Below are positions 1-52,464 of a stretch of DNA of 52,464 bases, piece after piece. The notes under the pieces were generated by a model. It had not been told where the DNA came from and made no database searches. It saw nothing but the letters and a program-made list of their open reading frames with translations. Every line of letters starts with the position of its first letter. Position 1 is the stretch's first letter. The translations under genes were made by a program, and so were the position numbers. The DNA lies in NCBI GenBank assembly GCA_030916565.1, contig JAUPWL010000002.1, positions 1 through 52,464 on the forward strand. The letters run 5' to 3'. The DNA comes from Patescibacteria group bacterium (lineage in GTDB: Bacteria; Patescibacteriota; Saccharimonadia; Saccharimonadales; Saccharimonadaceae).

Positions 1-783
1 CGCACCGTTAAAATCGAAGAGGACATCGTGACGATGGGGACCAACGCTCGTAAAGCCTAGTATCCTGTCACGGTCGGTTGCCGATTCTAGATCTGCCAAT
101 AATTTCTGTTCATTATCCGCCGCTGTATGTGAATAGCGAATTGTCACAATATCTTTTGTCTGAGCAATTGTTCGATATGTCGATTGCAATCCGGAATTTA
201 AACGTTCCGATAATCGCCGCCGTACATCAATGATCTGTGCGCCATACTGCGCCAAACTCACGTTCCATGCGAATAGAGCATTGTCTGATGCGCCGGATTT
301 GAGTAATCGATTGCGCTGTAATAACGCTCGTTCATAACGTCGCAGGACTCGGCTATACCCAGGAATTAATTGCCCGGCAAACTGATCAATAAACTGCCTC
401 CGCCGAGCAGGCGATCCATGTAATAGACGTAAATCATCAGGTTCGAACAAGACGACCGGGTATTTTGTATTCTGCGACAAACGCACGCTAACTTTATCAT
501 CAACAACGAACTGTTTGGGTTTGGTCGCACCTGGTTGATATTTAACTGTACGGTTCTGATCATCAATCGTCAGTTCAATGCGCCACCAATCAGCATCGTG
601 TCGCAGCAAATCACTATCGCTCGCTTTGAACGAATGACCGCCAAGCGCCACCATGATTGCTTCGATCAGTGATGTTTTTCCACTACCGTTTGGACCGGTA
701 ATCACTGTCACTGTTCGAGAAAATTTCCTCGAAAAGCGGCGGTGCGATCGGATGTTTTCGACTGCCAGCGAACGAATAATCAT
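1..783 (-). CDS. recF: DNA replication/repair protein RecF (partial, runs off window start)
   Basis: Reverse-strand frame open to window edge from ATG at 783: MIIRSLAVENIRSHRRFSRKFSRTVTVITGPNGSGKTSLIEAI..., Walker A GPNGSGKTS; adjacent to dnaN. Absent from ORF track because truncated. Confidence 0.93.
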   Translation of the reverse strand, partial: MIIRSLAVENIRSHRRFSRKFSRTVTVITGPNGSGKTSLIEAIMVALGGHSFKASDSDLLRHDADWWRIELTIDDQNRTVKYQPGATKPKQFVVDDKVSVRLSQNTKYPVVLFEPDDLRLLHGSPARRRQFIDQFAGQLIPGYSRVLRRYERALLQRNRLLKSGASDNALFAWNVSLAQYGAQIIDVRRRLSERLNSGLQSTYRTIAQTKDIVTIRYSHTAADNEQKLLADLESATDRDRILGFTSVGPHRHDVLFDFNGA

Positions 784-784
784 A

Positions 785-1885
785 CTAACTCTTTAGTGGC
801 ATGATCACGTGCTGATAATCATTGTCGGGCGTGTTCGATTCCAGCACACATGGTGATAGTTTTCCACTGAATCGGAATGTCACTTCGTTACCTTCGGTGA
901 CTGCCAATGCTTCAGTTAAATAGCGCGAGTTGAGGGTGACCTGGCCATCAGTATTAATATCGGCCTCTGCTTCTGAGGTGTTTTCGCCTAATTCACTTGC
1001 AACAGAATGAAGCGATACTGTGTTTTTGTCGCTATTTGCAGTAATTGTCACACTACCACCTGATTCACGTGCGAACAGTCCGGCAACCTTGGTAATCTGT
1101 GCAAATTCCGATCGGCCAATTGTAATCACGGTTTCAGACGATGCGGGGATTAACTGGCGATAATCAGGGAAATTACCATCGATCAAACGACTCGTAATCT
1201 CGGCGTCGTTCATACGGAATCGTACTTGTGATTCATCGAACAGTACTTCGACTTCCGTCACATCATCACTGAGCGTGCGTAGTACTTCCTGCAGTGTTGA
1301 TGTCGGGATAATTGCCGCAACATCACTCTTGGTTGCTACTAATCGTTTTTCGGACAATCGATAGCCATCCGTTGCCGCCAGGTAGAGTGCGCCATCATGC
1401 GAGTGCCAATAAACACCAGTCAATACAGGACGGGTAGAGTCACTACTGGTTGTCAGGATCGTTTGAGTAATTGCCTGTTTTAACGCTGATGTATCAATAG
1501 CATAAGATACTGCTGTTTTATCATTGATCGTTGGCAGTTCAGGAAAATCATCGGCAACCGCACCGTTGATTGTTGAGCTATAGCCTTCAGCTTCAAGATG
1601 TAATTTATTATCTTTTACTTTTAATGTCACCGTTGTCTTTGGCAGACTGGCAACAAATTCCGTAATCAAACGAGAGGGGACAGTAATCGCACCTTCGTTA
1701 ATAATCTTGGCACCTATATGTTGTGTTGAGGCAATTTCTAAATTCGTTGCTGCAACCATTAACCGTGTACCATCGGTTCGAAGTAATATGTTGCTCAGTA
1801 TAGGCAATTGCGTTTTTGTACCCGCAACACGAGACGCCGCACCAAGTGCACGAGTGAGATTTTCTTGTGTGACAGTCAGTTCCAT
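785..1885 (-). CDS. dnaN: DNA polymerase III subunit beta (sliding clamp)
   Basis: 366 aa; N-terminus MELTVTQENLTRALGAASRVAG, C-terminus YQHVIMPLKS; synteny with dnaA/recF. Confidence 0.97.
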   Translation of the reverse strand: MELTVTQENLTRALGAASRVAGTKTQLPILSNILLRTDGTRLMVAATNLEIASTQHIGAKIINEGAITVPSRLITEFVASLPKTTVTLKVKDNKLHLEAEGYSSTINGAVADDFPELPTINDKTAVSYAIDTSALKQAITQTILTTSSDSTRPVLTGVYWHSHDGALYLAATDGYRLSEKRLVATKSDVAAIIPTSTLQEVLRTLSDDVTEVEVLFDESQVRFRMNDAEITSRLIDGNFPDYRQLIPASSETVITIGRSEFAQITKVAGLFARESGGSVTITANSDKNTVSLHSVASELGENTSEAEADINTDGQVTLNSRYLTEALAVTEGNEVTFRFSGKLSPCVLESNTPDNDYQHVIMPLKS

Positions 1886-2164
1886 TATTATTACCTTTCT
1901 TTACTTTTTAAATTTGTTGTAGTGGTTATAGGTAGTGTGGAAAGTGGGGAAAACAGGCCGATTAACAGATATAATTGAGCCATTTTTGCCTGTGGGAATC
2001 GTTGCGGGAAAAGGTCGGTTAAATCGGGTACAAAGCTGTGGTTATACACGTGTTGGCGAGGGCGAGTTGTGGTGTATACGCTCATCTGTGGACGTCCATC
2101 CACGTTTTTTCGGCGCTGTGACCCCACGAAGTTCACAACTTTTCCCCATGCAGAAAGTATAGTG

Positions 2165-3520
2165 CTAGGCATAAAGTCGCTCCCGTATCTCGGCAACTTG
2201 TTCACGAACGGTGAAATCTAACTTGATCGATTTTTCGATCTTTTCGACTGAGTGAATCGCAGTGGTGTGGTCTTTACGACCCAGCTCACTCGCAATCTTT
2301 GGAAAACTCAGGTGTAGTTCGCTACGCAAAAGATACATTGCAATTTGTCGCGGTGTCACGATATGTTTATCGCGCTGAGCACTGCAGATTTCTGCTGGTG
2401 ACAATGAGAAGTATTTGGCGGTTTTGTCGATGATTTGTTTGGACGTTACGTGTTGTGGACGAGATCGTCGAACGTTACCTAGTAGTCCCTCAGCGGTACT
2501 GACATCTGGTGTTACACCACGCATCTCGGCGTAGGCGAGGAGTTGATTCAACGCACCTTCGAGTTCACGGATGTTTGTTTTGATATTGTTGGCGAGGTAT
2601 TCAACAGTTTCACGGTCCAGTTCGATATTTGATAATGCTGCTTTTGCCTCAATAATCGCACAGCGGGTTTCAAAATCAGGCATTTGAATATCAATAGGCA
2701 TGCCCATTTCGAATCGACTGCGGAGACGTTCGGTCAATGTTGGAATACTCCGAGGTGGCTTGTCGCTCGTGATGATGATCTGTTTATTATTCTGGTGCAG
2801 TGCATTAAATGTGTGGAAGAATTCTTCCTGTGTCTTTTCCTTGTTGGCAATAAACTGCATGTCATCGATGATGAGTACATCGACATTACGGTATTTATCA
2901 GAAAAGCCTTTTTTCTTGAATCGAATACTATCAAGGAATTCTTTGACGAAAGTTTCAGAACTTATATAGACAACACGGGCATCCGGTTGGTTTTTGACAA
3001 TTTCGTTACCAACTGCCTGTGCAAGGTGAGTTTTACCCAAACCAACGCCACCGTAAAGGAAGAGTGGGTTGTATTTTGTGCCTGGATATTGGGCGACTGC
3101 TTGGCAGGCGGTGTAGGCCAGGTCGTTACTAGACCCAACGATAAAATTCGAGAATGTATAACGAGGATTGAGACTGCCATTTTGCGTGACTGGAGCAGTC
3201 AGTCGTGAGCTATTTTCGGTGACGTCTGGTCGTGCGGCCATTGTTGTTTCGCGACTGACGGTTGTGCGACGACCACTAGATGATTTCACGATATATTCTA
3301 TATGTGCTGGTTCAACGCCGTTTTTCGCCAGAATTTGTTTGATTTGGTCGGTGAATTTTACCTGGAACTGACGAACGGCAAATATATTTGGTACCGCAAT
3401 TGTTACTTGTTCGTCGGTGCATTCGACAAGTTCAGTGTTTTTGAACCACGTGACAAACGTCGCATGGGGAACCGATAGTTCGATTTCACCCAGGACGCTT
3501 TGCCATAATGTGTTCTGCAC
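2165..3520 (-). CDS. dnaA: Chromosomal replication initiator protein DnaA
   Basis: 451 aa; NPLFLYGGVGLGKTHLAQAVGNE, VLIIDDMQFIANK, C-terminal DnaA-box-binding motif KDHTTAIHSVEKIEK. Confidence 0.98.
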   Translation of the reverse strand: MQNTLWQSVLGEIELSVPHATFVTWFKNTELVECTDEQVTIAVPNIFAVRQFQVKFTDQIKQILAKNGVEPAHIEYIVKSSSGRRTTVSRETTMAARPDVTENSSRLTAPVTQNGSLNPRYTFSNFIVGSSNDLAYTACQAVAQYPGTKYNPLFLYGGVGLGKTHLAQAVGNEIVKNQPDARVVYISSETFVKEFLDSIRFKKKGFSDKYRNVDVLIIDDMQFIANKEKTQEEFFHTFNALHQNNKQIIITSDKPPRSIPTLTERLRSRFEMGMPIDIQMPDFETRCAIIEAKAALSNIELDRETVEYLANNIKTNIRELEGALNQLLAYAEMRGVTPDVSTAEGLLGNVRRSRPQHVTSKQIIDKTAKYFSLSPAEICSAQRDKHIVTPRQIAMYLLRSELHLSFPKIASELGRKDHTTAIHSVEKIEKSIKLDFTVREQVAEIRERLYA

Positions 3521-3756
3521 TTGTTTTTCCCTCTTAAGTCTCTGTTACCGCCTAGCGGCGCGATTTATGTCACTACTATAATTCAGCCCCGACTTTTCCA
3601 CAACTGTAAAAGATACAGCAACCAGAAATCTTAATAGGGGAGCGACTTTTCCACAGTTCAGTGTTCAATCTATAAATGTGTGGATAAAGTAGACATTTCG
3701 GTGGATAACCCTTTGCCATTGATAAAAAATCAAAAATAATGTAAAGTAATAAAGTT
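3521..3756. promoter_or_regulatory. Candidate oriC (dnaA-rpmH intergenic) with DnaA-box-like sites
   Basis: TGTGGATAA at 3679-3687, GGTGGATAA at 3700-3708, two CGACTTTTCCACA copies at 3590-3602 and 3643-3655; divergent transcription on either side. Confidence 0.7.
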
Positions 3757-3894
3757 ATGCCAAAAAGGACTCACCAACCACACACTCGCCATCGTGCTCG
3801 CACGCATGGTTTTCGTGCGCGCATTTCCAGCAAAGCTGGTCGTGCCGTACTAAAGCGTCGCCGTATTAAAGGCCGCGCTCGACTAACAGTCTAG
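3757..3894 (+). CDS. rpmH: 50S ribosomal protein L34
   Basis: [45 protein letters not shown], 45 aa; below ORF-track length cutoff. Confidence 0.97.
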
Positions 3895-3899
3895 GAAAT

Positions 3900-3925
3900 C
3901 TCCGCCATCTCGGCGGAGTTTTTTA
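3900..3925 (+). terminator. Rho-independent terminator after rpmH
   Basis: CTCCGCC-ATCTC-GGCGGAG followed by TTTTTTT. Confidence 0.85.
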
Positions 3926-3958
3926 ATTCATACCCGTTAACTCCGTTATACTAATATC

Positions 3959-4309
3959 ATGCTTGCGTTCAAATATCGTTTTCATGGTCACGGCAGTCTG
4001 CGCTATGTTTATGCACATGGCAAAACTGTTCGTTCTCATTTGATTACGCTCAAACATAGCGCACATCCCAAACGCCAGAATCCTCGTGTTGCAATTGTGA
4101 TTAGCAAAAAGGTGATCAAAGGCGCTGTCGGTCGCAACCGTGTTCGTCGTCGACTCTACGAGCTAATGCGTCATGAACTACCGAATATTAAAGAGAATAG
4201 TGATTTAGTGCTGATGGTCTTTTCGGCCGAGGTCTTGTCGTTGCCATCAACCGAACTTTTGGCAACTGTACGACAATTATTAAACGAGGCTGACGTCTAT
4301 AAAAAATAG
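3959..4309 (+). CDS. rnpA: Ribonuclease P protein component
   Basis: 116 aa; RVAIVISKKVIKGAVGRNRVRRRLYELMR signature; synteny rpmH-rnpA-yidC. Confidence 0.95.
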   Translation: MLAFKYRFHGHGSLRYVYAHGKTVRSHLITLKHSAHPKRQNPRVAIVISKKVIKGAVGRNRVRRRLYELMRHELPNIKENSDLVLMVFSAEVLSLPSTELLATVRQLLNEADVYKK

Positions 4310-4369
4310 ATAAAAACTGGTACAATGAGAGACATTAAATCTGACTACGAAGTGGAGTTGTAAGTCACC

Positions 4370-5329
4370 GTGAATATATTTGAACTACTTGTTGTACAAC
4401 CTTTGTTCAACCTGCTGATGCTACTGTATGCTGTCATTCCTGGCGGCGATTTTGGTCTGACAATTATTATCTTTACAATCCTGATGCGTCTTGCGATCCA
4501 TCCGTTGGTGCGCAAACAATTGCACCAAACAAAAGCAATGCGCAAGATGCAGCCAGAGCTAGAAGAAATCAAGCGACAAACAAAAGGCAACAAGCAGCTG
4601 CAAGGTATCCAGATGATGGAGCTGTACAAAAAGCATGGTGTCAGCCCATTCCGTTCTATTGGTATCTTGTTGATTCAGCTACCAATCTTTTTGTCGCTCT
4701 ATATCGTGATCCAGGTGTTTACGCTCCACGCGAATGAACTATCGAAATGGACATATGATTTCTTGCAGAACATTGGTCCAATCAAAACGATTATCGAGAA
4801 TCCATCAACACTCAACCTGAACCTGTTTGGCTTGGTTGATTTGACCAAACACGCATTTGCGAACGGTAATGTCAGCTGGGTACTTGTTGTTCTTGCAATC
4901 GTTGCCGCTGTCGGTCAGTTCTTCCAGAGCAAACAGACAATGCCACAGACGAATAACCGCAAAATCCGTGACATCCTGAAGGAAGCAGCAGAAGGCAAAG
5001 AAGCAGACCAGGCAGAAGTAAATAGCGCGATCATGGCAAAAATGATCTATGTCTTTCCATTCTTTATGCTGTTTATTATGCTCAGCCTGCCAGGCGCGGT
5101 TGCATTGTACTATGCCGTACAGACGATTGTTGCCGTGATACAGCAGCACTTTATCCTACAGGAAGACGAAGAAGAGCTAGAAGAAATTGCCTCTGAACAC
5201 CCAGCGAAATCGTCAACCAAGACGAACGCAAAGGCTCGCGCAAAAGCAGCTAAAGAAGCAAATGTAACGCGTATCGTCGCAAAGGGTTCTCGGCCATCCA
5301 AGGCAAAAAAGTACAAAGGAGGTAAATAA
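4370..5329 (+). CDS. yidC: Membrane protein insertase YidC/Oxa1 family (GTG start)
   Basis: 319 aa; GDFGLTIIIFTILMRLAIHPL...KQLHQTKAMRKMQPELEEIK; multiple TM segments, basic C-terminus. Confidence 0.95.
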   Translation: MNIFELLVVQPLFNLLMLLYAVIPGGDFGLTIIIFTILMRLAIHPLVRKQLHQTKAMRKMQPELEEIKRQTKGNKQLQGIQMMELYKKHGVSPFRSIGILLIQLPIFLSLYIVIQVFTLHANELSKWTYDFLQNIGPIKTIIENPSTLNLNLFGLVDLTKHAFANGNVSWVLVVLAIVAAVGQFFQSKQTMPQTNNRKIRDILKEAAEGKEADQAEVNSAIMAKMIYVFPFFMLFIMLSLPGAVALYYAVQTIVAVIQQHFILQEDEEELEEIASEHPAKSSTKTNAKARAKAAKEANVTRIVAKGSRPSKAKKYKGGK

Positions 5330-5790
5330 TGAATGCAGAAGAAACATTGGAATTCGCCAAGAAGTATGTTGCTGATGTGTTATCTTTCTTTGAAGTAAAT
5401 GTCGATGTTGATGTCACGATGGCTGACGATGTGATCGAACTATCTGTTCCGTCAACAGAGATTAACAGTATCCTGATTGGTAAAAATGCCGAAACACTAC
5501 GTAGCCTGCAATTCTTGCTATCGACAACCCTACGCGGCAAGGGCGCTGATGTTGTCCGCGTCAACATCGACGTCGCTGATTACAAGAAACAGCGTGCTGA
5601 CAAGGTCGCCAAACAGGCCAAAGAATGGATCGAAGAAGTGCTCCGCACTGGCGATTCATACATCGCACGACTGAACGCCGCAGATCGTCGCATCGTTCAT
5701 CATGTCGCGAGTGACTACGAAAACATCCGAACCTTTTCCGAAGGCGAAGGTCGCGATCGTCACATTGTTATCGCACAACAATCATCATAA
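5329..5790 (+). CDS. jag: Jag/KhpB-type KH-R3H RNA-binding protein
   Basis: 153 aa; LIGKNAETLRSLQFLLS (KH) and R3H-like AADRRIVHHVASDYENIRTFSEGEGRDRHIVI; downstream of yidC. Confidence 0.9.
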   Translation: MNAEETLEFAKKYVADVLSFFEVNVDVDVTMADDVIELSVPSTEINSILIGKNAETLRSLQFLLSTTLRGKGADVVRVNIDVADYKKQRADKVAKQAKEWIEEVLRTGDSYIARLNAADRRIVHHVASDYENIRTFSEGEGRDRHIVIAQQSS

Positions 5791-5805
5791 TTGTAGAAAC
5801 AGTAT

Positions 5806-6900
5806 CTAGAGGAGCGCTCGATTATAAACATCGAGCGTTTCTTGTGCCATACGTTGCCACGAATATTTTTTCACCTGCGCTGTACCTTTTTTGATGAGGT
5901 CTTTGCGGAGTTTTGTATCATCCAGAATGCGTTCGATTTGATCGGCCATTTCACCTGGGTCGGATGGATCAAAGTACAGAGCCGCGTCACCCAGGACTTC
6001 AGGCATACAGGTGGCATTGCTACTGACGACTGGTGCGCCGTGACGCATTGCCTCGAGCGGCGGCAAACCAAATCCTTCCATAAAACTAGGGAACACATAG
6101 GCGGCGCAGTTGCTGTAGAACCACGCCAACTGATCGTCGCTAGCAAAGCCAAAGAAATGTACATGGCGGTAGCCGCGTTCTTGTGCCCAACGTTCGAGTT
6201 CGTGACTGGTCTCGTCGCGTTTACCGATAATCACCAACCATAGATCAGGATATTTTTTCAACAGCAGCTGGTGTGCTTCGATAGCGCCTTTTTGGTTCTT
6301 GTATTTTTCAGCGCGACCGACAGTCAGTATGAATTGTTTGCCAGCGAATTTCTTTACCAGTTCTTCATGTTTTGACACCAGATCAGCCGCTTCGTAGGTG
6401 ACGACGACCTTGTCATCGGCAATAGGTTGGAACGCGATCAGATCGTCTTTGGTGTACTGTGTCGGTGTCAGGATGAATGTCGCTCGTTTCGTGACAACGC
6501 GCAGCAACTGGGCGAATATCGTCTGTTTCATTTTGAGAGTCGTTGGTGACATACCTTCGTTTTCTGTGATCCGCAGTAGGTTGAGATCATGCACCGTCGT
6601 CACAGCGTTCCGGTTGAACAGGAACGGTTGCTGTGGCATGCAAAAATGCACCAAATCAGCATCGAGTTTCAGTAAAAACAGATAGAATCCGAATTGTTCA
6701 CTCGTGGTGTATTGATGGTAATCAGCCGCAACGACAGTGAAATTATCATTGGTTGGTTTCCAAAAATCTTTGTCTTTGGCGCGGACGAGCACACTGAACC
6801 TGTGTGGAGATTCAATCTTTTCCAAATAGGTGAGCAGTCGTTCGATATAGCGACCGGTGCTCGAATTAATAATGCGGGCATCGATGGCGATATGGGCCAT
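5806..6900 (-). CDS. Glycosyltransferase family 4 (GT-B)
   Basis: 364 aa; FILTVGRAEKYKNQKGAIEA...FPSFMEGFGLPPLEAMRHGAPVVSSNATCMPEVLGDAALYF. Confidence 0.92.
   Translation of the reverse strand: MAHIAIDARIINSSTGRYIERLLTYLEKIESPHRFSVLVRAKDKDFWKPTNDNFTVVAADYHQYTTSEQFGFYLFLLKLDADLVHFCMPQQPFLFNRNAVTTVHDLNLLRITENEGMSPTTLKMKQTIFAQLLRVVTKRATFILTPTQYTKDDLIAFQPIADDKVVVTYEAADLVSKHEELVKKFAGKQFILTVGRAEKYKNQKGAIEAHQLLLKKYPDLWLVIIGKRDETSHELERWAQERGYRHVHFFGFASDDQLAWFYSNCAAYVFPSFMEGFGLPPLEAMRHGAPVVSSNATCMPEVLGDAALYFDPSDPGEMADQIERILDDTKLRKDLIKKGTAQVKKYSWQRMAQETLDVYNRALL
5815..5840 (+). terminator. Probable terminator of rpmH-jag operon, overlapping 3' end of convergent GT
   Basis: CGCTCGAT-TATAAAC-ATCGAGCG perfect stem then TTTCTT. 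Confidence 0.55.
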
Positions 6901-7847
6901 TATTTTTTCGCTTTCTTGTGGGATGCGTGGTATTGCTCGACCAGATAGAGCGGGCGGTGTTTTGTTTCGTTAAAGATACGTCCAATGTATTCGCCAATAA
7001 TGCCGAGTGATAATAATTGCACGCCACCAAGGAACAAAATAACCGCCATCAGTGATGAGTAGCCAGATCCAGTTGATTCGCCGAATAGCGGTCGGACTAA
7101 CAGATAAATAATATAGATAAACGATACAAACGACACCAAAATACCGAGGATTGAGGCAACCCGTAGTGGGGCAGTGGTAAAACTGGTAATACCGCTAATC
7201 GCCAGATCAAGAAGCTTCACATAGCTCCATTTTGTTTCGCCAGCTGCGCGCGGATCTCGATCGTAGAGGATTTCTTTTTTGTTGAATCCAACTTGGCTGA
7301 ATATTGCTTTGGCGTTGCGCTGTGATTCGCGGAATTGTTTGATCGATTCGACGACGCGGCGATCCAGCAGGCGGAAATCACCAGTATCTTCCTGGATAGG
7401 AATACGGGTCACGCTCTGTAGTAGTGCGTAATACTGTTTGCTGGTGAATTTCTTTAACCATGTTTCGCCTTCACGTGATCGGCGTTTGGCATAGACATCG
7501 TCATAGCCTTCTTCCCACAGTTTGATCATTTCAGGGATTAATTCCGGTGGATCCTGCAGATCAGCGTCGACGATAACCAGTGCGTCGCCCTTTACATGGT
7601 CGATACCGGCAATCATGGCGATCTCTTTGCCGAAATTGCGGGATAGATTGATATAACTCACGCGGTGATCTTGTTCGGCGTGGTGTTTGATAATTTCGAG
7701 TGTGCGGTCGCGGCTGCCGTCATTAACGAACAAGAACTCGAACGAATATTGAGATTCACGATCGGCCAGTGTCGAGAGACGTTCAAACAGTGCGGGTAAT
7801 ACCTGTTCCTCGTTATACGCGGGAATCAGGACTGTAATAGACTTCAT
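6900..7847 (-). CDS. Glycosyltransferase family 2, polyprenyl-phosphate sugar synthase type (DPM1/GtrB-like)
   Basis: 315 aa; VLIPAYNEEQVLPALFERL, VIVDADLQDPPELIPEMI, C-terminal two TM segments. Confidence 0.92.
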   Translation of the reverse strand: MKSITVLIPAYNEEQVLPALFERLSTLADRESQYSFEFLFVNDGSRDRTLEIIKHHAEQDHRVSYINLSRNFGKEIAMIAGIDHVKGDALVIVDADLQDPPELIPEMIKLWEEGYDDVYAKRRSREGETWLKKFTSKQYYALLQSVTRIPIQEDTGDFRLLDRRVVESIKQFRESQRNAKAIFSQVGFNKKEILYDRDPRAAGETKWSYVKLLDLAISGITSFTTAPLRVASILGILVSFVSFIYIIYLLVRPLFGESTGSGYSSLMAVILFLGGVQLLSLGIIGEYIGRIFNETKHRPLYLVEQYHASHKKAKK

Positions 7848-7879
7848 AACCTAAGTATATCAGATGAAAATGTTGTATT

Positions 7880-7962
7880 TTTAAACCTAACGGATTCGTT
7901 ACCTTTAAAAAATAACAGAGAAGAAGTTGGTCTTTAAACCTAACGGATTCGTTACCTTTAAA
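7880..7962. repeat. Two perfect 30-bp direct repeats (53-bp period), each with imperfect dyad
   Basis: TTTAAACCTAACGGATTCGTTACCTTTAAA at 7880-7909 and 7933-7962; inner dyad TAACG-GATT-CGTTA. Confidence 0.95.
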
Positions 7963-7965
7963 CTC

Positions 7966-7996
7966 TTGACACTAAAGGTTATAAATAGTAACCTTT
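7966..7996 (+). promoter_or_regulatory. Candidate promoter with overlapping operator for KilA-N gene
   Basis: TTGACA at 7966-7971; perfect inverted repeat AAAGGTTA-N7-TAACCTTT at 7974-7996, covering the expected -10. Confidence 0.6.
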
Positions 7997-8012
7997 AAAA
8001 AACGGAGGGTAT

Positions 8013-8870
8013 ATGCCTAAAAGAAAATCAGAAATCATAATCAAGGACGCAGCCATAAAAGTCTTGAATATTGACGGCCAGGACTATATTTGTTTGACTG
8101 ACATGATTAAAAATTATGGAGATGACCAGCTGATATATAGCTGGCTTCGTAATAGAAATACAGTAGAATTTTTAGGCGTATGGGAAACTCTTAATAATGC
8201 AGATTTCAACGCTGAGCAGTGGGATAGATACAGGAATCAGGCTGGCCTAAACAGCTTTAATCTAACACCAAAGAAATGGATTGATACTACCGGTGCCGTT
8301 GGACTTGTATCAAAGGCCGGTAGATACGGGGGTGGAACGTTCGCACAGAAAGATATTGCATTCGAGTTCGGATCGTATATCAGTCCTGAATTCAAACTCC
8401 TTATCATTAAAGAATTCCAGCGCCTCAAGGATCTTGAGCTCGAAAATGAGCAATGGGACTACCGACGGTTTCTTACCAAGGTTAACTACAAACTTCAAAC
8501 AAATGCTGTTAAAGAAGTGCTTTTGCCTCTAACAACCTTGCCTCAGAATAAATCGGGAATCGTCTATGCGGAAGAAGCCGATGTTGTTAATCTGGCAATT
8601 TTCGGCGTAACCGCCAAGGAATGGCGTCAACGCCACCCGGCAAAATCCAAAAGAGGAAATATCAGAGACTTTGCTACAATTGAGCAACTGACAGTACTGG
8701 CCAATTTAGAGAGCCTAAACTCTATGTTGATTAGTGATGGATATAACAAAACCACACGTTATGAAAAATTACACGTAGAAGCTCAACGGCAGTTAAGTAG
8801 TCTTATCGCTAGCAAACTACGGCTTAACCCTAGTATAGATACAGAAAAGATACTCAAGTCGGGTGACTAA
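8013..8870 (+). CDS. KilA-N domain-containing DNA-binding protein
   Basis: 285 aa; ICLTDMIKNYGDDQLIYSWLRNRNTVEFLGVWETLNN...GRYGGGTFAQKDIAFEFGSYISPEFKLLIIKEFQRLK; RBS GGAGGG upstream. Confidence 0.85.
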   Translation: MPKRKSEIIIKDAAIKVLNIDGQDYICLTDMIKNYGDDQLIYSWLRNRNTVEFLGVWETLNNADFNAEQWDRYRNQAGLNSFNLTPKKWIDTTGAVGLVSKAGRYGGGTFAQKDIAFEFGSYISPEFKLLIIKEFQRLKDLELENEQWDYRRFLTKVNYKLQTNAVKEVLLPLTTLPQNKSGIVYAEEADVVNLAIFGVTAKEWRQRHPAKSKRGNIRDFATIEQLTVLANLESLNSMLISDGYNKTTRYEKLHVEAQRQLSSLIASKLRLNPSIDTEKILKSGD

Positions 8871-9724
8871 CTCATCAAATCGACCAGTGTCGTAATGCTG
8901 TTGGTCGTGTGGATGCCTTTTTCGTGCAGATAGGCTGTTTTAGCGGCCGCTGATTCACGTTCACCGCCCAGAATGGCACCGGCATGCCCCAGCTGTACTC
9001 CGGCTGGTGCATGGTGTCCTGTGACGTACGCATAGACAGGTTTGGTGACGTGTTCGGCGATGTAGTCGGCGGCGCTGTATTCGCTTGTGCCACCGATCTC
9101 GCCAATCATGACAATACTGTCGACATCTGGATCGTTCTGGAACAGTTCCAGGCAATCGACAAAATCAGTTCCTTTGATAGGGTCGCCACCGATACCGATC
9201 ACGTATTTTTGTCCGATACCACGTTCTGTCAGATCAGCCATCGCCTCGTAGGTGAGGGTACCGCTGCGGCTGACGATACCGACGGTGCCGGGTAGGGAAA
9301 GGCTGGCTGGGATAATACCAAGTTTGGTCTGGCCAGGCAGTAATATACCGGGACAATTTGGTCCAATCAGTCTACTCCCCGACTTCTCCAAATGTTGCTT
9401 TATTTGCAACATATCGTGTACCGGAATGCCTTCGGTAATACAGACGATTAGCGGTATTTTGGCAGCAATAGCCTCGAGGATGGCGGCCTTGGCGTGTGCG
9501 GCTGGTACAAATATGACGCTCGTATCAACGGCCATGTCTGACTGGATATCTGCTATCGAATTGTATACGGGGATGCCATCGATATCTTGGCCAGCTTTGC
9601 CGGGTGATGTACCAGCAATGACCGACGTACCAGCGGCGACCATGGCGCGCGTATGAAATGCACCGTGGCTGCCGGTGATTCCCTGGACGATGACGTTTTT
9701 GCCGGTTAATAATGATTCGTTCAT
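8867..9724 (-). CDS. sucD: Succinate--CoA ligase subunit alpha
   Basis: 285 aa; NVIVQGITGSHGAFHTRAMVAAGTSVIAG, GPNCPGILLPGQTKLGIIPA, GHAGAILGGERESAAAKTAYL. Confidence 0.93.
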   Translation of the reverse strand: MNESLLTGKNVIVQGITGSHGAFHTRAMVAAGTSVIAGTSPGKAGQDIDGIPVYNSIADIQSDMAVDTSVIFVPAAHAKAAILEAIAAKIPLIVCITEGIPVHDMLQIKQHLEKSGSRLIGPNCPGILLPGQTKLGIIPASLSLPGTVGIVSRSGTLTYEAMADLTERGIGQKYVIGIGGDPIKGTDFVDCLELFQNDPDVDSIVMIGEIGGTSEYSAADYIAEHVTKPVYAYVTGHHAPAGVQLGHAGAILGGERESAAAKTAYLHEKGIHTTNSITTLVDLMS

Positions 9725-10770
9725 ACGGATTCCTTTGCTGCCTCGATTGCCTTGGTCAGGCTTGGCTGAATCGCGATGTCTTGTTGCGCCAATAACTCCA
9801 CCGCCTGTTCGTAATTTGTCCCGGCCAGGCGAACGGCGAGTGGGGGCAGATTATCAATCTGCGAACGGGCAGCGATGATTGCCTTTGCCACTTCGTCGCA
9901 CCTGGTAATACCGGCAAAAATATTAATGATAATCACCCGTACATTTGGATATTCCATCAACCGATTGAACGCAGCTAATATACTTGCCTCGTTAGCGCCG
10001 CCGCCGATATCGAGGAAGTTCGCCGGCACTAATCCGGCATCCGCAACAGCATCAACTGTCGCCATGGCCAGTCCGGCGCCATTTGCTACTGTAGCAACCG
10101 TGCCATTCGGATCGAGTGTCACGAAATTTGTCTCTGACTTCTCTGACTCGAATTCCCAATCGGGGTGACGGAATATCGCCGCATCGTCGAGTTCCATTTT
10201 GCAATCACCCGCTATCACCTGTTCGTCTGTCGTGACGACGAGGGGGTTAATCTCAATCAACAATGCATCGTTACTGATAAAACATTTATATAGATTCTCT
10301 ATCAAATCTTGCAAGGTAAAGGTTTGCTCGGGTAGGTCGAAATAATCTGCTAATTCCTGCCCGACCTTTTCCCAATTACCGTCTCCTAATTCCCAAGATT
10401 GAAACCCATCTTGGCTTTCAATCTCGACGCCGCCGTTTTTGTTCGCCATCATACTCACCTGCGCCGTTGATTTATCAATCATGATAGACAGGTAGAGTTC
10501 GCGCGAAATATCGAGCAATTGTTCGGCGAGTAGCGTGCGTGGGGTGAATCCTTTGATAGGGAGGTTGGCGATCGTGCGAACGGCAGCACTATATTCATCC
10601 TCCGTCTGAACGACCACGATACCGCCTGCTTTGCCACGGCCGCCGGTCGGTACTTGGGATTTAATAACAGCGGGCAAAAAGACCGGTTCGTTACTAGCGA
10701 TATAGGAATCTGGCACGCTGATACCTGCCCGCTGCAGGATCTGTTTTGCCTCGAATTCCAATAACTTCAT
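9721..10770 (-). CDS. sucC: Succinate--CoA ligase subunit beta (ATP-grasp)
   Basis: 349 aa; MKLLEFEAKQILQRAGISVPDS, LIEINPLVVTTDEQVIAGDCKMELDD, GGGANEASILAAFNRLMEYPNVRVIIINIFAGITRCDEVAKAI. Confidence 0.93.
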   Translation of the reverse strand: MKLLEFEAKQILQRAGISVPDSYIASNEPVFLPAVIKSQVPTGGRGKAGGIVVVQTEDEYSAAVRTIANLPIKGFTPRTLLAEQLLDISRELYLSIMIDKSTAQVSMMANKNGGVEIESQDGFQSWELGDGNWEKVGQELADYFDLPEQTFTLQDLIENLYKCFISNDALLIEINPLVVTTDEQVIAGDCKMELDDAAIFRHPDWEFESEKSETNFVTLDPNGTVATVANGAGLAMATVDAVADAGLVPANFLDIGGGANEASILAAFNRLMEYPNVRVIIINIFAGITRCDEVAKAIIAARSQIDNLPPLAVRLAGTNYEQAVELLAQQDIAIQPSLTKAIEAAKESV

Positions 10771-10785
10771 GTATCTACTATATAC

Positions 10786-11931
10786 CTATGGTATTTGTGT
10801 TGTAGAACGATTACGCAGCAATTTCTTGCCATAATCAGTTACATGGCCGCGATAATACGCTGCAACGTAGATGATCCCCAGGACTGCCGTTGTGACGATT
10901 GTATTGCGTACAATGGTCGTCCCGGCTGGAGGAATAAAATACAAATCAATGATGAACAGGACGACCGCGTGAAAACTATACACAAACAGCGACTGCCGCC
11001 CGAATACTTCTAACACTCCATAGGTTTTTTTGGATATAGCTTGTTCGTAATAGCGGAACAACATATAGAGTGTGACGAACCACAAGATCCCCACCGCGAT
11101 ACGGGCAGGTGCCAAATGTGTTTTGTCGAAATACGAAATAGCCTGATCGTGTAGCTGCATTGCGGGTGCATACCACGACAAAACCATTGGAATGATCAGG
11201 AATAAGGTGACTGAGAATATATATGTCGCGAGACCACTCATCAATACGCCACGAAATACAACTCGCTGTCTGTCTTTGCTGAGGCTTTTAAACAATGCTT
11301 CGATGTGCGGCAGGTAAAATCCTAATATGATGCCAAAGAAAAATACGATTTGCCACGCTGAAAACGGCAAGAAGAACGCTGTTTCGCGCAAAAAGAACCA
11401 GATTAGGAAGCTACCGAGCGCGACTATCCAGGCGCGACCCTTGGCGATTAACCAGACGGCAAACGGTGCAAATAGCATGAACATCGCATACCGGTTCAGG
11501 AATTCCGCCCAGCCGAACGAATAGCGGAGCGTGAATGTATTGAGTAGGAATCGCCACGCCTCACGGTCGTAAATAGTCAGATAAGTCTGACTATCAGGAG
11601 TAGAAACGGCCCAAGCGGTATAAAAGATCGTAAAGAACGTTGCCAGAAACCATAGTAGGCCAGCACGTTTCCAGATTTTGATAAATACTTTTTTGGTATC
11701 TTTCAGTACGCGCGGTCCGTATAGATACCCGACCAGTATGCCCGATATAGCAAAGAACCCTTCGGCGGCAGATGCAGGCAGTTGGTTTCCGCCACTGATA
11801 AAAGTATAGATTGATGGATGCCAAGCAATGTGTGCGGCAATAATTTCAACCAGAAACGTACCGCGCAACAAATCCAGCGCCAATATACGCTCGCGGTTAA
11901 CCTTCGCTTTTCCCCATTTCCTCCAAAACAC
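10786..11931 (-). CDS. Membrane-bound acyltransferase (OpgC/acyltransferase 3-like)
   Basis: 381 aa; LALDLLRGTFLVEIIAAHIAWHPSIYTF...SAAEGFFAISGILVGYLYG; ~10 hydrophobic segments. Confidence 0.75.
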   Translation of the reverse strand: MFWRKWGKAKVNRERILALDLLRGTFLVEIIAAHIAWHPSIYTFISGGNQLPASAAEGFFAISGILVGYLYGPRVLKDTKKVFIKIWKRAGLLWFLATFFTIFYTAWAVSTPDSQTYLTIYDREAWRFLLNTFTLRYSFGWAEFLNRYAMFMLFAPFAVWLIAKGRAWIVALGSFLIWFFLRETAFFLPFSAWQIVFFFGIILGFYLPHIEALFKSLSKDRQRVVFRGVLMSGLATYIFSVTLFLIIPMVLSWYAPAMQLHDQAISYFDKTHLAPARIAVGILWFVTLYMLFRYYEQAISKKTYGVLEVFGRQSLFVYSFHAVVLFIIDLYFIPPAGTTIVRNTIVTTAVLGIIYVAAYYRGHVTDYGKKLLRNRSTTQIP

Positions 11932-11980
11932 TTGCGTCCATTATACAACCACGCCTTATATTTGACGATAATTCTAACAG

Positions 11981-13114
11981 TTATTTCAACAACTGTTTTG
12001 CTTTAGACAAAATCGCCTCAATGCTTGTGTCCCATGAAAAACTTTCGGCATGTTTGCGCATTGTTTCGGCGGTGTATGGATATTTTGTTAATGCCTGTTG
12101 TATGGCGCTCGATAGTCTTGTTGAATCGCCGGGCTGCGCGTATAGCACAGCGTCACCGCCTGTTTCGTGCAGTACGGGAATGTCGGCTGCAACAACAGGG
12201 CACCCGCTATACATAGCCTCTAGTATAGGAATACCAAAGCCTTCGTAAGACGAGGGAAAAACAAATAACGATGCTGCACGATATAGCGCTGGTCGGTCTA
12301 CGGCGTCAACATAGCCTATATGGACAATGTCTGCGCCTTCGGCGACTGCGATGTCGAGAGCCTGTTGTGTCTCATGAGCATTCCATCCCTTGCCACCGGC
12401 GAGAACGAGACGGTATTCCGCGCGCATACTACTAGGTAGCCGCGTATAAGCTTCAATAAGAGTTTTGAGATTTTTGCGAGGTTCAAAATTACCCAGGAAA
12501 AATATATATTTTTTCGTTCCGATATCGTATTTTTTGCGGACAGCAGTAATACTGGACTGGCTAACATCTGCCTTAAACATATCATCTGGCGGAACATGAG
12601 TGACTATAACTTTACTCGGATCTACACCAAACTCCTGTACGATCTCTTGTTTGACGGCGTTGGACACCGTCAGGACGATATCGGCTGACTTGACAGTGTG
12701 TGGAACGACCCGCCGTAAGTGTGCTAGGTTTTTTGATTCTACATATTCTGGATAGTAGATATAGGTCAGGTCATGGACAGTTGTTGCAGTTAACTTGGAA
12801 TTGGCAGTTGGCCATGATGCAAAATTTGGAAAAATAGTCAGATCGACCTGTGGCAGAAAAGTATCGAACGCCAGAGCTTTTCGGTGACTTTGCAGTTTGG
12901 CATAAACACGCAGGGGAATCTGGCGATTTTCTTCAACGGTAACGGAAAGATTGGAAAAGTCCGGGCGTGGCTGGCGGCCAAGAAAATTGAAATAATGCGC
13001 ATGAACTTCGGTGTCTTTTGTCTTGCTTAACTCTTCAGTCAACAAGCGGGTATACGAAGCGATACCAGACTGATGTTTGGACGCAAGACTGCTAACCTCT
13101 ATTCTAACTTTCAC
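11981..13114 (-). CDS. Glycosyltransferase family 4
   Basis: 377 aa; YIFFLGNFEPRKNLKTLIEAY...FPSSYEGFGIPILEAMYSGCPVVAADIPVLHETGGDAVLY. Confidence 0.93.
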   Translation of the reverse strand: MKVRIEVSSLASKHQSGIASYTRLLTEELSKTKDTEVHAHYFNFLGRQPRPDFSNLSVTVEENRQIPLRVYAKLQSHRKALAFDTFLPQVDLTIFPNFASWPTANSKLTATTVHDLTYIYYPEYVESKNLAHLRRVVPHTVKSADIVLTVSNAVKQEIVQEFGVDPSKVIVTHVPPDDMFKADVSQSSITAVRKKYDIGTKKYIFFLGNFEPRKNLKTLIEAYTRLPSSMRAEYRLVLAGGKGWNAHETQQALDIAVAEGADIVHIGYVDAVDRPALYRAASLFVFPSSYEGFGIPILEAMYSGCPVVAADIPVLHETGGDAVLYAQPGDSTRLSSAIQQALTKYPYTAETMRKHAESFSWDTSIEAILSKAKQLLK

Positions 13115-13315
13115 TAGCTTTTATAATAGCGCATAAAGGTGTTCTCGATAATTGTTTCAAAATTAAACTTACTCACATATTCTTTGCGAGCGTTCCGCAA
13201 CTGGGTATCGCGCAGTTTTTTATCACCATGTAATTTTGTCATCGCATGGTACAAGCCCTCAATACTATTGACATTATTGAAAAGGCATTGTCTTATGACC
13301 ATGAATGATTTCTGG
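13114..13315 (-). pseudogene. Residual C-terminal fragment of a glycosyltransferase family 4 gene
   Basis: NNVNSIEGLYHAMTKLHGDKKLRDTQLRNARKEYVSKFNFETIIENTFMRYYKS* aligns with the C-terminus of the neighbouring intact GT (KDIDSLYKAMDRLYKDVRLQQSLGKAARQRFLDKFNFSEIIKRDYLPLI). Confidence 0.7.
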
Positions 13316-13321
13316 CTTTTG

Positions 13322-14455
13322 TCACAAGGAATTTTGAATAAGGGGCAGATAATCTCTCTTGATAATTTCGCTAAAATTAAACTTATCAAGAAATCTTTGA
13401 CGAGCAGCTTTACCTAGCGACTGTTGCAGACGAACATCTTTATATAAACGATCCATGGCCTTATATAACGAATCTATATCTTTAACAGGAACCAGTATCC
13501 CACTTTTGCTGTCGCTGATGATTTCGGGTATTCCTCCAACATCCGTAGCAATTATTGCCAAACCCTCCATGCAGGCCTCAACGACAGCAACACCAAAGGC
13601 TTCATGGTGAGTTGGTAGTATAAATATTCTTGATTTTTCTAAGAATTTGAGAGGGTTAGACTGATGTCCATAAAAAGTAATCCCGGGTATGCCGCGGGCT
13701 TGTTGTTTGAACTTTTCTCGCTCTGGCCCATCCCCAACGATTGCTAGTGTGGCACTAGGATGTTTCTTGACAACACGAGAAAATGCCTCAATAAGTTCAC
13801 CGACACCCTTATCTGTAACGAGGCGTGCCGTACTTATAAAGTCGATAGTTTTTTTAGACGTATTGTACGTATCAAACATACCGTTATGTATGAGTTTAAG
13901 TTTTTTGATGACTAGACTACCTGGTACCTCGCTAGATATTAACCGTACTTCACTTTTACTTGCCACAACAATATAGCTGACGATATGCGAAGCAAGGTAG
14001 ACTAGTTTACCAACCGGATTCTTATACCAAAGGTTGTGGTTCATCCAGATTGCCTTCAGGTCACCATGATCAATCCAGAACACCTTAATATTGAGAACTC
14101 GCGCAGCGAACGTTCCGGCAATGAAATCATCCTTGCTTTGCAAAGAAACAACCGACGGCCTTAAACTTATAAATAATCTCATGTAGTAAAAAAACAAAAC
14201 GACCTGCCACAATATATATATTGGGACTAGTGCTGCTCGCCACCCGCTCCAGTTTTGTTGTGGCCACCACCAGGATTTGATATAGCTTACGTTTTGTTGC
14301 TTGGCAAAATGTAATAATTTTTTTGATCCACTAAGAATAATTGTCTCAAAACCATACCTTTTTAATTCTCGAGAAATAAAGACAGGCATACGTTCAGCAC
14401 CACCAAAATCAGCTTTAGCAGCATTACGAATGAGTATGATTTTATTTTGGGACAT
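13322..14455 (-). CDS. Glycosyltransferase family 4
   Basis: 377 aa; ISTARLVTDKGVGELIEAFSRVV...LPTHHEAFGVAVVEACMEGLAIIATDVGGIPEII. Confidence 0.93.
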   Translation of the reverse strand: MSQNKIILIRNAAKADFGGAERMPVFISRELKRYGFETIILSGSKKLLHFAKQQNVSYIKSWWWPQQNWSGWRAALVPIYILWQVVLFFYYMRLFISLRPSVVSLQSKDDFIAGTFAARVLNIKVFWIDHGDLKAIWMNHNLWYKNPVGKLVYLASHIVSYIVVASKSEVRLISSEVPGSLVIKKLKLIHNGMFDTYNTSKKTIDFISTARLVTDKGVGELIEAFSRVVKKHPSATLAIVGDGPEREKFKQQARGIPGITFYGHQSNPLKFLEKSRIFILPTHHEAFGVAVVEACMEGLAIIATDVGGIPEIISDSKSGILVPVKDIDSLYKAMDRLYKDVRLQQSLGKAARQRFLDKFNFSEIIKRDYLPLIQNSL

Positions 14456-14483
14456 TACCTATGAGTATACAGTAAGTGTTTGC

Positions 14484-14489
14484 TATAAT
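14484..14489 (+). promoter_or_regulatory. Extended -10 promoter for ABC exporter operon
   Basis: TGC-TATAAT located 12 bp before ATG at 14501 in a 45-bp divergent intergenic region. Confidence 0.5.
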
Positions 14490-14500
14490 ATCTTCTAGCA

Positions 14501-15301
14501 ATGCGTTATCTTACTACAAAAAATCGTGCCATTTTGAGAGAGATGGTGGTAGCCGATTTCAAAGTGCGATACCAGGAATCGGTGCTTGGATACCTATGGT
14601 CTCTTTTGAAACCGCTTTTCATGTTCGCAATATTATTTGTACTTTTTACGTACATTATTCCTATTAGCAAAGGACATGAACATTACGGCATCATGCTGCT
14701 TACAGGTATAGTCATGTGGAACTTTTTCAGCGAAACTACCACGATGGGTGCTAATTCTGTTGTAAATAACGGTGATTTATTGCGAAAAATCAGCATTCCG
14801 CGATATCTTATGGTTCTCACTAGCTCTATGTCAGCCCTTATAAACCTAGCCATTAACTCATTAGTCATCATTGTATTTGCAGTAGTTAGCGGAGTCCATC
14901 CTACGCTCGAGTGGATACTCGTAATACCTATATTCGTCGAACTTTTCGTATTTTCTCTTGGTATCGCATTTTTGCTCGCAGCGCTTACTGTTAAGTTTCG
15001 CGACATAACCTACATTTGGGAAATATTCCTTCAAGGTGGATTCTATGCAAGTGTGATTATCTTTCCTATAACAATGGTTCCAGAGTCTGTGCGCGATTAC
15101 TTTTATATTAACCCAATAGTGCAAATGGTGCAGGATGCGCGTAATTTTATTCTTGGCAGTAGCGCGGGAGTTGAGACGCTATGGGTAGATGTCGATTCTA
15201 TATGGTTAACGATAGCACCATTTGCCGTTATACTGTTTTTTGCCGTGCTTGGAGCCTGGTATTTTAAGAGACGATCACCTTATTTTGCGGAGGATGTTTA
15301 A
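14501..15301 (+). CDS. ABC-2 type polysaccharide export permease (Wzm/TagG-like)
   Basis: 266 aa; LREMVVADFKVRYQESVLGYLWSLLKPLFMFAILFVLF typical of Wzm/TagG; six hydrophobic segments. Confidence 0.92.
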   Translation: MRYLTTKNRAILREMVVADFKVRYQESVLGYLWSLLKPLFMFAILFVLFTYIIPISKGHEHYGIMLLTGIVMWNFFSETTTMGANSVVNNGDLLRKISIPRYLMVLTSSMSALINLAINSLVIIVFAVVSGVHPTLEWILVIPIFVELFVFSLGIAFLLAALTVKFRDITYIWEIFLQGGFYASVIIFPITMVPESVRDYFYINPIVQMVQDARNFILGSSAGVETLWVDVDSIWLTIAPFAVILFFAVLGAWYFKRRSPYFAEDV

Positions 15302-15304
15302 TCT

Positions 15305-16456
15305 ATGACTAATTCAATACCAGAACCGGCTATCGAGGTTATAGGCATCCATAAAGAGTTTGTTTTGCCCCAGAGCAGAACGACCTCACTTAAGCAGGCG
15401 GCGGTTAACATAGTTCGTGAGAACAAGAAGACAACCCAAAAAGTACTCAATGACGTAAGCTTCACGATAAATAAAGGTGAATTCTTCGGTATTGTCGGGC
15501 GCAACGGTAGCGGCAAGAGTACATTGCTGAAAATGCTAGCAGGAGTCTACACACCTACAAAGGGTGAGATTAAGTTGCATGGTGGGCTAACACCGTTTAT
15601 TGAACTTGGCGTTGGATTTAACCCTGAACTTTCTGGTCGCGATAACGTATATCTCAACGGAGCACTGCTTGGTTATACGCATAAACAAATGGACACTATG
15701 TACGAAGAGATTGTTGAATTTGCCGAGCTAGGTCCGTTCATGGACCAAAAGCTGAAGAACTATTCTAGTGGTATGCAAGTTCGATTAGCTTTTTCGATTG
15801 CCATTAAGGCAAAGAATGACATTCTGATATTTGACGAAGTATTAGCTGTTGGTGACGAGGCGTTCCAAAGAAAATGCATGGAAGTCTTTAGGCAATATCG
15901 TAAAAACAAGCAGACGGTCATATTAGTAACCCACAGTATGGATAGTGTGAATGCATTATGTACAAGAGCGCTCATGCTGGAAGATGGAAAGATTAAACAT
16001 ATCGGTGAAGTCGATGATATCGCAAGACTATATACCGAAAGTAATATACGTAGTGGTGAATCTAAGCCGAAGGATGAAGTTGAAAGCGAGCACTCTAAGG
16101 GTATAAATGTTCAAGGGTTGAAATCCCTCTACAGTAAGAATGACTACATGGAACTATCTATAGGATGGCCAGAGAGAGATGATATACACGGAATCGGAGT
16201 CTCTATATCTAACATAAATGATATTTATGTCTTTGGAAGTAATTCCGGAACTACAAAGTTGAAAAATAAGAAGGTTAAATACAGGGTAAGACTTAACCTT
16301 ATACCTGGCGAGTATAAGATTAATATGGCCACATACAATGAAAAGGGTGAAATTAGCGGTTTGATACAAGATGTCGAGAGATTTAATATACGCAACGACT
16401 ACGACACAACGGTAGGCGGAGTGACCATTCTGGATCACGAATATATTACATCATGA
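15305..16456 (+). CDS. ABC polysaccharide export ATPase with C-terminal Wzt-like domain
   Basis: 383 aa; GIVGRNGSGKSTLLKMLAGVYTPTKGEI, YSSGMQVRLAFSIAI, DEVLAVGD; ~130 aa beta-rich C-terminal extension. Confidence 0.92.
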   Translation: MTNSIPEPAIEVIGIHKEFVLPQSRTTSLKQAAVNIVRENKKTTQKVLNDVSFTINKGEFFGIVGRNGSGKSTLLKMLAGVYTPTKGEIKLHGGLTPFIELGVGFNPELSGRDNVYLNGALLGYTHKQMDTMYEEIVEFAELGPFMDQKLKNYSSGMQVRLAFSIAIKAKNDILIFDEVLAVGDEAFQRKCMEVFRQYRKNKQTVILVTHSMDSVNALCTRALMLEDGKIKHIGEVDDIARLYTESNIRSGESKPKDEVESEHSKGINVQGLKSLYSKNDYMELSIGWPERDDIHGIGVSISNINDIYVFGSNSGTTKLKNKKVKYRVRLNLIPGEYKINMATYNEKGEISGLIQDVERFNIRNDYDTTVGGVTILDHEYITS

Positions 16457-16519
16457 GTTAATAAGTTTTAGTAGAAAAAGCGTATAATTGTAGACAGTTA
16501 AGTCTATACATAAGATGGA

Positions 16520-17527
16520 GTGATTATGTTTAAAGAAAAAGTTTTACTTATTACTGGTGGTACCGGATCATTCGGCAACGAAGTACTAAAAGGCTTCCTA
16601 GATACGGACATTAAAGAAATTCGTATATTTTCTCGTGATGAAAAAAAGCAAGACGATATGCGAAAGCGATACAATAGTGAGAAGTTGAAATTTTATATCG
16701 GCGACGTAAGAGACATCTCAACGTTAGATGTAGCTATGAAGGGCGTCGACTATATATTCCATGCTGCAGCATTAAAGCAAGTTCCTTCATGCGAATTCTT
16801 TCCACTAGAAGCAGTGAAGACTAATGTTATAGGTACAGATAACGTACTGACTAGTGCAATTAAAAATGGTGTAAAAAAGATTATATGCCTTAGTACCGAT
16901 AAAGCGGCATATCCAATCAACGCTATGGGTATCAGCAAGGCTATGATGGAGAAGATTATTGTTGCAAAAGCACGGCAGCTAGGAAATGACAGTGATACAA
17001 CTATATGTCTGACCAGATATGGCAATGTCATGGGTTCACGAGGATCGGTCATACCTCTTTTCTATAAGCTTATAGATGAAGGCAAACCTTTAACAATTAC
17101 AGACCCGCACATGACTCGTTACATGATGACACTCGCCGATGCAGTAGACCTGGTAAAGTTTGCCTTCGAACATGGAAATCAAGGTGATTTATTCGTCCAA
17201 AAAGCACCAGCTACGGAAATTGGAGTGCTCGCTGAAGCGGTCAAACAACAAAAGGGATCAAACGCAGAAACGGTAATTATAGGAACAAGGCACGGCGAAA
17301 AAGCACACGAAGTGCTTGTGACCCGTGAAGAGATGTCAAAAGCAGAAGATATGGATGAGTTCTTTAGGATACCTATGGACAATCGTGACATGAACTACGG
17401 CAACTTCTATGGAAATGCCGACGGAAAAGTTATTGAGTATGAGGAGTATAGCTCGGACAAGACGAGGCGTATCGGCGTCGAAGAGACGATAGAACTTCTC
17501 GAGAAGATGGGCGCTATAGAAGGATGA
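16520..17527 (+). CDS. NAD-dependent UDP-GlcNAc 4,6-dehydratase/5-epimerase (CapE/FnlA/WbjB family)
   Basis: 335 aa; LLITGGTGSFGNEVLKGFLDTDIKEIRIFSRDEKKQDDMR, DYIFHAAALKQVPSCEFFPLEAVKTNV. Confidence 0.9.
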   Translation: MIMFKEKVLLITGGTGSFGNEVLKGFLDTDIKEIRIFSRDEKKQDDMRKRYNSEKLKFYIGDVRDISTLDVAMKGVDYIFHAAALKQVPSCEFFPLEAVKTNVIGTDNVLTSAIKNGVKKIICLSTDKAAYPINAMGISKAMMEKIIVAKARQLGNDSDTTICLTRYGNVMGSRGSVIPLFYKLIDEGKPLTITDPHMTRYMMTLADAVDLVKFAFEHGNQGDLFVQKAPATEIGVLAEAVKQQKGSNAETVIIGTRHGEKAHEVLVTREEMSKAEDMDEFFRIPMDNRDMNYGNFYGNADGKVIEYEEYSSDKTRRIGVEETIELLEKMGAIEG

Positions 17528-18378
17528 ACATTTTAGTACTTGGTTCGCATGGAATGCTTGGCCACGTAGTGAAACTTTATTTCCAGAAAAAAGGTCATAC
17601 GGTCAAGGGTACGTCGAGAAACGGGGGCGATGATAACTATAGCTACGACGCAACGAAAAATATAAGCGACCTAGCACATTTCGTTGATGATTTTAAACCT
17701 GAAGTGATCATAAATTGTGTCGGTGTCCTTAATAAGGTGGCGGAAGAAAATAAACCCCTTGCTGTCACCGTAAATAGCTATCTACCTCACTATGTTGATG
17801 AGTTGTGCCGTGAAAAAGACATAAAGTTTATACATGTCTCTACTGACTGTGTCTTTGAAGGAAAAGGCGACGGCGGTTATACAGAATCAAGCCATAGAGA
17901 CGCAACTAGCTTTTATGGTCGGTCCAAGGCACTAGGTGAAATAGAGAATGACAGTAACGTTACTCTACGGACATCTATCGTTGGGCCTGATTCGAACGCC
18001 AACGGTACAGGTCTATTCCAGTGGTTTATGAATCAGCAAGAACGAACGGGCGGATTCGATAAAGTTATCTGGACTGGTGTTACAACGATTGAACTAGCAA
18101 AAGCCATAGAGAAGGCTATCGATAATAATCTGTCAGGTATTCGACATGTCGTGAACAATCAGACAATCGATAAATATAGTCTATTGTCTCTATTTAAAAA
18201 GCATTTTAATAAAGAAATTGAGATAGAGAAAAAAAGCGACTACGTTAGCAATAAGAGTTTGATTCGGGTAACCGACTTTGACTTTAATGTGCCGGACTAC
18301 GACGCCATGATAAAAGAAATGAGTGAATGGGTTAGTGAAAATAAGGATCTTTATTCGGAAAGCCAGAGGGTTGCATAG
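17524..18378 (+). CDS. RmlD-like SDR sugar-nucleotide reductase
   Basis: 284 aa; MNILVLGSHGMLGHVVKLYF...VINCVGVLNKVAEENKPLAVTVNSYLPHYV...FIHVSTDCVFEGKGDGGYTE; no cupin extension. Confidence 0.87.
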   Translation: MNILVLGSHGMLGHVVKLYFQKKGHTVKGTSRNGGDDNYSYDATKNISDLAHFVDDFKPEVIINCVGVLNKVAEENKPLAVTVNSYLPHYVDELCREKDIKFIHVSTDCVFEGKGDGGYTESSHRDATSFYGRSKALGEIENDSNVTLRTSIVGPDSNANGTGLFQWFMNQQERTGGFDKVIWTGVTTIELAKAIEKAIDNNLSGIRHVVNNQTIDKYSLLSLFKKHFNKEIEIEKKSDYVSNKSLIRVTDFDFNVPDYDAMIKEMSEWVSENKDLYSESQRVA

Positions 18379-19485
18379 ATGAAAGTAATGACAATAGTTG
18401 GAACGCGCCCAGAGATAATCAAACTATCAGCAGTAATTCCAGAGCTGGATAAATTTACGGAACACATACTTGTACATACTGGTCAGAACTATGATTACGA
18501 GCTAAATGAAATTTTTTTTGATGGCATGGGTATACGCAAGCCGGATATATTTATGAACGCAGCAGGTAAAGATGCTGCAGAGACTATAGGTAATGTAATC
18601 ATTAAGTCTGACGAGCTATTTAAAGAACACGAGCCAGACGCAGTGTTGCTATATGGCGATACAAACTCTTGTCTCGCGGTAATATCGGCCAAGCGCAACA
18701 AGATACCAGTATTTCACATGGAGGCTGGCAACAGGTGCTTTGACCAGAGGGTTCCCGAGGAATTGAATCGTAAAGTAGTAGACCATTTGAGTGATATTAA
18801 CATGACGATTACTGAACATGCGCGTCGTTATCTTGTTGCAGAGGGTATTCCGGCAGAGACGGTCATCAAAATCGGCTCAAATATGAAAGAAGTCCTCGCA
18901 AATAATAAGCAGAAGATCGACGAGAGCCGAGCACTTGAGGATCTTGGCCTAAACAAAGGTGAATATTTCTTACTTAGTGTTCATCGTGAAGAGAATGTTG
19001 ATAATGAAAAGAATTTTAAAGATCTCGTAGATTCACTTAGTACTATCTGTGAAACGTATAAGTTTCCAATTATTTTTTCAGCACATCCGCGAACCCAAAA
19101 ACTCATAGAAAAAAACGGTATCCAACTCCACGAACTTGTCAGGACAATGAAACCACTCGGTTTTGCTGACTATGTTCATCTGCAGCAAAATGCACATTGT
19201 GTTATATCAGACAGCGGGACAATTACAGAGGAATCATCGCTACTTGGCTTTCCAGCTATTACTGTCCGACAAGCGCACGAACGCCCGGAAGGCATGGATG
19301 AAGGTGTACTTATTATGACTGGTCTCGACAAAGAAACCGTACTTGATTCGATCAAGGTTGTTACTTCACGGCGTATGCCGATTGTAAAAGACTATGATTC
19401 TGATAGTGTGGCACAGAAAGTTGTCAGAATAATAATGAGCTATACAGGATATGTTAATAGGACTGTTTGGAAAATGGGAGTTTAA
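18379..19485 (+). CDS. UDP-N-acetylglucosamine 2-epimerase family (WecB/WbjD-like)
   Basis: 368 aa; MKVMTIVGTRPEIIKLSAVIPELDK, LLYGDTNSCLAVISAKRNKIPVFHMEAGNRCFDQRVPEE, DSGTITEESSLLGFPAITVRQAHERPEG. Confidence 0.92.
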   Translation: MKVMTIVGTRPEIIKLSAVIPELDKFTEHILVHTGQNYDYELNEIFFDGMGIRKPDIFMNAAGKDAAETIGNVIIKSDELFKEHEPDAVLLYGDTNSCLAVISAKRNKIPVFHMEAGNRCFDQRVPEELNRKVVDHLSDINMTITEHARRYLVAEGIPAETVIKIGSNMKEVLANNKQKIDESRALEDLGLNKGEYFLLSVHREENVDNEKNFKDLVDSLSTICETYKFPIIFSAHPRTQKLIEKNGIQLHELVRTMKPLGFADYVHLQQNAHCVISDSGTITEESSLLGFPAITVRQAHERPEGMDEGVLIMTGLDKETVLDSIKVVTSRRMPIVKDYDSDSVAQKVVRIIMSYTGYVNRTVWKMGV

Positions 19486-19491
19486 GTACAT

Positions 19492-20511
19492 ATGGATTTT
19501 AGGCAATATTTAAAGGACGAGTTATTAAAGCCAAAGGATAGGATCCTAGAGTTCGGTCCATTAACTAGACCAACTGTGTATAAAAATACTCACCCTAATA
19601 TAAAGTACGCCGACGTAAGATCAACGGAAGATATTAAGAAGCTGTACACAGCTAATGACTATTTGAAATCAACCGGCTTGTCTGTAGACCTAGATTCCAT
19701 TGTGGAAATAGACCATGTTATAAACGGCAGCTATAAGGATTCGTTTAAAGGTGTTGATAAGTTTGACGTCGTTATTCTTTCTCATGTAATAGAACATATG
19801 ACGGATATAATAGATTTCTTTGAAGATGTAACAAATGTACTTAAGAAATCTGGCCGTCTAGTCATCATATATCCAGATGCAAAATATTGCTTTGACCATT
19901 TTAGGAACGGTACAACTTTTATAGATGCTTATGACGTGTATAAAAATAAACAAAACTCAAGCAATCGAGTTTTTGATTTCGTCTTCAATGTAATTAACGA
20001 GAATAACCCGAATGTCTTCTGGAATGACGGTAATAGGGGTGCTCTACTGCCAGACAATAGCTTTAGCAAGGCGGTGAAAGCTCGAGAAGATGCAATGAAG
20101 AATAAGCTACCCGACGACACTCATTTCTGGCCTTTTTCTGACTATCAATTAATAAAATTTTTCTATGACATGGATCGAGCCGGATATTTTAAGTTCGACA
20201 TTGAAGAATTTTATCCGACCGAACAGAATACACAAGAATGTATGGTGGTTCTAAAGCTTAAAGATAAGAAAACTATAGACTTTGATTCGTACAAGAAAAT
20301 TCTTAATAAAGTAAGCCCGGCCGTAAAAGAAATAGAGGAGCGAGACCAAAAGAGTAAGGTTGAGAGCAAGCTTGCAGTCATTGAAGATGAGAACAGCAGA
20401 CTAAAAGAAGAGCTTGCAGTCATATATAAAAGTAAAAAGTGGAAGTATGCAAAAGGTATAGCGACTGCAAAGAATAAGATACTAAGAAGAAATGGCAATA
20501 AGCAAGTCTAA
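19492..20511 (+). CDS. Class I SAM-dependent methyltransferase with C-terminal coiled coil
   Basis: 339 aa; FDVVILSHVIEHMTDIIDFFEDVTNVLKKSGRLVIIYPD; C-terminal ENSRLKEELAVIYKSKKWKYAKG. Confidence 0.75.
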   Translation: MDFRQYLKDELLKPKDRILEFGPLTRPTVYKNTHPNIKYADVRSTEDIKKLYTANDYLKSTGLSVDLDSIVEIDHVINGSYKDSFKGVDKFDVVILSHVIEHMTDIIDFFEDVTNVLKKSGRLVIIYPDAKYCFDHFRNGTTFIDAYDVYKNKQNSSNRVFDFVFNVINENNPNVFWNDGNRGALLPDNSFSKAVKAREDAMKNKLPDDTHFWPFSDYQLIKFFYDMDRAGYFKFDIEEFYPTEQNTQECMVVLKLKDKKTIDFDSYKKILNKVSPAVKEIEERDQKSKVESKLAVIEDENSRLKEELAVIYKSKKWKYAKGIATAKNKILRRNGNKQV

Positions 20512-22990
20512 TCCAAAAGTATCGATAGTTATCCCTGTTTATAATGGGGCTAATTATTTACAGCTTGCAATAGACAGCGCACTAGCACAGACATATGACA
20601 ATACGGAAATAATTGTCGTTAATGATGGCTCTAGTGACAATGGGTTGACTGATAAAATCGCAAAATCTTACGGTAACAAAATTAGATACTACAAAAAAGA
20701 AAATGGCGGAGTATCTACGGCTCTAAATTTTGCAATCGACAAAATGAAGGGCGAATACTTCTCCTGGCTTAGTCATGACGATCTTTATAAAAAGAATAAA
20801 GTTCAGAGGCAAGTAGATTTCCTCAATACTTTACCAAATAAGAACTCAGTTATATATGCAGACTATGAACTGATTAACGAAAGCGGCGACCTAATTCAGA
20901 GATGTGTTTATGATCATGCGCTGCTTGAACGGACACCTATATACTCACTTCTAAGAGGGGCAATGAACGGCATTACTATGCTTGTTCCCTCAAAAGCCTT
21001 TGAAACTCACGGTAAGTTCGATGAATCTTTGAAATGTGCCCAGGACTATGACATGTGGTTTAGGTTAATTAAAGACTATCCATTTGTACACCAACAAGAA
21101 GTCTTGACGCAAACAAGAATTCATCTTGGCCAAGGTACGATAGCCAATCCGGCCGCCGCTACTGAAGGTAACGATCTTTGGATACGTATGATCGACTTGA
21201 TATCTGACGATACAAAACGAAAAGCAGAAGGTAGTTTATTTGCCTTTTACTTCGAAATGGTAAAGTTCCTAAAGAACACACAATACGACAGAGCACTGAA
21301 GTATTGTATTGATATACTTGAAGACTATTCTAATAGCAATGAAGTTAATCTGATTGATTACGGGAATAGTAAAGTAGTAATACGAACCATCGATGATTTG
21401 ATTAATGAAGACTTAAAGATTAGCGCTGCACTCTTCACTGCAAATATACTGACGCAACTTAATACCAATAGTAAACGTAATATCGCCAGCACTGTCATAA
21501 AAGAATGTCTTATAGGAGATTTGGACGATATCTTCTTAAGCTCAAAGGCTGAAAAATATATATCAAAGGCAGCCATCACTAAAAAGAAAAAAAGAATACT
21601 ATTCTGTTCAGGTTACTGGCTCACCGGTGGTGTCGAGAGAGTTCTATCGATACTGTTTGAGCAACTTAAAGATGAATATGAAATATTTTTAATCACTCCA
21701 TATGACGGAAGAGAAAGCAATATTTCTGTACCCTCACATGTTTGTCATATTATGATGTCCAACGACCGCTATGATCGGTACGATACCATAGCGCTGTCAT
21801 ATGCAACGATGTTGAAGATAGACATAGTTATTGGCACGATGAACTGGGAGAGTAAACAGCTGGCCATTTATGACATGTGTGCATCTCTTGGTATAAAAAC
21901 GATAGCGTCAAATCATGAAATATTCTTCTACCCATATTTAGACATAAACTTGCAGAAGATAATTGATAGAAGGATTTCGTCTTTTAAGAATGTTGACGCA
22001 GTACTCTGGCCAACTAACTTTAGCGCAGCAGCCTATGGATTAATGGCGAGCAACAGCTATTTAATGCCTAATCCAAATACGTTTGTTATAAATTCGCCTC
22101 TTATAAACAAAGAAGAGAATATTATATTGTGTGTAGGTAGATTTACAGACTATGTCAAACGTATAGATAGAATACTGCAATGTTTCAGTATAGTATCAAA
22201 GAAGATTCCAAATACGAAGCTAATACTTGCAGGTAAATACGAGAATGATGTTGAATTTATGCCTGCCGATAATAGATCAGTCAATGATCTGATAAACGAG
22301 TTTGGAATTGATAAGAGTATGATCGAATTTGTTGGTGAAGTAGATCATATAGAGAAATACTACTCGAAGGCAACTTTGCTTTTAGTCACTTCAAATAATG
22401 AAGGCTTTTGCATGGTCGTTAATGAGGCGGCTTGTTATGGTGTCCCGACAGTTTGTATGCGGATACCAGGCTTAGAGGATTTAATTGAGAAGGGTAAGAA
22501 CGGATATATTGTTGAGCAGGATGATATTACGGCGCTCGCTAGCAAGGTTGAAAAGCTGCTTACCGATAAATCCCTAAGAGACCGAATGGGTAGCTATGCT
22601 ATAGAGAACGTGAAAAAATTTGATAGAAGAGTTGTGGGTAATCGTTGGAAGTATTTAATGGACACGGTAATTTCTAATAAAATACATACAAAAGAGATAG
22701 AGACAACATTGCGAAAAAAACTTGACTATAAAGTTGATAACTACCATTCGTATAGCAGGCAACTCATTGGCGAGATGGATAAAATTGTTGCAATGGTCCA
22801 GAATGGTGCAGTGAGAGAAGACCTAGGAAGGGCTCGGAAAGAGAATGACTATCTAAGAAAAGAAATCCAGGAGTTGAGTGATAGTCTTGATAAAATAAAA
22901 AATAGTAAACGATGGATTGTAACATCTCGAGCCATAGATTTAACCGTTGGCAAATTAAGAAGAATTAGCGGTAGACAGGGAGACATATAA
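20492..22990 (+). CDS. Bimodular glycosyltransferase (GT2 + GT4)
   Basis: 832 aa; GT2: VSIVIPVYNGANYLQLAIDSALAQTYDNTEIIVVNDGSSD; GT4: RILFCSGYWLTGGVERVLSILFEQL...NNEGFCMVVNEAACYGVPTVCMRIPGLEDLI. Confidence 0.9.
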   Translation: MAISKSNPKVSIVIPVYNGANYLQLAIDSALAQTYDNTEIIVVNDGSSDNGLTDKIAKSYGNKIRYYKKENGGVSTALNFAIDKMKGEYFSWLSHDDLYKKNKVQRQVDFLNTLPNKNSVIYADYELINESGDLIQRCVYDHALLERTPIYSLLRGAMNGITMLVPSKAFETHGKFDESLKCAQDYDMWFRLIKDYPFVHQQEVLTQTRIHLGQGTIANPAAATEGNDLWIRMIDLISDDTKRKAEGSLFAFYFEMVKFLKNTQYDRALKYCIDILEDYSNSNEVNLIDYGNSKVVIRTIDDLINEDLKISAALFTANILTQLNTNSKRNIASTVIKECLIGDLDDIFLSSKAEKYISKAAITKKKKRILFCSGYWLTGGVERVLSILFEQLKDEYEIFLITPYDGRESNISVPSHVCHIMMSNDRYDRYDTIALSYATMLKIDIVIGTMNWESKQLAIYDMCASLGIKTIASNHEIFFYPYLDINLQKIIDRRISSFKNVDAVLWPTNFSAAAYGLMASNSYLMPNPNTFVINSPLINKEENIILCVGRFTDYVKRIDRILQCFSIVSKKIPNTKLILAGKYENDVEFMPADNRSVNDLINEFGIDKSMIEFVGEVDHIEKYYSKATLLLVTSNNEGFCMVVNEAACYGVPTVCMRIPGLEDLIEKGKNGYIVEQDDITALASKVEKLLTDKSLRDRMGSYAIENVKKFDRRVVGNRWKYLMDTVISNKIHTKEIETTLRKKLDYKVDNYHSYSRQLIGEMDKIVAMVQNGAVREDLGRARKENDYLRKEIQELSDSLDKIKNSKRWIVTSRAIDLTVGKLRRISGRQGDI

Positions 22991-25900
22991 TGACAAACAT
23001 ACCCAAGAAGATTCATTACTGTTGGTTCGGTGGCAATCCACTCACTCCGCTAGCTAAAGACTGTATTGCAAGCTGGAAAAAATACTGCCCAGACTACGAG
23101 ATTATCGAGTGGAATGAGACAAATATAGACATAAACAGCTCTCCGTTTATGAAAGCAGCATATGAAAACAAAAAGTGGGCGTTCGTGTCTGACTATGCTC
23201 GCTATAAGGTCATATACGAAGAGGGTGGTGTATATCTTGATGTTGATGTTGAGGTAATAAAAAACCTAGACGATCTATTAAAACATGATGCCTATATTGG
23301 ATTTGAAGGTCGGGAGTACGTAAACTCCGGACTTGGTTTTGGTGCTAAATCAGGAGACAAAACCCTTAAAGAAATTCTGTCAGTATATGATAATACTGAC
23401 TACCTGAAGCACAAAGATAATCCTGCAGAAATTTCTACACCAATAATTGTTACTAACATTTTGCTAAAGCATGGATTCCAGCAGAATGGTGAACTGCAAA
23501 AAGTTGGCACAATGACAATACTTCCCGAGGACTATCTCTGTCCTAAGAATCCAATTACGCGACTGACAAACATTACACCGAACTCACACTCAATTCACCA
23601 CTATGATGCAAGCTGGGTTGATTCTGAGGAACGGAAGTATATTGATAAATTAGAAGAAGATAGCAAGAGCGTGGCTGCTCGTTTCCCGGACCTCATTTCT
23701 ATCATTATTCCGGTATATAATGGCGAAGACTATCTTGCACTTGCTATTGAGAGCGCAATTAATCAGACCTATAAAAATCTTGAGGTAATTGTAGTTGATG
23801 ACGGGAGTAGTGATCGGACAGAGGAAATAGCTCGCTCGTTTGGACCTAGAATAAAGTACATCAGAAAGTCCAACGGAGGCGTGTCATCTGCACTAAATAT
23901 AGGCATCAATAGTATGCGCGGAAAATACTTTGCCTGGTTATCGCACGACGACGTCTATCACGTAAAAAAACTTGAGGAACTGCACAGGTCACTTAAGGGC
24001 CAAGACAATAAAACAATCGCGATATCTGACTGGGACATCATCGATCAAAACGGTGCATTTTTGAAACACTCAAAACTTGATAATCGGTTAGAGAAAACAC
24101 CGATGAGCTTTTTGGCATTCGATAGAAAGACATGGTTGAACGCGTGTGCTATGTTAATTCCAAAGTCACTATTTGAAGAGGCGGGGCTGTTTAATGAAAG
24201 CCTCCGAACGACACAAGACTATGATATGTTCTTCAGGATGATCAAACGTGGCGCATCTTTTAAAATACACCGTACACCACTATTTTACTCAAGACATCAT
24301 TTGCAACAAGGGTCTCTTGCTGTCGGTGACGATACCCTTAGCAATTCAGACCAAATTCACACGGATATTATATCCAAACTATCCCAAGCAGACTTAGATG
24401 CCTATTTTGGCGGTAGTTTTGAAGAAGTCGACAAAGTATATCAGTCCTTCGTATCTAACGGCTATTCGATAACCCCAGTTGCAATCACTCAAAAGCTACT
24501 CGAAGTGTATGGAATTGCTTACCCTATGGTCGACCAATTCATTCGACAAAATCTTGTGTCTATAGGCGGCACTGTAGAGGAAGAAGTCATTAATGACTTC
24601 ACGAAGACGATGAAAGCCAAGAAGAGTAAACCAAGACTTTTATTCTGCTCTGGACCATGGCTGACCGGGGGTATGGAGCGTGTGCTGTCGAACCTTTTCC
24701 AGCACTTGAGTGATCGGTACGACATCCTGTTGATTACTCCAAGTAATGGTGCGGAACAGCGTGCCACGATACCTATACCGAGCAATGTAACGCACCTAAA
24801 ACTATCGAGAGACCTATATAGGGACAGTTTTGATATTGTTGCTTTAACTCATGCTAAGCTCCTCAATGTTGATGTAGTGATAGGCTTTTTGAATCTTAAT
24901 GAGAAACAACTTAAGTTATATGAAGGTTGTGTTCGACATGGCATTAAAACTATAGCTTCAAACCATGAATATTATTTCTTCCCTCATAGAAGTCCTGATC
25001 CGGGTATGCGTAGATTTGTCGCCCGGCGTAAAGAAGTATTCAAGAAGCTTGACGCGGTTTTATGGCTGACAAACTTTAGTACCGCAGTTCACGATATTGA
25101 TGCAGATAACGGATATCTTATGCCTAATCCAAATACATTCGAGATAGAAAAAAGGTCAGCAAACAAAACTGGCACAAAAAATATTATCTGTGTCGGCCGA
25201 TTTAATGATCATATCAAGCGTGTTGATAGGATAATCAATGTGTTTGGTCGTGTGCAAAAAGAGATTCCCGACTCGACCCTAACTTTAGTAGGTACTGTTG
25301 ACCGAGATGCGCCGACGGCAGACGTAAAGGGTAGAAGCATTGACGAGCTCATCCGAAAGGCGAATATTTCTTTTGATAATGTTATCTTTGCTGGTGAAAC
25401 ATCTGACATATCTTCGCATTACAAGAAAGCCGACCTAATATTGTTAACTTCAGAAACTGAAGGTTTCCCAATGGTACTCACAGAGGCAATGTGCCATGGT
25501 CTTCCTGTAGTGTGCGGAGATATTCCGGGCATTGAAGATATTGTTATTGATGGGGAGAACGGCTTTGTCGTTGAGCAAAATGATTCAGCTACAATGGCTC
25601 AGCGCGTAAGTGAGATTCTTGCTAATAGTACGCTCAGAGATACGATGAGTAAGAGCGCGCTAAGTCATGCGGCTCAGTTCAGTGGTCAGAATATAGCGAA
25701 GAGATGGGATTCTCTTCTTAAAGCAGTTATAAGAAACGACAACACATCTGTTGCGCTAAAGGAAGTATTGTCATTCAATATTCCGGATAGAGATGTTTTC
25801 GAGCGTCGTATCATAAAAGAGATTGATGAATCTGTCAGACAATCAATCGTGATGGCAGACAGCCTTGCTGGTGTTAATAAAGAGAAAGCCCACCTAAAGG

Positions 25901-26025
25901 CACTGCGCCTCGCGCGTGCTGCAAAGAGAGATTATGCAACCCTGGGCGTACGTCGCGCGAGCAAGAAAACTCTGAAGAAAGTGACGAGAAAAGTAGCAAA
26001 TGTCCTGCGGCTTGATCGTAGTTAG
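22990..26025 (+). CDS. Trimodular glycosyltransferase (DXD/GT32-like + GT2 + GT4)
   Basis: 1011 aa; IPKKIHYCWFGGNPLTPLAKDCIASWKKYCPDYEI...YARYKVIYEEGGVYLDVDVEV; then SIIIPVYNGEDYLALAIESAINQTYKNLEVIVVDDGSSD; then RLLFCSGPWLTGGMERVLSNLFQHL. Confidence 0.9.
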   Translation: MTNIPKKIHYCWFGGNPLTPLAKDCIASWKKYCPDYEIIEWNETNIDINSSPFMKAAYENKKWAFVSDYARYKVIYEEGGVYLDVDVEVIKNLDDLLKHDAYIGFEGREYVNSGLGFGAKSGDKTLKEILSVYDNTDYLKHKDNPAEISTPIIVTNILLKHGFQQNGELQKVGTMTILPEDYLCPKNPITRLTNITPNSHSIHHYDASWVDSEERKYIDKLEEDSKSVAARFPDLISIIIPVYNGEDYLALAIESAINQTYKNLEVIVVDDGSSDRTEEIARSFGPRIKYIRKSNGGVSSALNIGINSMRGKYFAWLSHDDVYHVKKLEELHRSLKGQDNKTIAISDWDIIDQNGAFLKHSKLDNRLEKTPMSFLAFDRKTWLNACAMLIPKSLFEEAGLFNESLRTTQDYDMFFRMIKRGASFKIHRTPLFYSRHHLQQGSLAVGDDTLSNSDQIHTDIISKLSQADLDAYFGGSFEEVDKVYQSFVSNGYSITPVAITQKLLEVYGIAYPMVDQFIRQNLVSIGGTVEEEVINDFTKTMKAKKSKPRLLFCSGPWLTGGMERVLSNLFQHLSDRYDILLITPSNGAEQRATIPIPSNVTHLKLSRDLYRDSFDIVALTHAKLLNVDVVIGFLNLNEKQLKLYEGCVRHGIKTIASNHEYYFFPHRSPDPGMRRFVARRKEVFKKLDAVLWLTNFSTAVHDIDADNGYLMPNPNTFEIEKRSANKTGTKNIICVGRFNDHIKRVDRIINVFGRVQKEIPDSTLTLVGTVDRDAPTADVKGRSIDELIRKANISFDNVIFAGETSDISSHYKKADLILLTSETEGFPMVLTEAMCHGLPVVCGDIPGIEDIVIDGENGFVVEQNDSATMAQRVSEILANSTLRDTMSKSALSHAAQFSGQNIAKRWDSLLKAVIRNDNTSVALKEVLSFNIPDRDVFERRIIKEIDESVRQSIVMADSLAGVNKEKAHLKALRLARAAKRDYATLGVRRASKKTLKKVTRKVANVLRLDRS

Positions 26026-26043
26026 GACATATAGTGAATTATA

Positions 26044-27186
26044 TTGAAAGCCAACATGGTTAAATTAAATCCTAAAGTTTCGATAATCATCCCCGTATAT
26101 AATGGTGCAAACTTTTTGGCGGAAGCTATAGACAGTGCGCTTGCTCAAACATATTCCAATATTGAAGTGGTTGTAGTTAATGACGGCTCAAAAGACAATG
26201 GAAAGACAGAAAAAGTCGCTTTGTCATACGGTGACGACATCGAGTATTATATAAAAGAGAATGGGGGTGTAGCCTCTGCCTTGAATTTTGGAATTCAAAA
26301 GATGACTGGCGAATATTTTTCTTGGTTATCTCATGACGATTTGTACGAGCGGACAAAGATTGAGGAGGAGGTTCGGTATTTACTCAACCAACCCGCACCG
26401 GACAGTACAATAATTGCGTGTAATTCTGTTGCACTGTTCGAAAACGGAATTAAGAAAAAAGAGAAAATTAATCATGTCGTATTTAATGATTATTTTGATA
26501 TTTTCCTAGGCGCGTCTGCAAAAACAGGCTTGAACGGCTGTAGTTTATTAATCCCCAGGAATGTACTGATAGATTCGGGCGGTTTTAATATAAACTTACC
26601 AGTGACACAGGATTATGACCTATGGTTTCGGCTAAAGGACAAATGCAAGTTTACGCTGCTTGATAGACATTTGGTGGTGTATAGACATCATGATATGCAA
26701 GATAGCGTGCTTAAGTCTGACACAAGCCTTATTGCCGGTGATGAACTTAGAGCACGCATACTACGTAGTGTGTCAAAAAAATACTTCGCGAATTTTATCA
26801 GAGCAAGTAAGAAAAACGAAAAGTGGATATGGGAAAGCTATTCAACATATAAATCTATGGGCTATATAAAAACTTCATTAGAAATACTACGTTTGTCGGC
26901 AGATCTAAGTCCTAAAGGGTCTATCAAGGCATTGGGTGAAGTGACACTATGGGAAGGTATATACCGCAATCATGGGTATGCTACAGACACTAGTAACCAG
27001 TCTGTTGTTAAAAGGATTGAAGGCTTAGAGGAATTTTCCAACAACAAGATATATCTAGGCTATGTTTCAATGAAAAGGATGAGTCAAATAGGTAGCTATA
27101 TTGAGAGTATAAAAAACGATGGGCTGGGTTTTTTTATACATAAAGCAGGCCGTAAGTTAATTAGAATTTTGCGAAAATTAGTATAG
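26044..27186 (+). CDS. Glycosyltransferase family 2
   Basis: 380 aa; VSIIIPVYNGANFLAEAIDSALAQTYSNIEVVVVNDGSKD, close relative of GT2 modules upstream; start possibly the internal MVKLNPKVS Met. Confidence 0.92.
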   Translation: MKANMVKLNPKVSIIIPVYNGANFLAEAIDSALAQTYSNIEVVVVNDGSKDNGKTEKVALSYGDDIEYYIKENGGVASALNFGIQKMTGEYFSWLSHDDLYERTKIEEEVRYLLNQPAPDSTIIACNSVALFENGIKKKEKINHVVFNDYFDIFLGASAKTGLNGCSLLIPRNVLIDSGGFNINLPVTQDYDLWFRLKDKCKFTLLDRHLVVYRHHDMQDSVLKSDTSLIAGDELRARILRSVSKKYFANFIRASKKNEKWIWESYSTYKSMGYIKTSLEILRLSADLSPKGSIKALGEVTLWEGIYRNHGYATDTSNQSVVKRIEGLEEFSNNKIYLGYVSMKRMSQIGSYIESIKNDGLGFFIHKAGRKLIRILRKLV

Positions 27187-27212
27187 ATACTGTTGTATGA
27201 AATAAGAAATGA

Positions 27213-28880
27213 CTACTTAACTTCAATCGGAGAGCCTAACGGGATGTCCGCCAATACAACATCAGTCACGGTCAGTATTTTATGCCAATCATATCCATAG
27301 CTATTCAAAGCCTCCGCACTACTAAATGGTCTCTTGGTACCATTTTCAACAAGAAACACTCCCGAACCGGGCGAACTGCCCTTTAGTAGCTTACCTGCGT
27401 ATGCCGGGATGTTAATGCCCAATGTAGCGCCGGTTGGTATTTCGGTCATTGCAGCCTCGGATAATGTTAATATATTTGCCCACGAATATCTGTGGCTATT
27501 GAACGCTTCGGCACTATCGAATGGTCGCTTGGTACCATTTTCAATAAGGAATACTCCTGAGCTCGGGGAGTTGCTTTTGACAGTCTTACCGGCATACGAG
27601 ACGACATTTACACCAATAGGAGTGCCTAATGGAATATCTACTAATACAGCATCGGTCACGGTCAGTATTTTATTCCAATCATAGCCATTACTATTCATAG
27701 CTTCGGCACTATTAAATGGTCGCTTGGTACCATTTTCAATAAGGAATATGCCCGAACTCGGCGAACTGGTTTTAAGTAACTTACCTGTGTATGCCGGGAT
27801 GTTAATTCCCAACGGGGCACCTGTCGGTATTACTGTCATTACAGAATCCGACACCGTTAATACACTTGGCCATGAGTATCCGTGGCTATAGAGCGCCTCG
27901 ACACTATTGAATGGTCGTTTGGTGCCATTTTCAACAAGGAATACTCCTGAACTGGGCGAACTGCTTTTAATGGGTTTGCCGTTGTAGGAGGTAATTCCAA
28001 ACCACTCTTTAAAATAGGCATAGAAGTTGCGGTTGCCGTATGCGCCGCAGGTTGCTTCACCCGGATAGGCCGCCAATGCGGCGTTGTTTGGTGTATATGG
28101 CGTGTAGATATAGAGGCTGAGGGTGGCTATGTTTTCGATATAGACCGGCTTGGTGCCGCACGATACGTTGGGCGAGTACTGGATATTGTTTTGGCCTAAG
28201 TAGTAGCGATAGTCGTTCGGATGTTCCTTGTAGTAATTAAACTGCCAGGCGGCGCTCATAACCTGATTGTAGAAACCATAGTAATTAGCGTTACAATCAG
28301 CAGTGTCTGGGCAGCCATAACCCATCATGGTTTGGTACTGCGATTTGAGCGGCCATGAATCGGCAGTAAGGGGGCCAATCGACTCCTTCTTTATCATGAC
28401 AATTAGTACTTGTGGATTGATGTTGTATGTCTGGGCGGCATTGTAAATTATCTGGGCGGCAGATATACCACCCGTGAATGCCCCACCGCCCTTTTCAAAC
28501 GATGTTTCGTGCGTGGTGGGGTTTTCGTAATATTTGTTGAGACAAACAAACGGGGGTGACGCACCCCATGTAGCCAGGGCGTATTGCGCGCGCGTGCCGC
28601 CGCCATATTCTGATGCCCCAGTACCCCATAGGTCGCAATTCGGAACCAGACTGTCAAGAAATGCTTGAATTTGCTGGATACTCATGGAGTTTTTGTTATA
28701 GAAGAGGGCGTCGTCAATGATATGACCAGCATTGAAATCGGTGATTGGTGCGGCGTGTACACGACCACTGTTGTATATAAATAGCGCAGAGACTAGACAT
28801 ATAGACACGAAGAATGCCGATAGGATGCCGATGTTTTTAGACAGAGAATGAGACTTCACTGGAAACTCCTTCGTAATCAT
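27213..28880 (-). CDS. Secreted/membrane-anchored protein: N-terminal lysozyme/transglycosylase-like domain plus four 65-aa repeats
   Basis: 555 aa; N-terminal hydrophobic segment; IIDDALFYNKNSMSIQQIQAFLDS...NPQVLIVMIKKES...MMGYGCPDTADCNANYYGFYNQVMSAAWQFNYY; then 4x SSPSSGVFLIENGTKRPFNSAEAxxSxGYxW. Confidence 0.7.
   Translation of the reverse strand: MITKEFPVKSHSLSKNIGILSAFFVSICLVSALFIYNSGRVHAAPITDFNAGHIIDDALFYNKNSMSIQQIQAFLDSLVPNCDLWGTGASEYGGGTRAQYALATWGASPPFVCLNKYYENPTTHETSFEKGGGAFTGGISAAQIIYNAAQTYNINPQVLIVMIKKESIGPLTADSWPLKSQYQTMMGYGCPDTADCNANYYGFYNQVMSAAWQFNYYKEHPNDYRYYLGQNNIQYSPNVSCGTKPVYIENIATLSLYIYTPYTPNNAALAAYPGEATCGAYGNRNFYAYFKEWFGITSYNGKPIKSSSPSSGVFLVENGTKRPFNSVEALYSHGYSWPSVLTVSDSVMTVIPTGAPLGINIPAYTGKLLKTSSPSSGIFLIENGTKRPFNSAEAMNSNGYDWNKILTVTDAVLVDIPLGTPIGVNVVSYAGKTVKSNSPSSGVFLIENGTKRPFDSAEAFNSHRYSWANILTLSEAAMTEIPTGATLGINIPAYAGKLLKGSSPGSGVFLVENGTKRPFSSAEALNSYGYDWHKILTVTDVVLADIPLGSPIEVK
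27219..27994 (-). repeat. Four tandem 195-bp coding repeats
   Basis: GGTACCATTTTCAA landmark at 27336, 27531, 27726 and (GGTGCC variant) 27921: exactly 195 bp apart. Confidence 0.95.
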
Positions 28881-29391
28881 CGGACATGTAATGTAGGGTA
28901 AACGTCCACTTACCAGAGGCTAGTGAGCTTGTGGGTATAGAGATGGTCTTACAGTCTGTTGAGGCGGGATTTCGGAGTACAGTCGTGTCTTTGCGGATAG
29001 ATTGGCCAGATGGTCCAGATAGTTGCGCATAGCAAACACCTCCGGCAACAGGATAGTTAACGCCTCCACGGATAAATACGGTATTACCAGACTGGTCTGT
29101 AGATGCGATCATTTGGACCTGCTTCTTATTCGATTCTGTAGTATTTGTAGGTGTTACGGGGTGGTCTGCGTTGGGCGCGCTGACCTTATTGTCGGGATTG
29201 TTCTGAAGCTCTTTTGACTGCTCCTGATCTGATTTGAATCTGTCTGAAGATGATACGTTTGCTGTGTCAGGATTTTTAAACCCATTAGTACTGAAATAGA
29301 AATAGGCAGACACGGCCCCTACTAACGCGAGTAGAAGCAACGTTGCTATAAGGACTTTTCTGTTTCTTTTTGTTGACCTTTGTATTCTCAT
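28837..29391 (-). CDS. Membrane-anchored extracytoplasmic protein of unknown function
   Basis: 184 aa; basic N-terminus + TM (KVLIATLLLLALVGAVSAYFYF), Ser/Asn-rich linker, beta-rich C-terminus. Confidence 0.7.
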   Translation of the reverse strand: MRIQRSTKRNRKVLIATLLLLALVGAVSAYFYFSTNGFKNPDTANVSSSDRFKSDQEQSKELQNNPDNKVSAPNADHPVTPTNTTESNKKQVQMIASTDQSGNTVFIRGGVNYPVAGGVCYAQLSGPSGQSIRKDTTVLRNPASTDCKTISIPTSSLASGKWTFTLHYMSDDYEGVSSEVSFSV

Positions 29392-29488
29392 AGAGGTATA
29401 TCTCTAGTATATATTATACCAGTAGCATTATGATGCGGCAAGTATTTAACACCTTTGAGTTCGGGTTTAGGAATAGGCTAGTAACAGC

Positions 29489-30508
29489 TTATGGCGCTGG
29501 GTTAAAACCATTTGGATTTTGCGATTGCCAGCGCCATGAATCTTCGCAGGCCTCTTCAATTGTCAATTCAGCTTTCCAATTAAGTTCCCTGTTCGCTTTT
29601 GCCGGGCTCGCATAACAAGCGGCAACATCACCCGGACGGCGATCGACAATTTGATAGGGAATTTCTTTACCGGCTGCCTTGCCGAGTGCTGCAATTAACT
29701 CAAGGACAGATACGCCTTTGCCGGTTGCGAGGTTATATGAATGTGCACCTGCCTTTGAGTGGTCTAAAGCTGCCGTGTGGCCTTTGGCAAGGTCGACCAC
29801 ATGTATATAGTCACGGACACCAGTGCCGTCGACCGTGTCCCAGTCGTTACCAAATACGTTAACCTTTTCCAGCTTTCCAACAGCAACCTGTGTGATATAT
29901 GGTAATAGGTTATTTGGAATGCCGCCTGGGTCTTCACCAATAGTGCCACCTTTGTGCGCACCAACTGGATTGAAGTAGCGAAGCAGGCTAACTTCGAATT
30001 CTGGATCCGATACACAAACATCCTGTAATATTTGTTCGATCATGAACTTTGTCTGCCCGTACGGGTTGGTGATACCAACGCCTACTCGACTAGTTTCGAC
30101 AAGAGGGAGTTCCTCGGGTTCTCCATAGACAGTGGCGGATGAGCTAAATACGAGCTTCTTTACGTCGTGCGCTCGCATAACTTCTAGTAATGACAACGTA
30201 GAGTTGATATTGTTACGGTAGTATTTAAGTGGTTTCTGGACTGATTCACCCACGGCTTTGAGTCCCGCGAAATGGATAACGGCGTCAAAGGTGTGTTCAG
30301 TAAATATATTTTCTAAAGATGCTGCATTACAGACATCTACCTCATAAAAAGGAATAGGATGCCCAGTAATTTTTTCTACCCGACGGAGTGATTCATTACT
30401 GCTGTTACTGAGATTGTCTACAGCGACGACGGTATGGCCAGCCTCGATTAATTCGACGATAGTATGACTACCTATGTAGCCAGTACCACCGGTAACAAGT
30501 ATATTCAT
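29489..30508 (-). CDS. galE: UDP-glucose 4-epimerase
   Basis: 339 aa; MNILVTGGTGYIGSHTIVELIEAGHTVVAVDNLSNSS, YGQTKFMIEQIL, RYFNPVGAHKGGTIGEDP. Confidence 0.95.
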   Translation of the reverse strand: MNILVTGGTGYIGSHTIVELIEAGHTVVAVDNLSNSSNESLRRVEKITGHPIPFYEVDVCNAASLENIFTEHTFDAVIHFAGLKAVGESVQKPLKYYRNNINSTLSLLEVMRAHDVKKLVFSSSATVYGEPEELPLVETSRVGVGITNPYGQTKFMIEQILQDVCVSDPEFEVSLLRYFNPVGAHKGGTIGEDPGGIPNNLLPYITQVAVGKLEKVNVFGNDWDTVDGTGVRDYIHVVDLAKGHTAALDHSKAGAHSYNLATGKGVSVLELIAALGKAAGKEIPYQIVDRRPGDVAACYASPAKANRELNWKAELTIEEACEDSWRWQSQNPNGFNPAP

Positions 30509-30564
30509 AGATACATTTTACCACCACCTGCAGCGGTTAGCTGATTCGTTGTATACTGGTTTAC

Positions 30565-31014
30565 ATGAAAATAGTAATTATCAGTGGATACTTCAACCCT
30601 CTTCACGGCGGTCACCTAGATATGATAGAGGCGGCAAGAGAAATGGGGGACAAACTAATCTGTGTCGTCAACAATGACAAACAGCAGGTACTAAAGAAGG
30701 GTAAGGTTATTCTCGACGAAGAAAACCGCCTGAGGCTTGTGGGCGCGCTACGAGCGGTTGACGAGGCTGTGCTGTCTATCGACGAAGAACCTCCAGTTAT
30801 TAATACACTACAGATGATTGCCAAGAAATATCCAGATGACGAGTTGATATTTGCCAACGGTGGGGATCGAGATAGCGAAAAGGTCATACCAGAGACTTAT
30901 GTATGTAATCAGTACGGCATAAAGACGGTGTTCGGCGTAGGAACGCACGTACGTGGACTTGTGAAACCTGATTCATCGACACGAATCAATCAAGCGCTTG
31001 GTCACGAAAAATAG
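30565..31014 (+). CDS. Cytidylyltransferase-like nucleotidyltransferase
   Basis: 149 aa; ISGYFNPLHGGHLDMIEAAREMGDKLICVVNND (HxGH-type motif). Confidence 0.8.
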   Translation: MKIVIISGYFNPLHGGHLDMIEAAREMGDKLICVVNNDKQQVLKKGKVILDEENRLRLVGALRAVDEAVLSIDEEPPVINTLQMIAKKYPDDELIFANGGDRDSEKVIPETYVCNQYGIKTVFGVGTHVRGLVKPDSSTRINQALGHEK

Positions 31015-31015
31015 G

Positions 31016-31783
31016 CTATTCAGGTTTGCGAGCGATTACGATACCGTGATTGCGCTTGGCAAATGTTGCTAGATAACCAGCGGTTAGTCCACGGACAACG
31101 GAATTGTTGCGGATTCTGCCAACAGGGCCACTTCGTTGTTTGTAGAGCGCTCGATGGGTGATTGCAGGGTAAGCATATGTCTTGATGGAAGAAAATCCAA
31201 CCTCTGCTATGAATGACCGCAGCAATTTAGGCGGCATATCCTTTTCGTTAACACCATACTTAGCCACTGCTTCAATCGACGATGGGGATTTGCTGTGGCC
31301 AACGCCGGGCTCACAGGCAATCAATAGGCCGCCCGGTTTGAGTGCACGATAAGCAGCAAGAAGTGCTGCGACTTCACTCTCGGCATGATGGAGTGAATCA
31401 AAGAATATCGCCGCATCAAATTCATCATGGTGGCTGATTTCGTCGTAGTCTTTGGTTTCAAACTTAAGATTAGTGATATCGCTAAAGTGCTTTTTGGCCG
31501 CACGGATTGCATCGGGAGAGATATCGATACCCGTCACATCGTAGCCGGCCTTTGCATAGAAAGAGCTTGTCCAGCCAGATCCACACCCGAGGTCGATAAT
31601 TTTTGCTGGTGGATGGGGAAGTAGTGAAAACACAGCAGCGATGTCGTGTAATAACGACCCAACATTGATAGGGTCTGAAAACGGTTTATGTAGCGTAAAG
31701 ATGACTCCGTCTTTGCCGATTTTTTTGAAGTACTCTCGCTCGCCTTGTTTTGCCATGTCATCCATTGTACAACACGTAAACAA
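31016..31783 (-). CDS. Class I SAM-dependent methyltransferase
   Basis: 255 aa; IIDLGCGSGWTSSFYAKAGYDVTGIDISPDAIRAAK; start may be an internal Met (MDDMAKQ/MAKQ). Confidence 0.88.
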   Translation of the reverse strand: MFTCCTMDDMAKQGEREYFKKIGKDGVIFTLHKPFSDPINVGSLLHDIAAVFSLLPHPPAKIIDLGCGSGWTSSFYAKAGYDVTGIDISPDAIRAAKKHFSDITNLKFETKDYDEISHHDEFDAAIFFDSLHHAESEVAALLAAYRALKPGGLLIACEPGVGHSKSPSSIEAVAKYGVNEKDMPPKLLRSFIAEVGFSSIKTYAYPAITHRALYKQRSGPVGRIRNNSVVRGLTAGYLATFAKRNHGIVIARKPE

Positions 31784-31850
31784 GGCTCTTTATTGTATAA
31801 TTGTGTATACATATAGCGCCTATGCGCATTACGATGGAGGACAAACACAT

Positions 31851-33665
31851 ATGTGCGGAATAGTCGGATACATTGGCAGCAAAGAAGCACAAGGCGTACT
31901 ACTGGGCGGTCTACGACGACTCGAATATCGTGGCTACGACAGCTCGGGTATCGTGACACTTGGAGACAGGTCAACTCTCCTCCGCGCCAAAGGCAAGGTT
32001 GCCGAACTCGAGGCAAAGGTGACGGAAAACAAGACGATCGATGGCGTCGGTATTGGTCATACTCGCTGGGCGACGCATGGCGTGCCGAGCGAAGAAAACG
32101 CCCATCCGCACAAATCCGGTGATATTTATCTGGTGCACAACGGCATCATTGAAAACTACAAAGAACTGAAAAAAGAGCTAAAAGACCACGAGTTCGTTAG
32201 CCAAACCGATACAGAGGTTTTGGCTGCACTCATCAATTCACTGTATGACAACGAAACCTCGCTAGAGTCTGCAGTGACTCAGGCATTGCAGTTGGTTGAT
32301 GGTACATATGGCATCGCCGTACTGTCGACGCGTGAACCGGAAAAGATTGTTGTCGCACGCAGCGGCAGCCCGTTGATTATTGGTGTTGGCAAGGACGAAA
32401 CTGTTATCGCCAGTGATGCGTCGGCGCTGATCGGGCACACTGAAAACGCTATTTATTTGAACGACGGCGAGATTGCCGTTTGTCGTGCCGGTTCGGTCGA
32501 TCTGACAGACCTGTCATCACAGCCGCTGAGCGCCAAGGTTGAAAAGATCGAGGCCGACATGTCAGCGATTCAGAAACAGGGTTACGACCATTTCTTGTTA
32601 AAAGAAATTATGGAACAGCCAACCACATTGCAGTCGACACTAAACGGACGTGTTGATCCCAAAGAAAACCGCGCAATGCTGGGCGGTCTGAACATGACCC
32701 AGGCGGAATTGCGCCAAATCGAACACGTCGTCATTATCGGATGCGGTACGGCGTACTATGCCGGAATGCTGGCGTCGTACTATCTGGAGCAATTAGTCGA
32801 TGGCCTGACCGTTGATGTCGAGATCGCGTCAGAACTTCGTTACCGTTCGTTCCATCTGCCGAAAAACAGCGTGGCGCTAATCGTCAGCCAGTCCGGCGAA
32901 ACTGCCGACACACTGGCGTGTCTGCGCGAAATCAAACGCCGCGGCGTCAAAACACTTGGTGTGATTAACGCTGTTGGTTCGACAATCGCACGTGAAGTTG
33001 ATGGCGGTGTCTATGTCCACGCAGGTCCGGAGATCTCTGTTGCCAGCACCAAGGCGTTTACGTCGCAGGTGGCTGCTATGACCGTATTTGGCGTGCAGTT
33101 GGCGCAGGCAAAAGGCGCAGGCGTGCAGGAACTGAACCAGTACATTAACGAACTGGCCGACCTGCCAGACGAAATCGAAAAGGTGCTTGCAGCCCATCGG
33201 GACGAGATCAAAGAAGTCGCCGCCAAATATACCAAATATGATCATGCACTATTCCTGGGTCGCGACACGCTATATCCGGCAGCCCTCGAAGGCGCATTGA
33301 AACTGAAAGAAATTAGTTATATCCAGGCCGAAGGCTATGCGGGCGGGGAATTGAAACACGGTCCGTTAGCACTAATCGACGATCGATTCTTTGAAGTCAT
33401 GTTGCTGCAAGACAACTGGCTATTCGACAAAGGTGTCAGTAACCTGGCCGAAGTAAACGCACGTGGCGGACACGTGGTCGTAATCACCAACAGCACCAAA
33501 CAAATCGACGCCGAAACAATCGTCCGTGTTGATACCAAACTAGATGCGCTAGTGCCGGTTGTGTTGAATGTCATCCAACAACTATTTGCATATTATGTCG
33601 CCGTCGCACGCGGCAACGACGTCGACCAGCCAAGGAATTTGGCGAAGAGCGTTACGGTCGAGTAG
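31851..33665 (+). CDS. glmS: Glutamine--fructose-6-phosphate aminotransferase (isomerizing)
   Basis: 604 aa from MCGIVGYIGSKEAQ (mature Cys2); ORF track over-extends start to 31641. SIS domains, C-terminus DVDQPRNLAKSVTVE. Confidence 0.97.
   Translation: MCGIVGYIGSKEAQGVLLGGLRRLEYRGYDSSGIVTLGDRSTLLRAKGKVAELEAKVTENKTIDGVGIGHTRWATHGVPSEENAHPHKSGDIYLVHNGIIENYKELKKELKDHEFVSQTDTEVLAALINSLYDNETSLESAVTQALQLVDGTYGIAVLSTREPEKIVVARSGSPLIIGVGKDETVIASDASALIGHTENAIYLNDGEIAVCRAGSVDLTDLSSQPLSAKVEKIEADMSAIQKQGYDHFLLKEIMEQPTTLQSTLNGRVDPKENRAMLGGLNMTQAELRQIEHVVIIGCGTAYYAGMLASYYLEQLVDGLTVDVEIASELRYRSFHLPKNSVALIVSQSGETADTLACLREIKRRGVKTLGVINAVGSTIAREVDGGVYVHAGPEISVASTKAFTSQVAAMTVFGVQLAQAKGAGVQELNQYINELADLPDEIEKVLAAHRDEIKEVAAKYTKYDHALFLGRDTLYPAALEGALKLKEISYIQAEGYAGGELKHGPLALIDDRFFEVMLLQDNWLFDKGVSNLAEVNARGGHVVVITNSTKQIDAETIVRVDTKLDALVPVVLNVIQQLFAYYVAVARGNDVDQPRNLAKSVTVE
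33623..33665 (+). repeat. Direct repeat copy 1: glmS 3' terminus
   Basis: CGACCAGCCAAGGAATTTGGCGAAGAGCGTTACGGTCGAGTAG; matched at 34137-34178. Confidence 0.95.
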
Positions 33666-33685
33666 TCAAGACCGAGCAAACTTTA

Positions 33686-33715
33686 TTGACAATAACGCTT
33701 ATGTTGTGATATACT
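33686..33715 (+). promoter_or_regulatory. Sigma70-like promoter of candidate sRNA
   Basis: TTGACA (33686-33691), 18-bp spacer, TATACT (33710-33715). Confidence 0.75.
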
Positions 33716-33720
33716 ATTTA

Positions 33721-33788
33721 ATGTAATCAGTTATATTGCAAGGCCTTGACGGCAAAAAAGAGACACCCAGACGGGTGCCTTTTTTGTT
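33721..33788 (+). ncRNA. Candidate small RNA ending in intrinsic terminator
   Basis: No CDS between promoter and terminator; contains CAAGGCCTTGACGG (33739-33752), complementary to anticodon arm of the adjacent tRNA-like gene. Confidence 0.55.
33754..33788. terminator. Bidirectional intrinsic terminator shared by convergent sRNA and tRNA-like transcripts
   Basis: AAAAAAGAG-a-CACCC-AGAC-GGGTG-c-CTTTTTT. Confidence 0.8.
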
Positions 33789-33827
33789 GAATAATTTTAT
33801 CGGTAGGCGTGGTCTAGCTCCTACCTT

Positions 33828-33914
33828 TGGTAACCGTGGTCGGACTCGAACCGACACGGGCTTGCGCCCAAGGCCTTGACGGGGTCTTGCGTATACCACT
33901 TTCGCCACACGGTC
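33828..33914 (-). tRNA. Class II (Leu-type) tRNA or tRNA-like RNA with atypical anticodon loop
   Basis: GACCGTG TG GCGAAAGTGGTATACGC A AGACC CCGTCAA GGCCT + variable arm GGGC-GCAA-GCCC + GTCGG TTCGAGT CCGAC + CACGGTT ACCA; encoded CCA. Loop geometry gives GTC at 34-36 with C33. Confidence 0.75.
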
Positions 33915-34136
33915 CCCTGCTCTTAGGACATTGTGCGGGCTCATCGGTTACCAATAAATATATTATCATGTACGTAATGCTTATGCAAGTATAGCATAAA
34001 CACTATTTAAGCACATTTGCAACAACAGAAAATAGGGTAAACCACCTCTGTTAAAAATTGCAGAAATAAAACAAATATTTTTCAATATGTAAATATTTCA
34101 TACGATTCAACAGTAAATATAAATAAAAAAATGCGA

Positions 34137-34178
34137 CGACCAGCAAGGAATTTGGCGAAGAGCGTTACTGTTGAGTAG
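34137..34178 (+). repeat. Direct repeat copy 2: displaced/duplicated glmS 3' terminus
   Basis: CGACCAGC-AAGGAATTTGGCGAAGAGCGTTACTGTTGAGTAG; one deletion and two synonymous changes relative to glmS end (RNLAKSVTVE* preserved). Confidence 0.95.
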
Positions 34179-34183
34179 AAAAG

Positions 34184-34513
34184 CTAAAAGGTAAAACGAT
34201 CGGGACCCATAGAGAAGCCATAAACAATATACGCGTAGAAAAGGAGTATGATGCTAAAGACGATTCCTAATATTGCAAAAATCCTCTGCGATCCTTTTAT
34301 GCCACGCGACAATAATATACATTCACCAATAAAACCTGCGATGGCGGTAATTGTTGCAACTGCGACGTTGAGACCGATAGTTGATGATCTTGGTCCAGAA
34401 AGCACAGGTCCAACCATGAAGAAGTAAAAAGGTAGCCAGATGACCGGCAATAGCGTTAACTTTTTGGACGATATGATATCGCTGTCTCTTTTATCTCTAC
34501 TATTTTTCGACAT
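34184..34513 (-). CDS. Small multi-pass membrane protein, unknown function
   Basis: 109 aa; about three hydrophobic helices. Confidence 0.6.
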   Translation of the reverse strand: MSKNSRDKRDSDIISSKKLTLLPVIWLPFYFFMVGPVLSGPRSSTIGLNVAVATITAIAGFIGECILLSRGIKGSQRIFAILGIVFSIILLFYAYIVYGFSMGPDRFTF

Positions 34514-34844
34514 TCATGCCTTGGTTTTCGGCGTCTTGTGTTGTTCGTAGGCCCGCAGCGCTAGCCTCTGAAGGAGTGCAGTAGTAAGTTTCGTAGCCGA
34601 GCCTAAAGGGCTCAAAGCCTTTTGTTTCTTCATACCAAGCAATTCCCGCACCGGGCGCTGTACGAAACTTGACAGGCCTTTGTCCACAAGACAGCCACTT
34701 GCTGTAAAATCTATAATTTCCACCAAGCGGCGAGGCATCAAATAATACAATAAGACTAGCAACCAATAAAAATGCTACTAGAGATTTTTTCCGTATATTA
34801 AGTCTATATATTATATTATTCTGATTTTGCAATTTATTCTGCAT
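34500..34844 (-). CDS. Small secreted/membrane-anchored protein, unknown function
   Basis: 114 aa; N-terminal hydrophobic segment, 14-nt overlap with downstream gene. Confidence 0.55.
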   Translation of the reverse strand: MQNKLQNQNNIIYRLNIRKKSLVAFLLVASLIVLFDASPLGGNYRFYSKWLSCGQRPVKFRTAPGAGIAWYEETKGFEPFRLGYETYYCTPSEASAAGLRTTQDAENQGMNVEK

Positions 34845-34861
34845 AAGATACTACTGAACGC

Positions 34862-37525
34862 TTATTTATATAATTCTCTTTTAATAATATAAAGCACAAA
34901 CATAATAATAGTAATAGCTGGAACCAGTAGAATGACTAATGAGTTTGAATTTAATAATATATTTCGTTCACCTTTATCTCTTGAATCGGACAATTTATTT
35001 ACAGTCGCAACATTTTGCCTGGACGTAGAATTCACCTCAATTTTAGGTCCGCATATATCTTCGACTGCAGAGAATGCAATACCGCTGTTAGGCGGCGTAA
35101 TGTACGCGCAAGGATCTGTAGCATCTGATATTCCGTCTTCATCATGGTCGCTTGGATTGGTGCCTCGAACTTCGATAATTTGATACAGGTCTATCGGTTT
35201 GCCAGAGTATGATTCACCAGACACTACAAGTGTGTGGATACCTGCGGGGACAATTTCTGGGATGACTATATCTTTAGTAAAGCCTCCATCGTTATCGACG
35301 GAGAGAGTGCCAAGATCTATAGGGTCTGAATAAAGTTTAATATTAGCGACCGATCCTGGTCGAAGCTCGTATTGACTGGCCACTATTGTGCTGTTTGACC
35401 TCTTTATTATCGGCTCACTGATCAACTTTTTGGCACGTACAAGTTTATTGTATCCGAGCATCGAGTTGGTAAAATATTCTGTCGGCTGAGGTTCGTTTGT
35501 GCCAACCTCCCTAGTCTGAGAATAGGGGTAATCAACAGGACTGACGCTAGCAAGCTGTTTTATTAAAGTTTGTGCGATTTTTTGATGCCCCTGTGCATTA
35601 GGATGAAACGTAGAGGAAAATAATTCCGTCTTAAATCCTATATCGGATGTTCCAGTGACATATCCTTTACTTTCACATAGTTTGCCACCATCGAGACTAT
35701 CCTCTAAATCTATGTAAACGACACCAGTTTTTTCAGCAACGGACCTAATCACTTTATTCATGTAAGTAACCCCTTCGGCTATCATATGACGCTCATTCGA
35801 ATCAATTAGTCCGGCGTTTGCTCCACAGTAGGCAGTGCCGTCACTAATAAATTGGGGGTACCCAAGATAATAAATTTTAGTGCTTGGGGAGTGTAAATGT
35901 ATTAACTCAATAAGGGACAATAGCTGCCCGTATGACTGCTTAATTGTCTGACCCAGTAGACCGCGTAGTTGATTAGAGTCTGCATATGAACAGGTAAAGA
36001 AGCTATGTGCACATTCGTCCAAAATGGGGCCAAACTTTACATCGTTGCCACCAATAGTCATTGTGATTGATGCCGGCTTGTATTTAATAATAAATTCAAG
36101 TTGACTTGCGTAGCCTGGTATAAATGCATCTTTGGCAATTGTTTGTTTAGTTATGCGCTCTTCCGCGGAGTATTTACTTAGCCTGCCACCTTGACCTAGA
36201 TATTTTTCACTACCGCCGATGTCAAGCGTAACTGCGCCTGAGCATGCTATAGATTTCATCTTTGGTGACGAAAAATGATAGTGATTTTTGATTAAAAACG
36301 GATATGATCTTTCACTTATATGGCAGCCTCCAAAGTAATCTGTGCCGGGAAGATAATAGGATGTACCATTCTCTCTATTTTCTATATCGCCTTCGCCACT
36401 GGAGTATGAGTCGCCAAGTGCAAGATAATCTAGGGTTTCTGGTGCGGTATAGTTGGCTGCGCGTAGGCTAATGTGATGGATCGGGTCGGTCGAATTGGAC
36501 GCGTAGAAACTGATTTCGCCACCATCATCGTTAAAACGTGGTTGATACGCCGCTGTCATGTTCGGCATGTATGTATTGTTCGCGGGGTCGTTCATAGGTG
36601 CGGCAAGAAACAGCGCAGGGCATTCGGTTGTCAGTTGGCCTTGTCTTTCCAGTGTATTTAGTTGTGCGGGATCTGACGGAACGGTATAGCCGCAGTCTGG
36701 TGTTAATTCAAAAATTGCATTGCTGGTGTTGCGGCCGAATATTGCGACGTTGCGGCCATCATTAGACACATCGATTTCCATATCGGGTGCAGAGCCCGGG
36801 GCGGAGTAATTTGTTTTGAGGTACAAGAATTTAACGGTTTGCCCAGTGTCCATGTCCATGCGGTACATTCCACGACCGACCAGTTCGAATACAAGCCATT
36901 TGTCATTTTGCGAGCGTTGGAGATATTTAGTCGTAGAGCGGAAATCATCGGTGGTAAAACGGTCGGTCAGGATTTCATCAGGAGACTGCTCGCCGGTAAA
37001 ATATGTTTCCACCCGCAAATTAGGGAGTGTGATGCGCTGCATGTGCAACCGTTTAACGAAGTCTTTGAACATAAAAACTTTGCCATCACCGTATGTACCG
37101 GGGGACTGGATGCTAATCAGGTAGTCGCGGCTGGGCATATAAACACAGCCATAAAAACAGGTGGCGCCACTGTTGATAACGTGCGCATTTGATTCACCGC
37201 CAAAGCTGACGGCCAGTTTGCCATCGTCACCTCCGAACAGCTGGTAATTGTCACCACTACCGATCAAACATTCGGTGTTGTATTGCCTTGACTGGTCTTC
37301 GACGCCTTCGATTTTGCGTTGGTCTCGTATGCTTTGGAATTTTGATGCACACATGTTATTCCAGTCATCATTAGGACTAACTTCGTCTGAATATACTGTT
37401 GTCGGGATGCCGGTCGTCCACGACCATGAATCGGCACGGGCCATATTTAACATGAAAAGTGAAAGAACGACCATAGAAATAGTCGCCAATAGAGCAATAT
37501 TGCGGTGGACAATCAACTTCTTCAT
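34862..37525 (-). CDS. Large surface SGNH/GDSL hydrolase with N-terminal propeller-like region and C-terminal TM anchor
   Basis: 887 aa; signal peptide; LDYLALGDSYSSGEGD, ITMTIGGNDVKFGPIL, FHPNAQGHQKIA (GDS / GxND / DxxH-like blocks); DHDEDGISDATDPC Ca-type repeat; C-terminal TM + KRELYK. Confidence 0.85.
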   Translation of the reverse strand: MKKLIVHRNIALLATISMVVLSLFMLNMARADSWSWTTGIPTTVYSDEVSPNDDWNNMCASKFQSIRDQRKIEGVEDQSRQYNTECLIGSGDNYQLFGGDDGKLAVSFGGESNAHVINSGATCFYGCVYMPSRDYLISIQSPGTYGDGKVFMFKDFVKRLHMQRITLPNLRVETYFTGEQSPDEILTDRFTTDDFRSTTKYLQRSQNDKWLVFELVGRGMYRMDMDTGQTVKFLYLKTNYSAPGSAPDMEIDVSNDGRNVAIFGRNTSNAIFELTPDCGYTVPSDPAQLNTLERQGQLTTECPALFLAAPMNDPANNTYMPNMTAAYQPRFNDDGGEISFYASNSTDPIHHISLRAANYTAPETLDYLALGDSYSSGEGDIENRENGTSYYLPGTDYFGGCHISERSYPFLIKNHYHFSSPKMKSIACSGAVTLDIGGSEKYLGQGGRLSKYSAEERITKQTIAKDAFIPGYASQLEFIIKYKPASITMTIGGNDVKFGPILDECAHSFFTCSYADSNQLRGLLGQTIKQSYGQLLSLIELIHLHSPSTKIYYLGYPQFISDGTAYCGANAGLIDSNERHMIAEGVTYMNKVIRSVAEKTGVVYIDLEDSLDGGKLCESKGYVTGTSDIGFKTELFSSTFHPNAQGHQKIAQTLIKQLASVSPVDYPYSQTREVGTNEPQPTEYFTNSMLGYNKLVRAKKLISEPIIKRSNSTIVASQYELRPGSVANIKLYSDPIDLGTLSVDNDGGFTKDIVIPEIVPAGIHTLVVSGESYSGKPIDLYQIIEVRGTNPSDHDEDGISDATDPCAYITPPNSGIAFSAVEDICGPKIEVNSTSRQNVATVNKLSDSRDKGERNILLNSNSLVILLVPAITIIMFVLYIIKRELYK

Positions 37526-37637
37526 CTGGGGTCATTATACACAAAACTTGTTAAATGTGTTAAAAAATACTTAAAATAAGTTTATAATTCTTATACTTAA
37601 AATTCTAAGTTTGACCACGACACTGACCGCTAAATAC

Positions 37638-37646
37638 TTATCCACA
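37638..37646 (+). promoter_or_regulatory. Perfect DnaA-box sequence upstream of sRNA promoter
   Basis: TTATCCACA. Confidence 0.3.
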
Positions 37647-37661
37647 TTGCCAGACAATGAA

Positions 37662-37690
37662 TTGACATACATTTCAATAGCTGATATACT
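37662..37690 (+). promoter_or_regulatory. Consensus sigma70-like promoter
   Basis: TTGACA - 17 bp - TATACT. Confidence 0.8.
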
Positions 37691-37696
37691 ACGTAT

Positions 37697-37759
37697 GTAG
37701 ATGGAAAGCGTGGATTGGTCCCTGGTGACCGTAGGATCCAAAGCGCCATCTATTTTTTA
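37697..37759 (+). ncRNA. Candidate structured small RNA with terminal stem and U-tract
   Basis: TAGATGG/CCATCTA closing stem, symmetric AAAGCG internal loops, TGGAT/ATCCA stem, GGTC-CCTGGT-GACC hairpin, then ATTTTTT; no ORF. Confidence 0.65.
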
Positions 37760-38487
37760 TTGTTTTCGATAACCTGAAAAACTTCCCCTCGCGCCAATTT
37801 AATCGATTGCTGGTGGGAGAGTTCTAATGTTCCTAATTTACGCTGTAAATGCTTTAAGAGCCGTAGTTTAGCGCCAGATCCTTTTGCGGCACCAAGCCGG
37901 ATTTTGAATGAATATGCGACCAAACCTAACAAAACGTCAGTCATTTGAATTTCGGATACCGCATGCGACTCAAGCCTAGCAATGCCAAATAGGGCATTGC
38001 GCCGTTGTTTCTTTTTGATTGCTTCTCGAATAATCTTTTCGAATTTGTCATCTTTACTGGTCGAGACATCATCGGCAAGTACAGTAATATATTCGCTCGC
38101 GCGCGAGCGTTTATAGTCTATAGAACCAGCGATTAACGCCGCAGCTAGTTTGTTGTACGCGGTGTGACTTTTTTCATTCTTGGTGATCTGATAAGTTTCC
38201 TTGTCGACAACCAGGCAGTGGAAGCGGTTATTCGTACAGCCGAAGAATACGTCAATAAGTTCTTTGTATACTGCCAGGTTTTGATCTGTTATGTCGCTAA
38301 ATTTAAACTCGCGATGATAGCCGCGCCGGTTTTTCAAATTAATGATGGCACGATGTAGTTCGCGGGTGTTTTGGCTGACTAATAAACCAAGTCCAAAAAT
38401 TCGATCTGTTTTGGCACTGTGTAATAGGCCGGTTTCGTCCATAAAACCGAATACGTGTATGCGTGGTTTCGGTCCGCTAACGTCCAT
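37750..38487 (-). CDS. DUF3800-like protein
   Basis: 245 aa; HVFGFMDETGLLHSAKTDRIFGLGLLV N-terminus, VLADDVSTSKDDKFEKII, consistent with DUF3800 (RNase H-like fold). Confidence 0.65.
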   Translation of the reverse strand: MDVSGPKPRIHVFGFMDETGLLHSAKTDRIFGLGLLVSQNTRELHRAIINLKNRRGYHREFKFSDITDQNLAVYKELIDVFFGCTNNRFHCLVVDKETYQITKNEKSHTAYNKLAAALIAGSIDYKRSRASEYITVLADDVSTSKDDKFEKIIREAIKKKQRRNALFGIARLESHAVSEIQMTDVLLGLVAYSFKIRLGAAKGSGAKLRLLKHLQRKLGTLELSHQQSIKLARGEVFQVIENNKK

Positions 38488-38520
38488 ACAATTATTGTAA
38501 CATGCTTATGCAATAATTGT
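38488..38520. promoter_or_regulatory. Perfect 10-bp inverted repeat abutting DUF3800 start codon
   Basis: ACAATTATTG-N13-CAATAATTGT. Confidence 0.7.
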
Positions 38521-38565
38521 ATTTTTTATCTGTTTTTATAACAAAAAATATTAATACTTTTGTAA

Positions 38566-39726
38566 CTATCGGTTGATTTGGTCGCCAACAACTTTGCGTA
38601 TTTTGGTGATGAATAGTGATTTGTCGAATCGTTTGGCTTTGCGTTGGAGTGTGCCTGGGAGGAATGTCATAGTCTGGGCGGATTTGATTGCTTCGACGAG
38701 TGATTCTGTCGTTTGGTCGCGGAATGTGACGCCGCTGACGCCGTCTTCGACGATGTCTTTGGTGCCTGCGCGGCCGAGAGCGATGACTGGTGCGCCTGCA
38801 GCCAGGGCTTCGACTTGGACGATGCCGAAATCTTCTTCGGCTGCATAGATAAATCCACGGGCGTTGTTGAGCGCGTCGGTGACGGCGGCGTCAGACGCAT
38901 CGCCTGTGCGGTCGGTGTGGAATTCGACAGTTGGTCCGGCCAATTCAACCAGGCGCTGGTGTTCGGGACCGTTGCCGAATACACGCAGCGGAATGCCGAG
39001 TTGGGTGGCAGCGCGGATGACAATATCAAAATGTTTGTACGGGACCTGGCGGCCGAGCGTGACATAGTATTCGCCACGTTCGCGAGCAGGATCGAAACGG
39101 TCAACATCAACCGGCGGGTGAATAACGGTTGAGTTGCGGCCGTAATATTTTTTGATGCGTTTTTGGACTTCGGTACTGTTGGCAACAAACACGTCAACAT
39201 TTTGTGCGGCATCGTAGTCAGCCTTTTTCTGAGGAGGGACGAATATTGGCATCGCCATACGAATAAGTGCGTTCAGTTTGCCGAACCCTGGGTCGCGACG
39301 GTATTCGTCGTAGTGTGACCAATAATAGCGAATTGGTGTGTGGCAATAACAGATGTGAACTTGATCGGGACGGGTTTTGCGCACTTGTTTGGCCTCGGCG
39401 CTAGAGCTGCTGATGATGATGTCGTATTCGGACAGATCCAGTTCGCGAAAGGCGCGGACACGTTGCATCGGGAAGAATTTGTGCATCTTTTTGAACGGTC
39501 CGGGGAGGTTCTGTAATTTGGTCGTGCGAATGTCGAGTCCGGCGAATTCTGGCATGTTTTCGGGAACGAATGTGCTAGTGTAAATCGGCGCGTCAGGAAA
39601 TGCATCATGTAGTGCCAGAACGACCTTTTCGGCGCCACCCATATTGGTCAGCCAATCGGCAACAATCACCACGCGTGGTGATTGTTTGGAATATGGAATT
39701 TGGCTATTGGAATTTGGCGAGTTCAT
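38566..39726 (-). CDS. Glycosyltransferase family 4
   Basis: 386 aa; VVIVADWLTNMGGAEKVVLALHDAFPDAPIYTSTF...YAAEEDFGIVQVEALAAGAPVIALGRAGTKDIVEDGVSG. Confidence 0.93.
   Translation of the reverse strand: MNSPNSNSQIPYSKQSPRVVIVADWLTNMGGAEKVVLALHDAFPDAPIYTSTFVPENMPEFAGLDIRTTKLQNLPGPFKKMHKFFPMQRVRAFRELDLSEYDIIISSSSAEAKQVRKTRPDQVHICYCHTPIRYYWSHYDEYRRDPGFGKLNALIRMAMPIFVPPQKKADYDAAQNVDVFVANSTEVQKRIKKYYGRNSTVIHPPVDVDRFDPARERGEYYVTLGRQVPYKHFDIVIRAATQLGIPLRVFGNGPEHQRLVELAGPTVEFHTDRTGDASDAAVTDALNNARGFIYAAEEDFGIVQVEALAAGAPVIALGRAGTKDIVEDGVSGVTFRDQTTESLVEAIKSAQTMTFLPGTLQRKAKRFDKSLFITKIRKVVGDQINR
39661..39686. repeat. Perfect 26-bp palindrome inside GT4 coding sequence
   Basis: AACAATCACCACGCGTGGTGATTGTT equals its reverse complement. 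Confidence 0.97.
39692..39721 (+). repeat. Inverted-repeat-like flank A of four-helix-bundle gene
   Basis: TATGGAATTTGGCTATTGGAATTTGGCGAG, 26/31 aligned columns identical to reverse complement of 40085-40114. Confidence 0.75.
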
Positions 39727-40091
39727 TGTCGTAGACCTGCTCTAAACGCGTTAATCAACTTTTGGCAACTAACCGAATGAGTAATGAGTTGATCGAGTTG
39801 CTCTGTATCTAGATAACCAAGTTTTTCGGATAGATACAAGAAGTTCTTGGTTTCAAGCAAAGATCCGTAAGCAATTGTGTAGAAATGTAGTTTATCTTTT
39901 GTTGATGTACGACCAAAACCTTCAGCGATATTCGCGGATATGGAACTCACAGCTCTACGAATTTGGCTGGTGATTCCGAATAACTCTTCTTTAGGAAATG
40001 ATCGGGAGACTTTATATACCGCAACAGCAAAACTCTGACTTTCTTGCCAGACGGTGAGATTTTCAAAAGAACTGATACTATTTTCTGCCAT
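39723..40091 (-). CDS. Four-helix bundle protein (S23/IVS family, TIGR02436-like)
   Basis: 122 aa; SFENLTVWQESQSFAVAVYKVSRSFPKEELFGITSQIRRAVSSISANIAEGFGRTSTKDKLHFYTIAYGSLLETKNFLYLSEKLGY. Confidence 0.9.
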   Translation of the reverse strand: MAENSISSFENLTVWQESQSFAVAVYKVSRSFPKEELFGITSQIRRAVSSISANIAEGFGRTSTKDKLHFYTIAYGSLLETKNFLYLSEKLGYLDTEQLDQLITHSVSCQKLINAFRAGLRQ

Positions 40092-40114
40092 ATTCTAATA
40101 GCCAACTTCCAATA
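40085..40114 (-). repeat. Inverted-repeat-like flank B of four-helix-bundle gene
   Basis: Minus strand TATTGGAAGTTGGCTATTAGAATATGGCAG. Confidence 0.75.
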
Positions 40115-40117
40115 GCC

Positions 40118-41554
40118 CTATTTGGCTCCTGTGCGACGGAACACGACGGCGACTGTTTTGAACAAGATTTTGAGGTCTAACCAGAACGACCAGTTCTGCG
40201 CGTAGAATGTTTCTAGATCGATACGTTCGTCGAACGTTAGATTGCTGCGGCCAGATACTTGCCAGAGTCCGGTGACGCCTGATTTGACGCTGTGTAATAG
40301 CGCGGCTTTGGCGGGAGAGAACTTTGCTTCCTGTGGCAGGATAGGGCGTGGTCCGACAAGGCTCAGATCGCCACGAAGGACGTTGAATAGTTGTGGCAGT
40401 TCGTCGAGTGATGATGTGCGGAGGAACTGACCAAATTTGGTGACGCGTGGGTCGTCTGCGACTTTGCGGTTTTTTGTATATTCGGCGGCCAGGTCGTCGC
40501 GGCCCATGGCACGGAATTCGTCGGCGGCATCACGTTTGCCAAATTCGGGGCGCATGCTACGGAATTTGATTAATTTGACTGGTTGACTGAACCGGCTAAG
40601 GCGAGCGCTGACGTAGAATACAGGACCAGGATTAAAGATTTTTTGGAGAACGAACAGTATGAGGAAAACCGGCGAAAGAATCAGAATGACAACAAGGGCG
40701 ATGACACGGTCAAATATGCCTTTGGTGATAGCACCCCATCCGACCAGTGGCGTTTGGCTGACGGTAATCATCGGATAGCCCAGGAATACGTCGACGGTGT
40801 TTTTGCCAGCATAAAATTCTGGTTCACCCGGAATAAAGCTGTAGCTGATGTGGCGTACCTGGGCCGCGCCGAGGATTGCTTGGTTGCGTTCGGATGAATC
40901 GTACAGATCGGTCTGGATAATCGTCGTAATGCGCAGATGGTCGATTTGTTCCAACGCGCGTTCGACGGTGCTGAAATGTGTGACATCCAGGCCACGAGGG
41001 ACGACTTTGGCAGGACCGGCGATAGCAACAATTTTGTAGCCGCTCTCGGCAGTCACTGATAAACTGTCGGCGATGTCGCGCGTTGCGTCACTAGTACCGA
41101 TGACCAGGACTCGGCTGACGCCACGGCCAAAATGGAACATCAGCGTGCGCCAGATGCGCAGCAGTTCGCGTTCGAATATCAGCAGCAGGAATGAACCGAC
41201 GAACGCATAGAGGGTGACCAGGCGCGCCGGAAAGAAGTGACTGCCACTGATGTATTCCCAACCGATAATAACGAGGATGCCGATAAATGCGCCGAGGGCG
41301 ATTTTGCCCCATTCAACGAGGCGGCGAGTGTAGACATTGGAATTATACAGCCCCATTGATGCAAAGATCATGATCCAGATAGGGATGATCATCAATGAAA
41401 CCAGGAAATATTCGCGCGCATAGACGGGGCTGACGAGTGGTCGGTTGTCGTACTGAACACGAATAACGTAGGCAATAGTAAAGGCGAACAGGAGCACTAC
41501 GATATCGGCGAGGGCGAGCAGGAGACTGTAGAATTTCGTGTTTTTACTCGGCAT
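40118..41554 (-). CDS. Polyprenyl glycosylphosphotransferase (WbaP/WcaJ family)
   Basis: 478 aa; N-terminal TMs, C-terminal VKLIKFRSMRPEFGKRDAADE...TSLDELPQLFNVLRGDLSLVGPRPILPQEAKF...VSGRSNLTFDERIDLETFYAQNWS. Confidence 0.95.
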   Translation of the reverse strand: MPSKNTKFYSLLLALADIVVLLFAFTIAYVIRVQYDNRPLVSPVYAREYFLVSLMIIPIWIMIFASMGLYNSNVYTRRLVEWGKIALGAFIGILVIIGWEYISGSHFFPARLVTLYAFVGSFLLLIFERELLRIWRTLMFHFGRGVSRVLVIGTSDATRDIADSLSVTAESGYKIVAIAGPAKVVPRGLDVTHFSTVERALEQIDHLRITTIIQTDLYDSSERNQAILGAAQVRHISYSFIPGEPEFYAGKNTVDVFLGYPMITVSQTPLVGWGAITKGIFDRVIALVVILILSPVFLILFVLQKIFNPGPVFYVSARLSRFSQPVKLIKFRSMRPEFGKRDAADEFRAMGRDDLAAEYTKNRKVADDPRVTKFGQFLRTSSLDELPQLFNVLRGDLSLVGPRPILPQEAKFSPAKAALLHSVKSGVTGLWQVSGRSNLTFDERIDLETFYAQNWSFWLDLKILFKTVAVVFRRTGAK

Positions 41555-41632
41555 ACTGAAACCTCGTTTATTTTATCGATATTATAGCACTATTACCTCA
41601 ATTGGTACGGATAAATGGAGTATACTATAAGC

Positions 41633-42931
41633 ATGATAAAGCTGGGCTGGGTAGAGCGCGCGCTAATGGGGTTGCTGCTGGTCGTGGCAGCGCTGATTGT
41701 TGTGCATGCACCGTTGACGGTGTGGGCTGGTACGCAGTGGCCAGATTCTGTTGATTATATAAAGGCGTGGAAAGAATTGTTGATGGGCGCCGCGTTGGTG
41801 TTGTTCATCGTTGTTGCTGCTCGTCGCAAGATGATCGGCACATTGTTGAATGACCGGCTGATGCAACTAGCAATCGTCTATGCGGGGCTGCATTTTGTGA
41901 TGGTTGCAGTGTTCCAAAACGGATTGCAGGCGGCCGGTGCGGGATTGTTGATCGACCTGCGCTATGTACTGTATTTTGTATTGGTATATGGTACGGCAAG
42001 GTTGATTCCGCAGTTCCGTCGACCATTTATTACCGCGACGGTTGGCGGTGCGGTTGTCGTGTTGGCGTTTGCATTGTTGCAAATGTTTGTCCTACCAAAA
42101 GATTTCTTGGCGAATATCGGCTATTCGAAAGAAACCATTTCGCCCTACCTAACTGTTGACGATAATCCTGCCTATATCCGAATCAACAGCACACTCCGTG
42201 GGCCAAATCCGCTGGGTGCGTATGCGGTGATTATTGTTAGTCTGTTAACGGCAGCGGTGATTCGATGGAAGACCAGCACACGAGGCAGCGCACTGGCGGG
42301 TATTGCGGCCGTCGTGGCGGGATTGACGCTGGGTGCCAGTTATTCACGCAGTGCAGTGATAGGAGCATTGGCTGCGATTGCGACTGTTGCGGCAGTTGCG
42401 TTGCCTGCCAAAATACGCAAACGAGTCGGTGTCATTGTGGCAGTTGGTGCCCTGGTGGCGGTGGCTGCGATCGTATCACTGCGTGATAGTACGTTCGTGA
42501 GCAATGTTGTTTTGCATAACAGTCCAACGACTGGTGCAGAGATTGATTCGAATGAAGGTCATGCCGATTCGCTGATCCATGGATTGTCATGGGTAGGACA
42601 GAAACCGTTCGGTGCGGGCATCGGTAGTACGGGGTCGGCATCACTGAACGGTCCGCGTCCGTTCATCGTCGAAAATCAGTATCTGTTTATCGCACACGAA
42701 GTTGGCTGGCTGGGACTGGCGCTATTTGTATGGTTGTATGTCGAAATCATGCGTCGATTATGGCAACGCCGTCGCAGCGTATTGGCGCTGGGAGTGTTCG
42801 GAAGCGGCATCGGATTGGCGATTGTTGGATTGTTGTTGCCGGTTTGGGTAGATGACACCGTCAGTATCGTATGGTGGGGGCTAGCCGCCGTCAGTGTAGG
42901 GGGAGTGTATCATGCGCGAAAGAACAAGTAA
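41633..42931 (+). CDS. O-antigen ligase/polymerase-like membrane protein
   Basis: Multi-TM; RINSTLRGPNPLGAYAVIIVSLL, GASYSRSAVIGALAAIATVA, HADSLIHGLSWVGQKPFGAGIGSTG. Start placed at 41633 because TATACT (41621-41626) overlaps the upstream ATG of the ORF-track start. Confidence 0.82.
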   Translation: MIKLGWVERALMGLLLVVAALIVVHAPLTVWAGTQWPDSVDYIKAWKELLMGAALVLFIVVAARRKMIGTLLNDRLMQLAIVYAGLHFVMVAVFQNGLQAAGAGLLIDLRYVLYFVLVYGTARLIPQFRRPFITATVGGAVVVLAFALLQMFVLPKDFLANIGYSKETISPYLTVDDNPAYIRINSTLRGPNPLGAYAVIIVSLLTAAVIRWKTSTRGSALAGIAAVVAGLTLGASYSRSAVIGALAAIATVAAVALPAKIRKRVGVIVAVGALVAVAAIVSLRDSTFVSNVVLHNSPTTGAEIDSNEGHADSLIHGLSWVGQKPFGAGIGSTGSASLNGPRPFIVENQYLFIAHEVGWLGLALFVWLYVEIMRRLWQRRRSVLALGVFGSGIGLAIVGLLLPVWVDDTVSIVWWGLAAVSVGGVYHARKNK

Positions 42932-43253
42932 GAAACAACAAGAGCTATTGCAATTCATCACGGCGTTTTTGCAGGAACATAACTATGCGCCAAGTTATCG
43001 TGAAGTTATGGTAGCACTGGGATATAAATCTGTATCTACCGTTGCTGTACATGTGGACGGGCTGATTGCCAAAGGCTATCTAACAAAATCAGACAAATCG
43101 GCACGGTCGATTCGGATCGCGGGTGAATCGGCGAACGATAGCGATAAGTTGATGTGGCTACGGACGGAAATCGCTCGTCGTGAAGCGTCTGGTGCTGATG
43201 CTGAAGTGTTGGCGGTGCTGCAAAGAGCGCTCGAGATATTGGAAGAGGCGTAG
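42912..43253 (+). CDS. LexA-type winged-helix DNA-binding domain protein lacking the S24 peptidase domain
   Basis: 113 aa; KKQQELLQFITAFLQEHNYAPSYREVMVALGYKSVSTVAVHVDGLIAKGYLTKSDKSARSI. Confidence 0.85.
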   Translation: MRERTSKKQQELLQFITAFLQEHNYAPSYREVMVALGYKSVSTVAVHVDGLIAKGYLTKSDKSARSIRIAGESANDSDKLMWLRTEIARREASGADAEVLAVLQRALEILEEA

Positions 43254-43255
43254 AC

Positions 43256-44989
43256 ATGAAACGGGTGATCACGAGCGAACACCTCCACATTGTCCGTCAT
43301 CATGCTAGTAAATTGTGGGGACGGGTTGGTCTGTATGCCCTGGGGATAACTTGTGGATTAATCGTTGTTTTGCAGATGCTCGTACCATGGAGCAATCTCC
43401 CACTCTATGCCACGATCGATGGCGTATCTGTGGGCGGTAAATCTGCCGCAGAAGTAACAAAGATGTTGGATGATCGATACGCCAAACTTCCGATCTCTCT
43501 CTATTTTGGTAGTAGTCCCAAGGCATATCGCCAACCGTTGTCAAGTGACATTGGTCTGACGGTAAACAGCAAGCCGCAAGTTGATGCAAAGGTATATCCG
43601 ATATGGTTGCGGCTAGTCCCGATATCGTATTTGTGGGCACATCTGGTTGTGCCATCGGTCGCACCTCAGTATCAACGAGATAGCGCAAAGGTTGCCGCCT
43701 ATGTCGAAAAGCAACTGGGAGAATCGTGCAATGTGGTACCGCAGAACGCATCGCTGAAATATAAGGACAAAAAACTGCAGGTTGTACCAGCGATTGATGG
43801 TGGTACCTGCAAACTGGCTGATGTCGAGAAGCAATTGGGCGGAGTGTCGCCACGAATGAACAAACATGAGGTACGTGTCGCGATGGACGAACGTCCAGCG
43901 GCCCTGCATGACGGCGACGCACAAAAAACAGCAGACGAGCTGCTGGATCGTACGAAATCTATCACTGTCCAGGCGGGCAGTAGCACGATGACAATACCCC
44001 AAGATACGTTCTTGTCGTGGTTGGATTTTGACGCGCAAGATAGCGGGATTCAAGCGACTGTCAATGCCGAACGATCATCGGACTATTTCGCAAAGGAGCT
44101 AGCGCCAAAGGTGAGCATAAAGCCAGGTACGAGTAAAATTACGACACTGGATTTTACGGAAATTAGCCGTGTTGATGGTTCGTCTGGCCAGGCGCTCGAT
44201 AACCAGGCAACGATCGAAAAGATGAATGAATGGGTGAACGGCGTACGTGAACGTATCATTGCGCAGGTGAAATCCGTTGCACCAACTCCTGTCTACACAA
44301 GGACATACACCCCAACCGATGAGGGCATGTCGGCGTTAATCGCGCAGTTTGCACAGGCGCATTCAGGTAGTTTTGGCGTGAGTTTTGCCGAGTTGGACGG
44401 CCAGCGTCGCCACGCATCCTATCAAGGAACAAAATCATTTCGCACTGCCAGTACCTATAAGCTTTTTGTTGCTTATGGCGCGTTGAAGCGTGTCGAAGCG
44501 GGCCAATGGCAATGGACAGATCAGATAGACGGCGGCCGCAACCTGACGAAATGTTTGGACGATATGATCGTGAAATCAGACAATGCGTGCGGCGAAGCGA
44601 TGCTGGCGAAAATTGGATACACGACGATGACAAATGAGCTCCGCGCCATCGGGTTAACTGGCAGTTCGTTTGTCAAAGACATACCGATTACTACCGCGAG
44701 CGACCTGACGACATTTGTTGGCGCGTTGCATTCGGGTCAGTTACTGAACCCAAGTAGTACCAATACGTTGATTTCGGCAATGAAACGTAATGTCTATCGC
44801 CAGGGTATTCCAAAGGGTGCTAATGGCCAGACTGCCGATAAGGTTGGGTTCCTGGATGCGTTTTTGCACGATGCGGCGATTGTTTATGGTCCGAACGGTA
44901 CCTATGCGCTGACGATTATGACAGAGGGTAGTAGCTGGGCAACGATTGCCGAACTGACTAAACAGATTGAGGCATTGCGTGTCCAGTAA
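43256..44989 (+). CDS. Membrane-anchored serine hydrolase, class A beta-lactamase/PBP-like fold with VanW/YoaR-type N-terminal domain
   Basis: 577 aa; TM, ATIDGVSVGGKSAAEVTKMLDD; SFRTASTYKLFVAYGAL (SxxK), IVKSDNACGEAML (SDN), NGQTADKVGFLDAFLHDAAIVYG. Confidence 0.85.
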   Translation: MKRVITSEHLHIVRHHASKLWGRVGLYALGITCGLIVVLQMLVPWSNLPLYATIDGVSVGGKSAAEVTKMLDDRYAKLPISLYFGSSPKAYRQPLSSDIGLTVNSKPQVDAKVYPIWLRLVPISYLWAHLVVPSVAPQYQRDSAKVAAYVEKQLGESCNVVPQNASLKYKDKKLQVVPAIDGGTCKLADVEKQLGGVSPRMNKHEVRVAMDERPAALHDGDAQKTADELLDRTKSITVQAGSSTMTIPQDTFLSWLDFDAQDSGIQATVNAERSSDYFAKELAPKVSIKPGTSKITTLDFTEISRVDGSSGQALDNQATIEKMNEWVNGVRERIIAQVKSVAPTPVYTRTYTPTDEGMSALIAQFAQAHSGSFGVSFAELDGQRRHASYQGTKSFRTASTYKLFVAYGALKRVEAGQWQWTDQIDGGRNLTKCLDDMIVKSDNACGEAMLAKIGYTTMTNELRAIGLTGSSFVKDIPITTASDLTTFVGALHSGQLLNPSSTNTLISAMKRNVYRQGIPKGANGQTADKVGFLDAFLHDAAIVYGPNGTYALTIMTEGSSWATIAELTKQIEALRVQ

Positions 44990-45028
44990 TGACAAAAGCG
45001 TAAGCGTGAATTATAATCGACAATAGAT

Positions 45029-46900
45029 ATGTATGAAGGTGGAAATGGTGGGATGTATCCCGGTTCAAATGGTGGTGTTTCTCCGACGACGCCAGTAACG
45101 CCCGTTAACGCGTTGACGGTAGATTATTGGTTCAAACAGCACTGGAAATTAATCGTGTTGATTGTATTTTTGATCGTCGTGCTGGGCCAAACAATCTTTC
45201 AAATTGTATATCCTAGCAGCCGCTTGATTCCCGGCACGTATGTTGATGGTGTTGATGTAGGCGGTATGAAATATGCTGACGCCGCCAAAAAACTGGACGG
45301 TGAATACGGCAATCTGAAACTTGATATATTTTTTGGCAAAAATGGCGCAGCGTTTCAGTCACCAAAGATGAGCGAAGTTGGCATCGGTGTTGATAATACG
45401 GAGCGGCTGAATGCGATTACCTATCCTGTTTATCTGCGGTTCATCCCAGGATCTATATGGTGGGCGCCATTACTCGCAAAACCTGGTGACATTGCCTATG
45501 TCTATGACAAGACGAAAATCGCCGATTACACGCTGAGCAAGGTCGGCAGCGACTGTAGTATTCCGCCGAAAAACGCATCACTAAAATTAATCGAAACACA
45601 GTTGCAGTTGGTGCCATCGATCAGTGGTGGGCAGTGTGACATCAACGATTTTCAACAGACACTCGCCAAGGTGAAGCCAACGTCAGATGAGCAAAACAAG
45701 GTTCGTATTGCCATTAATGAACAGTCGGCGCCAATTAGTGACGACATGGCGCGTGATCTAGCAGCAAAACTAAACAGTCGTCTGGCGACACCAATGCCAA
45801 TTACGGTTGATGTATCGACGGCCAAGATCCCGGGCCGTGTGGTGTTGAGTTGGTTGGATTTTAAAGCTGATGTGCCGCAACAAACGATTGATAATAGTGG
45901 TAACCAACAGGCGTCATTGAAATTCAGTGTTAACCAAAAACGCATGGAAGAATATCTGAATCAAGATATCGCTGCGCAGTTGATCAAAAAACCTGGTGTC
46001 ACCAAAGTAAGTACGACTGATTTTACCGAGACGTCACGCGTCAATGGCGCGAATGGACGCGGACTCGACGCGCCCAAAATTGCACAATCAGTCGTTGATT
46101 ACATCAACAACAAAACACAGCAGGCGATTGGTGCCACAGTGGTGATTGGTCCAACCGTTGAATACACGCGCAAGTACACGCCAACGAGTGTCGGATTCTC
46201 GGCACTTCTCGCGCAGTTCGCACAGGATAATCCAGGCAATTACAGCCTAGCGTTTAATGAATTGGGCAGCGTTGAGTTCCCTCGAAGTGCAGTGTATCGC
46301 GGTGATGCACCAATGCCTGCGGCGGGTATCCATTCGCTGTATATTGGCCTGGCTGACGTGATGCAGCAATATGCCAATGTGCTACGACCTGTAGATATTG
46401 TCAGCGGTAATAACGATAACGAAACGTGTTTCAAACTAATGTTCCAACAATTCGACAAAGGCTGCCGAACGGGTCTATACGACGCTATTGGTTATGCTGC
46501 ATTGACGTCGATTGGCAAAAACGCCGGACTGAGAAATACCGTATTCGCCGGTGAGAATACGACAACCTCTGTCAGCGACGTCCATAACCTCATGATCAAT
46601 CTCTATAAGAATAAGGTTGCTCGTGTCGAAGGCGGACAGAATATCCTGAGTGCGCTACGGTCAATCCGTGAGAACGACGGAATACCTGCAGGCTCAGGTA
46701 CAGATGTCAGGGTGGCGCATGTGACTGGCGAGGCTGACGGCGTGTTTAATGATTCTGCCGTGATATATAACTCGACGTATGGCGTCTATGCATTAACAGT
46801 ACTGTCAAACGGCGATGGAACATCGTGGGACAAGCTGTCAAAACTAGCAAAAGACGTGCTCATGCTCAAATCACAAAAGATTCCAAAAGGCGCCCGTTAG
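45029..46900 (+). CDS. Paralogue of preceding beta-lactamase-fold protein, catalytic motifs not conserved
   Basis: 623 aa; TM, GTYVDGVDVGGMKYADAAKKLDGEYG; SxxK position reads AAGIHSLYIG, SDN position reads QQFDKGCRTG. Confidence 0.8.
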   Translation: MYEGGNGGMYPGSNGGVSPTTPVTPVNALTVDYWFKQHWKLIVLIVFLIVVLGQTIFQIVYPSSRLIPGTYVDGVDVGGMKYADAAKKLDGEYGNLKLDIFFGKNGAAFQSPKMSEVGIGVDNTERLNAITYPVYLRFIPGSIWWAPLLAKPGDIAYVYDKTKIADYTLSKVGSDCSIPPKNASLKLIETQLQLVPSISGGQCDINDFQQTLAKVKPTSDEQNKVRIAINEQSAPISDDMARDLAAKLNSRLATPMPITVDVSTAKIPGRVVLSWLDFKADVPQQTIDNSGNQQASLKFSVNQKRMEEYLNQDIAAQLIKKPGVTKVSTTDFTETSRVNGANGRGLDAPKIAQSVVDYINNKTQQAIGATVVIGPTVEYTRKYTPTSVGFSALLAQFAQDNPGNYSLAFNELGSVEFPRSAVYRGDAPMPAAGIHSLYIGLADVMQQYANVLRPVDIVSGNNDNETCFKLMFQQFDKGCRTGLYDAIGYAALTSIGKNAGLRNTVFAGENTTTSVSDVHNLMINLYKNKVARVEGGQNILSALRSIRENDGIPAGSGTDVRVAHVTGEADGVFNDSAVIYNSTYGVYALTVLSNGDGTSWDKLSKLAKDVLMLKSQKIPKGAR

Positions 46901-46987
46901 TACTACGTAGTAAAGATAACAACGTTTATTTCCTTGACAACATGCTTATGTTTGTTCAATAGTGATTAGCACTAGGGAGGATGGGGT

Positions 46988-48319
46988 ATGTCGGAACGTA
47001 GTAAAAAATCGAGGAACAACGAAGGTGCTCGCGGAGAGTATGAACACCTGGAGAGTGGTAACTATAGACAGGAGCCAACCGAGTGGGTATTCTCGCTGGA
47101 CGATTTGTTGCTGGCTGATTTTGGCAAAGAGCGGCCACTCGCTGATGTCGAAGAAGGCCTGAAGAGAGCAGTTATCGGACAGGACGCATCAATCGAAAGT
47201 TTGGTCACAGCACTGTCACGCGAAGATTATCGTAACCCGAAGCGCCCTATGGGCGTTTTTATGTTTTTGGGACCAACAGGCGTTGGCAAGAGCGAAACAG
47301 CGAAATCATTGAGTATGCTGTTGCACGGCGACGAAGACGCAATCCTCAAAATCGATTGTTCGAATTTTAGTGAAGATCATAGGGTATCGGCGCTGATTGG
47401 TGCTGCGCCAGAATATGTGGGCCGCGAACAAAAGCCTATATTCGACAAAAGGAAGATTGAACGACCGCGCAGTATTATATTGTTTGACGAGATAGAAAAG
47501 GGCGCGCCAAAACTATTTGATTTGTTGCTGAACGTTCTAGAAGACGGTGAAATAACGCTACTGAACGGCGGGCAAAAAGTATCGTTCAGAAATAGCATCA
47601 TCATATTCACCAGCACCGTCGGTGCGCAGGATATGAAAAAGGAGCTGAATCCGACACACCTTGGATTCCATGACAAACCAAAAGCTAGTGCAACCAGGCA
47701 GCGACTGGAACAAGTTGCCAATAACGCATTGCAGAAAAGTGCATTCCGTCCCGAATTTTTGAACCGTATTGATGAAAAGATCGTGTTTGAAACGTTAAGC
47801 GATGAACAACTCGGTCAGATACTAGATTTGAACGTCGCGAATGCGAACGAGTACTACAAAAAACAGGGCGTCAGACTGACATTATTGCCCGAGCTACGCG
47901 ATGAACTGGTCCGATCAACACCAGAACGATTTGAATACGGCGCTCGTCCTATTTTGCGCAAATACGAAAAGTTGGTCGAGGGATTGATGGCAAAAATTGC
48001 CGGTAGTGGCGGTATACCACGTGGCAGTCATGTGTATGCTGTGTTGGCCGAGGCCGAAGATCAGCAGACGACGCTAGGCGATAGGATTAAACTGTACTAT
48101 CGACAGGATGAAACGTTAGCATCCAATCAGCCGACTAAACGAAAGTCGGCAAAGGCAATCGAACGACAGGCCGAGGCTAGAGAAGACGAGACGCAGCCTA
48201 TTGTCTTGAACAAGAACCAACAAATGACACTTGGAGCTGTTGCGATGACTGGTATTGTCGCATTGTTGTTTAGGGACTACATGAGCTCTCGACGCCGCAC
48301 AAAATCACGCCACGCTTAG
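46988..48319 (+). CDS. Single-module ClpA/ClpB-type AAA+ ATPase with C-terminal transmembrane helix
   Basis: 443 aa; VIGQDASIESLVTALSR, FLGPTGVGKSETAKSLS, IILFDEIEKGAPKLFDLLLNVLEDGEITLLNGG, FRPEFLNRIDEKIVF, YGARPILR; C-terminus MTLGAVAMTGIVALLFRDYMSSRRRTKSRHA. Confidence 0.9.
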   Translation: MSERSKKSRNNEGARGEYEHLESGNYRQEPTEWVFSLDDLLLADFGKERPLADVEEGLKRAVIGQDASIESLVTALSREDYRNPKRPMGVFMFLGPTGVGKSETAKSLSMLLHGDEDAILKIDCSNFSEDHRVSALIGAAPEYVGREQKPIFDKRKIERPRSIILFDEIEKGAPKLFDLLLNVLEDGEITLLNGGQKVSFRNSIIIFTSTVGAQDMKKELNPTHLGFHDKPKASATRQRLEQVANNALQKSAFRPEFLNRIDEKIVFETLSDEQLGQILDLNVANANEYYKKQGVRLTLLPELRDELVRSTPERFEYGARPILRKYEKLVEGLMAKIAGSGGIPRGSHVYAVLAEAEDQQTTLGDRIKLYYRQDETLASNQPTKRKSAKAIERQAEAREDETQPIVLNKNQQMTLGAVAMTGIVALLFRDYMSSRRRTKSRHA

Positions 48320-48400
48320 CGGGTGCTGAATCATACGTGCTGCTTTTTTCACTGACGATAACGGTGTTATTTTAGATACTCGTTATGAGGGAGGCGCATA

Positions 48401-48838
48401 ATGATGCATTCGTACATAACGGCGGAAGATTTAGGATTAACGATAGAAAAAAAGGAGCGAGTACTGTTCAAATGGTTTCTCGCTTCTTATTTATTTAGTA
48501 AAAGAATTCAACACGATATTGCCAAGCAAACGTGGGAGGTGTTTATGAAACACGGCATCGATACGCCGAAAAAGATTGCAAATCATTCGCGGCAACAATT
48601 GATAGGACTGCTGGGTGAGGGTCGGTATCGGCGCCATGATGAATCAACTGCACATCATATGTTGGAAATGTCGCGACAGCTGGTACGAGACTATCACGGG
48701 AATTTATTGAATATGTTTGATTGTTGTGGTGACGAACAAGAATTTCGGAAACGGTTGATGCAGCTCAAGGGAGTTGGGCCAGAGACAACAGAGATATTTA
48801 TGCGAGAGGCACACCCTGTTCTGGTTGCAGCTAGGTAG
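48401..48838 (+). CDS. Small helix-hairpin-helix (endonuclease III-like) protein
   Basis: 145 aa; HhH-like LMQLKGVGPETTEIFMREAHPVL. Confidence 0.65.
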   Translation: MMHSYITAEDLGLTIEKKERVLFKWFLASYLFSKRIQHDIAKQTWEVFMKHGIDTPKKIANHSRQQLIGLLGEGRYRRHDESTAHHMLEMSRQLVRDYHGNLLNMFDCCGDEQEFRKRLMQLKGVGPETTEIFMREAHPVLVAAR

Positions 48839-48845
48839 AAAGAAA

Positions 48846-48871
48846 AAGCCGCACTCTGGGAGTGCGGCTTG
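48846..48871 (-). terminator. Intrinsic terminator for minus-strand CMD gene
   Basis: AAGCCGCACTC-TGG-GAGTGCGGCTT; U-tract (TTTTTC) on the minus strand. Confidence 0.75.
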
Positions 48872-48895
48872 TCGCCAATTTGGCGAATCCGGATA

Positions 48896-49759
48896 TTATT
48901 CCGGAAGGTCGAGTGGTATTTGCAGTGCGGCAATCGTTGCCGCCAGTGCGTCATACTGACCGACTAGCGTGCAGAATTCGATTATCTGCGCGCGGTTGTA
49001 ATAGTACGCCAGCCACTTGCGCGATGGCGATGACAACGTACGTGTCATCACGAATTCATCGACGATGCGCAGGAGCGTGTCTTCACGACTGATGCCTTTG
49101 GGGCGCGGTCCTGCTGCAATACGTCGCTGCAGTTCATCGTCCAGTCCGTAGCGTTTGCCAATGCGGCTGTGGTGCTGTAATTCGTAAGTGCAACCACGCA
49201 AACGTCCAACGCGCAGGATTACCAGTTCGGTGTCTTGGCGCGGTAATTTACCGAGTCCCAGCAGCACGCCCGAAAACGGCAGCCAGGTCCAGAACAGCAA
49301 CTTGTGCTGACCAAGGACGTTGAACAAATGCATGTGGTCGGCGCGGACAGAACGCGCGGCGATGCGACAGATGACCCAGTTGATAGGGCCTAGGTCACGC
49401 AACAGTCGATCTGACGGAACGCGTTCGACAGACTTTGTCATAGTAACTCCACGAGGTGCGGTCGTTTGACGAGATGCCAATTTGGCTGCTACGATTGCGC
49501 CAGATCTATAGGCAACTGTTGCGACCAGGACATTATCGTCACCTACGGCCAGCGATACCAGTTGCGGGTGACTACCTCTTGCGGGCACGGGCACTTCGAC
49601 CCAATGCGATTGCCAGAGGTTTTGGTTGATGGTGTATTCCAACCAATATTTCCGAATTCCGACAGTACCCGACGGCAGGCTTTTGAGATGAGCGACCGCG
49701 AGACCCTTGCCGGGCACGAACACTGTCGCGATGCTAATGACTGACATAGGTGCTTCCAA
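48896..49759 (-). CDS. Carboxymuconolactone decarboxylase/AhpD-like protein with N-terminal extension
   Basis: 287 aa; LPRQDTELVILRVGRLRGCTYELQHHSRIGKRYGLDDELQRRI; possible internal start at 49441 (MTKSVERV) preceded by GGAG. Confidence 0.8.
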   Translation of the reverse strand: MEAPMSVISIATVFVPGKGLAVAHLKSLPSGTVGIRKYWLEYTINQNLWQSHWVEVPVPARGSHPQLVSLAVGDDNVLVATVAYRSGAIVAAKLASRQTTAPRGVTMTKSVERVPSDRLLRDLGPINWVICRIAARSVRADHMHLFNVLGQHKLLFWTWLPFSGVLLGLGKLPRQDTELVILRVGRLRGCTYELQHHSRIGKRYGLDDELQRRIAAGPRPKGISREDTLLRIVDEFVMTRTLSSPSRKWLAYYYNRAQIIEFCTLVGQYDALAATIAALQIPLDLPE

Positions 49760-49822
49760 TCCATCGAGGAACAGACACTAGCAAGGATACAGGAATTATC
49801 TGTCGTCAGACAAGCGCAAGCG

Positions 49823-50524
49823 CTATTTCTCTTTGTCCATGATTGGTTCGTCGTAGGCGATGGATTTGACACCCGGTTCCTTGCGTCGAACTAATTCTGC
49901 AATCGTATAGACCTCTGGTAGGATGTTTTTGCTGCTGAGGTCCGACCACTGCAACGTGCCGTAGTGAGACCGCATGCCCTCTAGTTGTTCGCCACGGTCA
50001 GGGAGGCGATAACTATATACAAATGCAACGGTGTGGACGAATAGGTCGCGCGATACGTCTTCGAGGTATTGAAAGTCCAGTACACCGGCAAATTCAATGT
50101 CATTTGCCTCGATAGAGGTTTTTTCTGACAGTTCGCGCAGGGCGGCTTGTTCGAGACTTTCGCCTTGATGGATTAATCCAGCGGGCACACAATTCCATCC
50201 AATGAATGGGGGGTAATTACGGCGAAGTAACAGTACCTTGCCATCGTTATTCGTCACGTAGATTGCCGTAATAAAGACAGGGTTGTTTGATGTTTCACCT
50301 TCGATATTTTCCTCATACTGGAGTGCCTTGAGGGCTTTGCGGGTCGGTATATAGCCACCATCCACTAGGGCGATGAACTCTGCGTGTAATAATTTTTTGA
50401 GATGATACGAAAAAGTGTTATTCGGAATTTGCGGTGGTTGCAACTGAGAAAAGCGCTGTGGCGAACGGTGTGCCAAGCTGAGAATAATTTCCTTCTGGAT
50501 GTGATGCAGGTCTCTACCAACCAT
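49823..50524 (-). CDS. Winged-helix + NUDIX domain protein
   Basis: 233 aa; wHTH PQIPNNTFSYHLKKLLHAEFIALVDGGYIPTRKAL; NUDIX region VPAGLIHQGESLEQAALRELSEKTSIE (degenerate box). Confidence 0.8.
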   Translation of the reverse strand: MVGRDLHHIQKEIILSLAHRSPQRFSQLQPPQIPNNTFSYHLKKLLHAEFIALVDGGYIPTRKALKALQYEENIEGETSNNPVFITAIYVTNNDGKVLLLRRNYPPFIGWNCVPAGLIHQGESLEQAALRELSEKTSIEANDIEFAGVLDFQYLEDVSRDLFVHTVAFVYSYRLPDRGEQLEGMRSHYGTLQWSDLSSKNILPEVYTIAELVRRKEPGVKSIAYDEPIMDKEK

Positions 50525-50602
50525 AACGTACGCCCTTATTTCCCCTGAATATTTACATTTTTTCGGCTATTGATTTGGTGTCAGTATAGCACGTCAATAT
50601 AG

Positions 50603-50655
50603 TTGACTCAACGGATATTGAGTCAGTTTTTGTTGAGTCAACATACATTGAGTCA
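50603..50655. repeat. Four 15-bp-spaced TTGA(G/C)TCA iterons
   Basis: TTGACTCA 50603, TTGAGTCA 50618, 50633, 50648. Confidence 0.93.
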
Positions 50656-50819
50656 ATCAAAAATGTCTATATTTCTTAAAGCTTATGTGCGATACTGTCA
50701 ACAAAGGGAGCGTGAGGACGAAAAACAACATGCGGGTGGCCACCACAACAGATTGTGGATGAGTCGCCTCCTTTTTTATAAAAAGACTAGCAAAAAATAG
50801 CAACGAGAGGGTAAACGTA

Positions 50820-51992
50820 ATGGCACGACGAAAATCACCAGAAGCGGGCGGAAATCAATCAAATAATCCTGTGGAAAACCATCCGGGCGAAGCAAAATTG
50901 GCTCAAATCTATGAAGATGGCAATCCAATTGTTTCTCGACACGATCCTGAAACAGAGGTCGTTGTCAGCTCAATTCGCAATGATTACCAGCTAGGTTACA
51001 AAGATGCTGACGGCAACGCGCAGGTAATGGATTTGCGCAAAATCTCTGTCAAAACTCGTCCTCGCCCAACACTTGATGATCTCGTTGCTAAACCTGTCGT
51101 TCCTGCCATTATCAAACCAAGTCGTGCCAAAATCCCTAACCGCGACCATAAAACAATCTTTGTATTCGGTGATGCACAGATTGGTTACCGACGTATCGAT
51201 GGTGAATACGTACCAATTCATGACGAATTGGCGATTAGCGCAGCGGTTGCACTGGCGCGACACCTTCGTCCAGATGTTGTCGTCGACCTTGGTGACACGG
51301 TAGATTTTGCCGAATTGTCACGATTCCCGGCTGATTCAAACCACTTCTATACTGGTACATTGCAACGTTCATTGCAGCGCACACACGAAATGTATGCTGA
51401 ATTCACCGCTGTTACTCCTGGTGCAACTCGTGTGGCAGTTGATTCTAACCATGTTAAACGATTGGATAGCTATTTCTTGAACCGCACACCAGTTGTTCAT
51501 GGACTCAAAGCAACCAACAACAAATACCCACTATTGTCATTCCCGAACCTTGTCGACCTCGACGATGCAAAATGGGATTTCGTCAGCGGTTATGAAGGTG
51601 CCGAATACGAATATGCCGATGACCTCGCATTTATCCACGGTCGTTTTGCTGTCAGCAACGGATCAACGGCTGCGAAATTGTCGAAAGAAAATCACGATCG
51701 TAATATCGTTCAGGGACACAAACATTCAATTGAAAGTCACTGGTACACTGATCGACGCGGTCGTAAGTTTGGCGCATTTGTCTGCGGTGCACTTTGTCGC
51801 ATCGACGGTGTTGTACCTAGTTATCACTCATCAATTCAGGTGAGCGGTCAGCCAAACCGACGATTCGAGAACTGGCAGAACGGTGTCATGGTCATTCATG
51901 ATTACGGCCAGGGTAACTATCAATTTGACCAAGTACCAATCAATAATGGCGTGATTCATTACAACGGCAAACAATTTGTCGGCGAAGTCTAA
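50820..51992 (+). CDS. Calcineurin-like metallophosphoesterase
   Basis: 390 aa; IFVFGDAQIGYRR, VVVDLGDTVDFAELSRF, DSNHVKRLDSY, FIHGRF, VQGHKHS (GD-x, GDxxD, GNH-like, GHxH motifs). Confidence 0.75.
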   Translation: MARRKSPEAGGNQSNNPVENHPGEAKLAQIYEDGNPIVSRHDPETEVVVSSIRNDYQLGYKDADGNAQVMDLRKISVKTRPRPTLDDLVAKPVVPAIIKPSRAKIPNRDHKTIFVFGDAQIGYRRIDGEYVPIHDELAISAAVALARHLRPDVVVDLGDTVDFAELSRFPADSNHFYTGTLQRSLQRTHEMYAEFTAVTPGATRVAVDSNHVKRLDSYFLNRTPVVHGLKATNNKYPLLSFPNLVDLDDAKWDFVSGYEGAEYEYADDLAFIHGRFAVSNGSTAAKLSKENHDRNIVQGHKHSIESHWYTDRRGRKFGAFVCGALCRIDGVVPSYHSSIQVSGQPNRRFENWQNGVMVIHDYGQGNYQFDQVPINNGVIHYNGKQFVGEV

Positions 51993-52019
51993 ATAAACAA
52001 TAATAAGTAGGGACGGGGC

Positions 52020-52464
52020 GTGGCAGAGAGAGCCGAAAAGTTACCAAACTGGCACCATACGCTTTATTACAAACGTAATTTTCAACAGTTTTCGTATACA
52101 TATGAATGGCGAGAGCATCCCGTCATGATTGTACCGATGCCTTACTGGGACCATGTTGATTTACACAATGCCGTTCGACCAGTTGATGGTCTGCCTAGCA
52201 GAGAACTCGCGTGCTATGCACTAAATCAATGTGTCTCTATCCAATCACAGCCAGGTACGCTCACGCATCTCGAGGCATTCACGAGCGTATGCGATGAATT
52301 AGCACAATACCACCGCCTTAACAAAAGATCATATCTGGGCAAAGAAGCTCTAAAGTTTAGTGAGCAATTTTCTCGTCAAATTGAATATATGAGTGGCAGC
52401 CTACCCGGCGCGTTTGCCGCCTATAACGGTGGGCCTGGTAATGCCGAGCGTTGGGCTGATGGTC
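52020..52464 (+). CDS. Hypothetical protein (partial, GTG start, runs off window end)
   Basis: Open frame VAERAEKLPNWHHTLYYKRNFQQFSYTYEWREHPVMIVPMPYWDHVDLHNAVRPVDGLPSRELACYALNQ...; 28 bp after metallophosphoesterase stop. Confidence 0.65.
   Translation, partial: MAERAEKLPNWHHTLYYKRNFQQFSYTYEWREHPVMIVPMPYWDHVDLHNAVRPVDGLPSRELACYALNQCVSIQSQPGTLTHLEAFTSVCDELAQYHRLNKRSYLGKEALKFSEQFSRQIEYMSGSLPGAFAAYNGGPGNAERWADG

Follow-up and report, generated by a model that had tools for sequence, protein, structure and literature searches.

A 14-nucleotide direct repeat downstream of a tRNA-like gene, and the broken tRNA copies of the order Saccharimonadales

In the tyrT operon of E. coli, the RtT RNA (Rfam RF00391) is made up of repeats of the tRNA 3' end, arranged in longer tandem units. 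The anticodon loop of tRNA genes is a known place of crossover for tyrosine recombinases. Elements that are integrated into tRNA genes by these enzymes are bounded by attL/attR repeats. In our study, a locus with likenesses to these systems was found in a window of 52,464 nucleotides (the whole stretch of DNA that was analysed), which belongs to a draft genome of 954 kb in 64 contigs. As with attL/attR, a segment of a tRNA gene that starts from the anticodon loop is directly repeated downstream of the intact gene. As with cis-encoded antisense RNAs and the RNAs of type I toxin-antitoxin systems, a convergent promoter and a complementary stretch are present. The original prediction had read the locus as an antisense decoy or regulator of the tRNA-like RNA, conceivably an RNA-only addiction pair, and had named an old recombination core as the alternative.

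The tRNA-like gene, its 14-nt repeat and the glmS neighbourhood

The features of the locus are collected in Table 1. The tRNA-like gene, placed on the minus strand by the original prediction, was borne out by ARAGORN, which called it tRNA-Asp (GUC) of 87 nt, and by Rfam tRNA with 42.3 bits, the lowest score among the genome's 41 matches over the cut-off. A cloverleaf with T-arm and D-arm was recognised by both, and the CCA end is encoded in the sequence. The D-arm, the long variable arm and the T-arm were found to resemble those of tRNA-Leu (Rfam alignment and relatives). Position 33 was C and not U, and the anticodon stem contained an A-C mismatch, so that it is not fully paired (sequence and Rfam alignment). 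Canonical tRNA-Asp (GUC) and tRNA-Leu (CAA) are encoded elsewhere in the genome. The gene probably encodes a surplus tRNA that is inactive or unusual. The complement between its leader and its 3' end spans 10 nt, includes the CCA, and was paired in the predicted fold of a 128-nt precursor.

The sequence CAAGGCCTTGACGG was found in exact copies on the plus strand at 33739–33752 and 33869–33882, as had been predicted, and no third copy with at most one mismatch was present in the 954 kb of the genome. The longest match between the tRNA and its flank was 11 nt in 1000 shuffles, against 14 nt in the real sequence; the match is real and not a product of chance. Its predicted location in the anticodon loop and 3' stem also held, with two bases in addition. 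The two copies form a direct repeat, with the distal one downstream of the gene at +75, so complementarity between RNAs exists only where the opposite strand is transcribed. The core of the 14-mer, CAAGGCCTTG, is a 10-bp palindrome, and each RNA is therefore also able to pair with itself. The match could not be extended beyond 14 nt in gapped alignment. The 3' half of the tRNA does not follow the distal copy, and neither an inserted element nor more tRNA sequence was found in its flanks.

Table 1. Positions of the features in the window, and loci of the three-hairpin element
Feature	Position	Strand	Basis or remark
glmS-like gene (glutamine amidotransferase and SIS domains), end DQPRNLAKSVTVE	31641..33665	+	Pfam SIS and GATase_6
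glmS 3' end, first copy of the direct repeat of about 45 bp	33620..33665	+	91% identity to second copy
Promoter TTGACA-N18-TATACT	33686..33715	+	11/12 match; comparable promoter-like sequences in other members of the order
Putative short transcript: AUG-UAA, then hairpins and terminator	33721..33787	+	suggested by promoter and terminator; fold z -2.1
14-nt candidate partial tRNA copy, CCGTCAAGGCCTTG, tRNA positions 33–46	33739..33752	-	75 nt beyond the tRNA 3' end
Bidirectional terminator-like hairpin (A-tract, stem, T-tract)	33761..33780	both	sequence prediction
tRNA-like gene: Leu-type body, long variable arm, anticodon GUC, C33, encoded CCA	33828..33914	-	ARAGORN; Rfam tRNA
Identical 14-mer within the tRNA-like gene	33869..33882	-	anticodon loop, 3' stem and two further bases
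Leader TTGGTAACCG, exact complement of the tRNA 3' end CGGTTACCAA (33827–33836)	33945..33954	-	read from sequence
Possible -10 element TATACT of the tRNA-like gene	33988..33993	-	suggested by sequence
Second copy of the glmS 3' end	34134..34180 (about)	+	513 bp away; genome has two copies only
Three-hairpin element, loci L032, L047, L053, L118, L119, L123, L130, L150, L187, L196, L197, L202–L231			

The glmS-like gene was alignable to the glmS of seven relatives in the genus. Its last 45 bp or so recur downstream, and the promoter, the terminator and the tRNA-like gene thus lie within an insert of about 0.5 kb, which was not seen after glmS in any of the seven genus relatives displayed. The tRNA-like gene also aligned loosely with the glmS 3'-end copy (33935–34180 against 33828–33914), possibly by chance; the score was 28 against a null maximum of 27 in 300 shuffles, in one of four tests. 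Of the seven relatives displayed, three (L058, L060 and L061) have a promoter-like sequence, read by eye rather than by a promoter scan, in the gap that separates the stop codon of glmS from the ATG of the following gene. No promoter-like layout was noted there in the other four.

The promoter that had been predicted directly after glmS is present as an 11/12 match, a score to be read against the 2.0 sites of at least 9/12 that shuffled sequence yields per 800 nt. Sequences like this promoter also occur between genes in further genomes. The predicted stretch of about 65 nt lacking an ORF was recovered (no ORF of note in 33721–33787), as was the bidirectional terminator, in the form of a predicted hairpin on both strands. 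Symmetric terminators of the same type stand behind 19 of the 39 tRNAs of the genome, where bidirectional terminators are standard behind tRNAs. The promoter, followed by the AUG-UAA, may at one time have served a gene after glmS that has since been lost or displaced, and any transcript from 33721 would, we infer, have no dedicated function.

Patterns run over genome contigs, viral contigs, relatives and the order found no homologue with the anticodon arm of the tRNA-like gene. Three relatives that matched the Leu-body pattern were carriers of tRNA-Leu (CAA). The matches in viral contigs were rejected as homologues; they comprised two stretches devoid of any tRNA, an unrelated high-GC phage tRNA, and one tRNA-Leu (CAA), which sits on a contig of 517 kb. 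A search of phage DNA gave no match. Rfam at the gathering threshold returned nothing in the window, RtT included, and the sub-threshold matches to SpF01, STnc40 and RNAI were taken as chance.

Partial copies beside tRNA genes of the order

An exact partial self-copy of at least 13 nt was found within 300 bp of 37 of 164 tRNA genes in five draft genomes (10/40 in the genome holding the window, and 7/29, 2/14, 12/44 and 6/37 in the others). The copies were mostly direct, on the tRNA's own strand, with mostly 5' parts upstream and mostly 3' parts downstream. Upstream and downstream fragments covered positions 1–51 and 57–75 of tRNA-Gln in L032, 1–25 and 57–75 of tRNA-Lys in L123, and 1–53 and 57–70 of tRNA-Glu in L187, respectively. 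The outer 3' copy restarted at about +67 to +82, past the terminator, in L053, L038 (tRNA-Arg), L119, L150 and L187. Breaks in the anticodon loop were also found elsewhere; the fragment of L196 restarts at tRNA position 33 and that of L047 ends at position 38. A minority of the fragments were inverted, such as those of tRNA-Phe 28–50 (L183) and 29–49 (L162).

In these last two loci, which belong to two genera, the tRNA-Phe gene is followed by an antisense copy of the anticodon arm and then by a sense copy of the 3' part. On the strand of the tRNA itself, the inverted copies read as antisense to its anticodon arm, and each fits its own tRNA, the two tRNAs being different. Inverted repeats were found to flank the inner tRNA genes of L005 (1395–1660), L032 and L118, for example CAAATTACAT/ATGTAATTTG and GTTCAGCATTCTTCTCT/AGAGAAGCATGCTGAAC.

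The loops of many broken tRNA copies beside intact tRNA genes contained an element of about 88 nt, with the order GTGAGA-hairpin-TCGCAAGG-hairpin-CGGGG-hairpin. Compensatory changes were found in 23 of the 32 predicted pairs in an alignment of 11 copies, which were chosen from tRNA loci by eye and by pattern and on which the structure itself was predicted. The covariance model matched 96 of 293 genomes of the order, and all 10 matching genomes in a sample of the phylum belonged to the same order under strict filters. A recognisable tRNA gene lay within 600 nt at 27 of the best 30 element loci, tRNA sequence flanked the element at two more, and at the remaining one it was not located, the flank identities being judged by eye. 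Rfam contained no family for the element, and a resemblance to DUF3800-VI RNA was rejected (17 bits against 35, E 0.78). A literature search with narrow terms, which is weak evidence of absence, gave no description of the element or of the broken copies. The element is absent at the 14-mer locus (model R1, at most 5.1 bits in 30000–38000), as it is from many other fragment-bearing loci.

Other recurring inserts were found in the broken copies of L018, L031, L038, L042, L043, L016, L152, L175 and L181, some of them at the same tRNA in several species. The types include TGCGTGAAACGCAAATTAT in the D-loop, GYGTAGYGAG...GGAG...AGCGAT in the T-loop, and CTACTGTCAAAT...ATTTGTACAGTAG.

Many tRNA genes of this order, whose bacteria have reduced genomes, adjoin broken copies of themselves, and many of these copies hold a structured, strongly covarying element. 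The pattern may represent a mobile element, a regulator of tRNAs or a by-product of the replacement of tRNA genes.

Probable origin of the downstream 14-mer

With a probability of roughly 60%, we consider the 14-mer at 33739–33752 to be a partial downstream copy of the tRNA-like gene and one case of the broken-copy pattern of the lineage. It would have been produced by the same process as the other partial tRNA copies, with which it agrees in length (14 nt, where at least 13 nt were required), in lying within 300 bp, and in its direct orientation downstream of the gene. Given the base rate of 37/164 and the polarity of the fragments, a 14-nt fragment at +75 is unsurprising. The outer 3' copies that restart at about +67 to +82, the anticodon-loop breaks of L196 and L047, the symmetric terminators behind other tRNAs and the promoter-like sequences after glmS in three relatives are further points in its favour. 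The copy would have been laid down in direct orientation immediately beyond the tRNA terminator, and would be "antisense" only through the separate promoter after glmS, which points back across it. Against this reading, the fragment is short and comes from the anticodon arm only, whereas downstream fragments at other loci usually extend from the T-loop as far as the CCA end. Its flanks hold neither an inserted element nor more of the tRNA, and no homologous locus with an intermediate stage was found.

It is rather unlikely that the 14-mer is instead a recombination scar within a mini-island at the 3' end of glmS, in which an element integrated site-specifically into the anticodon arm (core of 7-bp loop and one stem arm) and was later lost for the most part. 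The direct match that begins at the anticodon loop, the 45-bp repeat of the glmS 3' end that bounds the island, and the one Phage_integrase protein of the genome are in keeping with such an event. However, the cores lie just 130 bp apart, and no integrase family was found among the ten scanned proteins of the window, a set that takes in either side of the island. The recombination core is nearer to the evidence than the antisense RNA that the original prediction had preferred, but its second copy is not followed by the tRNA 3' half. The glmS 3' end was also considered as an isolated attachment site and rejected, as all 33 matches in viral contigs carry the conserved LAKSVTVE* terminus and were taken for the ends of glmS genes.

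Less likely again is that the partial sense and antisense tRNA copies form an order-wide, long-lived set, many of them with the three-hairpin RNA, that acts on the neighbouring tRNA genes or their RNAs; at the present locus, it would do so by pairing in antisense with the anticodon arm.

More doubtful still is a small antisense RNA from 33721 which would use its 14-mer to pair with the anticodon arm of the tRNA-like RNA, so blocking or destabilising the latter, as a regulator, a decoy or an RNA-only addiction pair. Such an RNA is physically possible. A consensus promoter and a terminator are present, and the match starts exactly at the anticodon loop. The duplex prediction proposed at the outset gave -30.3 kcal/mol with the tRNA-like RNA, more favourable by about 9 kcal/mol than the value for any other tRNA of the genome that was tested. 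The predicted gain on co-folding was -18.6; the other tRNAs in the list of best-pairing ones reached -5.5 at most. Nothing specific supports a regulator, a decoy or an addiction pair. The searches over genome contigs, viral contigs, relatives and the order gave no homologue, and the layout is not a rule at other fragment-bearing loci. Among the 25 loci that have a downstream fragment, 3 showed a convergent promoter of at least 10/12, which in one case overlaps an insert, and among the 130 loci lacking such a fragment the number was 5; these are small numbers. As a target, the tRNA-like RNA is aberrant and probably an inactive extra tRNA in a genome with the canonical tRNAs, and the palindromic core permits self-pairing as well. 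The antisense regulator is weak because each of its parts has an ordinary counterpart. If true, an antisense regulator of a tRNA would be unusual; the claim is unsupported here.

Chance identity, aided by the palindromic composition of the core, is very improbable: a single locus was chosen from a 52-kb window after the window had been read, and two sites can have a palindrome in common on other grounds, for instance because a protein binds there, but the 1000 shuffles and the search of the whole genome speak against it.

Comparison with described systems

The 14-mer locus differs from each of the systems named at the outset. In cis-encoded antisense RNAs and type I toxin-antitoxin systems the likeness ends with the promoter and the complementary stretch; here the target is tRNA-like with no toxin ORF, the complementarity comes from a direct repeat, and no homologous locus was found. 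Compared with attL/attR, the remainder of the 3' half is missing from the distal repeat, the copies are spaced 130 bp apart and no integrase was found nearby among the ten proteins scanned. The RtT repeats, of which Rfam finds none in the window, are copies of the 3' end, whereas the present locus holds a single 14-nt fragment of the anticodon arm; what the two share is that a short segment of a tRNA is copied, in direct orientation, downstream of the gene for that tRNA.
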